This document shows positions 1 to 64,000 of a stretch of 64,000 nucleotides of DNA, piece after piece. Source of the DNA: Cinnamomum chago (lineage: Eukaryota > Streptophyta > Magnoliopsida > Laurales > Lauraceae); the NCBI GenBank assembly GCA_038049695.1, contig CP142458.1, positions 58,003,501 through 58,067,500 on the forward strand, read 5' to 3'. Within the stretch, counting starts at the first letter, position 1; each line of letters begins with the position of its first letter. The position numbers were made by a program, and so were the translations under genes. The notes beneath the pieces are model-generated. The model worked only from the letters and a program-made list of their open reading frames with translations. It ran no database searches and had not been told where the DNA came from.

Positions 1-1388
1 GGCTTTTTGGGTATTTTGGGTACTTTGGATTCGTGCGTGTATTTTCAGTTTTGTGCGGCTTTTGGGTGCATTGCATAGAACATATTTCACACTTCGACTT
101 TCGTATTTTGACCCAAACCATTCATATCCATCTTGGCCCATTTCCAGCCCAAAAGCCCTTTCCCTAAATTTCATTAAACCAATTGGGCCTACATGCAAAA
201 TCCAAGTAAAGTTTCATTTAAAGGACCCAATCCCTACTCTAAACGATTGTTTCTCTTCTCTTCTTCCAGTTGGGTTCTTCTTCTTCTCATGATCTCTCAA
301 CCAGCTAGACCATAAGCCACTACTTTCTCGTTCTGCATCAAAACACAATCTAACCCAACCTTCGAAACGTCAATTCTAGATCACAAATCCTCCACTCTCA
401 GTCGGTAAGGTCAACCTAGGGCTGTAGTAAGCTACTACTCGATGGTAAAGTCTCTCTCTAATAGGTGCAATCCTGGCTCTTCCTAGGGAAAACATTCAGG
501 AACTCAGAGACTCTAGGAAGGTCTTTTAACTTCTATTAGCTTCTAGGCTACCTATCCTCGGAAATAAAATCTATGAAACTCTCATAACCGCTATGGACTA
601 GCCTCTCCGCCTTAAGAGCCAAAACTAACCGAGTATCCAAACTCTTCCTAGAGCCCTCAACTATCACACCTGCACTAACCTCATCTATCTAGAAAATGAT
701 TGTCTTGCTAAAGCAGTCCATACAAGCATCATACTTCACCAACTGATCCAACCTTTGGATAACATCAAATTGTGCATCTCCAAAATTATCAAATCTGCGA
801 CATCACGAACTCTCCTAGCTAACACCCAACGCTCGTATAAACAACAACTCGTACACTACCAACCTACCGAAGTACTAACCCCAAGAACAACCTGCCACTC
901 CTCGGGGCGACCTCCGAAAAACTACATCAAAGTGCGGTGCAATGATAAGAGTGTGTTAGTCCAGAGTCAAATGAAACTCTAGTCTCATGATCACAAACTG
1001 CGAACTTACCTTCTTCCACGTTATCTGCCACCTCAGCCTCATTGTGCATCATCGCGTACACGCGCTTTCTCACGTGCCTTCTACTGAACCGACCTTTTCT
1101 GAGCGGGCCTATGTAGTTGTTGTTTTTGCGGTCTCTACGCTGCAGGCAATGCATGCCTGATGGGTGGGACCTAAGATCTAACTACCTCTAGCAGTCTTAG
1201 GCTGATTCGGATAGTTCATCGTGGAGGCATTTTCTATAAAACAATTAAGTTAGCACAGAACAAATAAACAATCATAGGAAACACCTTAGAAACAAGACCC
1301 CCAACACTCAATCGTGTCCTCACAATGTGCCCTAGAGTTCTAAGTCTTTTAAACTCTTAGAACAATTTATGCTCAGTACCAACTTCCT
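1..1388 (-). mobile_element. Internal part of a broken Ty3/gypsy (Del/Tekay-like) element, running off the left edge
   Basis: Read on the minus strand, this follows directly from the LTR edge at 1390. A primer-site-like stretch complementary to initiator Met tRNA lies at 1371-1382. A short gag start of the MPPRR type lies near 1219-1232. Around 927-1030 there is an aspartic-protease-like motif, FDSGLTHS, preceded by an RVYAM segment typical of Del/Tekay chromovirus gag-pro. This order (LTR, primer site, gag start, protease) is that of a gypsy element. It is a fossil, clearly broken many times, and it continues to the left out of the window. I recognise nothing in the leftmost 600 bases, which could be part of it. 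Confidence 0.6.
1371..1382 (-). promoter_or_regulatory. Primer-binding site of the gypsy fossil
   Basis: On the minus strand the sequence reads TTGGTACTGAGC, a slightly diverged version of the TTGGTATCAGAGC primer site that pairs with the 3' end of plant initiator Met tRNA. It sits seven bases inside the LTR edge at 1390, as expected. Its position and strand fix the orientation of this fossil. Confidence 0.55.
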
Positions 1389-1389
1389 A

Positions 1390-1930
1390 TGTCACGCCCC
1401 GAGCCAGAGATTTCTCTCTTCTCGAGGCACGACGTGCGCTTGCATTGGGATTCGAGTCAAGCTTGCTGAAAATTCGTCCCCACAAACGGGTTTCCCACAG
1501 GATTTACCTTGTGAGGTCGTACAAGCCCTCACATTTGGGTTACATGTGAAAAATTCCTGTAGACCTGTATCATGTCGAACGTGGTAATGATCAAGCATTC
1601 ATCAACCATAGCATACCTCCATAAGATATAAGAGCATAAACAATCCATAGAGTGAATATTAAAATTCAAGTTAAAGTTAGAGAAAGAGAAAACAGTAAGA
1701 GTAGCGGAAGCGAAGTGTTAATTAGGTTTACAACAAAAAAGAAAACAAGTCTAACACTAAACATCAAGACCATCCAGGCCACAGGTCAAGGGTAAGTTGA
1801 CGTCCAAGAACAACTAAGTGTAAATGATGTCTACTGGACATCGTCAGAATTCCACTCAAATAATCACATCACTGGGGAGTTTCCTCTTTCTCCTCAGCAT
1901 CCGGGACAATGGCGTCGAGGTTCTCACCTA
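1390..1930 (-). mobile_element. Gypsy LTR (partial), minus strand
   Basis: The edge begins TGTCACGCCCCGAG on the plus strand, so on the minus strand the LTR ends ...GGGGCGTGACA, a typical plant gypsy LTR end. The stretch around 1870-1925, read on the minus strand, codes for a short acidic tract, as do the two better-delimited gypsy LTRs further right in this window. The right limit is unclear because a Tourist-like MITE sits at 1931. Fossil. Confidence 0.55.
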
Positions 1931-2219
1931 GGGCCCGTTTGGTAATTTACTTTCAAAATAAAGTGGAGTGAAGTGAAATAAAAAGAATTAATAAAATATA
2001 AGTGAGTTATGATGGTATTTTATTTTTAGTTGTTTGGGATGGAATATTTTTTACTTTTTGTATGGGGAAATGGAGTTTTTTTTTGTCTTTAATTTAGTGA
2101 GTAAATGTAGTTGCTTTTTTACTATTTTTAGAAAAGATTGAGGGAATTTTGGTAAAAAGTGCTTTTGATGGGATGTTTAACTTTACTTGACTATATTAGT
2201 AAAATTACCAAATGGGCCC
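1931..2219. mobile_element. Tourist-like MITE (PIF/Harbinger type), 289 bp
   Basis: The ends are inverted repeats of 18 bases, GGGCCCGTTTGGTAATTT at the left and AAATTACCAAATGGGCCC at the right, with one mismatch. They are flanked by a three-base duplication CTA (1928-1930 and 2220-2222). The TIR start GGGCCYGTTTGG and a 3-bp target duplication are those of Tourist/PIF-Harbinger MITEs. The usual target is TWA, so CTA is slightly atypical. The inside is AT-rich and non-coding. It lies in or next to the gypsy LTR to its left. Confidence 0.75.
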
Positions 2220-2222
2220 CTA

Positions 2223-4600
2223 GGGAGTTTATATAAATAATATATAAGGGTGTTTTGATGGTATTTTGTCATTAGTGGATTATTAAGGAATATTTTAGAC
2301 TTTTTGTGTAAACTCCCCAGGTGAGAAGCTAGCATGTTCAAAACTGCTGCCATAGTTGCCATCACTATCAACCCCGAAAATTGAGAAAAACAACATCATA
2401 GTTCGCAAGCCATTGCGGAACAATTTTTTTTACCCCAAAAATCTTTTAAATCCAGAATATTGGAAAATTATTTTGGTAACGCTTTTGGTTAATCTTTAAC
2501 ATTTAAATATGTTGTGTTTTAGTTTTTATTATTTTTCCCCAATCTAATAAGTTAGAGATCCATCATTATAATTCATATTCAAGGTTAGCCCACATTGTAA
2601 TTGATGTCCAAAGACCAAAGCACTAAAAAATAATTATCACAATTTATTATAGCTTTGTAAAAGTTTTACTCTAATCAGAGTTGGGCTCACCATCAAATGG
2701 ACCATGCTACATTATCGGAATCATAGGCCTACTAGAAATAAGATTTAAGAATCTAGCCTTTTACATGAAATCAAGTTCATCAAATGTTTACATGATTGAT
2801 TATTATCAATTCCACGGTTATAAAATTGAAACTATGCTTATTGTCCATTTAATGACTTTATATGGACAATCAACAAAAACCAATTTTACTTCAACAAGAC
2901 TTGGCCCACTGTTGGTTTGACCATTAGTTATACTTGAATTTCTTAATACTTTAGCTGCATATTTTTATTACTGATCAATATGACAACGGGTCTAACTTTT
3001 TAATAAACGTGATTGATTTGATAACGGGCCTAACTTTTTTGAGGGCCCATTATAGAGAGACCAATTTTTTGGGTTCCAATTTCCTTTGCTTGTATTAAGG
3101 ATTATAGTTAAAAATAAAATTGAAATAGAGCGCACTAATAAAAAAAGGTCCAATTGAGGCAATGGGGTTTTTTAATATAGATTAGGGCCCATGAACTTTT
3201 TGGTTTCTTGATAGAACCAGTCCACAATTAACTATGTAGCACCTCACGTGATAAGAAAAGGCAATTTTCCCCTTTTGGTAGATTTTGGAATCGAAAAGGA
3301 GGGAGAGGAAAAGAGGAGGGAAAGAAAGGAGAGGAGAAAACGAAGTGATGCAAGACAAACACGTGGTCCCCATGGGTCAACCCGCCTTTGGGCAAAGCCC
3401 ACCTATCCTTATCCTATTTAGAATTATTTTAATATTTTATATCTTTTATTTATCTAAGTTGAGATGGAGAGTTTCGTGTGAGGCTAAGAATTTTCATAGC
3501 GAAAGCCTGACCTATCCATTCCACTCTTCATCTCCAGTCCTTACATATCTACCCACCCCGCATCTGGTACCCCGCTCCCCATCAAGAAGTGGGAAAGAGA
3601 GGAAAGGAGGAGAATAAAAGGAAGAGGAGGAGAGGCAGGTGGTAGCATGAAACGACACTATAGCGATGAGAGGCGATGGTGCAAGCAGTAGGAGGACTAG
3701 TCCAAGTATCTCTTTACCTATGTTTCTTTCTTCTTTTTAGTTTTTCATTTTTTTTCTTTTTTTTCTTTTTTTTGTATCCACATTGTCCTCCTCTTCTCCT
3801 TTGTTTCTTCTTCTCATTTTTTCTATGCAATCAATATTAATTGAAATCAACCGATATATCTGTACTAAACAATATTTTGTTGATATCGGTCAATATCAAT
3901 GGATATTTGGGCAATGTTTTGGTATTGGCGATTGTGGACTGATAATACCCAAAATATCTTATCAGTGACCACTAATAATGGTTCATATCATTCGATATGA
4001 AGTGGTATTGTCCGATATTTTGAACCCTAGATGCTAGTCCGTCCCCCCAAAATTTGCTTGTTTGTGTGCTTCTAACTATTTAACATAGCTAGCTTTAATA
4101 TTAGTATCATGTTTCTTAAAGAACAGTTGGAAAATATAATTTTCTTCGAGACAAAATTGGATGTGGGACAAAACTCTAACATAAATCTGATGTGGTTCAT
4201 ACCCTCAAACATATAAAGGAATCTCAAAATCAACCCTTGAGGCCTTGCAGAACAACAAACTATGAAACTAAACACAAATTAACCCTTACTAAAGGATTAC
4301 AGGAAAAGGCCTCTTATAAATGCACTCAACAAATCAACCATCTAATGGGCTTACAAGAGAAGAGTAAGAATATAATTTCATGGAAGGAAAGAATGAGACC
4401 TCAAAATCACATGATATAGAGAGAGAATTAAATACCTGGATTTAGCCTCAATGTATAAAAATCTCCAGCTCAAGATCTTTAAAATAGAAAACACCCTGCA
4501 ACACAATGGAGAGATCAGATGTGTCGATCAAGCCAAACCAAGACTAAATCTCATGATGATGGAGGATGAATTCAACCCACGATGGGACTCATGCCCAACA
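2223..4600. other. Intergenic, no gene seen
   Basis: No coding or RNA gene is supported here. At 2223-2317 a short hairpin with ends GGGAGTTTA and TAAACTCCC could be a tiny foldback remnant. Two purine-rich tracts (about 3288-3345 and 3588-3640) flank a pyrimidine-rich stretch. A run at 3870-4030 is rich in GATATC/TCGATAT-type words, a pattern common in decayed plant repeats. None can be assigned to a family. Confidence 0.5.
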
Positions 4601-4891
4601 TGTTAAGTAGTTAGTTTGCCACACCTTTAACGTCTAAGATTTTTGGATTGTATATTGGTTAGCAACTTGATATGGTATCAGAGCCAACACATCCTAGATT
4701 CGAATCCATGCCCGGCATAAAAAGGCCCCATGTCATGTCTTGTGCGCGGGCGCATGTGTGCAGGGCAAAAAGGCCCCATGCTGCATCTTGTGCAAGCATG
4801 TGCTTCAAGTTTGGATGGGAGGGGGTGTTAAGTAGTTAGTTTTCCGCACCATAAACGCTTCAATATTTTGGGTGTATTGGTTACAACTTGA
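4601..4891 (+). mobile_element. Miniature LTR element (TRIM/SMART-like), 291 bp
   Basis: Two direct repeats of about 66-70 bases, starting TGTTAAGTAGTTAGTTT, lie at 4601-4670 and 4826-4891. Right after the left repeat is ATGGTATCAGAGCC (from 4672), the initiator Met tRNA primer site. Just before the right repeat is a purine run, GGGAGGGGG, that fits a polypurine tract. There is no coding capacity. The size and plan match the very small SMART elements described in grasses, which are about 290 bp. No clear target duplication is visible, so the exact ends are approximate. The two repeats differ noticeably, which points to an old insertion. Confidence 0.7.
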
Positions 4892-6590
4892 GACAAAATC
4901 CAAAAGGGTTTCGCATGGGAGTCAAATCTCTCATTTATCTTATTTTCGGAAAAAAAAGGTCAATTTCAATTTTTGCATCCATAAATAGAAAAACTAAGGT
5001 GGGGAAGATATTAATAATAAATCTAGGCTATTAAAGAAAGAGACCCAAATCTCAAAGAATCCAATCACATAAGCTTCTTAAGCGTCCTAATCCAAATCTC
5101 CTTAAATAATTCCAACAAAGAAAGAACAGTTATTTCATAAATATAACTGTGAGAGGGGGTCCAGGTCCATTGAAACTCCAAGAAGATGAGGACTTGTAAG
5201 CATCCCCCTCAAAGACGCCATTGTCTTGCAAAATGGAAAGACTAGAGTATCATGGATATTCTGTCTCAAGCATTTCTTGTACATTCTCCTTATCGAAGTT
5301 ATATTGTTCAGACTCTGGCTCTGTCATTCTTTCCCATGAATTGTTCAGCATAAGGTCAATCTAAACAAAAAAAAAAAAAAATGACCAATTAAGTATAAAC
5401 AGTCCTTCCTTCATGTAATTTTGACATGAAAAGACAAATTGATGGAAAAATTGTTCAACAAATGTCCTAAGATGACAGTGGATGTTATGGTGAAAAAGTG
5501 TCTCAAACCTTATGCTCTCTCTGATGGAAATGGACCTCAGGGTCAACGCTTTAACTGACCAAAGTTTATTTAGATGTAATATTCACAACAAGAGACTCGA
5601 TGTGAACTGTTGTTCTCATAAAAGTAACTAAGATGTAAAAGGATGAAACTGCCGCGTTACCATATGTATAGAATCATTAACACTGAAAGATGATGGCAAC
5701 ATCCTCCAAACTGAGCTGCAATTTTTGGCACATTAAACTAAACAACCATAATTGTTCCTATGATGGAACAATGAATAAGATCGGTAACATCTTTAATCTA
5801 GAAAAAAAAGATGGATTTAATGTGTTGATAGTTCAAGGTAAGTTTGGAAACAAACAATGAAATTGGAATTACTAGGATCACTATCAACTTATGACAAAAA
5901 ATCATCAGCAGATCCAGAATGCAATCATCTCTACAGTAGGATGACTAACTCTACAGTCTACATATGTTAGATATGTGCTATCTTAAGCATTTGGCCATTT
6001 AAGAGAGAGAGAGTCATTTTCCAAGTGTAATCCTAACAAACACGGGTCCAAATTTTGAACTACATGAATTGGGTATATCTATTAACAAAGTTAAAGGAAC
6101 TTATTACTTTCCATCATAAATGTAGTAGAAGTCAAGTATAGCCATATAAAAGCTATGATGCCCAGACATGGATGGATTTGGCAGGGCCATGCAATGGATA
6201 TGGAATAGACATGAATTTTACATAGAATAATTAGGTACCAAATGCGATACAACATGATAAGTTGCCCATTTAATGTATCAAGGCACTATAGGATATAAGT
6301 TGAAAATGCCAATAAGGCAATGGTAGTGGATTCAGTGGCGAAGAGAGGACATACAATATGGATGATCATTTCCGGACTTCACTTTTTCTTCTTTTGTCCA
6401 TCCCCAAAGGTGATCAGCTTTGTGACTAATCTGTTCAACCCTATATGGACACATAGTAATTTGAATAGCTCAGTAACCATGGATCATAAAAACAAAGAAA
6501 TAAAATAACAAGCCCACAACAATTTATTAGCTTAGCACATGCATGTGGGATTATGAATTTAAATATATTGAACACAAAGAACAGTGCTTA
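4892..6590. other. Intergenic, no gene seen
   Basis: AT-rich DNA with a 15-base A run near 5369 and a short GA run near 6005. No reading frame in this stretch has recognisable protein similarity, and no structured RNA is evident. It may be decayed repeat or ordinary intergenic sequence. Confidence 0.5.
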
Positions 6591-6921
6591 GGGCCTGTTT
6601 GTTTGCATTAGAATACATAGGAGTTAAATACATAGAAATTTGTGGTCAAATGAGTTCCACCAAAAGAATTATTAAAGAGGTGAGGTGTGGATGATACTAG
6701 ATGAGAGGTGAATGATATAAGGTAGCGATGTAGATGGGACCTTACTTTCCTTTGAAATTGAATTACTAAATAGTTATTATTCATTTTCCCTCTTCCATAG
6801 ATTTGGTTTTTTATTAAAGGGAAGGTTATTTAATGATCACTTTCGTATATACACTTTTGGCCTTCATTTTTAACCACTTATGGCATCAATTCCTATGTAT
6901 TCCATGTACACAAGCATGCCC
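6591..6921. mobile_element. Tourist-like MITE, 331 bp
   Basis: The left end GGGCCTGTTTGTTTGCATTA and the right end (reverse complement GGGCATGCTTGTGTACATGG) form imperfect inverted repeats. They extend about 35 bases inward and share AATACATAGGA. The flanks carry TTA on both sides (6588-6590 and 6922-6924), the standard PIF/Harbinger target duplication. The inside is non-coding. Mismatches between the arms suggest moderate age. Confidence 0.8.
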
Positions 6922-6924
6922 TTA

Positions 6925-8984
6925 ATGTTATTTTTATTTTTTTCAGGAGACTACAAATTCACTAGCTTTCATGTCAAAGTGGAGTGAACAAAAACATAGG
7001 GTAAAATTCAACGTGCAGGGAAATGGTAAAGTTAATTAGCTACAGGACAAGCAAAGCCTCCAAGGTTCCTCATTCTTATTCAATGGGAAAAGGACACGTT
7101 GAAAAGATAGCTCCTGCATAATATGCATGCATCTTGCCAGTCATAAACCATATCAATGAGCACTTGAGGCTTGCTTCCAAAGTCACATGGATTTCCAGTA
7201 CCAAGAAACTCCAATTTGTCTTCCCTTCTATAATTTGGTTCTAACATCACACTGACAAAAATAGATTCCCCTTGTAGTTTATAGATAAATTCCAAGTGAA
7301 GCTTAACAGCTAAAATCAAATGGCCTCTTATTGAAGATCGAAGCTTGATTATCTATATTATCATAAATAAACAGGAGTAAACAACACTAGAGAATCAGAA
7401 TGGCCTGAAAAGTAAAGCTCAAACATGTTAAGGCTAGTCGCTCTGGAATGAAGAAACACAGTACGTATCTAGCTCTTGCTTCTCAGTTCTCAAATCTGAA
7501 CGGCAGAAATGCCCCCTTTCTTTCTGTAAAACCTGCAACCTTCATTCAGGAATTGAAGGAGCCAAAACTAAAGGTCTATTGCTTGTCAAAAAATCAGCAG
7601 CATAAATCACCATATAATCATACCCAAAATTTTATGATCCTACGAGCTTGAAATAAGAAAACGTCATTCGGATGGCAATCTAATATGTAACAAAGAAACA
7701 TGAGAAATAGTAAAAGAACCATGGGCTTCCATCAAATTATTAGAAATTATAACATAACAACTTTCAGACAATTAAAGCACTAACCCTTTTCCAAAGCACA
7801 TAAGACCCAATCATGATTGGGAAGGTGGAACCATATCTAACCATCTGAAAATAGACAAGGTCCTTTGTATTTTCTCAAGTATCTTAACACTTAAACATAG
7901 TGGCAGAAGCTTAGAAAAAAAAAAAACTAGGTTGCTTTAGTACTGAAAAGATGTGTGTGTTTGAGAGAAAGTGAGCGAGTTTCATCACAACCCCAGTTCC
8001 TAACGAGGTCTATTTCTGCAGCACACCACAAACCCATGACCATGATGACAAAACCAAACCCAAAAACTGAACAGAAAAACCCAAAGATCCCGTTCGGATG
8101 TAGAGAAAAAGGTAGAGAAGAAGCAATTAGGGAAATTATCTGCAGTTCAAGTTCTTACCGTGGCCATTTTTCACCACTTGTTTCTCTTCCTATCTTTTCA
8201 ACATCCAATCCCACCCAAAAAGGAAAAACCGGGTTTCCTTACACATGCAAGAGCAAACATCAGAACCACTGAAAAAGGCAATAGATACGAATTGAGAAGA
8301 GCAGGGATTGCGGCATGACTCGCTCCCCCATCATCCAAAAAAGAAAGGACTCTCTTGCAATAAATAAAAAAAAAAAAAAAAAGTTAGAAAAGAGAAAGAG
8401 ATAAGAGAAGACAACCAAATCCCAATGAAATAGCGCAGAATAGATTAGTCAATTAGTCCTTTCCGTTAAATCTGCACAGTGGGCAGTGTCGTGCTTCCTT
8501 TTCAATTCAAAGTTCAATAAAAAACCATACCCATTTCAATTATAAAGAAATAAAAAAGCTATATTATATTCAATCATTTAATGATATAAAAATAACCCAT
8601 TGTCTAAAACCTGAAAAACAGTACACAGACCGGGGAAAGCTTTTTAAAAAAATGGCAGTGACATTTGAACCCCTATATTTTGGCATTCTATCCCCGCCAA
8701 TGGCAGAGGAGGGGTTCAATCAGTTACAAATATCACAGTGTATCCAGAAAAACAAGGTGTAAACTGCAAATAGCAGTTTCCAAGAAAAAAGAAGAGAGAA
8801 AAAAGATATCTCCCATTCTTTTTCCCATCTTCATATGGAGAGAGGAGGGGAGAAGATAGTGTTAAGAACAAACTACTACATGTTTTCTCGTTTTTCTCCT
8901 GTATATGTATGAGTTTCACCCATGTAGACAGGGAGATAGAGAGATATAGAGAGAGAAAGAAACAAAAGAACCAAACATTTGCAA
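6925..8984. other. Region downstream of the MIR156 hairpin, no protein gene seen
   Basis: No frame here looks like a real protein. Because MIR156 reads leftward, this stretch may hold the 3' part of its primary transcript, including possible introns and the polyadenylation site, none of which I can place by eye. There is a 17-18-base A run near 8367. Confidence 0.4.
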
Positions 8985-8987
8985 ATG

Positions 8988-9103
8988 CAGATTGAAAGAG
9001 AGAGCTGACAGAAAGAGAAGTGAGCACGCAACGGAACAGCATACCCTTATACAATTGCCGGCGTGTGCTCACTCTCTTCTGTCAGTCCCTCCTCTCTCTC
9101 TCT
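8988..9103 (-). ncRNA. MIR156: MIR156 precursor hairpin
   Basis: The minus strand at 9084-9065 reads TGACAGAAGAGAGTGAGCAC, identical to the canonical plant miR156 mature sequence. The opposite arm, at 9025-9004, reads GCTCACTTCTCTTTCTGTCAGC, the usual miR156 star strand. The two arms pair almost fully, with one small bulge. They enclose a loop of about 35-40 bases, and the stem continues outward through GA/CT-rich sequence. The mature RNA is on the 5' arm, as in all known MIR156 genes. miR156 represses SPL transcription factors and keeps plants in the juvenile phase. The gene is transcribed leftward. Its neighbours are low-copy-looking DNA, not transposons. This is the most secure host gene in the window. 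Confidence 0.96.
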
Positions 9104-9175
9104 TGTGTCTCTCTCTCATCTCTTTCTATATTTTCTCTCCCTTGTATCTCTCTCTCTCTCTACTCTCTTTGTGGG
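9085..9175. repeat. CT-rich microsatellite beside MIR156
   Basis: Interrupted runs of CTCTCT cover this stretch on the plus strand. On the transcribed strand it is a GA-rich run just upstream of the hairpin. Such runs are common in plant leaders. It could vary in length between individuals. Confidence 0.7.
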
Positions 9176-9360
9176 CTAAGTGTTGTGAGGAATTCCATAC
9201 ATAAAAGTGAATATGAAGTGGAGAAAGACCAAACCCACATCATCAGCGTCATCATCATCAACATCAACAGAGTCACATGAGTCAGAGAGGGAGATTCTCT
9301 ATCTGAGAGATGTTTGGGTGTGACCCAAATCCAAAGAAGTGAGAAGATGCTGGTTTCCAT
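9160..9360 (-). CDS. 66-codon ORF in the predicted MIR156 leader (possible miPEP)
   Basis: On the minus strand the ATG at 9360 is the first ATG downstream of the start site expected from the TATA box at 9483-9476. The frame runs 66 codons and stops at 9160, about 75 bases before the miR156 strand. The product begins METSIFSLLWIWV and is rich in Met, Leu, Thr and Ser, with an internal Met-rich hydrophobic run. I recognise no domain. Some plant primary microRNAs are reported to encode short regulatory peptides (miPEPs) in this position. Position is the only argument: the frame could be open by chance, and I see no further evidence of translation. Confidence 0.25.
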   Translation of the reverse strand: METSIFSLLWIWVTPKHLSDRESPSLTHVTLLMLMMMTLMMWVWSFSTSYSLLCMEFLTTLSPQRE

Positions 9361-9475
9361 TTTTGGAAAGAGTCGTAGAGAAGAGGATGTAAGAGCCTAA
9401 GGGTAAAGGCGGTGCGTTTAGGGTTCCTGCAGAGAACCGGCAGATAAAAGGGCTTTTCTTTTCCCTCCTCCCTCT

Positions 9476-9483
9476 CTTTTATA
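9476..9483 (-). promoter_or_regulatory. TATA box of the MIR156 gene
   Basis: The minus strand reads TATAAAAG, followed by a purine-rich stretch. With usual plant spacing, transcription would start near 9445-9455, giving a leader of about 360 bases before the hairpin. A CACGTG-containing element (ACACGTGT) lies about 30 bases further upstream, at 9503-9510, and may be a G-box. Confidence 0.6.
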
Positions 9484-9510
9484 AGAATCCTCTCAGTACA
9501 TGCACACGTG

Positions 9511-10659
9511 TCGATGACACGAACCTTCAGCTCATCTTCTCATGAGAGGGGTGAGAGTGTGGAGATGAGAGGAGGGAGACTTGACTTTGCTTTTAGTCTT
9601 TCTGGGTTTGGATGTCCGAGTCACCTCTTTCTGAGTATGGGTGTCTGACTCGCCTTATATGGTGGGGGTGGTTTTGGAACATAGCCATCCATGGCCCTCA
9701 GGAGCAGTGGAAACTGGTATGTCTTAGGAGACTTGAGGATTTCAAAAAAATCTCCCCTACACAATTCTAATTTTTTAAAAGATGGCCCTAACTAATTGTA
9801 AAGATTGCGGGTTTTAAGTAGGATTTGCTTTTAAAAATTAATCTTACCCTTGATTCCCTCCTGAATAGTTGGAGCCTCATAGTCTCCAACAGGAAATAAT
9901 ACCCCCTTTTATGAATGAAATTAATGATAAGAGTTGGTCCTCTAAGTATCTCATTTGACTCTCTCTCTCTCTCTCTCTCTATGGAAAGAGTGAAACTCAC
10001 TTTTGTGCGGCTAAGCGAAAATCCAATTCAGTGGAGAAGGTTTTTCATATTTCATGGAGTATTGATTTCCATCCCTTTCCATCAAAAATGGTTTTTTAAG
10101 GAATTAGCAACTTTTTTTAATTTTTCTTAAGGAAAAGTAGCCGGATCATACATGATTTTTATTGTAGTGTGGAAAAGCTATTCCCCTTTTCACGCTTTTT
10201 CAATGGTAAAGCAATTGAACAAATGTGCTAAAATCCATTTATTGAAAATCTGAGCCCATTCAACATGAATAAACTACCCTCATATTGGATGTCGGAAAAT
10301 TTTACTCCCATGGGAGCTGGCTGCCCGTAAGAGTGAGTATATGATTAATGACATAATTAATAATATCTTACGTATTATTAATCATATTGATTAATCTCGT
10401 CATTAACGATATGTTCAATCATAATTGGGACCAACTCTTGCCAGCGTAAGATCATGAAACATTTCATACATGAGTAGGGTATTCATCTTGAGTAGCTTGA
10501 ATTTTCAATAGGTGGATCTCACTATAGAACTCTACTCCTTACAACCCGGACTCATAATGAGAGTTTATTGTGGTATTTTCACACAATTTGTAAAATTAAT
10601 ACGATAAGTTTTTAAAACAGAAAAAAAATGAAAATTAAAACAATTTCACTATTAAAGCA
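9511..10659. other. MIR156 upstream region and intergenic DNA
   Basis: The first 200 bases are likely promoter of the leftward MIR156 gene. A second CT microsatellite lies at 9958-9981. The remainder is AT-rich without recognisable genes. Confidence 0.4.
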
Positions 10660-12582
10660 ACTCTCCTCCAAGTGGATCTACCTGATAAGAGAACTGGTTT
10701 GCACTAGCAAATGATCAATCCTGATCAATAAAAGCCCTTGTGGTTTTTTCAGCTCCTCTTGTAGTTTGTGTCAAGGTGATCCTCTATCGCCCCCATCTCT
10801 TCATTATTGCAGAGGAAATTCTTAGCCTAAGGCTAGATGTGTGCAAAGGCTAGAAGGTATTATTATTCCAATTTCCCTAACTCCTTCTACTCCTTGCTAC
10901 TTGCTCTATGCAGACGATATCTTGCTCTTCCTCAAAGATTCGAATAGAAGCTTATGTAGTCTCAAAACCCTTCTGAGCAAATACCAAGAATCTTCGGGGC
11001 AGATTTTCAACCTTCTAAAGAGGAATATGTTTGTGGGTAAATGTAGTGTCTGAAGAGCTCATATGGTTAAGGGCCTTCTTCCAATTCCTCATACCTACTC
11101 ACTCTTCCATCAGTCTATCTTGGTGTCTCTCTTTTCCTTGGCTGACCAAGATATAAGTTTTTAAATCAGTTTTTGGATTGCATCAAATCAAGGTTAGATG
11201 GGTGGGAAATGAAGTATATCTCTTTTCCAGGTAGACTAACATTGGTTAAGCATGTCATACCCTCTATCCCTCTACACATCTCTCTAGCGATCCCTATTCC
11301 AAGTAAAACATGCATTTAAATTGAGCAGCTAAGGAGGAACTTTTCATGGTCAGCGAAATTAGATACAAAGAGGTGTAATCTCGTTAGATGGGAGATAGTT
11401 TTTTTACGAAAATCTAAGATTGGTCTTGGCATGCACAGGGTAAAGGAGTTCAACGATGCTTGTATGAAAGTGGGTTGGTCAGCTGCTACTACTGATTCTC
11501 TATGGGTTGTTTAGTTTCATTCAAGATGTTTTAGGCACTCTTCTATCTGGCATTCTAGAAATCCTATTAGCGAAACTTGTATATGGAAGAGATTAAGACC
11601 CCTATCATCTTTTCTCCAAAGGCGTGGCAAATGGTCTGTTGGGAATGGCCTATCCATTAGTTTGTGGTTTGATAGATGGGTTAATCATTCTAATTTCTTT
11701 CATATTTCCTAATATTCATTTCTCAGCCATGGACTCTGTTGCGGATATTATCTACGAAGATTCTGGGAGAATCCCGTTCAACCTCCCGTCAAAGCTAAAT
11801 AAGTTTCTACATCAGTCAACACGCCATTTCATTGTAGGTGACAACTTAACCCCAGATCACCTTTCTTGGTTTGGAAATTCTACAATAGGCCAAGGAAGCT
11901 TGGAATATATTTAGATCTAGTGCAGCTGAAATTCCTTGGTCAAGCTTAATTTGGAATAAGGTTTTCAATCCTCGTTTGGCATGTCAATGGTGGCGTCTTC
12001 TTCAAAGAAAAACTCCGACAGAGACTTGGGCAAAAAGCAGAGGTTGGTTTCTAGCTTTTAGATGCCATAACTATTTTAATAGTGAGGAATCTGATCTACA
12101 TCTCTTCTTCTATTGTAATCTAGCCAACTCTTTCTGCTCCTACATGCTCAGTCTCTGTGGCACTCTTCCCACTGCCCTCTTTTTGCGGCTGCTATTTGGA
12201 GGGCTATTTCGATGGAGATGGTGTTAGAAGAAAATGTGGTGTTGATATCTTCTTCCACGCCATCTCTGTCTTATGGCTTCTCAGAAATGACTCCAAGCAT
12301 AACAATCAGAAGCCTTCTTTGGAGAGAGCCAAATTGAACTTCGCAAATCGGATCAAAGGTTTGGTTTGGTCACTTCCATCTTCTACTTCCTCTCTTCCTC
12401 CCCATCCAATTCTTAGATTTTTGGGAGTGATTACATAGTTTTAACTCTCTCTGTATAGTTCTTTTGTGCTTTCCTCCTATTTTTAATAGCCATCTTGGCT
12501 TAGGGGGTTGTTGATAATTGCCCATGTTTTCTTCTCTTTCTTAATACAAATTTACCTTTAAGCAAAAAAAAAAAAAAAAAAA
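10660..12582 (+). mobile_element. 5'-truncated L1 LINE, about 1.9 kb
   Basis: The sequence starts inside the reverse transcriptase domain and ends in a 19-base A tail (12564-12582) preceded by TTAATACAAATTTACC, the 3' end seen in other L1s of this window. The catalytic YADD is visible at 10907-10918. Downstream, near 11976-12227, is the zinc-finger-like zf-RVT region (WWRLLQRKTPTE, then a segment aligning with SDLHLFF of the other copies). The reading frame is broken by many stops and shifts between these parts, and no full ORF remains. The endonuclease domain and ORF1 are absent, as usual for 5' truncation during target-primed insertion. I could not identify the target duplication. Confidence 0.85.
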
Positions 12583-13410
12583 GGTTTAAGGAGAGGGAGA
12601 GGGTGAAAGACAGAGATCAAGAAGAATAAAAATAAATTAAAAAGAGGAGGGTCTTGACCATGATTTTGATTGTTATCATTCTATGCCAAAGAATCTCACA
12701 TGATCAATGGGCATAACTCAAACAAGTCATCCTCTCTCCCCAATGAGCCAGCAATGGAAGGGTATGAAAGGACCCAAAACCTTTCAGGCTTCAACGATTG
12801 GACGCGCAACATAAATGCTCCCAAAGTTGTAGGTCAACTGGTAAGGGGTGTGGTGTGTGAGTTAGAATGCGTGATTTTGAGTACCGAATATTGTAATACA
12901 CACATATACATGGCACAAGAGTTTATTCTCAATTTTCAATTCAATACGAGCTGGTCCCACCATCCAAATGAGCATATGAGATAAATGATGCTCATAAAAA
13001 GGTTGTTTCGGCCACCTAGTGTAACGTCCAATGAGGAAAATAATGATTTCTTTTACAATGTTAATCTAACGGTGGGACCAACTCATATTTGAATGAAATT
13101 TATTAACAACCCAAAAATATGGAGGCATTTATTTTGATTGGTTTGGATTTTTTGTAAATAGGCCCCACCAATGATGGCTACCAAATCTCCCATATGTAAG
13201 TTAGATGACTAATTTACATCAATCTCCTCAAATCTACTGAAAAATAGGAATAGAAACAAGTTTATCTATCTTGAGATAAAAAGCATGCCTTTTAAGAAAG
13301 TGAAAAAATAGGGACAAGTCATTTAAATAAGGAAAAAAAGTAGGAAACAAGTAAGTCCCCACCTCAACAACCAAATTCTTTTCTAATTCGTTGGAATATG
13401 ACATTTTGCT
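12583..13410. other. Intergenic, with a possible degenerate SINE
   Basis: At about 12830-12960 the sequence AGGTCAACTGGTAAGG followed by GTGAGTTAGAATGCGTG resembles the A-box half and spacer of plant tRNA-derived SINEs, but the B box is poor. The rest is AT-rich with no gene. Confidence 0.3.
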
Positions 13411-14563
13411 TTCAAAAACACCCGGACGTTTTGTAGCAGTCCTCTATACACACCATTCCACACCTCAGAGTGGGGGCCCACCTGATGGTTCATCTGAATG
13501 AACCTCACATAGAGACTCGCCTTGATAGTCATCAGACCCGCGTTTGTATCCATCTGAATGGGTTGAACCATTCGATCGACTCTGCACCCGTTTAGGATGG
13601 TGGAAACTTATTTGCCTTTGATCGAATGCACCCCAGCACAATACACTAGTAGAGCTCACCTAGATCTTGTTGTCCACCTAGTCGCATCCCTAGTTTGGCC
13701 CCATAGTGAGGTGCTCAAGGTTACGGATTGTGTGTACGAAGATACTCAAGTGTATCCATCCATCACCATAGGGTAAAGTACATATGGTGGGAAAATATTG
13801 TGGGTCTGACTTCATGATCCATCTGAACGATCCACACACATGGGATTCCCTAAATAACATTAGATGCATCGAGGTTTCATTTATCCGAATGGATTGGACC
13901 GTTAGATCTATTAATTGCCCCTAGTGTGCATGTTGCACACCGAGGGTGAGGTCCATCTGATGGACAAAAAAATCCCCCTGTTTACATGGGTTCCACGTAC
14001 TGAGTTTGCACCCATCCAGATAGATTGTACACCATTGGGTCGGCTGCACACTAACCCAAATGGATTGTACACAATTAAACTTGCAGGCCCCAAATGAGGA
14101 TAATAGGATAATTGCTTAGGGATTTTTATCTTTTTTTGCAAAGAGGGAAGGCCCCGGGAGAGATTTCGATCGCCCTTAGTTCCCAGTCCCAAGTGGGGCC
14201 CCACATCAAGGTGCGCACAGTCATTCAGTGAGTTATGTATCAAAGCTACAGGCACGTCATTTCATAAGGCCCACGATGGGCCTCACCTAGGGCTGGGACC
14301 TAGGGGTTTTCAATATCATCCTGGGCCCCTCTTCTCTACAAAGAAACCATTCCCGACCGATCATCGTATCATCTTCATCCTAAGCCCAAAAGCTTAACGG
14401 TGTACAATCCAATCGGCTAGGTGTGCAATCAATTCAACAATGTATATCCCATTCAGATGGGTGCAACTTAGGTGGAACCCAATTAAATAGGAGAGCTTGG
14501 GTCCACTCGGATGGATCTCCAGGTGGGCCCCACCCACAATGCGCACCGGGTGCACCTGATAAC
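13411..14563. mobile_element. Inverted-repeat element with recurring short motifs (possibly Mutator-like)
   Basis: The left end (CACCCGG near 13419, then GGGGGCCCACCTGATGG near 13472) matches the reverse complement of the right end (CACCCGG..., then GGGGCCCACCTGGAGATCC, near 14510-14555). This gives degenerate terminal inverted repeats of some 80-90 bases. Inside, words like CCATCTGAATGG recur about ten times in both orientations, and a partial third copy of the end lies near 13920-13960. No transposase is visible. I could not find a target duplication, so the Mutator assignment is a guess. A TA microsatellite adjoins the right end. Confidence 0.45.
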
Positions 14564-14566
14564 CAA

Positions 14567-14590
14567 ATATATATATATATATATATATAT
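14567..14590. repeat. (TA)n microsatellite
   Basis: An uninterrupted TA run of about 12 units, just right of the inverted-repeat element. Confidence 0.9.
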
Positions 14591-15744
14591 TATAAGAGAT
14601 CTAGTAATAATCAGAAATGAAAGCTACCAATGAGAATTGAGTTAAAACCTTCTGCTACAATATGTAATAATTAGTTGATGTGGGATCTGGTGAGAGTAAG
14701 TGTGAGGCCCTACCCTTGGTGGGCTCTCATTTTGAATTTGAATATTATTAATTATAGTAATAGTAGTATAATTGTACTAATTAATAAGGATTAGTAAGTA
14801 TAGATAGATATTTTTCTAAGTCTTAGCCTATTTTATAGGAATTAGGATTATTGAGTATTTTATAGAATCTATAAGGTGTCTTTTATAATTTTTATAGGGT
14901 TCTAGATGTTTGAGGCCCTTACTAGTAAATAGGGTTTTATAAGAGGGGTATTCCACTTGGGGATATTCTAGAACCTCTACAAAAGACCTCAATGCCCATG
15001 TCCTTATCCACATTCCTATGCAAACTAAAAGGCCCTTTTGGTAATCATCCCAACCCTAACCTATATATAAGCTAAACTATTACATTGAGAATGAAACCCT
15101 AAATCCACTCTCATTTACATCTCATTTCAAAAAACCCTAGCTCAAACCCTAATCAAGAAGGAGGCCATCTTCTACCTATTGTTACTACAATTTCCTAAGG
15201 AATCCCCTTATCAATCTCTTCTTCTTCTACTAATCATGGTTAGCCTCTTTCCTTAGTTCAATTTTCATAAGATTCTCTAGGATTTCCTTTCTCTTTAGAT
15301 TTCCTTTCTAAGTGACTATTCTCTTGTGGAATGGGTGTTAGGTTTGGTAGATTGGATTAGTTTGGGTGTGAGAAGGCCATTAGAGGTTTGGATAGCTTAG
15401 ATTGCTTCTTCTTGTCTATTACCTTTGCAAATTCAGATTTGAGGCAAGTGTAATATACTCACTTAGCATAGAATGTGTGTTTATTATATTTTTATTCTGA
15501 GATTTCAATTATATGATCTAGGATGCTTAGATTTACCTTTGAGCTTATCTTTATGGATTTTGGCCATTGATGGATGGGATTTTCTCATTTGGAAGATTAA
15601 AGGCCCAATTATTGTTGGATGGGTGGTTATTGAGTGTTTCTGTTGTTTTAGATGTTTATGTGATGAATAAAGGTGATTGGAGGAGGTTTGATTGGAAAAT
15701 GGATTGAAGAGGAAGAAATCCAAATTTCTAAGTTTTTGGGTTGT

Positions 15745-16215
15745 AGGTGCGTGTACTCGGTCGATCGACTACACTAAAATCTGAGAAACTCAAGTCTCAA
15801 ATAACAGTCGGTGAAAGTTTTAGGTTTAGTGCACTCAGTCGACAGAACCGTGTAATCCGTCGACCTAGTACACAGGTTTTGCAAGCAGTTAACTAGGAGC
15901 TAAACTTCCCTTCAGACACAAAAATTATGTGTTATCGGTTAACCGAACCCTGTTCTCGATCGACCAACAACACAGGAAATTCTGGGAATAGGTTGAGAGC
16001 CGGGACACCATTTCTCTAGAAGTCTAGTGCACTCGGTTGACCGACCTGGCAAGGAGGTTGACCGAGCACACAAAGAATTTCAGGATCAGGAGATTTGCCT
16101 GCCAGGTGTTTGAACCATGCTTCCAATGTGTGCAGTCGACCGCTCATGCCAAGGGGTCAATCGAGTACGCTGCACAGTGGATCGACCTGGGTCCTCGGTC
16201 GACCAAGCACACTGT
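15745..16215. repeat. Cluster of GTCGAC-type palindromes inside the solo LTR
   Basis: Over about 470 bases the motif ACTCGGTCGACCGA, or a close variant (GGTTGACCGAG, GATCGACC, CGGTTAACCG), recurs about eleven times with irregular spacing of 20-80 bases. The core is palindromic. A comparable cluster with a different core occurs in the minus-strand solo LTR at 29735-29880, at nearly the same distance from the LTR start. Confidence 0.75.
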
Positions 16216-17599
16216 GTTCAGTGATTTTCCAACTTTCATCTTCTGAAGGTTTGATCAATTGTGGAGTCTATTAATCATCCAAATAGACTTCCATTGATGT
16301 GCCAAACATGAGTCAATAGTGTAGCTCAACCTTGACTCATGGGACCCACTAAGGGGTCTAGGGGTTTGATTTGATGTCGATTCAATCCTTAAACGTCGTT
16401 GAAGATGCCCGTAACTTCGGGAGCACCAAACACAGTATCCATTGGCTTCTGAACTTTATTTAGGGATCCAATTAACTAAAATGGATCTGGACTTGAAAGT
16501 GGACCATTACTTAAGATTGGACCTTTGATATTCCCATTGATTCTCTTGATTTTGAGGTTTATCTTATTTATTGCATTGTTGTCACTTTTATGTCCTTTAT
16601 TGTTGATACACATGTTAATTAAATGAAAAATGAATGACCTGAACCTAGGATTACTTAGAGGTGACCTGGTGATGTAATTGGGTGATCATCGACCCTGTCT
16701 ATGGCTAGGCGGACCCTTCTATAGCCTAAGTTTAGATGTGTGATACCCTAGGATGGAGAGGTTTGTTTTGGTGGACTTGTGACTCATTATGGATGAGAAA
16801 TGACTGGTTATTATTGGAAAATGGACCTGTTACTATATTTGGACAGTTTTAGACCAGGCCATGGATTTTGTGGGCCTTGGTATGGATCCAAAGATTGGAC
16901 TTTGACCTGGACTGTGTTCCATGGATTGCTTTGGTACTTGGACCTCTTAGGGATTTGATAGGACCATGCTCACGCAAGGTAGAGCCTAGACAAACAGAGA
17001 CCTGTATTGTTTTCCTAAGTCGGCATTAACATTCACGCAGTTGTTCTAAGCTTAACTTGTTGAGTGATCATCACTGGTAGGTGTTGACCCCAGAAATATC
17101 AATTTGCCTCTTCAACATTAAGAAGCTACGTGAAGCCGCATCCTACCACAAACAGGCAATGCGACTTCAAGCGACAAATCTTATTAGAATCAAACAAAAA
17201 CCGCAAGATTTTTCAAAACGACCAAAAGAATAGTACACATGAAGTTTCGGGCCACTTCGACATTGTTTGGCTAACTTCACTCTTCAACAGCCAAACAGGA
17301 ACTCCCAGCGGCGACAGCGTCGAAGACATTAGATCTTCGATCAGAGCCTATGGATGGCCTCTCCAAAAGGCTCCATGTCAAGTTTCAAGTCAAACCGACA
17401 ACATTTGACCCCACATCGACCCTTGAACAGCAAAATCAAGCCTCTCGGCGGCGACACTACAAGAAATTTAGGCCGTCGCGACGAAATCTGATGACGAATT
17501 TTTTTTGTCTTAAAAGAACATCCAAAGGGGACGAAATATAAATTTTGTCGTCTGTTTTCATTTTTTTCAAAAGTATAGGAGACGAAAACAAAATTTTGT

Positions 17600-18207
17600 C
17601 TACAGAAATATGGCGCCAATTATTTTAGCTCATTAGAGACGAAAATTGTTGTTACAAAATATAATTTTTTTTTGCGACGAACGTAATTCGTCACCAATAA
17701 GGATAAGTTATGGAAGATGAACATATTTCGTCACCAAAATAAGGCTTCAATTTCATTTGCTTTGGCGCGGATTATTTTAGCTCATTGGAGACGAACATTT
17801 TTGTCACAAAATATAATTTGTTTTTGTGACGAACTTAATTCGTCACTAATAAGGATAAGTTATGGAAGACGAAAATATTTCGTCACTAGAATAAGGTGCC
17901 AATTTCATTTGCGGGCGCGAATTATTTTTGCTCATTGGAGACGAAAATTTTTGTCACAAAATATAATTTGTTTTTGCGACGAACATAATTCGTCACCAAG
18001 AAGGATAAGTTATAGACAACGAACATATTTCGTCACCAAAATAAGACGCCATTTTCATTTGCTTTGGCACGAATTATTTTAGCTCATTGGAGACGAAAAT
18101 TTTTGTCACAAAATATAATTTGTTTTTGTGACGAACATAATTCGTCACTATTAAGGATAAGTTATGGAAGACGAAAATATTTGGTCACCAAAATAAGGCA
18201 CCAATTT
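17600..18207. repeat. Left subterminal tandem array of the CACTA element, about 152-bp units
   Basis: Four successive units share GCTCATTGGAGACGAA and ATTCGTCAC, with anchors at 17628, 17780, 17930 and 18082. The periods are 152, 150 and 152. Each unit contains several GACGAA/TTCGTC words in opposite orientations. The array is likely to act as clustered transposase-binding sites. Confidence 0.85.
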
Positions 18208-18264
18208 CGTTCACACTTGAGCCTATTCCTCTCTTACAAGTATTGCTTTGGAAAAGCCTTTAAA

Positions 18265-18500
18265 ATGACTAAAATGGGCCCCCCCCCCCAAAGCCCTAAC
18301 GTCCATCCGCCCCCCCCCCCCCCCCCCACCCCAATCCAACGCCCCTTTTCCAAAACTCATTTCCCCCTTTGTCCCTCCATCTATCCCGGTCTCTCTTTTC
18401 CAAAACCATTTTCCCCATTTTCCAAAACCCTTTTCCAGAAGAGGAGAGAAGAACCTTTTTTCCCATTTTCCAAAACCCTTTTCCAACATCTCCCACCCAT
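18265..18500. repeat. Polypyrimidine block with an 18-base C run
   Basis: A 10-base C run near 18280 and an 18-base C run at 18310-18327 precede a pyrimidine-rich stretch in which CATTTTCCAAAACCCTTTTCC-like words recur near 18417 and 18467. The opposite strand is G-rich and could fold into quadruplex structures. The C-run length is also a likely site of assembly error. Confidence 0.7.
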
Positions 18501-18909
18501 CGTCTCAAGCAGCAGCCCCATGGCCCATTAGCCCCCATCAATCATCATCACCCTCCATCAACACACGCAGTGCAGACCCATCCCTGATCAGTGATCCCTC
18601 TCATCTCTACTTCTCTCAATCTCTCTCGCCTAGAATTCCCAGACGCAGCCACCATCACTAATCACCATCATTTGTGCTCATCATCCTCCATCCAGGAGTC
18701 CGCCACCGCCAGGTACACCTACCTCTCTCAGTCTCTACTACTGTGAGAACTTGGTCCGGGCGATACCCTTAACCACAGGGCGTAGCATGTCAACCACGGG
18801 CTTCAAACAGTGAGTCTCCATTAGCCCGCATAAAAAATATCCAAGTCCTAACCTTGGGCTTATAAGTCAAACCCCATATTAACTTAGCATGAGGCTTTTT
18901 AAAACCACG

Positions 18910-19010
18910 CGTCCCCGGAAATCGTAAGAACTCTGAAGTTAAGCGTGCTCGGGCGGGAGCAGTATTAGGACGGGTGACTTCCTGGGAAGTCCTCTTACGT
19001 GCACGTGGGC
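18910..19010 (+). other. 5S rRNA-derived sequence in Cassandra LTR 1
   Basis: AGAACTCTGAAGTTAAGCGT, then GGGTGAC and CCTGGGAAGTCCTC, match the central and 3' parts of plant 5S rRNA, including the pol III internal control region. The 5' third of 5S is not recognisable. This is a captured copy inside an LTR, not a 5S rRNA gene. Confidence 0.85.
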
Positions 19011-19267
19011 CAAAGCGGACAATTTCATGCTGAGTTGGGCGGGGCTATGACAGTTGGTATCAGAGCCGAGGACGACTCTATTTCTAGTGGGGGAGAATGT
19101 GAGATCTTGGTTTGGGCGGTACCCTTAACAACTGGGCGTAGCGTGTCAATCACGGGCTTCAAACGGCGAGTCTACGATAACCCGCATCGGAAATATCCAA
19201 GTCCTGACCATGGGCTTATAAGTTAAACCCCGTATTAACTTAGCATGAGGCTTTTTAAAACCGTGCG

Positions 19268-19362
19268 GCCCCGAAAATCGTAAGAACTTCGAAGTCAAGC
19301 GTGCTTGGGCGGGAGCAGTACTAGGATGGGTGACCTCCTGGGAAGTCCTCGCACGTACACGT
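19268..19362 (+). other. 5S rRNA-derived sequence in Cassandra LTR 2
   Basis: The same 5S-like segment. GCGTGCTTGGGCGGGAGCAG and the following TACTAGGATGGGTGACCTCC are very close to plant 5S rRNA. This is the best-preserved of the three copies. Confidence 0.85.
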
Positions 19363-19624
19363 GGGCCAAAGCAGACGATTTCATGCTAAGTTGGGCGGGG
19401 CTGTGACAGTTGGTATCAGAGCCGAGGACGACTCTATTTCTAATGGGGCAGAATGTGAGATCTTGGTCCAGGCGGTACTCTTAATCACGAGGCGTAGCGT
19501 GTCAACCACCGGCTTCAAACGATGAGTCTCCATTAGCCCGCATCGGAAATATCCAAGTCTTGAGCATGGCTTATAAGTCAAACCCCGTATTAACTTAGCA
19601 TGAAGTCTTCTAAAATCGTGTGGC

Positions 19625-19707
19625 TCCAAAAATCGTAAGAACTCCGAAGTTAAGTGTGCTCGGGCGAGAGCAGTGTTAGGATGGGTGACCTCTTGGGAAG
19701 TCCTTGA
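19625..19707 (+). other. 5S rRNA-derived sequence in Cassandra LTR 3
   Basis: The same segment again, ending near TCTTGGGAAGTCCTT where the incomplete third LTR stops and CACTA sequence resumes. Confidence 0.8.
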
Positions 19708-19830
19708 CTTGGGCGAAGTAAATGTAACAAAAAAATTTCGTCTCTATTTCTTATATTTATGACAAAATATTTTTGTCTCTAATTTCTTCCTTTAATGACA
19801 AAATATTTTGTCACTAATTACTTACAATTA

Positions 19831-19950
19831 TGTTTCCAACATAGTGTATTGGAGACGAAAAAAAATTACTTGTTTCCAACATAGTGTATTGGAGACAAAA
19901 AAAAATTACTTGTTTCCAACAGAGTGTATTGGAGACAAAAAAAAAATCGT
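19831..19950. repeat. Right subterminal 40-bp tandem repeats of the CACTA element
   Basis: Three copies of TGTTTCCAACATAGTGTATT followed by GGAGACRAAAAAAA start at 19831, 19871 and 19911. The near-identity of the copies suggests recent amplification compared with the 152-bp array on the left. Confidence 0.85.
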
Positions 19951-22013
19951 CACAAATTTATCTTTTTCAATGACGAATCTTTTTTTCGTCTCCAGTACCT
20001 TTTAGCGACAAGGCTTTGGCAACAAAACGGGTGACGAAAAATTTTCGTCTCAATTAGTTTTGGTGATGAAATATGTACATTTTAGGACAAATTTGTGTCG
20101 TCCTTAAACCCCAAATTTCTTGTAGTGCGAGAACCACCGATAACATCACTCATCAAACAAAGCACATGGGTGACTTTAAAATGCTTCCAAAGGGCTACAT
20201 ATTAAATTTCAGGTCATTTCGACAACAAGCCTCCCGCCGGCGGAGCTCCCCGGGGCCATGATTTCCAAATAAGAGCTAATGGATTGTCGCAAAATAACTC
20301 CAATAGGCTCTCTGTCAAATTTCAAGCCAATCGGACATCGGTTGACTGTATATCAAAGCGCGACATCTACCTCACGATGAAATCAAATCTACTGGCGACA
20401 GGACTCCACACTATTTCAAAACTCAAACAAAAGCCTATGGTTGGTCTTATTTATTGCTCAGGAGGCTTCACCTCAAATTTCAGGTCATTACGACATCGTT
20501 TGACCAAATTTTGGCTTCTGACGGCAAAGCGGTAACTCTACGCGACAAAGTCTTCAGCTATCCCAGAAAATCAGAAACTTTGCTCTCCGATATGCAAGGC
20601 TCCCGTCAATTTTTCTGCAGGTAAATTTGGCCAATTCATGTACAAAAATATCAGGAAAAATACCAAAGAAAAAAGAAAGGGAAAAAACCGAGAAACGGCC
20701 GAGAATCGGCGACCAAAAGGGGAAAAGCCCCCCATGGTCGTCGGCGACCTTGGCACATGGTCGTGGTGACCCCGAATGTATGGTCGCCGGCAACCTTTGA
20801 AATTTGCGTTGCCGGATTTTAGCCGAAAGACCGTTTTTCGGTCCCTTTTCGCGTTTCAAAATGTCCAGCCCCTATGGTTTTCCAAAATTCTGACTTTTGA
20901 GGCTCGGAATCCGTCGATCTTCATCAGCATCATGGATCTGCCGTCAAGGGCATGAAATCATCATTTATCACTTCAAAATCCCTAATCGGCCGACCAAGAA
21001 AGCACATTATCTGCCCGATCGATTGAGAAATCGACAGGACAGATAGCACCGGCTCACTGGTAGCAATCAATGTCTGAAGTTGCATAGTCATTTGACATCG
21101 ATCAGCATGAAGATCCATTGGCAACCATCATAAGAAGAATTCCAAAAGATGCGGCACGGCTCGCGACTCTTCAAGCGCCTCAACGACCACTTAATGCAGT
21201 TAAATGACCCATTTATGACAAATTAATGTGGTCATTAACTCATTATTTCAGATGGCCCAATCAGAAACGAGCAAAAAGGAGTTTCAGGTCAGCCATAAAC
21301 ATGACATTAAATTGTGTAACTCCTCCCATCATGGATCTTAAAGTCGATTAAAGGCTCTTAATTCTCCATCGGCTAATAGAAGCCACGAAAAAGGAGTTAC
21401 AAAAATGATGAATTAAAACTTGTAAATCCTCCCATTATGTGGCTTTAATTCATTTAAGGCTCATAAACCCACCTAATGGTTACCAAAGGCCGATAAAAAA
21501 GGGGTCAGTCTAAGGAAAACGGATCAGAAAATCGAAAGACCAGAAGATCGCAATCCAGAGAAAAAAAAAAGAGAAAACTCTACGACGTCGCCACGACGCT
21601 CTGACAAAAAACTCTCCTCCATTGAAGTCCGGCACCGACCACCACTACAAGGTGACCAAAGTCCCTTGGGAAGCCATCCCCCCCAAGGTCTTCTCATTCT
21701 CCTCCTCTATGGCTTAGACGTGGCTTTTCAACCCATCTATTCGGCTTTTTATTGGATATAGGACCTTCTCTTGGTCTTTATCCTCTAAAAATCTGAGGTT
21801 TAAGCCAGCCCAAGTGAATCAAGAGTACCTTCTATTCTCATCTGAAGGATGATGGCGAAGTCCACACATGACTTACGACCGTCAATTTGAACGAGTTTGC
21901 ATAATCTCTTGAAAAGTTAGATCCCATTTTCTTACTTTTCATTTTAGTTTGTATTTTTTTGAAAAGACATAAAAAAATCAAAACTCTTGTCTTGCATTAT
22001 TGATAAGAATTGT

Positions 22014-22098
22014 AAATCGCCTTTCACAGCAAAAAATCGCCTTTCGCGGCAAAAATCGCCTTTTACGGCAAAACAAGTGAAATCGCCTTTCACGGTAA
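22014..22098. repeat. Short tandem repeat, AATCGCCTTTCACGGCAAA type
   Basis: Four copies of a roughly 18-25-base unit, AATCGCCTTTYRCGGCAAA, follow each other near the right side of the nested LTR-type insertion. No function is evident. Confidence 0.8.
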
Positions 22099-23257
22099 AC
22101 AAACCATGTCACTTTTCTTAAATATATGTTCAATGAAAAACTAGAAAAAGTTGATTTCCTTTTCTACTTGCAAAGGTGGATCTACGGACCACCACTTGTC
22201 AATTCCAAGTAAAGTAGAAAATCTAGCATACCCGTATAAAAAAATGTTGATGCTCGCATTCGCCACTCGTCGCGAAAGGGTTGGACCCCACGAACTCTCA
22301 CGTTCGCTAACCCCGGTAGCGCCACGCGTGAAAATTGAGTCCATCGGTAGGAGTTATTTGCGAGTGTTAAGTGTTGAGTGGGCTATCATGATGAGCTATA
22401 TTTTAATACGGACAGTGTGATACCGGGTCCAGTCTCTTGATTGCTGAGTGATGAGTGCTTGAGATTGATGACTGATTTGTGGGGCTAGTTATTCCCCAGC
22501 ACTGGTGAGTTTTCTCCACCACGACTGTGTTCAGTATGGGAGGACCGCAGCATAATATCCCTCGGTATCCAGCTTGTGTGAATATGCCATGTTGTGTTTG
22601 TTAGATTAGTTATCTAATTATCCTGTTCCTAACTGCTTATCTTGCTCAATTGCCTAGCATATGTACCTTTGACATTCTTATTGATCATATGTCTGTCTCT
22701 ACTTTTTTTTATGCATACATCATATGTTACGTGTTTACTGTGACTTTCCAAATCTTTGGATCGACCCATTGTTGGTGCTTAGATATTGACCCCGACTACG
22801 AGGACGACGCGCTCATCAAGGTGGCGATAGCTAGAGAGTATGGATGGGGGCCAACTGACCAAGAGGTCGAGCTGGAGGATGGAGTGCCTGAATATGGGGC
22901 TTGAGAGTACACTTTCTTTTGGGTTTTGAGTGACTTTGTTGTGAGCAGGGAGGTAGTATGTTATGTTTAAAAACATGTTATTAATTATACTTTGATATTT
23001 AGGCTGAACTGCTCCCCTGCTACATTTGATATATCTTTTATGATATCATATGCTTCTGCTATCATTATAATCGTTTCATCTTTACTCTTTACGCTTCCGC
23101 AGTTTTGACCATTAATTATAAGCTGGTTAAAAAGTTTTAAATTGGACCTCACGGCAAACCTACGATCTTGGAAGTTCTCGGATTTTCCGAGAAATAGCGC
23201 ACCAACTTCGTGTAGCTTAACGGTTTTCTTGGTATTCAGAATAGGGCGTTACAGTAA

Positions 23258-26200
23258 GATTGGATTGAAAGCTTTTTACTATAATATATAATTAGTATAT
23301 ATAGTAAAGTAGCAGGTGAAATTGTGGGGGAGCGACACGTGGTGCATCCTCAAACTTTTTGCAATGCCTCATTTCAGAATTGCCCTTCTCATCTAATCTC
23401 AACAAATCACTATTCTCTAATTTTTCTACAAAGTAGGATCTTAAGAATCTCCAGAAGCCAACTCTACAATTTTGAATTTTGGATTTCTCTCATAGTTCCC
23501 AGCATGAAACTTCTAATTTAAGCGGGACTCTTCCTCTAATTACCAACTTGAGTAGGAAGCAACCATTACTTTCCAAGTCCATTAACTTTCTAAAGAAAGA
23601 ACAAAAGAGAGGAGTCCTAATGTAATGGCCGACCAAGGTGGCACCCACACATGGGCATGTGGTCAAGTAGACCGCATGGCCCACTAATTCTAGCACAAAA
23701 GGTTTCCCATACTGTCACTGTTTTCAGATCTTTCTGAAATAACAAAGATATGCATCCAATGAATATGTAGCTCTTTTATTATAAGTAGGCTCCATTTGCA
23801 TTTTTAACACATCATCGGCCGTGGAAATGGTTTAACAATTGCCCAAAACTCTTTATGCAGATTTCAAAGTTTTTGTATTTGGATTTGGTGTGTAAATCCA
23901 TTTATAGGTTGCATCCTAAACTAAAGCACAATATATGAATTAATGCATGAAACTTAATTATAGTTTCAATGTGGATTATTTCTTCACTCAAATTTTGTAC
24001 ATTCTTCAAATCATTATCTTACATGGATATTTTGACAAATTTCAACAAATGTCGATGTCCAAGTTAGATAGATATGAAAAGCACTTGAATTTTGAATCTG
24101 AACGCAAAATTAATGATTATCTTTTACTTTTCAAATAATGTTGCACACTATTCAAAGGATGACATAGTATAAACCCACAATTCAAAAAGAATCTCCTCAC
24201 AATTCACATTCCACAAATGCTAAAAAGAAACCCTAAAACTCCTATGCATAGTATATATACAACCCACTAAAAAGATATAGAAAAAAGAAACAGGAAAAAT
24301 GGTTATATCATCACTCTGATAGAGAAGGAGAGGACCGCATAGAGGCATATACATTATAAGGATTATGGACCATTCAAATTCTGCTGCAACCGATTCATTT
24401 CCTCTCAACCAAACGCCGAAAATACAAAACTATAAATTCAACACGACTAAAAAAACACGGAAATGAAACTTTTCAAACAAAATGCCCACTCCATGTGGGT
24501 TTTCTCTTTTTTTTTTCTTTTTTTTTAAAAGAAGAAGAACAAGATGCCCCACATGAGCAAAATACAGGATATGAATATTTCTAATTAGATAATTGGAGCT
24601 TCAGAGAAAAATCATTATAAGAAATTCATAGAGGCTGTCTGCATGATGGATACGAATATAGGAAAATATAGGATATGGTGATCCAAGCAGTTTTTAAAAT
24701 AAACTAAAATGAATTGTTGGTTCTTTGAAAATTAGACAGATATTTTTCTCATTGGAAAAATAGAAGAATAATTTAAAAAAAGATAGATAATAATCATTGC
24801 ATATGGTCTTTAGACTCCACAATTATGAAGAAACAACCATCGTTGCATGATGGATATGAAACTCTGTTATATTTTGTTTAATATGTTATGAAGTTCATAA
24901 TAGGTTGGTGGGTCAGTAATAAAGTTAGTCATTTTGTATAGTTTTTGGGTTAGTTTGGCAAAAATACCGAAAAAAACTGAATTCATCTATTAAATGGATC
25001 ATTTGGAGAAGTTTATTTCTTTTCTTTTTTATTTGTTTATAAGTTGTCATTTTTTTCATCATTTATATTTGTTTAAATTGTCCTAAGATTTTATCATTTT
25101 GCTACCCCTTATTAATTTTCCAAAATGTGTAGTTTCATATGTTTGATGATTAAGATCAAGAATAACAAGTTAAGAATTGCAATTGAGACTTCAGTTGACA
25201 TAAAAAAAAAAAATACAATATACAGTAATTTATATGTTCTGACTCCATTTTTCTTTTTCTTTCTCAATCTTATAAGGTTCATTTAACATCCATGAATGGT
25301 ATATGAAAGTAGAATTCTTAGTTCTTCCATTGTAGAATGAAGCGTCAACATCAGCCTCCTCTCTAACTGTATCTCAGCGTATGTTACATAGCAAAGACAG
25401 CTCTAGCATCGTCGTCCTTGGTACCATAAAGAACACGGTCAGTTTGATCGTGAATATGATTCAATGTTTTGATATGGATGATTGATTTAGATTTATCTAT
25501 AAGATTTTTTTAATAAATTTTCCTCTTTAAAATATGCATGCCTCCCAATTGTATTTGACAATCAATTTGTTTATATTTATGTTTAGATTTACTTTCAACT
25601 AACCTCTCTCTTCGTCCAATATCAATGCCCCATGAATGGGAATAGATAAAGATATATGGGGTTCTCCAAAAGATGATGATTAATTCTGAATTTTATATAT
25701 AATTATTTTAAATGAAGTTTGTTTATGTACTCGGTGTTTACTTTTAACTTAAATTGGGTTTTTCCACTATGAATTAAAGGCTCGCGTTGGACGTCGGGCC
25801 TAAAGCGCTAGTAATAGATAGAGTCAAATGGGTGTCAAATTTATCATGATCCGGAAACTAAGATGAGTACCAAAATTGGGTAAGTGCTACCTCTTTGACG
25901 GATTTTTGAGTATAATGGGTTCGGGGAAAGTGGACCCTACGTGCCATTCCAAGTCTAGGAACAGCTTGGTTGTCCCTGACTGTTCCATCTATATTGCATT
26001 CATATATATGTAGCATGTATAATAAGAAATGTGCATAAAATCTTATATATGATACTTAAATAAATTTTTGGTTCAATATAATTTTTTTGGAAGATAAGAA
26101 AGTATATCAACAAGTTCCTAATAAATTTTGTTTTGGCAGGAAAGAAAATCTTGCGTCCTCCCCTAGTAGAAGAGACTATGATGCCACTCTTACAAGTTTT

Positions 26201-26952
26201 AGTAGTGGCAATGGGTTGAATTGAGGTTGGGTGGGTTACTACGGTTTGGCTGAATTGTTACGCAATAAATATGGGTCTAACATGAAGTTGAATCATTCAT
26301 TACTCAGGGCATTGAAGCAATCTTATCCTAATTTGGTAGTTGAAAAGGACAATCAATCAGGGATGAAAACGGGTTCTTGAAGACACCAATATGTTGAAGA
26401 ATCCTAATTGGAAAACCAAAAGGTATGGGTCTAATTTTAGTACACACATTTAATTCGTCTCCGACTTTGGTTCTGGTTCTATGAATTTTGTCTTCAAGTG
26501 TAGTTATCCTCACCTACATGGCAATCAGTGTGGAAGGACTCTACCACCCATTAGATTGAGGTGCTTATGGTTTCTAATGTTTCAAGAGTCAACTGGATTA
26601 GCAGAGCAGAATTAGAAAATGATTTTACTTATATCTCATGATCAGCATGAAAGGTGCTGTCTCACTGAAAATTCTAGATAAAGGGTCCGCTTACCAAAAG
26701 GGGAAGGTGTTCAGCATCCACAAATCACTAGCAAATGAGGCCCTAACTAACACAATCATATCATGTTTTGTATGTATCATTAACAATAAAATAGAAGGAA
26801 AATGAAAAGTATACTGCAGGTGCAAATGGGATAAAAGAAATATAGCGAGAATTGTTGGGCTAGATCACAACTTTAATTAATAGAGTACTAGCGAAACTAA
26901 AGTATAAGCAAAATGACACGCTTTATTGAGGCTCTTCAAAATTAGGCTCTTA
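23258..26952. other. Intergenic, no gene seen
   Basis: 3.7 kb of AT-rich sequence with T runs near 24510 and A runs near 25200. No open frame here looks like a protein, and I recognise no repeat ends. It may be decayed repeat or ordinary intergenic DNA. Confidence 0.5.
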
Positions 26953-26957
26953 AGTCT

Positions 26958-27796
26958 TGTGAGTGCCTAAAAGTTAAGGACCCAGATTAGGTTGATGTAA
27001 GACTTGTGATTTGCTATTTAAGCTTCTTTGGGGAAGATAGACAGCCTCAAGACCTGAAAAGAAAGGAAAAGTAGAGATCAGAGACCCTGACTGTCGTCAG
27101 CCGAAGGCTCTCCGATGCCTGAGTTAGTGCTGTCACTGAACCAAGGATGGAGATGAGAGGCAAGTATGCTCTTATGCAAGGCTTTCTGTAACGCGCTATG
27201 CGGTGTATGGTATGGCATAATGATGCTGTGTTTTGGCATACTGATGCTATGTTTTTGCATACCTCTGAAGGGATTTTTACCCTTGTTTATGTAGAGGCTT
27301 TACCTGGCGCTCCCTTAGGAGGGGTAGGTGGAGAAACTGTCAGGTTGAATCGAGAGATGATCCCTGACATTAACGCGGATGTGATTGATCAAGGTGACAC
27401 CTGACCACCATCCGGTGCCTGTCTTGTCTATCAACACGTTCTACAACGTAGCCGTAACTTCATGAAAGTACAATGATGACCTAGTGCCCATCCATGTGGA
27501 CGAACCGAGCTGAGGATGGTATTGAGGCCAGGTTTGGATGCATCCTGCCACTATTGTCGATGTGCCTTATACCGAGACCGAGATGAGTCTAGTTGGTACT
27601 CGTACCGAGACTGGCTCAAGCTTGGTACAAACTGGCACTGTTTGCCGAGCTGAAATGAGACGTCTACCTGGTACCGTTATCGAGCTAGATGGATCTTGGC
27701 GCTGTGGCCGGACTTGGATACCGAGATCGAGATGCACCGAGCTGGTACCGCTATCGAGGCCAATGTAATCTTACTCTTAAGAAAACACCCCACACA
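26958..27796 (+). mobile_element. Solo LTR, 839 bp
   Basis: It starts TGTGAGTGCCTAAAAG and ends CCCCACACA, with the duplication AGTCT on both sides (26953-26957 and 27797-27801). A second copy of the same LTR lies at 62130-62957, where it is followed by an element interior. No interior follows here, so this is a solo LTR. TATGTAGAGG near 27290 (TATATGTAGAGG in the other copy) may be its TATA region. The L1 sequence begins right after the duplication, so the LTR landed in or at the 5' edge of the L1. Confidence 0.87.
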
Positions 27797-28279
27797 AGTC
27801 TAACTTGGATTCCTTTAGTAATGGATCCTCTCCCTTTGGCCTATCCCCTTCCTTCTCAAACACAGAAAATTCTCTGTGGTGCCTTTGCAACCAAAGCTCT
27901 AACTTTTCCTTTACCCATCTAGACCAATCTTCCCAACACATTTCCATCTCAGTCTCATCTTCCCCCTCCTCTCCCCCTAGTATTATCACAGGAGTCTATG
28001 GCTCTACTCATTATAGACAAAGGAGGAGCCTCTGGGATTACCTAGTGAACAGTCCCTTCCCCTCCATGCCTTGGTGTGTGATAGGCGATTTCAATGCCAT
28101 TCTTCTAGCCATAGAGAAACTAAGCCTTAGTCCTCCTTCTTCCCTCTCGATAAAGGAATTCAGTGAGATAGCCTTAGCTACTGGCTTGAGAGATCTAGGG
28201 TTCAAAGGTAACAGCTTCGCCTGGGAAAATAACAGGCAAGGCCAGACTTTCGTGGCAGCTAGGCTCGATAGAGCATTTT

Positions 28280-30930
28280 TGTCACATCTCGGTCCCGAAA
28301 TCACCCTGGCCTAGGGTAATCCCCGAGGTGTGGCATACGTACTCCCGAATGTTATACCTGTCTCGAGCCAAATACAACACACGAAGGAGAGAAAAAAAAT
28401 GACTATTCCACATGTGAGTCTCGCTCACTAACACAAATGAGTGACATTTAAATATATCAGAAGTCGTAATTCATTTACAAAAGGTATCATTTCCCATTCA
28501 GTTCAATTAAACATTTAAGTTTGATACAAAAGAATTATACAAGTATAAACATTAGGTTACAAAAGAGGGATTAATGAAATAACTCTATACATCCACTAGC
28601 AAAAGTATATTCAAAGAATTGCGTGTGACCACACAAAAAGGGATAGTCACACGAACTATGATATCTTCAAAATGTAGCACGCACTCCGAGGGAGTAGAAT
28701 CTAAGCTGACCCTTGTTCTGGCCACTCCTTTAAACCTGGAGGTACCTCTTGGGTAACCTCCTCTCCCTCTGGAACCTCTTCAAGACCGGGAGCTGCATCT
28801 GCGTCTGTGACACCAAATGTAGTATCTCAATACAACGATTTAGCAAGTATAAGCAAAATAAGAGATCCCATAATGTTGCAAATTGAATTTAAGACATGAA
28901 TCAGTAGATATCAATGATAAGTATCAACTACGCAAATTGTGCAAAAATCGAATAATTATGCTGGTGAATCAATTAATAAGAAAACATACAAATTTGGCTA
29001 CTACTTTAAGCTCATCCTCTGAAAGAGAACAAATCTAGTTGGGATGTCACCAGTTGCCCGGCCAAAAGCTAACTAGCTACCCGGTTCTGGAGTTCCGGTA
29101 CTCTAGACGACTTACTACAGTAGTCTCTAATAAATTAAACCAAGTTCAAATCCCATTGAGTATCACAAAGTCGAAGCTAGGTAGTGTCGACTCAATCGAA
29201 TCAAAATAATCGAAATAATAAGTGGATTCAGGTGAGTTTGTATTTCAAACTGTCTATGATAAAAATCAATGCAATTCATATATCACAGTATACTTATTCA
29301 ATTCACATTTCCAATAAATACTGAATCGATATACAATACTTGAAGAATTACGTAAGAAATGGAGTAATTAGACCTCAAAGGATATTGATGATACAATAAA
29401 CCTATTAATTATGATTGATATACAAAATGAAAGTGTAATTCAATATGAAATGCAATAATTTAAGGAATCAAGAAATTTACTAGCCAATCTAGTCTAATCC
29501 TCTATTGTTTCCTCACCATCCAATTCGACATACATTTAAGGAACTTTTACTTAGTGTCACATTTTAATAAAAGGTTCATTAAATTAATGTCCATGGCATA
29601 GTGATAAAGTCCTGACTTTTAGGGATACTCAAGTTCCTAGGGTTTCAATTAGGTAACTAAGAGGTTAGGGTATCAATTTATGGCTCTAAGAGGGCTTTTG
29701 AAATAAATAAAACAATTTAGAAATTCTGGGAGGACGGTCAACTGGCGGTTAGCCGCCTGTACCGCCTGGTGACCGCGGTTTCCTGACAGAAATGTCAGTT
29801 ATTGGAAATGCAACCGTGGAGTTCGGCTAGCCGCCAGGGGTCATACGACTAACCGCCAGGTGACCGCTTGGCCTGCGGCACTGTTTCTGAATTGTGCATT
29901 TTGCCAAATCTGAAGCTCTCTCTCCTCCCTCCATTTCCACACTTCTTCTCACATTAAACCTAGAAAAAATGGAGCCTCATTGCTTCCATTTCCAACATAT
30001 AATCATTCCAAACATTTAAATACATAAAGAGAGCCCAATTTACATTTGTTAAACACTAAGAGAAATGGAGTAAAAGTTTCATTGAATCAATGGAAGTAAC
30101 AAGATGTAAACCCATATTATGCTTATACTTGCCTCAATGTAGCTTTCCAAAACCTCTTCTACACACTTTGGGTTAAAGAACCCTAAACCCCCAAATATTC
30201 AAACCCTAGACACAAATACCCATCAAAATACCAATCAATGTCTAGACATGCTTATAAGAGGGTCTTTTGACTCTAATGCAACTAAAAAATCCAAACAAAA
30301 AGAGTTTGAAGCCTACCTCTTGTAATGATTCCGAATTTGAAGGAAATGGAAATGGAAGAAGAGAGGGAGATGAAGAAGATGAAGAAGAAGACCTCCACAC
30401 TTGCCTTCAATTGTTCAAATACTAAAGTGCTTGGAGAAAGGAAGAGAAATTGAAAGGACAAAGGAAGGAAGGGGTTCTCTCGCTCTCTCCACAGTCAACA
30501 AGCACCAACCGAATGGAGTGAAATGGGGTTGCATTGTTTTAAAGTGATAAGGATGTGAATTTTGCACAATAGTCCACTACATTTGTGTATTTCCATTTTA
30601 AGTCAAACGATGGCCCACTTCTTCAACGAGTGATCAAAGGAAGTAAAACTGAATACGAAAATCAACGTGCTCAATGAGATACACTCGATGACACCAAGAT
30701 GACTTGAAAATGACGCAAAATGTGAAAATTTATAATTAAGAAAAAGTCCTTGACTCTACCCAAGTGAGTCAACTCTACACCACTCACCTATCCAATTTCA
30801 ATACTCACTTGACTCAGTCTAAAAAAACTAATGGTTACTAATTTCGATGATTAACAACTAAGCATAATTAATTAAGTTAAATCCTCATTAATTAATACTA
30901 ATGAAGATTAATTTGGGTTGGGGTGTAACA
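28280..30930 (-). mobile_element. Gypsy solo LTR (Del/Tekay-like), 2651 bp, inside the L1
   Basis: On the plus strand it runs from TGTCACATCTCGG to GGGGTGTAACA, flanked by ATTTT at 28275-28279 and 30931-30935. On the minus strand it starts TGTTACACCCCAACCC. It has no primer site or interior, so it is a solo LTR. It resembles the LTR at 14701 in plan: a palindrome cluster about 1.05 kb from its start and a short acidic open stretch near its end (around 28800-28700, minus strand). The L1 reading resumes on its far side, so this insertion is younger than the L1. Confidence 0.87.
29735..29880. repeat. Cluster of GGTTAGCCGCC-type palindromes inside the minus-strand solo LTR
   Basis: GGCGGTTAGCCGCC, GGTGACCGC, CGGCTAGCCGCC and ACTAACCGCCAGGTGACCGC follow each other over about 150 bases. 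The cluster lies 1050-1195 bases from the LTR start. Its core differs from the GTCGAC cluster in the LTR at 14701, but its placement matches. Confidence 0.7.
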
Positions 30931-33900
30931 ATTTTCCAATTCCAATTGGCTAGGCACATATGTGGATCCTGAGGTTAACCATCTTCCCCGAATTTCCTCA
31001 GAGCCCTATTATCCTTAGCCACAGGCAATGGCTTTCCTTCAAAAATAGGCCATTCAGATTTGAGGAAAAGTGGCTTTCTCACAACTCTTACTCTAAGATT
31101 GTGGATGAAAGTTGGGTCTCTCCCTACAGTGGTTCTCCCTAGTTTATCTTGGCATCCAAACTTAAGACTCTTAAGCTCAGCCTTAAGTCATGGAGAAAAG
31201 AAGTTTATGGTCACTTTAAGAACCACATAGCAGAGGCTAAATCCCAAGTTTTGGCTAAGGAAATGGCCTTCAAAGCCTAGCCTAATGATCCTTGTCTCAA
31301 GGACCTAAACCAAGCCAAAGCCTCCCTTCATAATTGGCTTCTTGTGGAGTATACTCATTGGAAGTAGGGGGCGAAGGTCAAGTGGCTCCATGGAGGGGAT
31401 AGAAACACTAAATTCTTCCACCTTTCAGCCAAGGCTAAAGAAATTCGCGACCACATTGACAAGATCACGGTTGATGGGACTCTTTTTGAAGATGATAGCC
31501 AGATTACAGCCAAGGTAGCCTCTTTCTCTAATCTTTTTCAAGCAGAGTCGGTCATTCCTGAGGAAAATCTTTCCCTCTCGAATGGTCCTTCAATCTCAGA
31601 GGAGCAAAATCAGTTCCTTGTGGCAGTTCCTGACCCGGAGGAAATTAGAAAGGCCGTCTTCCACCTTAAGAGAAGCAGCTCTCCAGGGCCGAACGGTTTC
31701 TCTGGAGCCTTCTTCACGAGTTGTTGGCACATTGTGAGCAAAGAAGTGACAGATGTTGTTATTCATCTCTTCTCTTCGGGATGCCTGTTGAGAGAAACAA
31801 ATGCCTTCTTTCTCTCTCTTATCCCCAAGAAGTCTTCGCCAAAAACCTTCTCTGATTTTAGGCCTATTAGCCTCTTGAACTTTACTTATAAAATCTCCTC
31901 CAAGATCCTAGCTTCAAAGCTCTCTATCATTCTTCCCAATCTCATCTCCCACAGAAAAATGCCTTTGTTAAATGTAGAACTATTCATCATAATGTGGCCT
32001 TAGCTCATGAGCTTATCCAAAAGCTAAATGCAAAGATAAATGGAGGATCTATTTGCCTAGAGCTGGACATTTCCAAGGCTTTTGACAAGCTCTAGTGGAA
32101 TTTTCTCTTCAGAGTTCTTAAGTTTTTCAACTTCTCTTCTGCTTAGATCAATCTGATAAGGGAAATGATTTGTACTAGTAAAGGCTCGGTTCTAATCAAC
32201 GACAGTCCCACAAGGTTCTTCTCTTCTTGCGGTCTGCGCCAAGGGGACCCCTTGATGCCTTACTTGTTCATCCTTGCAAATGAGATCCTAAGTCTTCAAA
32301 TAGAACAACTCAAGTCTTCAGGTAAGATTGTGCCTATATCTCCCGTTCCTCCTACTCCCTGTCACCTGCTCTACGCTAATGTCATCCTGTTGTTCCTAAA
32401 AGCTTATAAGCCGGGGTTACGTCACTTACAAGAGCTGCTCTTCAAATATCAAGCCTCTTCTGGTCAGTGCTTCAACCTCTTGAAGAGCAACCTCTATATA
32501 AGGAATTGCTCTGCTAGAAGAGCCCAAATGATTTCAAACTCCTCCCTATCACCGAGGCTTCTCTTCTTTCTATTTATCTAGGAGTCCCTATCTTCACTGG
32601 TACCTCAAGACACTATCACTTTAATCATCTTTTGGACTCAATCAGAGCCAGGCTAGATGGTTGGAAGGCCAAATGCCTTTCATTTGCTGAGAGGCTGGTT
32701 TTGGTCAAGCATGTGCTCTCCTCTATCCCTCTTCACATCTCCCTAGTTATCCCCATCCCAAGAAAAACATGTCTGCAGATTGAAATACTCATGCGTAACT
32801 TTCTGTAGTCCTCTAGCTCTGAAAAACAAAAGAGTAATATGGTGAACTAGGAAAAGGTTTGTGTGCCTAAAGCTGAGGGAGGCCTTGGTTTGTGAAGGGT
32901 GAAGGAGTTCAACAATGCTTTCTTGCTGAAGCTTGGCTGGTCTGTTGCAACTTCTGACTCTCTGTGGGCTTCTTCTTGGTTTCATGGTAGGTACTTTAGG
33001 CATTCTCCTATTTGGTTTTCTGGAACCACCAAGGCTGGGTCCTGCATCTAGAAAATGATCAGATCCTTGGCAAATTTACATAGCTTGGTAGCCGTTGGGT
33101 GCTGGGGAATGGCCACTCTATCCCATAGCTCAAAGATTCCCCCTCCTTCATTTTTCTGGTAATGATCGGGTGGTGGGCCTCATTCAGGGCAATTCTTGGT
33201 TCATCCCAGCTAGGATTCTGGCAGGGGTTCAAAGCTACCTCCTTCAACAGACAAACCTCATTCCCCTCTCTAGTTCTTCTGCTCCAAATAAACTTTCCTG
33301 GATAGGAGCTGCTTCAGGGGATATTACTCTTAAACTAGGCTAGGACACTTTGAGGTCTAGAGGAGCAGCTGTTGAATGGGTAGGGTTAGTGTGGAACAAA
33401 TTCATTAACCTCAGGCTATCCTACTTTAGCTAACGTCTTCTTCTTAGGAAAAAGCCTACATTTATACTCTTAGGCTATGCAAAAAGGGATTTCTATGGCT
33501 TCCATATGTTACTCTTGCCACAGTAATAATGAGATAGATCCCCACCTCTTCTTCTCCTGCTCTCTTTCTCAACATCTCTGGCAATGGCTTCTTAGCCTAG
33601 ATGGCTCGCCCCCAGCTCCCCCTCTCTCTGCATCTTCTGTCTGGGCTGCTCTAATCAAGGGCATAGATGGTCTTGGAAGAAAATCTGCAGCTACAATCTT
33701 CTTCCAAATCATCTACATTCTCTGGTTCTTACGCAATGAAGCCAAGCACCGAAGCATTAGGCCTTCCCTAAAGAAGGCGCAATTAGTTTTCTACGATTGT
33801 TGCAGTGGTATATATGTTCTGCTCTTCTTCAGGTAAGACAGCCCCTTCTCATCCAATTCTGAGGTCCCTGGAGTGGGGAGACTAGTTTGCCCCTTCCCTC

Positions 33901-34262
33901 TTCCTCCCCCTTCTCTACCGGTTGGCTCTCTGGAGCTTTGCTTTTGGTAGTTTGGAATGGGCCAGTGGAGGAAGGGCCTGCAGTAGTTGTAGATGTTTAT
34001 CTGTTTCTAGCAGCCGGGGTCTTCCTTTTGGTAGTTGGTCTTTCACTTTGCCCCTTTGCCCGGGTTTGTTTCAATTGAGTGGAGATGTTTTTCTTGTATT
34101 GTATCCTGATGGGTTTGCTAGGTCTGGTTCTTAGTTGCTGGGTTTTGGGTTGCTCCCTTCTTTAGGGGAATCCAGCTTCCTTTTTTTGTTTCCTTTCCTA
34201 TGGTGTATTCTTCCTTGTCCTTTTTTCAAGGGGCTTCAACCCTTTCACTTAATACAATTTTT

Positions 34263-35214
34263 TGGCAATGGAAGAGGAATCCATGGAATTTAGGATTCCT
34301 CTCTTTCACTGAAAAAGAAAATCAATGCCAAGGATTTGCATAGAGAATGATTCCTTGCATTCCACGTTTGGTTGTGATTGTGGAGGCACCAAGAATTTCA
34401 TCAAACCATGTTTCGTGTTGAACACCTAAATCCGTGATAATAAACTACCCACTTAATATGAGGCTATGCAGTTTGCCATGACCAAGACATATGACTGTAT
34501 CAAGTGAGGTCCATTTCTTGATATATGACAAACTAATAACTCCCTATCACAAGTGCACATATGATTGAGTAAATGGGGCCCACATTAAATATTGAACAAA
34601 TTAAGGCATATTATCACAAGTGCACATATGATTACAATGACGGGATACATTTATTATCTATTAATTAGACTATATTCCATGGATGAGGTGTTATCTTTTT
34701 TATTGAACAAGTGGGACCCACTCTATTCTTTTTCCTTGAACAAAATAAATTGATGGGACCCAAAACTAGCTAGTTCAGAAACTTAATAGCAGAAATTCAA
34801 AAGTACGTATGTTGTGAATCAATTTAAATAATTAAATCAGACCTTAAAATTTCCAAAAAAAAAAATAAGGGCAGAGTCTCCCCTTAATGAGAAGACATTC
34901 TAAAATTCTTCAAGCTACATAAGTACCTGCTATATTATAAATTATTTCATAAACAACCCTGATACCCCTTCGAACTATGAATTTCAATTTATACACAACC
35001 ACAGCTCTCCAATAATTTAAATGCACTTATAAAAACATAAAATAAATCTCCATGCAAGTCAATATTAAGCCAGAAAAATGATAAATTGTTATTAGTGTCT
35101 ATGAATCTCAGAGACTAAAAAGTCATTGTTAAACCACAAATATAATAACTAAGACAACGAAATAAACTCTTATAAAGAAGACGTAAAAAATCAAGAACCA
35201 CCCCATGTAGCCAC
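34263..35214. other. Intergenic, no gene seen
   Basis: AT-rich. The 21-base word ATCACAAGTGCACATATGATT occurs twice (34547 and 34614), a small local duplication. The right part may be the 3' region of the Harbinger element, but I could not find its end. Confidence 0.45.
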
Positions 35215-36290
35215 ATTTTTTCTGCTATGCTTTCTCACAATTGAATCATATAATTCCTATTTGCATCACCGATATCCACATCTTCTAATGTCTCATTCAT
35301 TGCCTCATCAAATATCGTATCCTCTAAATTTCATTGTCAGATGAAGTTATGCAGAACACAGCACGCCACCACTATCTTTGCTTGTGTCTTGATAGGGTAT
35401 CATGGAGCAGTTTGAAGTAGAGCAAAACGTTGCTTCAATGGTGCAAATATTCTCTCAACTATATTTCGTAATTTTGAATGATGCAAGTAGAATAACTTTG
35501 GTCATGTTCTGGGTGCATGTGTAGTTGACTATTTTTAAGATGGTAATGAACACCGCGAAAATGAGCCAAAAAGCCTCATGTATTCGCATATCTAGCATCA
35601 ACCAGATAGTATTTTCCTAAAAAGCACATACTTACTGGTTAATATTATACTCAAAATAATAAACATATGTTCTCAATAAGAAAATCACAATGTATTACCA
35701 ATTGAAGCATGAAATTTATTTTGAGGCTACTTCAAAATCGAGTCTTGAAGAATCCTAGCATATGATGCTGACCCTTCCCACCCAGCAAAAACATATTGAA
35801 ACTTCATGTCGAACGAAACTACTGCCATAACATTTTGAGATAATGAACCTTACCTATTATGATATTGAACTTGGTCCTCAAGCCTCACCCATGCAGGGAT
35901 ATGTGTTCCGTCTATTGCTCCAACACAATAATGTTGATGGATCAAACACTAGTTAAATTATATATGTATTATCCACTTATGTTGTTTTTGTAAATATAAT
36001 TTTTTTAAAAACTTACCTTGAAATATGGGTAGAATATAGGATTGTTTGCAATCTCTGGTGAATGTCCCCATTTGATGGTTGTATATAATACTTACTCAAC
36101 TTTAATATAGCATCTAATGTTTGGTTGAAGTATCTGCTAATTGTTTCTCCCAAGTACTGAAATCGATTCTGCATCACTCGATTCCTTTGACTATGGCCAA
36201 CAGTAAATAAGAAAGTCGCTAGCTGCTCTTCTACACTAACAAGATGTGAATCTTTCAAAAACTCCCGTCTCCAAACGTGCCCTTAATGTC
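35215..36290 (-). pseudogene. PIF/Harbinger transposase pseudogene
   Basis: Read on the minus strand, the N-terminal part (36258-36013) has VEEQLATFLFTVGHSQRNRV and FQYLGETISRYFNQTLDAIL, typical of plant Harbinger transposases. Next comes GAIDGTHIPAWVRLEDQVQY (about 35925-35866) with the first catalytic Asp. Then FAGWEGSASYARILQDSIL, then GKYYLVDARYAN (about 35622) with the second Asp, then RNIVERIF (about 35470) with the catalytic Glu and ACCVLHNFI. Two AT-rich gaps with plausible GT..AG borders (about 36015-35946 and 35720-35625) look like introns. A few in-frame stops, including one after YANT and one at APWY, show that it is dead. The N-terminal leader is missing and terminal repeats were not found. 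Confidence 0.85.
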
Positions 36291-36344
36291 CACCATTTCT
36301 ATTCCTCACTCTTACTCATAGATTGTTTAGTATTAATGTTGGAA

Positions 36345-38110
36345 ACAAGCAATGTAGGATGAATTGGATGCCTTGGCACAAAATCATACGTGGGACATTG
36401 TCCAATGTCTTGCTTCTGTTAAACTTATCGGGAGCAAGTGAGTCTACTCTCTCAAACTTAAGCTAGATGGTTCGCTAGATAGATATAAGGCTCGCACTGT
36501 TGCTCTTGGCAATCGACAATAATATGGAATCGATTATGATGAAACATTCGATCCCGTTGCCAAGATGACCACGGCTCGAAGGATTCTTGCAGTGGCAATG
36601 TCTAAATCCTGGCATTTTATCCTCTCTTTCTTGGTTGGACTCTCCCTCTGGCATTTTATCCCTCCAGGCAGCTTGGCACTTGTTGGGAAGTTGTGCATCA
36701 GACATCCCTTGGTCAGGCCTAATCTGGAATATGTTAATAAATCCAAGGCTAGCATGCTTCTCCTGGTGCCTCCTTCAAAGAAAAAATCCAACAAACTCTT
36801 TGGCAAAGAAGCAAGGAAGCTCTCTGCCATCTAGATGTTACATCTGCCATATGGGAAAGGAGTCAGATTTGCACATTTTTTTTCTTCTGAGACATGGAAA
36901 AATCTTTTTGGTCTTGGCTTCTAGTTCCCTGTGGCAATCCCTCCTCTACTTCAACCTCAGCCCCACAACAATTTGGGAAGTTACTTCAGCAGGTGGAGAT
37001 GTTTGAGGAAGAAAATGGCAACCGCCATCTTCTTCCATGCTATCTCTATCCTTTGGTTTCTCCACAATGATTATAAACACAACAACAGGAAGCCATCTCT
37101 AGAGCGAGCAAAGGTACTTTTAAAGGATCGAATGAAAGGTACGAGCTTATCCTTATCTGATGTGAAGACCCCTCTTTTCCCTCATCCAATTTTGGCTAAT
37201 TCTTTGGGTATGGTATTACTGCCCAGATCATGTTCTGGCTTTTTCTTTTTTCTTTTTCTTTTTTTTTTCTGTTATTGTCTCTATTTCAGTTTTGATGATT
37301 ATGGTTTTGTTATGCTCTTTCTATGTAACCTCTTGGCTTTGGGGGCTATAAGCATTTGTTTCTCTTTCCCCCTCCTTTAATACAATTTTAACTTTAAGCA
37401 AAAAAAAAAAAAAAAAGGGTCAAAATCATGGCCCCTCTATCAAATGGATGTCAAGAATGCTTTCCTCCATGGAGATCTTAGAGAAAAGGTCTACATGTGA
37501 CTTCCTCAAGGATTTCCGTCTACCTCCAAGGGTGTGGTTGCAAAACTTCGCAAATCTCTATATGGTCTCAAGTAGGCACCTCAAGCATGGTTTGAAAAGT
37601 TTGAAGATGCACTTCTTCACTTGGATTTTCATCCAAGTTCTTATGATCCCTTAATGCTTCTGCACCGTACTTCCACGGGGATCACAGTTCTCGTATATTT
37701 TGATGGCATCATTATCACTAGTATAGATACTGCCATGACCCACCAACTTCAGGCATCCCTTCATCAGTCCTTTCTCATGAAGGACCTTGGGCCTTTAGCC
37801 TATTTTTTAGGTCTAGAAGTTCATCAATCAATACAAGGAATAGCTCTCAATTAGCATAAATACACGCTTGATCTCATTGAATTGGCAAGACTGCGACATT
37901 CAACTCCAGCTGACACCCTTGTTGAGGTAAATGTCAAACTACGTCGTGACGAGGGAGATCTACTTCTTGATCCGACATTATTTCGACAATTAGTTAACAG
38001 CTTGATCTATTTAACCATCACTTGTCCAAACATTTCATATGTCGTTAATTTAATGAGTCAATTCATGGCTGACCATCAATATCTTCACTTGAAGGGCCAG
38101 GTCGATCCCC
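36345..38110 (+). mobile_element. Copia pol fragment, split by an L1 tail
   Basis: The parts lie at about 36345-36612 and 37432-38110. They carry the plant copia reverse transcriptase start (TWDIVQC and the YKART segment), then the NAFLHGDL region, the metal-binding region of the catalytic core near 37695 and FLMKDLGPLAYFLGLEV. No LTR, primer site, gag or integrase is visible nearby, so this is only a pol remnant. Sequence to about 38400 may be its decayed 3' end. Fossil, broken several times. Confidence 0.8.
36613..37416 (+). mobile_element. 5'-truncated L1 tail, 804 bp, inserted in the copia fossil
   Basis: It ends in a 17-base A tail (37400-37416) preceded by TTTAATACAATTTTAACTTT, like the other L1 ends here. 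It contains the zf-RVT region (RCYICHMGKESDLHIFF, near 36840-36890) and the downstream AISILWFLHNDYKHNNRKPS segment, in different frames. The flanks carry a 12-base imperfect duplication, TCTAAATCCTGG (36601-36612) and TCAAAATCATGG (37420-37431), with copia coding sequence continuing on both sides. The insertion is therefore younger than the copia element, but old enough for the duplication to have diverged. Confidence 0.87.
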
Positions 38111-38419
38111 ACCCTGCATGTGTATGATATATATACCATGAGTATGTTGGCCTTTGATACTAGTTTTTCTTTAATGACTTCACAAAAGGAGTGACTGAAC
38201 AATGGAGCTGACTTTTGCTCAGCGGCTAATCAACATACTGCACTTGTAGAGTTGGTGGTCCACAAACATGGATGTCTTAAATATCTTTCCAACACCAACT
38301 AGAGAGGATCAAGCTCCCATCACCGGATTTACCCATGAGGCCATCACTATTCCAACCTTCGAAAAATTTCAATCATAGACAGCCTTGCAATCAAAGAAGT
38401 GAAATCTTAGAAAGGGGGT

Positions 38420-38683
38420 GAAAATGTCTAGTGCCGAGATATATCCACAATCATAGAAGGAAAAGTTATTTGAGGGTCATTTTTTGATATCTCTTTTTCG
38501 TTTTTCATTTTTAACCACTCATAGAAATTCAATCTAAGTTATTCAATTACATGAAGCAAACAACCCCTAAAATCTTCATAGTTTTTATTTTTGGTGGTTA
38601 AAGCATTTTTTTCGTGAAGCATATTTAGAGTCAGGGTAGAAATGTTCACACAATCATACAGGAGATATAAACACAACTCACTT

Positions 38684-38718
<35 letters not shown>

Positions 38719-39606
38719 ATATTTTTTATTTTTTTGGAAAATGTAAAATTGGAAGCTGAAAATTAAAGTCTTTGGTAGAATTAAAAACTTGTGAGAATAA
38801 GATACCACATGAAACTCTAGCACGCAAACATGCAAAGTGTAATTTAAAGCCCTTGGTAGTTCTCATCGCCATTGTTTTTGTCATTGAGTCGCACTACATA
38901 GATATTTGGTATTTTTCTTATATAATGTAATCTTATGTGGAGCCGACTGGGTCTACTAAAATCAATGTGGGCTGGGAGATGGATAGGTTTTGACATGGAT
39001 TACGGATGTGTGCAATCAACGTAATCACATGACCATAGCACTTGAGTTTAGGTCCTTAAGTTTAATGGTTGTACATTGTTCAATTGTTCTATTTTATTAT
39101 GATCAATATCAGCTAAAATTCGGAGTTGTATTAAATTAAGCCCGCAGCTAATAAAGGATGGAAAGGAGTACGGAAGCGATTGAATTGATCATACTGGGGC
39201 CACCAATTTTTTATTTTTTATTTTAAAAGAAGAGGGCATTAGAAAAGTCAATAATTTCCCTTATTAGATTGCAATTTCAACACAAACTTTATCTTTAAGG
39301 CTTACTTATTTGCATATAATACATATGAAGCCATGGTCAAATGAGCTGTACAAAGGATTTTTAAAGACGTGATCAGCAATGTACTTCAATATAGCTAATT
39401 TTGACTGACTAAATTTTAGCTTTTATCGCCTCAGTTAATTTGACTTTATGTGGACCCCACACAAATCTGATTGACATTAATAGAGCCCCCTATTAGGCTG
39501 AAATGGGTGAAAGATGCTACGTGTTAGGCTAAACCCAAGCCCACACTAATAAAGAGAGTTTATGCACGTTCTTAAAGCTTTTGAATGATCCAATTCATGT
39601 CATGGC
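38420..39606. other. Intergenic, no gene seen
   Basis: AT-rich, with a TA run of about 13 units at 38688-38714. I see no gene and no element ends that I can support. Confidence 0.5.

Positions 39607-39634
<28 letters not shown>
39607..39634. repeat. (TA)n microsatellite left of the first twin MITE
   Basis: About 14 TA units directly before a degenerate MITE copy at 39635-39790. Confidence 0.9.
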
Positions 39635-39639
<5 letters not shown>

Positions 39640-39788
39640 ATATTCAGGTGCATCCAACTCTCACCATAAAGTGAGAGACACTTACATAATTGGAAATATT
39701 CATATGCAAAAGAGAAATAGTCATATATGGTCATATGCAAAAAAAGAATATTATTTACAAATAGGTAAAGCCATGTAAGTGTCCATCA

Positions 39789-39790
<2 letters not shown>
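39635..39790. mobile_element. Degenerate copy of the TA-flanked MITE
   Basis: It shares ATTCAGGTGCATCCA, CACCATAAAGTGAGAGACACTT and CATGTAAGTGTCC with the better copy at 39829-40009. The right arm is cut short by the next TA run. Confidence 0.65.

Positions 39791-39823
<33 letters not shown>
39791..39823. repeat. (TA)n microsatellite between the twin MITEs
   Basis: About 16 TA units between the two MITE copies. Confidence 0.9.
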
Positions 39824-39826
<3 letters not shown>

Positions 39827-39828
39827 GA

Positions 39829-40009
39829 CATTCATGTGCATCCATCCATCACCATAGAGTGAGGGACACTTATATAATTGAAAATTTTAATGTGCAAAAG
39901 AAAAAAAAAGCCGTATATAGTCATATGCAGAAAAAGAATGTTTATGTGCAAATAGGGACAACCATGTAAGTGTCCCTTACCCTATGGTGAGGGATGGATG
40001 CACATGAAT
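39829..40009. mobile_element. MITE with 45-base inverted repeats beside a TA run, 181 bp
   Basis: The left arm GACATTCATGTGCATCCATC (on to about 39875) is the near-perfect inverse of the right arm ending GATGGATGCACATGAATGTC. The centre is AT-rich. A related, more decayed copy lies just to the left, also preceded by a TA run. MITEs that sit in TA microsatellites, such as Micron in rice, are known; whether this is the same family cannot be told from one locus. Confidence 0.75.
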
Positions 40010-40018
40010 GTCATGTGA

Positions 40019-40142
40019 AAGATGCTATCACCTTACTATAAGAGATAAGGTAAGGGCCCTCACCTTACTATCCAAATGCCAACAACTTAAATATGAGGAC
40101 CCCCACTCCTATATCTCATAGTAAGGTGAGAGCATCTCTCAT
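40019..40142. mobile_element. Short foldback MITE, about 120 bp
   Basis: GATGCTATCACCTTACTATA (from 40021) and the reverse complement of the right arm, GATGCTCTCACCTTACTATG (to 40137), form inverted repeats of about 25-28 bases around a 65-base centre. It has no coding capacity, and a target duplication is not clear. Confidence 0.6.
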
Positions 40143-42258
40143 TTAATAATATTCTATAAAAAAAATCAATCTAATGGTATGCCCAACTAGAGGTGGCGTT
40201 TTCTCCTATTGTTAGGTCCCATATGCATTTTAGTAGACTCAATTAGGAGTAGGGATGAAATGGGTACCTTCGGACCCGTGGACCCGACATATGACTTTAA
40301 TTTTTGAAAATCTCTCCTAAAATCCATGTTCTTTTAATATCATTCTTTATTTAAATCCGGATCTGGATCCAGACCTGTGACAAATATGGTTTTGGTTTCG
40401 ATTCCAGAGCCAAGAAACCGGTTCCGAAATGATTCCGGATCCGGATCCAATTCCACCTTCTCCTTAACAATTCCAGTTGCACATTCAATATGAACTTGGA
40501 CCGGAACTAATCCGTTTACAACCCTAATTAGGAGGACGTTTCTATAAAAAAAAAAATTACCTGGCCGCTATATAGCACTACTCATATATCAATTCTAAAA
40601 TATATATTACTTGGGCTGAGTCTATTAACAGCCCTTATACGATCCTAAAGTCTCTCATTATTCACATTAGACTAAAATATTGTAACGAGAGACGCACATG
40701 CAGATGCAGATGCAGCAATGGAAGTGGAACCTAGCGGTTGCTGAATGATAATGATCGTCCTCGGGCCGTACAAGGCGGGAGAACAGTTTCAGAAAATCCT
40801 GCGGTGTACCCGACTATTAGGTCACAAAACAACACGGGGCTTTTCGGGAAATGGAGGAGATAAGACTCGTCCGTCCAAACGCCAGGCAAGTGGGGTACTT
40901 GGTACGTGTCGTCATTATCAAGATTCAATCAACTGCTTATCCACCGTTCATTCTTCATTTCATAAATACGACCCAGCCACTGTACCTCTTTTACGGTTGT
41001 ATACGTGGAGTTACTGAGGGGACAGCGTCCTCCGTGATGTGGACGTTTGCTTTTCCTCTTCTCTCTCTCCAACTCTCTCTTTTCTCTCTCCTCTCTCTTG
41101 TTTTTCCTCTCTGTTGTTTGGGTTTGATACAAACAGATATGTACCGTTAATAAGCCTAAGTCCAGGCAAAGTCAACACACAACAGAATTATAAAAGAAAA
41201 AAAAATGGAGACTCAAATGAATGCAGTACGGAGAAAAAGGGATTCCTTCATGGATTGGTAATTCCGTACCTAATTGGACTAATATAGATTCAAATAAATG
41301 CATTCCGGATAAAAAAGGATTGTCCAGTTGGTTGGTAAAACTATCATTCAACATGTGTAGGCTTTTTCTTCTGGCTCCAACATGTGTTGGCTAGATGAAT
41401 TTTTTCTTCCCATACATATAGGCTATTTTAGGTCCCAACCTCCTTGATTGTGGTAAAATAAGTCCCATGCACACACCCATGTGGCCTTTTTGCACTACTA
41501 ATTGGGGACTATCTTTCATATTTTATATTATATTATATATTATACAAAATGATTTAATTCCTTTTTCTCTATCGGTATATAATTTCGGACAAATTTGTTT
41601 GCAAGGCCCACATAGAGTCATGCACATGACAGGGGAGATCGAAAATGAAAAGCCCCAGTGTGATCCACGATGTGTAGAATATTAGCCAAAGTAGATCATC
41701 TTAACCATTTCGACGAAATGTAACTCCTCAAATTTAATGATTTTAAAAGAAATTATTATTTTTTTATGTTTTTTCATAAGTTACAGATGGGTGAGTGTCA
41801 AATTTGACCTTGAGGAAATTCACAATCGTAATGTTTCAACGGGGATTAATTACTTGCTCTTATATAGGATGACCGACCGTGTAAAATATGATGCAAAAAA
41901 AGTTTCCCATTTGAACTTCACCATAATTTTACTAAAAAAAATGATATCCAAATCACCAACTCGATAGAGACTAGTTCCTTTCCTATAAATGTGACAAGTA
42001 AAAACAGGTGGCGTTCGGTTCTCGAGTTATTATGCTATTGAATTCAAGACCTAGAAAAAGATCCAAACAGTCCCTCTTCGGCACTCCTATCCTAAACCAA
42101 AAATACCAAATTTCCCTTACACTTCCAAATCCTAATTCTAACTCTACTTTCATTCCTAAAAGCTTTTCCAGATCAAAACCAAGAGTACCTCAACTGCAAT
42201 CCTAACTTCAAAAGCTCATCTTTTTATCTAGAACTCTTTGAACATTTCAGCTGCATCT
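40143..42258. other. Intergenic, promoter-like stretch and a 77-bp tandem duplication
   Basis: At 40960-41120 a TATA-like CATAAATAC is followed by a CT-rich stretch that resembles a plant 5' leader, but no coding sequence follows that I can recognise. At 41211-41364 two copies of a 77-base unit (TCAAATGAATGCAGTACGGA and TCAAATAAATGCATTCCGGA) are in tandem. The remainder shows nothing. Confidence 0.4.
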
Positions 42259-42380
42259 TTCTTTCTTTCTTTCTTTCGTCAGCAAGGTATCTTTTGGACT
42301 GTTGGGGATAGGTCTTTGATTAGCTTGTGGTATGATGGGTGGTTAAACAACTAGACACTCATAGCTCCTTTGTTCCCTCA
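42259..42380 (+). mobile_element. Small L1 fragment, low confidence
   Basis: After a CTTT microsatellite (42259-42279) the sequence reads FWTVGDRSLISLWYDGWLNN in one frame. This resembles the segment between reverse transcriptase and zf-RVT in plant L1s (compare WKVGDGKDIDYWYGNWM at 49300). It soon loses similarity. Chance cannot be excluded. Confidence 0.4.
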
Positions 42381-43295
42381 TCATCAGTTTCACAAAGAAA
42401 AATGCTCTTTGGAGCATTCCCCATATGGGAGAGACTCTCTTTTTCCTATTACAAAGCAGCAAAAGTGGGTATTGCGGTGGTTTTATGGTTCAATTACTGT
42501 TTCATGGGTATTCCATTGGTTTTATGGTGCCATCAAAAAGTCTAACCATCCCATGACATTACCCCATCACCTCTATATTTAGATGGAGAAGACTATGTAG
42601 CACCGATGGGGCAACAAAAAGTGAATAGTTTGGTTTACTAAGTGGGAAATGATCGGCCGATCTTTGATCTAGAAAGACTCCATCTTAACCCATCAAATTT
42701 GAGCTATTTAATTCAAGTTATCATAGGCCTTAAAGTCTACAAAAGGAGGCTCAAAAATCGATCACAATCATTCTGTTCATTGAGCCTAGGGTTGTCAGAG
42801 GGTCAAGCCTGCAGGTTGGGCCTAGGGTTGTCCAAGCCCTACCTGCCCCCTGCACCAAGCCCAAGGCTTAAAGAGAAGAAAATCGGTTGTTAATATTTTC
42901 CTTACAGCCACTGGGCACTGAGTGACCTGACGTTAAGCATCCTTCCTTATCCAAACTTGGACTGTCAATGCAATACAACATACAACATGAAAGTTTATGG
43001 AAATCACATACCTCAATCTGATTTAGAATGATGGCTACGAAATCATACCAATCCAAGAGAAGACTATTTGATGGTCTTGGTGAATGTTATCTTTCTAACT
43101 CATCAATTTTAGACCCTAGATAGAATGCACTACATTGAATTCTAATGAATTAAATACAACAAAAAGAAATATTGATTCTTGTATAAAGAAAAACAAAAAA
43201 AAATGTCTCATAATTTTCTCTATAGCATGCTACTGGGATTTTGCAGCACTTTGTTTTCAAACTATGACTCATCCAATAGGTAGGGCCTTGCAATT
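42381..43295. other. Intergenic, no gene seen
   Basis: It contains GGGCCTAGGGTTGTCC-type words near 42785-42835 that resemble decayed hAT subterminal sequence, without ends or a target duplication. Confidence 0.4.
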
Positions 43296-43309
43296 GAATT
43301 GAAATGAGG

Positions 43310-43428
43310 TTTTTTTGCTAATTGGTAAATTTGTATTGAAAAGAGAAAAGAAGGGCAAAACCCCAAGGGGAAGGAGAAGAAAGAATACAGTCAAATGAAG
43401 CTAGCAAAACAAAAGGCCACCTCTAAAA
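43310..43428 (-). mobile_element. Extremely truncated L1 tail, 119 bp, with perfect 14-bp target duplication
   Basis: On the minus strand the sequence ends AATACAAATTTACCAATTAG followed by CAAAAAAA, the same 3' end as the other L1s here. It is flanked on both sides by GAATTGAAATGAGG (43296-43309 and 43429-43442), a perfect 14-base duplication typical of target-primed insertion. Only about the last 110 bases of the L1 were copied. The undamaged duplication points to a recent event. Confidence 0.88.
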
Positions 43429-43442
43429 GAATTGAAATGAGG

Positions 43443-46400
43443 CGAAACATTAGACCCACTAAAGAAAAGTGAACTGTGATCCCATCCTAATAAGAGCCCA
43501 CATAAGAATCATGTACAAATAAACCCACATACAAACTCAGCTAAATCCACATATATTTTTTTATGAATAGTAAATAAACCCACTTATACAACAACTATAT
43601 GTAGATAATCCATTGCAAAACCAAAAAAAAAAAATTCATGTATGGCTTACTTAAATAATAAAAATTACATGACAAATAAAATAAGAATATTCCAAAACAT
43701 TAATATAAGAATCACGTAAGAACCCACATAGGAATCATATAAGAATCACACTCAAAAAATATATATGATAAAATAAATCCACGTACACACATATATATAT
43801 ATATATATACATATAAATAAGAAGATAAGAGGAGGGTTGGACTTGGGCCTGACACACATATATACATATAAATAAGAAAATAAGAGGGGGGTTGGGCCAG
43901 GTCAGACCTAGTATTGCCAAAGCACCCAGCCCTTGGGCTTTCTAAGAAAATACAAAAGCCCTCATTTTGAGGACTTTTTCACAAATAGGCCAGCCAGGTA
44001 CCCTCATAGGAATACCCAGTTGAAAGCCCTACTTGAGCCAAAGCTAAAGTGGTCCAACTCATTGGGCCAAGCCCATAGTTGACTGACCAATTGGAGCTTG
44101 CCCATGTCAAACAGTCCATTGAAAACAACTATATATCCACCTTATTATAGAAAAATTCCAAGAAGAAATATATTTCTTAAATTTCCAAATTTTCAAAAAT
44201 ATTTTCTAAATCTACATTCTTAATATAGAAAACCCTAAATCCTAAGAAGATTTCCTACATTTAGTAAATTTTGATTAGCATGTAATCAGTAAGAGAGGAA
44301 AGGAAATCATATTAAAAAAAACTGGCAAGTAATGCCATTATGAAAGAGAAAATGAAATTTTGAAGTCTCTTATTCTCTTATTTATGCTTTCAATGAAGGT
44401 TTTACTGTTTTTTTTTTTCCTTGTTTTAAATGCATTGAGCAAGTATTTTCTCTCGTGTGAAGACTCCTTGGGTCATCAATGGAAACAACTCCAAGGGTCA
44501 GACATATGCATCCATTAATTGTAAATGTGTGATTTGGTCCCATCACTCATGGTGGGTTGGCGCCCAGGACTATGGACATGGCAAGTAATGGTTTAAAAGA
44601 CATTTTGGAGAATTTGTTATAACCGAAACTGCTCAGCATCTATATTACAGAAAGTTGGCAGTAAAATGAAAATCAATCAGAAGAATGGGAGACCCTGATA
44701 AAAAAGGTCATGAGGTCCTAAGGGCTCTCCTATCAAAGGGATAAAAACTATAGGATAAGAAATGAGGTCTATAACATAATGAAAAAAATATTCCCACTTT
44801 AATAAAATATGATTGTCCACCCTATGAAACTAAATTCTGGTAATGTTATGCTCTCCTTTAGATCTCCACTTGCCCGTTAATGAAATCTGGAAAATATAAG
44901 AAGAAGAAGAAGAAAAAATCCCTCAGAAGATCATTCTTTCTTGTTTTCTGCATCAGAAAGGATAGGAGAGAGAATAAAAATAAGAAAAAAGAAAAAGAAG
45001 AATAGGACAAAGAAGAAGATAAGGTTCTTGACTGATCTTTCAAGGGACTATTACAAAGAGCTAAGTGGTCTTTCCTTACTCGTATAATTGCTTCTTTTTC
45101 TATTGTGATAATGAAAACTTTGTCTTTATTTCGCGTTTGATGTTCTTCCAATTTTGAAAGTTTACAGTGTAATAAAAAGTTCTCTTGTGGGTCTGATTTT
45201 GTGTGTATGTGTGATTCCAACAGCTGTTGCTTGTAGTTAAAAGTTTCTAACATACACAATTTGATTGGTTTGATATTTCGGGTAAGCAAATGCCAACTAC
45301 TCTTCACTAAACTTACAGGAGTAATATGGGAATTAGACAGAAGGGTTCAAAACCCATGTGATGAGTTACAATTCTAAACAGTGGGTGCTTTATCCTTATG
45401 GAAACAAATATAAAGTAGTATGGAATGAAAATGAAAGTACAAAACAAATCAGGAAAATGACATAACAAGAAAATGAAAACCCACATGTCCCCATTTCTCC
45501 AAGTATCACAAAACTGTGAAGAGGAGCCATATGTCCTTTCTTTTGAAGATACAAGTATCATGGGAGATACCAACTTCTCTTATATCTTTGCTAACATTTA
45601 TTTTGTTGGGAGTCTTAATTATACTAGCAAGTTATACCCATAGATTGAGGAAAGAGAAGAGAGGGAAATGGTTAATTTCCCCGTCTGCATAGCTAGTATA
45701 GCCAAGGATCATGAAGGGGACCATTTGAACAAAAAAATTGATGCAAACTCCTTGGGTATGGAGTTCTTGATATACACACCCATTTTGTCCAATTTTCCCA
45801 CCAAAAGAGGTAAGATAAGACTGCAGTGCACATGAAGGGGCACATGTCCCCACAGTCCAGCCACAAAAGGTGGTACCTCTCCATTTCATTTGCATTTGAA
45901 AATACATTGGTAAATAAAAGAAGGGCTTTTGCCGTATTAATCCTCTTTAAATCTCAATTTTCTCAATTTAATGTCCAAAGTTAAGTTAATATCATCAGAG
46001 TTGCTTGATTTTTTTCAATATAATTTTTTTGCCTTTTGCACCATATCACATGATATCATGAATTTATCAATTTTTGTATCATACACTGTCTACAATAGGC
46101 AAGTCAATTCATTTTATTTTTACGGAACATGAAAAGTGAGATTTTGTGATAAGTAAATATATAGCTGGCCACCGCTTCTCAAATTCTATCATTCGGTTCT
46201 ATCATTTGAAAAAGGAATTTCTCTAAAATGTTAGAGAAAACTCATGATATCATGGAACAGTCCTATGATATTATGAGATTTATCAATTTCTATGACTTAC
46301 ACTGCTCTTATTATATCATAGGATGTCGGGGAAAAAGTATTTAAAATAATATCGATCAAAGAATTGACTAGAGTCAAGTGAATCTGATTGATCTTACGGT

Positions 46401-48334
46401 GACATTATTTAAATTTCGATCATGAAGACTAATATATCAAAATCCCATAAATGAACATACCTTTTGTTTTGATCTAATCTCTCAACCTTCATCTGGGTCT
46501 TTGGAGAAACTTGAAGAGCTTTGTAACCATGAGAAAGATGCATAAGGATGGGTTCCACCAAAAGCATACATGGAGGAGCTGTGCCTTGTCTCTGGCAGGC
46601 AAGATTTCTCTACCTGCTGCTTCTTATATGAAATGAGATTCATGTCTGGACTCTGTATACTTGGATAGACATGAAATGCCTGGAGATGGCTACGTGGCCA
46701 CAGGTGAGCATTCTCATGTGGTCCATGCTTTATGGGTGTGTACGGATGGGTGTGATGTTGGTGTATGATTAAAAAAAGATGGATAGAGACATTGAGAGGT
46801 CTGTTGAAGACATGGCTATTTTCTACAGTTCTAGAGGTACAGAAGTGTTGGCCTGTTGGGTGATTTTCAAATCCTCTTGCAGGGTGTTTGAGCTTGACTT
46901 GTGTCGTTTCGTTTACCCATTGAGTAGGTGACTACTCACAGCCCAATGAATCCAGGCCTTTCATTTCCTGATGTTTATCTTCTCTCTGTAGTGCCCTGCC
47001 ATTTTCATTAAAAAAATTTGCAACTAGATGCATCAAACCCAAGGAAATCCCTACAATCAAAATGCTTATACACAATTTTTTTTTCTTTTTTTTTTCCATC
47101 CGAGGTTTCCAACCCTTTAAACTAGACTATAAAAAATCAAGCTAGCTAAGTGATCCAACCCTTGGTTTTAGGTCTACAAATCTTAATAGCTATATATCCT
47201 GCAAACTCATTGTGATAAACAATCACTAATATATGAAATTGTGTGAAATTAAGATCAATGTCAATTCAAGGGTGTCAATTTGTGTGAAGGGGTAGACTAT
47301 ATGGTTGTTATTGGGCATCCAATAACGTGACTATCCTAAATCTGTAGTTTCAAATAAAGTGGATAGGAAACCTATTGTTTTTATCATAAGTCGGGTCCCA
47401 TACATGGGAACCTAAAATGTTGACGCCACAAATTTAAATCTGTGGGTTGTCCAAGGCGGTCCATTTATTCTTCAGTCAGGCCCAATATTGAGGCCTAGTT
47501 ACAGCTCCTGCCACAAAAGCTTTTTCAATTTTTGTTTCTTCTATTTTTTGTACTGTAAACATATCAGATGGATCTGGTCCTCTATCAGGCCTTTAAAAAA
47601 CATGCCGCAACATGGTCCATTTAGCTATTGACTGAGAAATATGGTTCCAGGTTCGGCCAAAACGCCTAAAACCACCCTAAATTCAGCCCAACATGGACTG
47701 GGCTCAGGTCATTCACGGGAATCAGTTAAAATCTTACAATCCATGAGATCCTGAAAGGAAGCCCATCAGAAGTGGGTCCCATCATATATAATCCTATAGA
47801 CCCATTGAGTTCCGGATTCTACAAAATTTTGATTGGGAATTGTAAATTTCAATTACTATTCTTTCAATAAAGAGTTGAAATTTGTTGGGCTGAACCCAAA
47901 CTACTGCCAAAATATCATGCCATTTTCACAGTTATATGGGCTTCACTTATCAAGATGTGTGGTTTCCTGGCACACCCATTTGGCCATTTTGTACTTTACG
48001 GTTATCCAGACCGTTGATCTGATGGGCTTCTTCTATGGATAATAGCTTCCATTCATTGGTTGAGTGGTATGGGTGCTCTCTAATTCCTTCCTAACCCGAC
48101 GTATCAAAATGAGATATATGGGTCAACCTTAACTCAACCTGTTTAAATGAATGTAAGGATTGTTTTTGACCCATGACCCATGACCAACCCCTATTATTGC
48201 AGGTCAGTTATGCGGATGGGATATAGGTTGGGCCAAATTTTTCCATCCCAACGCAAAAAAGGAATAGGCAAAAAGACAAGGTTTGGTTTCTGTCTCTCAA
48301 CATGTGAGTGTGTATATTCCTTCATTTATTCAAG
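43443..48334. other. Intergenic, no gene seen
   Basis: 4.9 kb without a supportable gene. At 43786-43905 a roughly 66-base unit containing a TA run and AATAAGAARATAAGAGG is tandemly duplicated. An AAG microsatellite lies near 44899-44918. Around 46043-46098 and 46232-46322 two diverged copies share ATGATATCATG.. and TATCAATTTYT.. words, an old local duplication. The rest is featureless AT-rich DNA. Confidence 0.45.
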
Positions 48335-48839
48335 GGAAATTTTCAAATTTGGCCTTAAGTTTTTATCTTATTTCAAAGAAGAACACAAGTTTCGAAATTT
48401 TTCAAATTAGTCCCTAAGCTTTTCAGTAATTTTTCAATTAAGGACATCCAGTCATTTAAAGGGTATTTTCTGGTGACTTTTTCCCTTAATGTTTTAAAAA
48501 TACCTAAATTATCCTTCATTTAAAGCTATGATATGGTTTCGGCAGCCACTATATGCAGCCAATCAATATTGGAATACTGGATGCCCTTGATCACCGTGAG
48601 AACACCAGCGCGAGGAAAACGATGATAATATAGAGGAAGTGAATGAGAGTTTTATTACAATGAAGGGAAATTTGGGCATTTAAAAAAAAAGGGAAAAGTT
48701 TCCTTAAAATAACTTTAAATAGATGGATGTATTTAATTGAAAACTTCCTAAAAAATTTAAGGACTAATTTTAAAAAAAATTAAACTTGCGTCATTTTTTG
48801 AAATAAGGCCGAAACGTAAGGACTTTTTTGAAATTCTCC
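48335..48839. mobile_element. Foldback MITE with long inverted repeats (Mutator-like?), 505 bp
   Basis: The left arm from GGGAAATTTTCAAATTTGGC and the reverse complement of the right arm, GGAGAATTTCAAAAAAGTCC, match imperfectly over about 120-150 bases, with shared CCTTA, TTATTTCAAA, ACAAGTTT and TTTTTCAATTA words. Flanking bases (ATTTATTCA at the left, ATTTTTTTC at the right) could be a decayed 9-base duplication, which together with long TIRs would fit a Mutator-type MITE. There is no coding capacity. Confidence 0.65.
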
Positions 48840-49299
48840 ATTTTTTTCATTGAAGGTACATGCATTGAAGCTCACACTTCGTGAGTTGTGACTGGGGCCT
48901 GGTACTTTTTAGCAGCTGTTAGAAAGTCAAAAATATCATCCTGTGACCAGGGCTGATATCATGAGCCATTTATTACTTATTGACTGGGTCATGGATGGAT
49001 CTAAAGAAGAATGGAGTATGCATACACTCAATCTGATGCATGACTTGAGGCTTTCAAGTGGTACTCCTTAAATGATCTGGCATTTGGAGAATGACTGATT
49101 CAGGTCAAACCTCACATGGCCCAACCTAACCAACATGAAATAAGTTAAATTTGTGTTTGGCATGTTGAGGATAGGGTTGGGCTCAGGCCTGGATCTTGAG
49201 ACCCACATGGAATTTTAGGCCCTTTGAGTTTGGATTTGACCCAGGGATCCAACTTATCTACAATAGTAAATATGCACTATAGAGTATATGCATTCCGGC

Positions 49300-50298
49300 A
49301 GTAAGTGGAAAGTTGGAGATGGTAAGGATATCGACTACTGGTATGGTAACTGGATGCCAGAAGGTAGCATGACCTCCCATAACCCTTCTGTCAATTATCC
49401 TCCTAACCAAAAGCTGCATTCTCTTTGGCATGGCTCTCAATGGACGACCCCCCCTGACCTTCCTCCAGCTGTTACTGTCTCCTTGCGTCTAGCTACCCAG
49501 CTCCTCTCTTTGGACCAGTCTTCAAAAGACACTTTGCAATGGATCTCCCACTAGGACAAAGGTCTCACTCTTTAGGATGCTTGGCAAACTATCAGAACCA
49601 GCAACCCCTCCACTTACTGGTTGAACTGGGCTCCTCTGGTTTGGAACTCCTTTCAACATCCCAGGATATCCTTCTTTGCCTGGAGGCTGCTTCATGGAAA
49701 GACTCCTTCTCAAGCTTGGGCCCAGCATGCTGGTATTAGTATGGCTTCAAGGTGCAGTCTGTGTCAAAAAGATCAGGAGACTACTTTGCATCTCCTCTTC
49801 CTCTGCCCTTTCTCCTCTGTCACATGGAATTGGATTCTCTCCGAGGTTGGTTCGGCTGTTGAAGGCCCTTTCTTTCCTTCTAAGATCTGGCAAGCTCTCT
49901 CCCTCCAAAGTGACACTCTGGCCTGCAAAGGAGCTGCTTCTATCTTCTTCTCAACTGCTTATGCTCTATGGAAATGTAGGAATGAAGCTTTCTTTTCGAA
50001 CTCTAGAGCCTCCCAGACGAAGGTCCATTTATACTTGACTGAGCTCCTCTCTGCCTCTCTCAAGCGTATTAATAAGCCTTTTTCTGGTAGACCTCTTAAC
50101 CTCTTCTGTAAATTTTTGTTTCCAAATTCTAAAGCCTGGTATGTGTTTTCTTGGCTTATGTTGGTTTCTTTTATTTTTTTGTTTTCTTCTTCTCTGTTGT
50201 TGCTCTTTGAGTTTCCTCTCTTCTGGGCTTATTGGCGCTGTCTTCTTCCTCTTTCTCTTTTAATTCAACTTGCCTTTCAGCAAAAAAAAAAAAAAAAA
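49300..50298 (+). mobile_element. 5'-truncated L1 tail, about 1.0 kb, well preserved
   Basis: It begins in the post-RT region (WKVGDGKDIDYWYGNWMPEG) and runs in one frame through the zf-RVT finger (FFAWRLLHGKTPSQAW near 49670, RCSLCQKDQETTLHLLFLC near 49755) to the 3' part. One in-frame stop, TAG at 49552-49554, breaks the frame; otherwise it stays open to 50406, past the A tail (50282-50299). The 3' end TTTAATTCAACTTGCCTTTCAG precedes the A run. Flanks show AGTATATGCATTCC at the left and AGTATAAGATCCC at the right, a possible decayed duplication. It is the most intact L1 coding piece here. Confidence 0.87.
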
Positions 50299-50299
50299 A

Positions 50300-51649
50300 G
50301 TATAAGATCCCAAAATTACTTGACTCAAGTTAACCCAGTGCAACTTGAATTGCGCTTGGGTAAGGGTTTTAACATTTTGGGTGGGGTATGTTCAAGTTTC
50401 ATATGAGTATATACGGACGATCAGGTTTTGGTGCACTGACATATAAATCAAGATGGGTTGGGTTCAGCTAATACGGACCCAACTGTCTAAGTTGCACCCA
50501 CAATTGGCGCTACACCAAGATACATTAGATGGTATTGAAAAACATTTATGCTATTCTTAAGGTTTTGGTAGGAATAGTTAGCTAAGAAAACTTAATATGA
50601 TATTAGAGCTCATTGGTCGTGAGTTTGAATTCTAGGAGAACAAATTGGAGTGAAACAAAAAAAATGTTTTTAGCCAAAAGAGCGCCGACCGGGTTCCACC
50701 TGAATGAGGGTGTTGAGAAGTGGGTTATTAATGCCTCAAGGTCAACTTGTTAACATGACCGGGTGTCAAAATAATGTTCATAAATGCGACAAAATTGTAA
50801 AGGGGTTTTCACGAAAAAATTGCCTTTAAATACTAATTTGACAAATTAATTATAAAAAACACAGAATAAATGGATTAAGGTGAGATATTTTTTTGGACAA
50901 ATCATTCTCATAAAGATATCTTTATCTGCGTGACCATATTGTTATCCTCCTTACACCTATTTTGCATATATCCTGGCCAACAAAACCAACGTTTTAGTGT
51001 CTCCATCTCTGCTTTCAAAATAACTTCTTTGAATATCGTAGACTAAGAGAAGAAATACATACTTGTAAGGGATGAACGCATTGAATCCGTCGAGATAATA
51101 CACAATTAAAAGATTCCTTCTCTTCTCTTCTTCTCTAAAAATTCTAATGTTGAGATCCAGATGTCTTAATATATTGGTTATACATATCCTTCAAGTTTTT
51201 GTAGGATCCAAAAATGGGTTCTATATTCTTTATTCTTTCTTATAAGAATCATTGATTAATTGGTCATTCAAGCACCCTTACTAGAAAGAGACTCATCAAT
51301 TAAAAGATAAGAGCATTACAAAGTTGAGACCGAGAAACGAGATAGTAATAACAAAATAGAGAAAGCACAAAAGGGAGACAAAGTAAGAGAAAGCACAAAT
51401 TGAATAGAAGAAAGGAGAGAAGCCACTAGCTTCAACAACACGATCAATCAAACTTGGTAGATAGCAGCATCTCAACATTAGATTATTAATTAAGAGAAGA
51501 AGAGAAGAGAAAGAACCTTTTTAAACATGTATTATCCCAACAAACTTGTTATGTTCTCTCCTTCCATACGTGTAGTTCTTCTCTTATTCTTCAATATTTA
51601 GATAAACTTCATTGAAAACGGATGGAGAAATTAAGACATGATTCTGCTG
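50300..51649. other. Intergenic, with a possible miniature LTR relic
   Basis: Near 50598 the sequence ATGATATTAGAGCTC is a diverged initiator Met tRNA primer site, followed by GTGAGTTTGAATTCTAGG and, about 130 bases later, GAGGGTGTTGAGAAGTGG. This is the order seen in SMART-type miniature LTR elements and in the clearer element at 4601. The two LTRs are not both recognisable. The remainder has no gene. Confidence 0.35.
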
Positions 51650-51657
51650 GGCGGGAT

Positions 51658-52657
51658 TAGGCCGGTCAATAATTTTAAAGCCCAGTGAGTTGGGCTTGGT
51701 CAATAATTTTAAAGCCCGACCAAAATGGGATTGGGACTGGACAGAGGATGCCCAGCCCGTTCAGGCCCGGCCCGGCCCGCTCCAAGTTAATTTTGATAAA
51801 AAATTTATATTACCTAAACTGTCCGTCACTAACAGTAAAAAAACGGCTAGTTAGGAGGGGCATTCTTGTAACTGTGCCCTCCATCAGTCCATCTCTTTTA
51901 TAAGACGTTGCAAGCCCTAAAAACATCCCACACTCAATCGCTCTTCTGCCTCTTCTGCTCTCTGCCTCTTCTGCCCAAGATTGGTTTAGTCATGACCCAA
52001 CTAGTGATAGTGATTTAGATAATAATGGGAATGCACTAATTGATGTTTTAGACATATTAAAAGAAAATTAATTTCTGTTGGTTTCTTTTTTATATTACTT
52101 GACCCATATAGGATACTCATTCTCATTCATTTTATTGATTTTCTGATTTTCTACTTTAAAAAAAAAAGTTTTTAACTGATGCTACATTACTTTAACTTGA
52201 CTCATATAGGATACTTATTCTCATTCATTTCTATTGATTTTCTGATTTTCTACTTTTACCGGAAAAAAAAAGGTTTTAATCATTCCTACATTACTTGACC
52301 CATATAGCCTATAGTATACTCATTCATTTCTATTGATTTTCTGATTTCCTACTGTCACTAGCAAAAAAAAAGAAAGTTTTTAACACTGCCATGTTGTTTG
52401 TTGCATTGCATTGCCGGTCCCAAGCCTGGAAAAAAGAGGAGGATTTAAAGTTGGGTTCACACCGGTGTCTGGTGACAGTAGGAATAATTAGAGAATGTTT
52501 TGCTTATCTCCAGGATCGGGCTAAGCCCAGGCCCGGCTCTGTGTAAGCCCGTTCAATTTAGGGCCGGGATTGGACAACACCTGGCAGGCCCGTCCTATTT
52601 TCGGGATGGGATTGGACAACCCAAACCCAGGCCCGGCCCGGCCCATTGACAGGCCTA
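51658..52657. mobile_element. Non-autonomous hAT element, 1000 bp
   Basis: The ends TAGGCCGGTCAAT (51658-51670) and ATTGACAGGCCTA (52645-52657) are 13-base inverted repeats with one mismatch. A perfect 8-base duplication, GGCGGGAT, flanks them (51650-51657 and 52658-52665), which is diagnostic of hAT. Subterminal GCCCGGCCCGGCCC words are also typical. Near 51976-52070 a short open stretch, DWFSHDPTSDSDLDNNGNAL, followed by a stop resembles the C-terminal tail of hAT transposases. If so, this is a deletion derivative of an autonomous copy. Three tandem units of about 99 bases lie at 52088-52385. Confidence 0.93.
52088..52385. repeat. Three tandem units of about 99 bp inside the hAT element
   Basis: Each unit contains TTACTTGACYCATATAG, CTCATTCATTTCTATTGATT with TTCTGATTTYCTAC, and an A run. 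Anchors on ATTGATTTTCTGATT lie at 52134, 52233 and 52332, a period of 99. The A runs differ in length between units. Confidence 0.85.
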
Positions 52658-52665
52658 GGCGGGAT

Positions 52666-53794
52666 ACATGAAAAATGGGTGTTAAGTGGATAATGATCAT
52701 ATCGTTCATCACGAAGATAATTCTGTAAAAAAAATTGTGATAGACCCTATTCTGTCATTTTTGTGTTTTTCATAATCAATCCGTTTAATCAATGTTTAAG
52801 GCTGGTTTTTCGTAAAAATCCCAATTATAAAATGAAATATGCCTTCTATTTCCTTTCCCGTTTTGTATGATAAACTGAGAAAATAGTTTGAATAAAGAAT
52901 TACTGCACTGGAAATGCAACTGAGAAGTATGATTTTGTTTGTGGAGAAGACTGGGCAAGGCCGAGGTTAGGGACCAGGCTGAACTTATCCTGTCTCAGTC
53001 TTTTTAAGTTATTGGGCGTAATATTAATGCTTGGACATAACCAGAATTTCATATCTCTGTGTTAAAAATTATAGCTGGGCCCCTAGTCAGACCTCTGTGT
53101 ACACAGAGCCCAACCTAGGTCTCTTGGTGACCAGGGTAGAAAATAGGCAAAATAACCCAATTCTGAACAGGGTTAGCCCTGGTCAAAGCCAGCCATCTCA
53201 TGCCCAGCCCCATTTGTGGGGCTCTTAGTTTGATAGTCCAGACCATTCACCTAACAGACCCCAGCATGGATGATGACAGATGAGAAATCCCTTAAGAAGG
53301 GAATATAGTCTGTTTCTTTATGCCCTTCCCAACTTCTATTAAGAATTCATTTTCTGTTAAACTGACCTTATACAGGCCACTGATTGAAGGGTAGGATTCA
53401 TGCTGAACCCAATCGTTGACATCAAGGGTATGGACCACTTAGGGCCCATTTAGATGTGGAGAAAACAAGTAGAGAAATAGTTTTCTCCACATTATCTCCA
53501 ACTTTTTCTCATCAACCAAATTCCAAACAGACCGTTGACCATGGACCAAACTTGCATATAACATCGTGAACCTTAACCAAAGTATATGTGAGAGCAGCGG
53601 CAATAATATCACATAATCAGACTTGAATGGGTAAGAATTGTAGAATTTAAAAGAAATGGCAATGGGTCCGTTTGGCCCATAGTTCAACCTGATCAACTTG
53701 CACTTCTAAGCAGGTTTGAACAAAACCGTACGTGGGGCTAAGCTTAGTCATGAAAATCATGCATGTCATTCCCTTTATTCCATACAATGGTTCT
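52666..53794. other. Intergenic, no gene seen
   Basis: A possible very small MITE (about 53452-53535, GGGCCCATTTAGATGTGG to CCAAATTCCAAACAGACC) has ends of Tourist type, but I could not confirm a target duplication. No gene is visible. Confidence 0.4.
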
Positions 53795-54123
53795 TGTTGT
53801 GATCTAGGGCCTAAGAAAAGAGATCAAGGACACACAAAACTACAGAGATTTACGTAGTTTGGCTTTTGGCCTATGTCCAAGGGAAAACGGGAGAATTAAC
53901 TATGCAATCAGAAGAGGTGTATATTATAAATGCTCTTAGCCTCTATTTATAATATCAACCTCAAAACCCTAGTATACCTAGAACAGACTACTTCTAATCA
54001 CAATAGACCTATAACAGACATAATTCTAATCATAGTAGAACAAGTATGGTACCGGGACCTGGTCAACCGAGACCATTAACTTCTTACTCAATATCACCGG
54101 CTTCTATTGAGCCATACAAGTCA
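53795..54123 (-). repeat. 3' LTR of the copia element
   Basis: The left-hand direct repeat. It carries CTATTTATAATATC and other AT-rich words near its middle. It is about 90 percent identical by eye to the right-hand LTR. Confidence 0.9.
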
Positions 54124-57100
54124 ACAAATTTCTACTTTGGAGAACATTGAAACTAATCCTCATAACATCGTGTCTCACCATCTCCACCTGCCCTTAGGGC
54201 ACTCAGGTACTGGCCACACCGATCAAGTCCAAGCGATGCTTGAACTTGACTCTATCCCATTTCATCATGAATGCACCAAATCGCTTGTATAATTGTCCAG
54301 AAGCTTGCTTTGACCCACACAATGGTTTCGTCGAACTACATACATGATCAGGAACCTGAAACTGCACTTCACATACACTAGAAGCTCCTTCCATTTTCTC
54401 GTAAAATCGCTTGCATCCGATGGCCTGATATTCCTTATCAAGTTACTTCATCTCCTCAGTCATAGTTTATGCATGTTATTCAAGAGACTCAATCGTTAAT
54501 GCATATACAACCATATCATCACGGCCACTATCTGTTGTCAACGCATACATTATCATATCCTCGAAACCGTATCTAACTGGCGATTTCCTTTCTCTCTACG
54601 ATCTACCTGTCTGCAGCATATGCAGCTCTGTTTGCTGCATCTGCTGCACAATCTGACTACCCCTTATATCCCGAGAGAAGTCGAATGCACTCTCTTTCCT
54701 TACTAGGATGTCTGACTCTACCTGAATGGTGTCACTGCTGCTACATACTTTCGTCTTCTCCACCTGTTTTCTCCCATTGAGTAAAGCACCTTCATGAAAT
54801 GTAACATCCCTGCTAATGATAAATCTAGGTGAATCTAAATCGGTACACCACAACCTGTATCCTTTCACCCGAGAAGTATATCCCACCAAGATGCACTTCA
54901 CAGACCTTGGTTCTAACTTATCGGTTTTCACATGAGCATAAACTGGACAACCGAAGATCCACAAGTTAGAATAATCAGCTAGATTACCTAACCACATTTC
55001 TTCTGATGTTTTGCAATCAATCTTTGTGCGTGAATACCTATTTATCAAGTAGCCTGTAGCATTTACTGCCTTAACCCAAAAGTCCTTGGAAAATCCTGCA
55101 GTAAACAACATACAACGAGTTATTTCCAAGATTGTTTTGTTCATCCTCTTTGCAACTCCATTCTGCTGCGAAGTTTCTATAGTGATGTAATGTCGAGTTA
55201 TGCCATGATCCTTGCAATAGTTCTCAAACTCTGTCGATCTGTACTTCTTTCCATTATCTGTCCTCAACTTCTTCATCTTCCTGCCAGTCTGTTTCTCAAC
55301 AATTGCCTTCCATCGCTTGAATGTAACAAATGTATGATCCTTCGTCTTCATAGTATAAACCCAGACTTTCCTTGAATATTTATCAATAAAAGTCAATATA
55401 AACCGGGACCCGCCCTTAGAATAAACCTTAAAAGGCCCTCATTCATCTGAATGAACACAATCAAGGATACCTTTTGTGCGATGAATACCTGTTTTGAAAC
55501 TGACTTTTCGATGCTTTTCAAATATGCATTTCTCATAGAATTCCAACTTGCCTGTCTTCTTGCCACGGAGCAAATTCTGATTGTTCAGTATTGTCAATCC
55601 CTTCTCACTCATGTGACCCAAGCACAAGTGCAATAAACGCATTGAGACAGATTCATGGTCATTTGAGGAAGACATTGCAGCTCCACCTGTAACAGTATTT
55701 TCAGACAAAACATATAAGTTTCCAACTCTATTGCCTCTTATAAGAACCAGAGCACCCTTCACAACCTTCATAATTAGTCCACCTTCAGCTGAGAACTTAC
55801 AACCGTCAAAGTCCAAGGCACCAAGAGAAATAAGTTTCTTTTTCAGATTGGAAAAATGTCGAACATCTACCAACGTTCTAACGATTCCATCATGCATCTT
55901 GATTTTGATTGTTCCAATTCCAATTGTCTTATGTGCAAAATTGTTGCCCAGCAAGACACTACCACCAATCCATATTGGGACACATGTGGTAGGAACAACC
56001 TGAATCAAGAATCCATTCATCCTGATAACGAATTTCATTTTCAATCACAGAAAGTGCATTGTCGGAACCATAATCTGATCTTCCATCTGCAACACTGACC
56101 GAATCATCATATGGCGAATCTTCTATTTCTTTCTCTTTCCTCTGCCTTTCAGGACAGTTTTTCCTGATATGCCCTTTCTTATGGGAATAATAAGATTCAT
56201 TGTTTTTCCTATTGGGTCTAGACTTAGATCTATGTTTGCCCTTACTACTGAAGTCGTTTGTTCTTCCTCGTACTTCCAAACCCTCACCCGAACCATTATT
56301 TTCAACCGCAATTTTTTTTAAACTCCTTAGAGTTCAAGGCTGCCTCTACATCCTCTTTGGATAGAGTTTCTCAACCATACATCATGGTATCAACAAAATG
56401 CTCATATGAGAGTGGTAACGAACATAACAGCATCATAACTTGGTCCTCATAATCAATTTAAACATTGATATTTTTTAGATCCAGAACAGTTTTTGTGAAA
56501 GAATCAAGGTGCGTTGAAACATTTGTAGATTCCTGCATTTGTAACGTGAACAACTGCTTCTTCAGATACAAACGGTTCATGAGAGACTTCGTGATGTACA
56601 AGTTCTCCAGCTTCTGCCATATGCTAACATCAGTTTTCTCCTGAACAACCTTTCCCAGTACACCATTGCTAAAAAACCAGCAGAATTTGACCGTATGCCT
56701 TTTCTAGCAACTCATCGTTCTCTTCATTTGAAAAAATTTCAAGTAGAGCATTATTTCCCTTCAAAGCTTTATGCAACCCATTATGAATCAGCAGAGCATG
56801 CATCTACAAATGACATAGACCGAAGTCGTTATTTACATTGAATTTCTCAATCTCAAACTTCGCAGCCATTCCGTGAATCTTTTACCACACCTACGTAGAT
56901 CTGGTCACCACGAGCACGCTGGAAGAAATGGATCTAAAGTTCAACTCTGGATAATTAAGATAACGCATGAATAAGTTTTTACGCTTTGGTTAGTCAACAT
57001 CCTTTGTTGATTATTTAACAACCAATCTTCTTCCACAACTGAGTAAATCTACTGGCAATGAGTCCGTAGGTTCAAACAGATCTCCGATCAAACTTTGGAT

Positions 57101-58063
57101 CATCAAGATATTGCAAAAACAATTTGCAACCTTTGATCTGGTCAAACTATCTTTGACCATAGATCTGATGACGTCAGCATCCTTGCGTGAGCCCTGCACT
57201 ACAGGTTTTCCTTTGCTTCTGGGCTTCTGAAACCAAGTCTGACTTGACCCAACCTGACCTAAACTAGACGAACCCTATATGGGTCGTCTTCTTCCTCTTT
57301 TTGGTTCTGGCAGAAGCAGAACAAGAGAGCAGCACTGCTACTTCTCCTTCATCCAAGGCACGGCTCGGTGACACCGGTGGGGACCCTCCTTTACCGGCGA
57401 TGCGAAGTCCCAGAGAGGCGGTAGCGATGACAGCGGCGGATGTCCATTTCTTTAGCGACGAGCGCAGAAGTCTCATTCTTCAATTCCGGCAGTCAACTTC
57501 CGGAACCCAAACCAATAGAGTTTCGACCTCTCTATTCTCTTCTCTCTCGTTCTGGTTCTACAACCAGAGCCGATAGCCCCACTTTCATTCTTCTTCCTTC
57601 TTCAATGATGGCACAGTGCAGGCGGCGCTTCTTCTCCAGTACCAGCGACGCAAAATCCGGCGATGGACGGCGACAACAACGGCTACTCCTATCTTCTCCT
57701 CTCCATAACAGACCCTAGATCGTCTTGTCCAAGCAGCAACGCCGTCCTCCAGTCTTTGCAGCAGTAGGCCCAGTCCTCTCATCCGATTCCGATCAAGAAA
57801 CCCTGAGAGTCCCTGTCTGCAATAGAACCTATATGTACTGTAAATCCCAACGAAACCCAAGCGACCCTTTTGTTCTTCAATTCCGTTCTTCAATTTGGAA
57901 TCATAGAACTCCACTGCCTCTATCTTCTCTATTTCTGACATCAAGACTACTCTCGATCTTCGACTTCCTATCACAATCGGATTCTCTTCAATCTGCATTT
58001 GCAGATTCGTGTAGCCCACTGATCAGATCCTATTCGTCAAATCTCCACCGATCACTCGCTCGC

Positions 58064-58075
58064 TTTGATACCAGT
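58064..58075 (-). promoter_or_regulatory. Primer-binding site of the copia element
   Basis: TGGTATCAAAGC on the minus strand, one base different from the usual TGGTATCAGAGC complementary to initiator Met tRNA. It is directly inside the 5' LTR and sets the orientation of the element. Confidence 0.85.
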
Positions 58076-58076
58076 T

Positions 58077-58404
58077 TGTTGTGATCTAGGGCCTAAGAAA
58101 AGAGATCAAGCACACACAAGAACACAAAGATTTACGTGGTTCGGCTTTTGGCCTATGTCCACGGAAAAATAGGAGAATTTCCTATGCAATCAGAAGAGGT
58201 GTACATCATAAAGGCTCTTAGTCCTATTTATAATACCAACCCCAAAACCCTGGTACACCCAGAACATACTACTTCTAATCACAGTAGACCTATAACAGAC
58301 CTGCTTCTAATCATAGTAGAACAAGCATGGTATCGAGACCTGGTCAACCAAGACCATTAACTTCTTACTCAATATCACTAGCTTATACTGAGCCATACAA
58401 GTCA
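58077..58404 (-). repeat. 5' LTR of the copia element
   Basis: The right-hand direct repeat, adjacent to the primer site. TGTTGTGATCTAGG marks its inner edge, and its outer edge is at ...ACAAGTCA. Confidence 0.9.
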
Positions 58405-58486
58405 ATGGCTCTCAAAGGATATATTGGTTTTTCTAAAAGGACATTCTCGATTATTATTATTTATATATATATATTAAAGCAACAGC

Positions 58487-58650
58487 CACTTCGTAAGGGA
58501 GCGACACACTGGTAAGTGGCGGCATTTCTCACCTGGCTGTTCGGGGTTTAAACCCTTAGTACGTTGCCTTCTTCCCGCTTATGTAGGATGTCTTTCCATG
58601 TGTGTGCGTGCTCTCTCTTGGGTCCCAACTCCCTTAGCTGGGTTACCAAA
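58487..58650 (+). mobile_element. tRNA-derived SINE
   Basis: GAGCGACACACTGGTAAGTG with a following GGCGGC looks like a diverged A box, and GTTCGGGGTTTAAACCC, about 35 bases later, looks like a B box. The body of about 100 bases ends GGGTTACCAAAAAAG, a short A-rich tail. This plan fits plant tRNA-derived SINEs. The target duplication is not clear, so the ends are approximate. Confidence 0.5.
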
Positions 58651-59479
58651 AAAGATTGAAAGAAATAGAATCGGCGGACCTCCATGCACCCTAATTAACC
58701 TTTGATGTTCGTAACTTCTGATCCAACTATCAGATTTTCATATCATATATCAATGAAATGCTCTTTATAAGGTTGTTGTCTTGACAAGCTGTTGTACCAA
58801 TTTGTAAATGAGTTGATCTGTAGATAGTAAACACATAAGCATGCAAATGAGCCCTAACCATGGGGAGACACCCTAAACCATGAGAAGTTGGATCCACCTA
58901 ATTATGACTAACTCTAAGGATAAAAGATCATACACACCAAAGATAGAGTGTCCCATCTAGACCCTCATTGGGTATCACCACAAGAAAAAGAGCAAATCAA
59001 AGAGGAACTACTCAACACGTGTATTTCACCCAACATATTCATAGTCACAAACCAAGTAATCCATGATACCCATCCACTAGCTCGGAACACCTCCTAACAT
59101 ATTACACACTACTACACCAACCTCTTAATACATAGATCCAGTCATTTGCACATTAGGTCCATTGCACATCCAACAAAACAATCAAACACTGATGAGCGAA
59201 GTGGATACATCCACATGTCATGTAATAAACTGAATTACTAACCTATCCGGATTGCATGATTAAAGAGTTAAAAGGATAGATAATAAACCAACCTAAGGCT
59301 AGGGTTTCCCAACACATGTGGGGCCTACATGGTCTACCACAGTGGTTACATGAGCCCAGGATGATTTGTATAACCATTTGGTGCTTCTGAAGTTATTAGC
59401 ATCCCGGAAACTTGCTACACCACTCCAGATTAGCTAGCCATAACTGAGGACTCTACTAAACCCAGCTCAGTTAGCTAGA
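58651..59479. other. Intergenic, no gene seen
   Basis: No recognisable coding sequence or element ends. The right part could be decayed upstream sequence of the copia fossil that follows. Confidence 0.4.
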
Positions 59480-62129
59480 CTAGCTTTAACTGGCCCAAAT
59501 TGCAAGGTACTTATGATGCGTGGAGAGCTTGATGCTTTAGCTCAAAATAAAATTTGGGTCTTAATACCTAGCACTAATGATGAATGTTGTGGGTTCAAAA
59601 TGGGTGCTTAAAATAAAATTAAAATCAGATGGGTCTAAGGCTAGATTGGAGGTGAAGGGTGTAGCCAAAAAGAAGGGATTGGCTATGATGAGGCATTTAG
59701 TCCGGTAGTTAAAACCCACTATCATCTGAATTATTTTAAGCCTTGCTATGGCTAAAGGTTGTCCTATTCGTCAGCTCATCATGAAAAAATGTCCCTGCAT
59801 GGTTTAATTAAAGGAAACAATTTATATGGAGCAGCCCTAGAGTCTTAAGCACCACATATCCTCACATATTTGACTTCTCAAAATGGCTATATATGGGTTG
59901 AAACAAGAACCAAAGGGCTTGTTCAATAGGTTCAGTTTTTACTTGCTTCATATTGGGTTCTTCTATAGTTAGGCCAACCCATCTTTGTCCTGCACTGCGA
60001 ACATGGCGCTATACTGCTGCTTCTCTATGTCGACTATACCATCATCACTAGCGATAATTAGCTTCTCTCTCGGTTAATTGTGACTTTGGCTATTGAATTC
60101 ATAATGAAAGATCTTGGTCCGCTTAGTTATTTTCTTGATATTAAAGTCATTCCTTATGAGATGATGAGCTTTTCCTCGCTCAAGCTAAATATGCCCTTGA
60201 AACTTTGACAAAGACAAAAATGCTTCAATCTAAGTATGTTAACACTCTGTTGGCTGTTAACCGTAATCTCCATCTCAACAAGACCTCATAAATTCGTGGG
60301 ACCTTGTGTCAAAGTGTGGTTGGGGCTCTGCATTACTTGACACTCACAAGACTAGAGTTAACACATGTTGTAAACTTAATCTATCAATTCATGGCTACTA
60401 TAAACTTTCAAGAATCACTGTGTTTCCATGATTTCACCTTAACTTGCATTAAATGAAAATACATTTATAAGCAAATACTAACTAATCTTATCCAGAGGAT
60501 AAAGATAACCTACTAATATCACTAACATTCTAACATCCTAACAAAAAGATAATCTAATATGCAACATTTTCCCTCAATCACATGGTACTTTCAAAGAAAA
60601 TGTTTTTTACTGTAAAACTGAAAAATAGGAACCCTTTAATCTCTAAAAAATAAATTATAAAATATTTTAATAGAAACGATCTTCATGTCTTCTTGGTGAT
60701 CACCATCTGTCCATGAATCCATCACTGTCGCAACCTGCTCCTTTCCACGTCTGTCAGTGCTGGTGGCCTTTTGGATCAAATCTGTCGTAATTTCTTCCAG
60801 AAGCTTTGATCGTGCAATTTTGATGAAAATGATGAGATCGTAGGGCATAGATGGATGGATAGAGAGGATGATCAATTTTTTTTTATTGAAATTGAAAAAT
60901 CGACGGTGATAATCGCAAAAGCAGGATCATACCCGGCTTGATCGCAAGACCATCTCCGGGCTTAAGCTCTTATACCATATAAACTTTAAAGAATTACTGC
61001 ATTTTCATGATTTCACCGTAACTCTCATTAAATGAAAATACCTACATTTATAAGCAAATACTAACTAATCTTATCCGAAGGATAAGGATAACCTACTAAT
61101 ATCACTAACATCCTAACAAACTGATAATCTAATCTCCAACAGCTACACCTAACAAGGGTCACTATGAAGTCGGGAAAAGAATTTTGCGCTATATCAAAGG
61201 GACACTAAGTTATGGCCTTCACATCATTGCTCAAACCTCTTCAAATCTCTATGCCTTTTCCGATGCCGACTGGGATAGTTTTCCTCTGACCCGACGCTCC
61301 ACTACCGGGGTATTGTGTGTATCTTGGGGCCAATTGCGCATCTCCTGAGCAACCAAGAAGTAGCCAATAGAGGAAAATATCGAGCCCTTTCTACCACTAC
61401 TATAGAGTTGATTAGGATTTGCTATATCTTACGGGATATAGGACTCTATTTCAAGAGCCCTCTTATTATGTTTTGTGATGTTAGTGCACTCTATCTCATA
61501 GTTAATTCAGTGATGCATGTACAGACAAAGCACATTGAGATTGATTACCACTTTGTTCGTGAAAAGGTCATCATTGGTACACTTGTCATGCGTTTGTTTC
61601 CTCCGTTGATCACCTCATTGACATCTTTACAAAACTGCTTTCCAAGGAACCTCAGAGCAAGCTCAAGGTTGGAGCACCTCCACCCCTAAGCTTGAGAGGG
61701 GGTGATAAAGGTAATGGGTCAGAGGATTAGACAAATTTTGGCCAGGTTATAGGAAAGGTTATGAACCAGACGTTTCACCAAGGCATAAGACTTATGCTTA
61801 GTCAAACACAAACAGGTGGTACACCTCTTCTAAGGAATGAGTCTCTCTGCCACCTCTCATCTGCTATTGGGAACGATTTCATTTGTATCAATCCATTTCA
61901 GATGTCTTGCAATAACACAATCTATAAATACTTCAATCTGAACCCACATCGTTCACTGAAGCACAAAACAGTACTGAACACCTGGGAAGTCTTCACTTTT
62001 TTGAAATGTCCATCAGTGCTTAATGCTTAATCATTTCTTAAATTTTTAGAATAGATTCCGCAGTTGGTTCTTGGTTTCAACATTTGGTTCTAAAATCTAA
62101 TACACAGTCTCTTCCATTTTCGTGCTTTC
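59480..62129 (+). mobile_element. Copia pol fragment with 3' end, split by a TRIM element
   Basis: The copia parts lie on both sides of the insertion at 60399-61141. They carry the reverse transcriptase start (ELDALAQNKIWVLIP, near 59535), the core region near 60035, MKDLGPLSYFL (near 60105), then, after the insertion, RNase H (AFSDADWDSF, near 61255, and the TKHIEIDYHFVREK segment near 61530). A purine run, GAGAGGGGG, at 61694-61702 fits the polypurine tract, and TGATAAAG at 61703 would then begin the 3' LTR, which runs up to the next LTR at 62130. The 5' half is not present. Fossil, broken several times. Confidence 0.82.
60399..61141 (-). mobile_element. TRIM element, 743 bp, inserted in the copia fossil
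   Basis: Direct repeats of 164-167 bases lie at 60399-60565 and 60978-61141. They are flanked by the duplication GCTAC (60394-60398 and 61142-61146). Copia coding sequence continues on either side. On the minus strand each LTR starts TGTTG. Inside the right-hand one is a primer-like TGGTATAAGAGC, and before the left-hand one a purine run GAGGGAAAA. The interior is only about 410 bases. Such miniature LTR elements depend on other elements for movement. The LTRs differ at roughly one base in ten, an old insertion but younger than its host element. Confidence 0.88.
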
Positions 62130-62957
62130 TGTGTGTGCCTAAAAGTTAAGGACTCAATTTAGATTAGTGTGAGACTGGTGATTCGCTGTTTAGGCTTCTT
62201 TGGAGAGGATAGATCGCCTTAGGACCTGAAAGGGAAGAAGAAATAGAGACCAGAGACCCTGGCTGCCGTCAGTCGTAGGCTCTCTGATGCCTGAGTTAGT
62301 GCCATCACTGAACAAAGGATAAAGATAAGAGGCAAGTATGCCCTTCTGCCAGGCGTTCTGTAACGCGTTATGCAGTGTATAGTATGGCGCAATGATGCGT
62401 ATGTTTGCGTGTTCTTGCATATCTTAGAAGGGATTGGTATCCCTACTATATGTAGAGGTTTCTCCTGGTGCACCCTTAGTGGGGGTAGGTGGAAATGTTG
62501 TCGGGTCGAATCAAGAGATGACCCCTGGTATTAATGCGGATGTGACTGATCAAGGCAACACCTGACCGCTATCCGGTGCCTGTGTTGTCTGTCAACACGT
62601 TCTGCAACGTAGCCGTAACTTCATGGAAGTACAATGATGGCCTAATATCCATCTCTGTGGACGGACCGAACTGAAGATGATACTGAGGTCAGATCCGGAT
62701 GCATCCTAGTACTATTGCCGAGGTGCCTTATACCGAGACCGAGATGAGCCAAGTTGGTACTCTTACCGAGACTGGCTCAAGCTTGGTGCAAGCTGGCGTT
62801 GTTTGCCGATCTGAGAAGAGATGTCTAACTGGTACCATTACTGAACTAAGTGGATCTTGGCACTGTGGCCGAACTTGGATACCGAGATCGGGATGCGCTG
62901 AGTTGGTACCGCTACCGAGACTAGCGTAATCCAACTCTTAGGAAAACACCCCACACA
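62130..62957 (+). repeat. 5' LTR, same family as the solo LTR at 26958
   Basis: 828 bases, from TGTGTGTGCCTAAAAGTTAAGG to CCCCACACA. It aligns without large gaps with the 839-base solo LTR 35 kb to the left, in the same orientation. TATATGTAGAGG near 62448 may be the TATA region of this LTR. Confidence 0.85.
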
Positions 62958-63356
62958 ATTGGCCCCCAGCTCGCGACTTCTTGGAGTTCTCTAACTTTTT
63001 AAGGTCAGGAGCCAAGTATCGTGTTGAGAGGATCTGAGGTATCAATTTTGAAATTCATCTCGGTGTTTGGCTGGTGACATCTGATCTTTATCATAAAATC
63101 TGCTTGCCTTTCCAGGATAATAAATATCACGCCGGTGACGTTTCGTCTTCCCGAGGCGATAAATTTTAGGTAGGTGACGCTTTATCAGTCTGAGGCAATA
63201 AATAACATGCTGATGTTTCGCCTTCCCAAGGCGATAAATGCAGCGTCTGAATCTTTGTGCGAGATTAACTGGCAATGCCACGTGTCTCCATATGGTTGGT
63301 TGTTCAATGAAATCGAAGTGACGCGTGCCTTCAGGAATTGGAACGGGCGTCATACC

Positions 63357-63366
63357 ATCTATAAAT
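63357..63366 (+). promoter_or_regulatory. TATA-box-like site in the LTR element leader
   Basis: CTATAAATAGGG is a near-consensus plant TATA box. It lies about 400 bases downstream of the LTR end, between the presumed primer site and the gag-like frame, which is unusual for an LTR element. It may be an internal promoter or chance. Confidence 0.45.
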
Positions 63367-64000
63367 AGGGTTTTTTCCTTCGTCGTCTCTTTCACTTTGG
63401 CATTTCATCAGAGAAAGCGCTGCTACAAGAGTGAAGAGAACCCTGCCGGAGCTTTTGCTGGAAATCTGACTCAGCGAACCGGAGCCCGGAGTTTATCTGT
63501 GAGCTTTTCTTCCTGGTCCCTGTCTTTGCATACCGCCTTCCTCTATTTAGGGGTTCTGCTCTAGGGTTTAGGGTTTTTGTGTTCCTGCCCCTTATCACCA
63601 TCTGTTAGAAGAATGTGATCCTATAGGAGTTGGGTGGAGACCCCTGAGGCTATGGCCTGCTTCAGGGAAATGTTTGGGATCCCAAAGGATGTCCCAATGA
63701 AACCGGATGACCCAAAAGACCTCTTCGAGGGTCGATCCTTCCGGGATGGCTGGATGTCGTTCTTGTTAGTTTCATTAATAGAGGGAGGGGTTAGGTTCCC
63801 TGTCCACCCTCTGCTCATGGCCTGCTTGGCGACATGGCACATCGGCCCATGCTAGTTGATGCCCAATGGCTTCAAAGTCATAATGGGCGTTGCCGAGCTG
63901 AATAAGATACTGGGTATAAACCTCGGTGTCCATGACATCAAGGACATATATGACCTGTGCAAAACCGCCGGGGACGGATTACAGTTATTATCTCCGTGGG

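Follow-up and report, generated by a model that had tools for sequence, protein, structure and literature searches.

MIR156 genes help to set when a plant passes from its juvenile to its adult phase, and transposons of the CACTA superfamily are characterized by target-site duplications of 3 bp. According to PMC4739381, Arabidopsis has 10 or more MIR156 loci, and miR156 targets 10 of its SPLs; Table 1 of PMC12594335 lists structural criteria (2-nt 3' overhangs, no more than 5 mismatches, asymmetric bulges of at most 3 nt, and a miRNA and star of 20 to 24 nt) as well as expression criteria (10 reads or more, with the duplex accounting for at least 75% of the reads from the hairpin). The capture of host gene pieces by Pack-CACTA and other Pack-TYPE elements is likewise known from PMC8903248 and PMC13317346; PMC8903248 states that maize Pack-CACTAs often carry DNA of several loci and that CACTA target-site duplications measure 5 nt. 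Our literature search for a MIR156 fragment captured by Pack elements listed general reviews and genome papers, a result that does not by itself establish absence from print.

The stretch of DNA analyzed here (hereafter, the window; 64 kb, C8:58003501-58067500 in a 1.06-Gb genome of 14 contigs) carries on its minus strand what is, judging from its sequence, almost certainly an ordinary, standard plant MIR156 gene (Table 1). The locus has in common with the MIR156 family (RF00073) the mature sequence, the star, the 5'-arm position, the stem, and the presence of SPL-type sites in the genome, whereas it differs in the divergence of its loop and flanks and in nothing more. It is one more locus in a family that is already very well known, and its practical use lies in annotation, since an annotation limited to protein genes would miss it.

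Table 1. Features at and around the MIR156 locus, in window coordinates
Feature	Position	Strand	Basis
MITE-like repeat downstream of MIR156	6590-6930	-	genome matches, opposite-strand end matches
Recurrent segment, also found complete or partial in scattered composite elements	7562-8442	-	95.8% identity to L052, at least 14 other places
Block common to the C2 MIR156 paralogue	8447-8490	-	82%, 45 columns, E 2e-5
Extended stem-loop	8989-9103	-	MFE -63 kcal/mol, z -6.70
Predicted miR156*, 22 nt, 3' arm	9004-9025	-	2-nt 3' overhangs, two 1-nt bulges
MIR156 precursor core	9005-9085	-	Rfam RF00073, model positions 1-88
Mature miR156, 20 nt, 5' arm	9065-9084	-	exact match, 20/20 bases paired
Upstream region, no second copy found	9170-9700	-	genome search, window itself only
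Candidate TATA box, TATAAAA	9477-9483	-	only TATAWAW in 1,000 nt upstream

The MIR156 hairpin, its paralogues, and candidate targets

An earlier note on this DNA had placed a MIR156 locus on the minus strand, and the match to Rfam above cut-off, the exact 20-mer, and the geometry of the hairpin all bear this out. The precursor core scores 65.2 bits (cmscan; E 1.3e-11) against a gathering score of 62, a margin of just 3.2 bits at this locus. The mature 20-mer lies on the 5' arm, as had been proposed, and has no mismatch to the canonical miR156 sequence; it is the sole match in the window at up to three mismatches, against a mean of 0.01 in 100 shuffles. The star was also correctly located on the opposite arm, where it pairs with every base of the mature strand to form a duplex that has 2-nt 3' overhangs at both ends and no mismatch, the two star-side bulges falling at 9014 and 9019. 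Folding the minus strand over 8980-9110 pairs both arms with an energy equalled by none of 200 shuffles (mean, -38.4 kcal/mol), and the outermost pair, 9103-8989, lies one base inside the 8988-9103 first given for the hairpin. With strands of 20 and 22 nt, the hairpin conforms to all four structural criteria in Table 1 of PMC12594335. A second MIR156 hairpin in tandem can be rejected: across the 64 kb, Rfam matches MIR156 once and 5S once.

From established knowledge of the MIR156 family, we infer that the locus is transcribed and processed and that its product acts by slicing, with a role in the passage from juvenile to adult growth. A Pol II transcript would start upstream of the hairpin, possibly from the TATAAAA, and would fold into the stem-loop, from which a Dicer-like enzyme would excise the miR156/miR156* duplex; miR156 would then guide the cleavage or repression of SPL mRNAs with a complementary site.

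The family search scored 59 of 47,022 first-look candidates, such that its counts are lower bounds, and recovered at least seven loci over the Rfam cut-off: one each on C2, C4, C7, and C8 (that of the window) and three on C9. The six loci outside the window score between 65.1 and 89.5 bits. Six of the seven hold the exact 20-mer, a single mismatch being present in one C9 copy, and an alignment of the seven hairpins yields 32 consensus pairs, of which 8 show compensatory change, meaning that in one or more sequences both bases differ yet pairing is kept. With the loop included, the nearest relatives of the window hairpin are those on C2 (90.5% identity over 84 columns) and C4 (87.5% over 96 columns). 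Below the cut-off, the matches comprise antisense images of these loci together with a MIR157-like locus and a cluster, both on C4.

The three C9 hairpins stand in tandem within 1.1 kb (1086124-1087187) and possibly share one transcript. The C4 cluster (35.81-36.72 Mb) comprises five similar loci, each with a MIR156-like hairpin, that are 92 to 97% identical over the compared stretches; TTGACAGAAGAGAGAGAGCAC, the exact complement of the SPL site, is found in four of the five, and the fifth has one change. These loci fall far short of the Rfam cut-off, four of them at about 29 bits, and may represent a recent MIR156-like expansion. Elsewhere on C4 (7.47-7.52 Mb), two MIR157-type hairpins of one orientation are separated by 45 kb, and one of them carries TGACAGAAGAGAGAGAGCAC, again the exact complement of the SPL site.

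Exact SPL-type sites number 14 genome-wide, five of which are inside miRNA-like hairpins (one in the MIR157-like locus at C4 7.52 Mb and four in the C4 cluster at 35.8-36.7 Mb). Each of the nine others has a 5' SBP-domain exon 3 to 11 kb upstream of it and in its own orientation, the distance being that to the exon. These nine are candidate miR156 target sites and count in favour of a MIR156 gene in the window. A further SPL-type site, on C10 and with one mismatch, likewise has an SBP exon of its own orientation, 1.1 kb upstream.

A downstream segment shared with dispersed composite elements

When 7900-8960 was searched against the genome, ten other places proved to be 92 to 95% identical to the window from 8442 downwards, and two more gave short, weak matches. 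The copy that we examined as reference (L052, on C5) is aligned with 8442-7562 over 881 columns. This copy is a composite of three modules, a left one (about 1-483), a middle one (479-1345), and a right one (from 1339), which overlap at their junctions by 5 and 7 bases, and other copies found in a genome search with L052 are 93 to 99% identical to it. The middle module occurs, whole or in part, at at least 14 places besides the window (40 of 58 candidates scored). The window carries the middle module alone, matching positions 479-1345 of L052. Among short copies of the left module, 14 of 15 end at 483, and among those of the right module, 1 of 10 starts at 1339; both ends of the window match therefore coincide with junctions that are seen elsewhere, the right-hand one in a single copy.

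Around L052, inverted ends (CACTACACCAAAACAAGG and CCCTGTTTTGGTGTAGTG) lie 7,644 bp apart and match at 91% over 33 bp, and GCG stands on both sides, a 3-bp target-site duplication in this one copy. Between the ends are, in one orientation, a GARP-type exon (NCBIfam myb_SHAQKYF, 33.2 bits against 29.3), a piece of a serine carboxypeptidase (Pfam Peptidase_S10, 35 bits against 21.9), and a piece of an EF-Tu-type GTPase (Pfam GTP_EFTU, 72.1 bits against 26.5), together with the segment that lies downstream of MIR156 in the window. For the GARP-type ORF, Pfam gives nothing at E 0.1; its best solved relatives are PHR1, and we take the exon to be KANADI-like. The mature miR156 sequence is absent from the element, and nine selected ORFs inside it gave no transposase match. 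Just past its 3' end, and outside it, a match to DDE_Tnp_4 (38.8 bits; L057) is present: the structure is a composite CACTA-type element inserted in a transposase-like gene.

The flanks of a second copy (C2, 66.63 Mb) are different. The common sequence starts 37 bp before L052 and extends 1,887 bp past it, and the outer flanks differ from those on C5, with another CACTA-like start upstream and no matching end in the 6.5 kb downstream. The CACTA class is thus demonstrated for one of the two copies, out of 14, whose flanks were read. A Helitron had been considered for the composite on account of the TC at which the common sequence starts in the two copies, and was dropped for the C5 copy because of the CACTA-type ends and the GCG repeat around it.

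The C5 copy resembles Pack-CACTA and Pack-TYPE elements in its CACTA-type inverted ends, its flanking 3-bp repeat, and its several host gene fragments. It differs from the Pack-CACTAs of PMC8903248 in having 3 bp (GCG) and not 5 nt duplicated, and from Pack-CACTAs in that one fragment appears to derive from the flank of a microRNA gene; moreover, both ends are demonstrated in only 1 of the 14 copies.

We consider it likely that the MIR156 locus was the donor and that a CACTA-type transposon captured 0.88 kb from its downstream flank, a transduplication, which is a known kind of event. The stretch would have been copied into the element and spread with the other host gene fragments. A reversed history, limited to the segment, would make 7562-8442 a transposon fragment that landed next to MIR156, with the MIR156 locus then not the donor. 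It predicts what is seen at the hairpin-proximal side, where similarity to the C2 paralogue, in a block some 0.6 kb past the start of the mature strand that none of 200 shuffles matches in score, breaks off at 8447, with the segment starting five bases farther on. The downstream blocks common to the C2 and C4 paralogues, which were not recovered at this locus, likewise speak against the donor reading. It also accords with the marginal similarity of the segment to the paralogue flanks: in six comparisons, the best was equalled by 4 of 200 shuffles and the other five by 15 to 139 of 200, such that we reject paralogue similarity, marginal at best, as a demonstration of native origin. Against insertion, a random piece of the composite would not be expected to end at module junctions, yet the window match is confined to the middle module and stops at junctions that other copies define. 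No transposon terminus was seen by eye at either end of the segment, and 8062-8031 matches the C2 and C4 paralogues at mutually aligned positions, although with an E value of 0.44 each. On this balance, insertion is unlikely, and capture from the MIR156 flank is the reading we prefer.

If true, the transduplication would be a case in which a transposon acquired flanking DNA of a conserved microRNA gene with a developmental role, and would be of somewhat more consequence than the MIR156 locus itself. The transposon-borne copy has no mature sequence and is probably inert. Far more speculative, and in our judgment very improbable, is the sequence of events in which a CACTA family captured 0.88 kb of downstream (possibly primary-transcript) DNA of MIR156, joined it in one orientation to the GARP exon and further gene pieces, and dispersed it to 14 places or more, with small RNAs from the copies acting in trans on MIR156 and transposon activity thereby reaching the timing of the juvenile-to-adult change. 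The dispersed copies could confound read mapping and the assembly of the primary transcript at MIR156.

Upstream sequence and surrounding repeats

For two parts of the earlier reading, the gene's own TATA box and its being a complete miRNA gene, the support is weaker than was claimed. TATAAAA is indeed present 0.4 kb upstream of the hairpin, but it is weak evidence, as 14.4% of 500 dinucleotide shuffles contain at least one such box and, in the six upstream stretches taken from paralogues, no TATAWAW falls within 100 nt of the corresponding distance. We therefore reject the box as decisive evidence; non-significant alone, it is a plausible candidate for a promoter box. The genome search with the upstream region (simple repeats and very common words skipped) returned the window alone, with no second copy, and genome searches give no support to the hairpin or the upstream region being part of a repeat.

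The window had been described as transposon-rich, with the microRNA gene as the only host gene that could be supported. The first description is confirmed by Pfam. From 88 stop-to-stop ORFs of at least 85 aa, the 65 that reach 92 aa were scanned, and six have a match over the cut-off, all to retroelement domains (zf-RVT in three; RVT_2; an integrase with SH3_retrovirus; and gag_pre-integrs with Pol_BBD). Sub-threshold matches in five more ORFs are to Exo_endo_phos, RVT_1, zf-RVT, and Pol_BBD, four families with retroelement links or names, and to YfkB. The second description is uncontradicted, in that none of the 65 ORFs has a host domain at cut-off, in a scan that short-exon genes could escape.

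Such surroundings raise the question of a silent relic, that is, a MIR156 locus with an intact hairpin that lost transcription as transposons closed in. Repeats do stand near the gene on both sides, in the form of a LINE-type zf-RVT (11889-12224) and the MITE-like repeat, and the downstream blocks common to the C2 and C4 paralogues are missing from window positions 1-14000, save for 8447-8490, which is the only significant non-repeat similarity to the paralogues beyond the hairpin, and marginal matches. However, the mature strand, star, and stem are wholly intact, and no repeat was detected in the searched 0.5 kb upstream, so a relic seems a very remote prospect beside an ordinary MIR156 gene. 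We reject a chance hairpin resembling MIR156 as next to impossible: it could draw on the GA/CT-rich flank and the CT array at 9092-9168 (tandem-repeat finder), but is opposed by the Rfam match, an exact 20-mer where 0.01 matches are expected even at up to three mismatches, the correct star, the fold, and the identity of the whole hairpin to its C4 and C2 paralogues.

The MITE-like repeat has at least 50 matches in the genome (40 of 2169 candidates scored), the long ones 72 to 78% identical, and short matches to the opposite strand at either end are suggestive of terminal inverted repeats. The same family occurs downstream of the C7 MIR156 gene, at 67.6% identity over 352 columns; this C7 match (+2158) was rejected as synteny, being this repeat with its many genomic matches.

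Farther along the window, 18742-19704 repeats a 356-bp unit 2.7 times in tandem, with matches to 5S rRNA (41.7, 27.2, and 25 bits against a cut-off of 38) and with TTGGTATCAGAGCC, presumably a tRNA primer-binding site, between units; the unit has at least 139 matches in the genome. A 5S-rRNA-like sequence in a short repeated unit and the TTGGTATCAGAGCC between units recall the Cassandra TRIM, and the array looks like a Cassandra-type TRIM in tandem. Tandem repeats of 152, 35, and 40 bp flank the array at 17611-18208 and 19730-19945, and the motif GACGAAAAT/GTCAC, noted by eye, suggests that they are subterminal repeats of a CACTA-like element in which the 5S-like array is nested.
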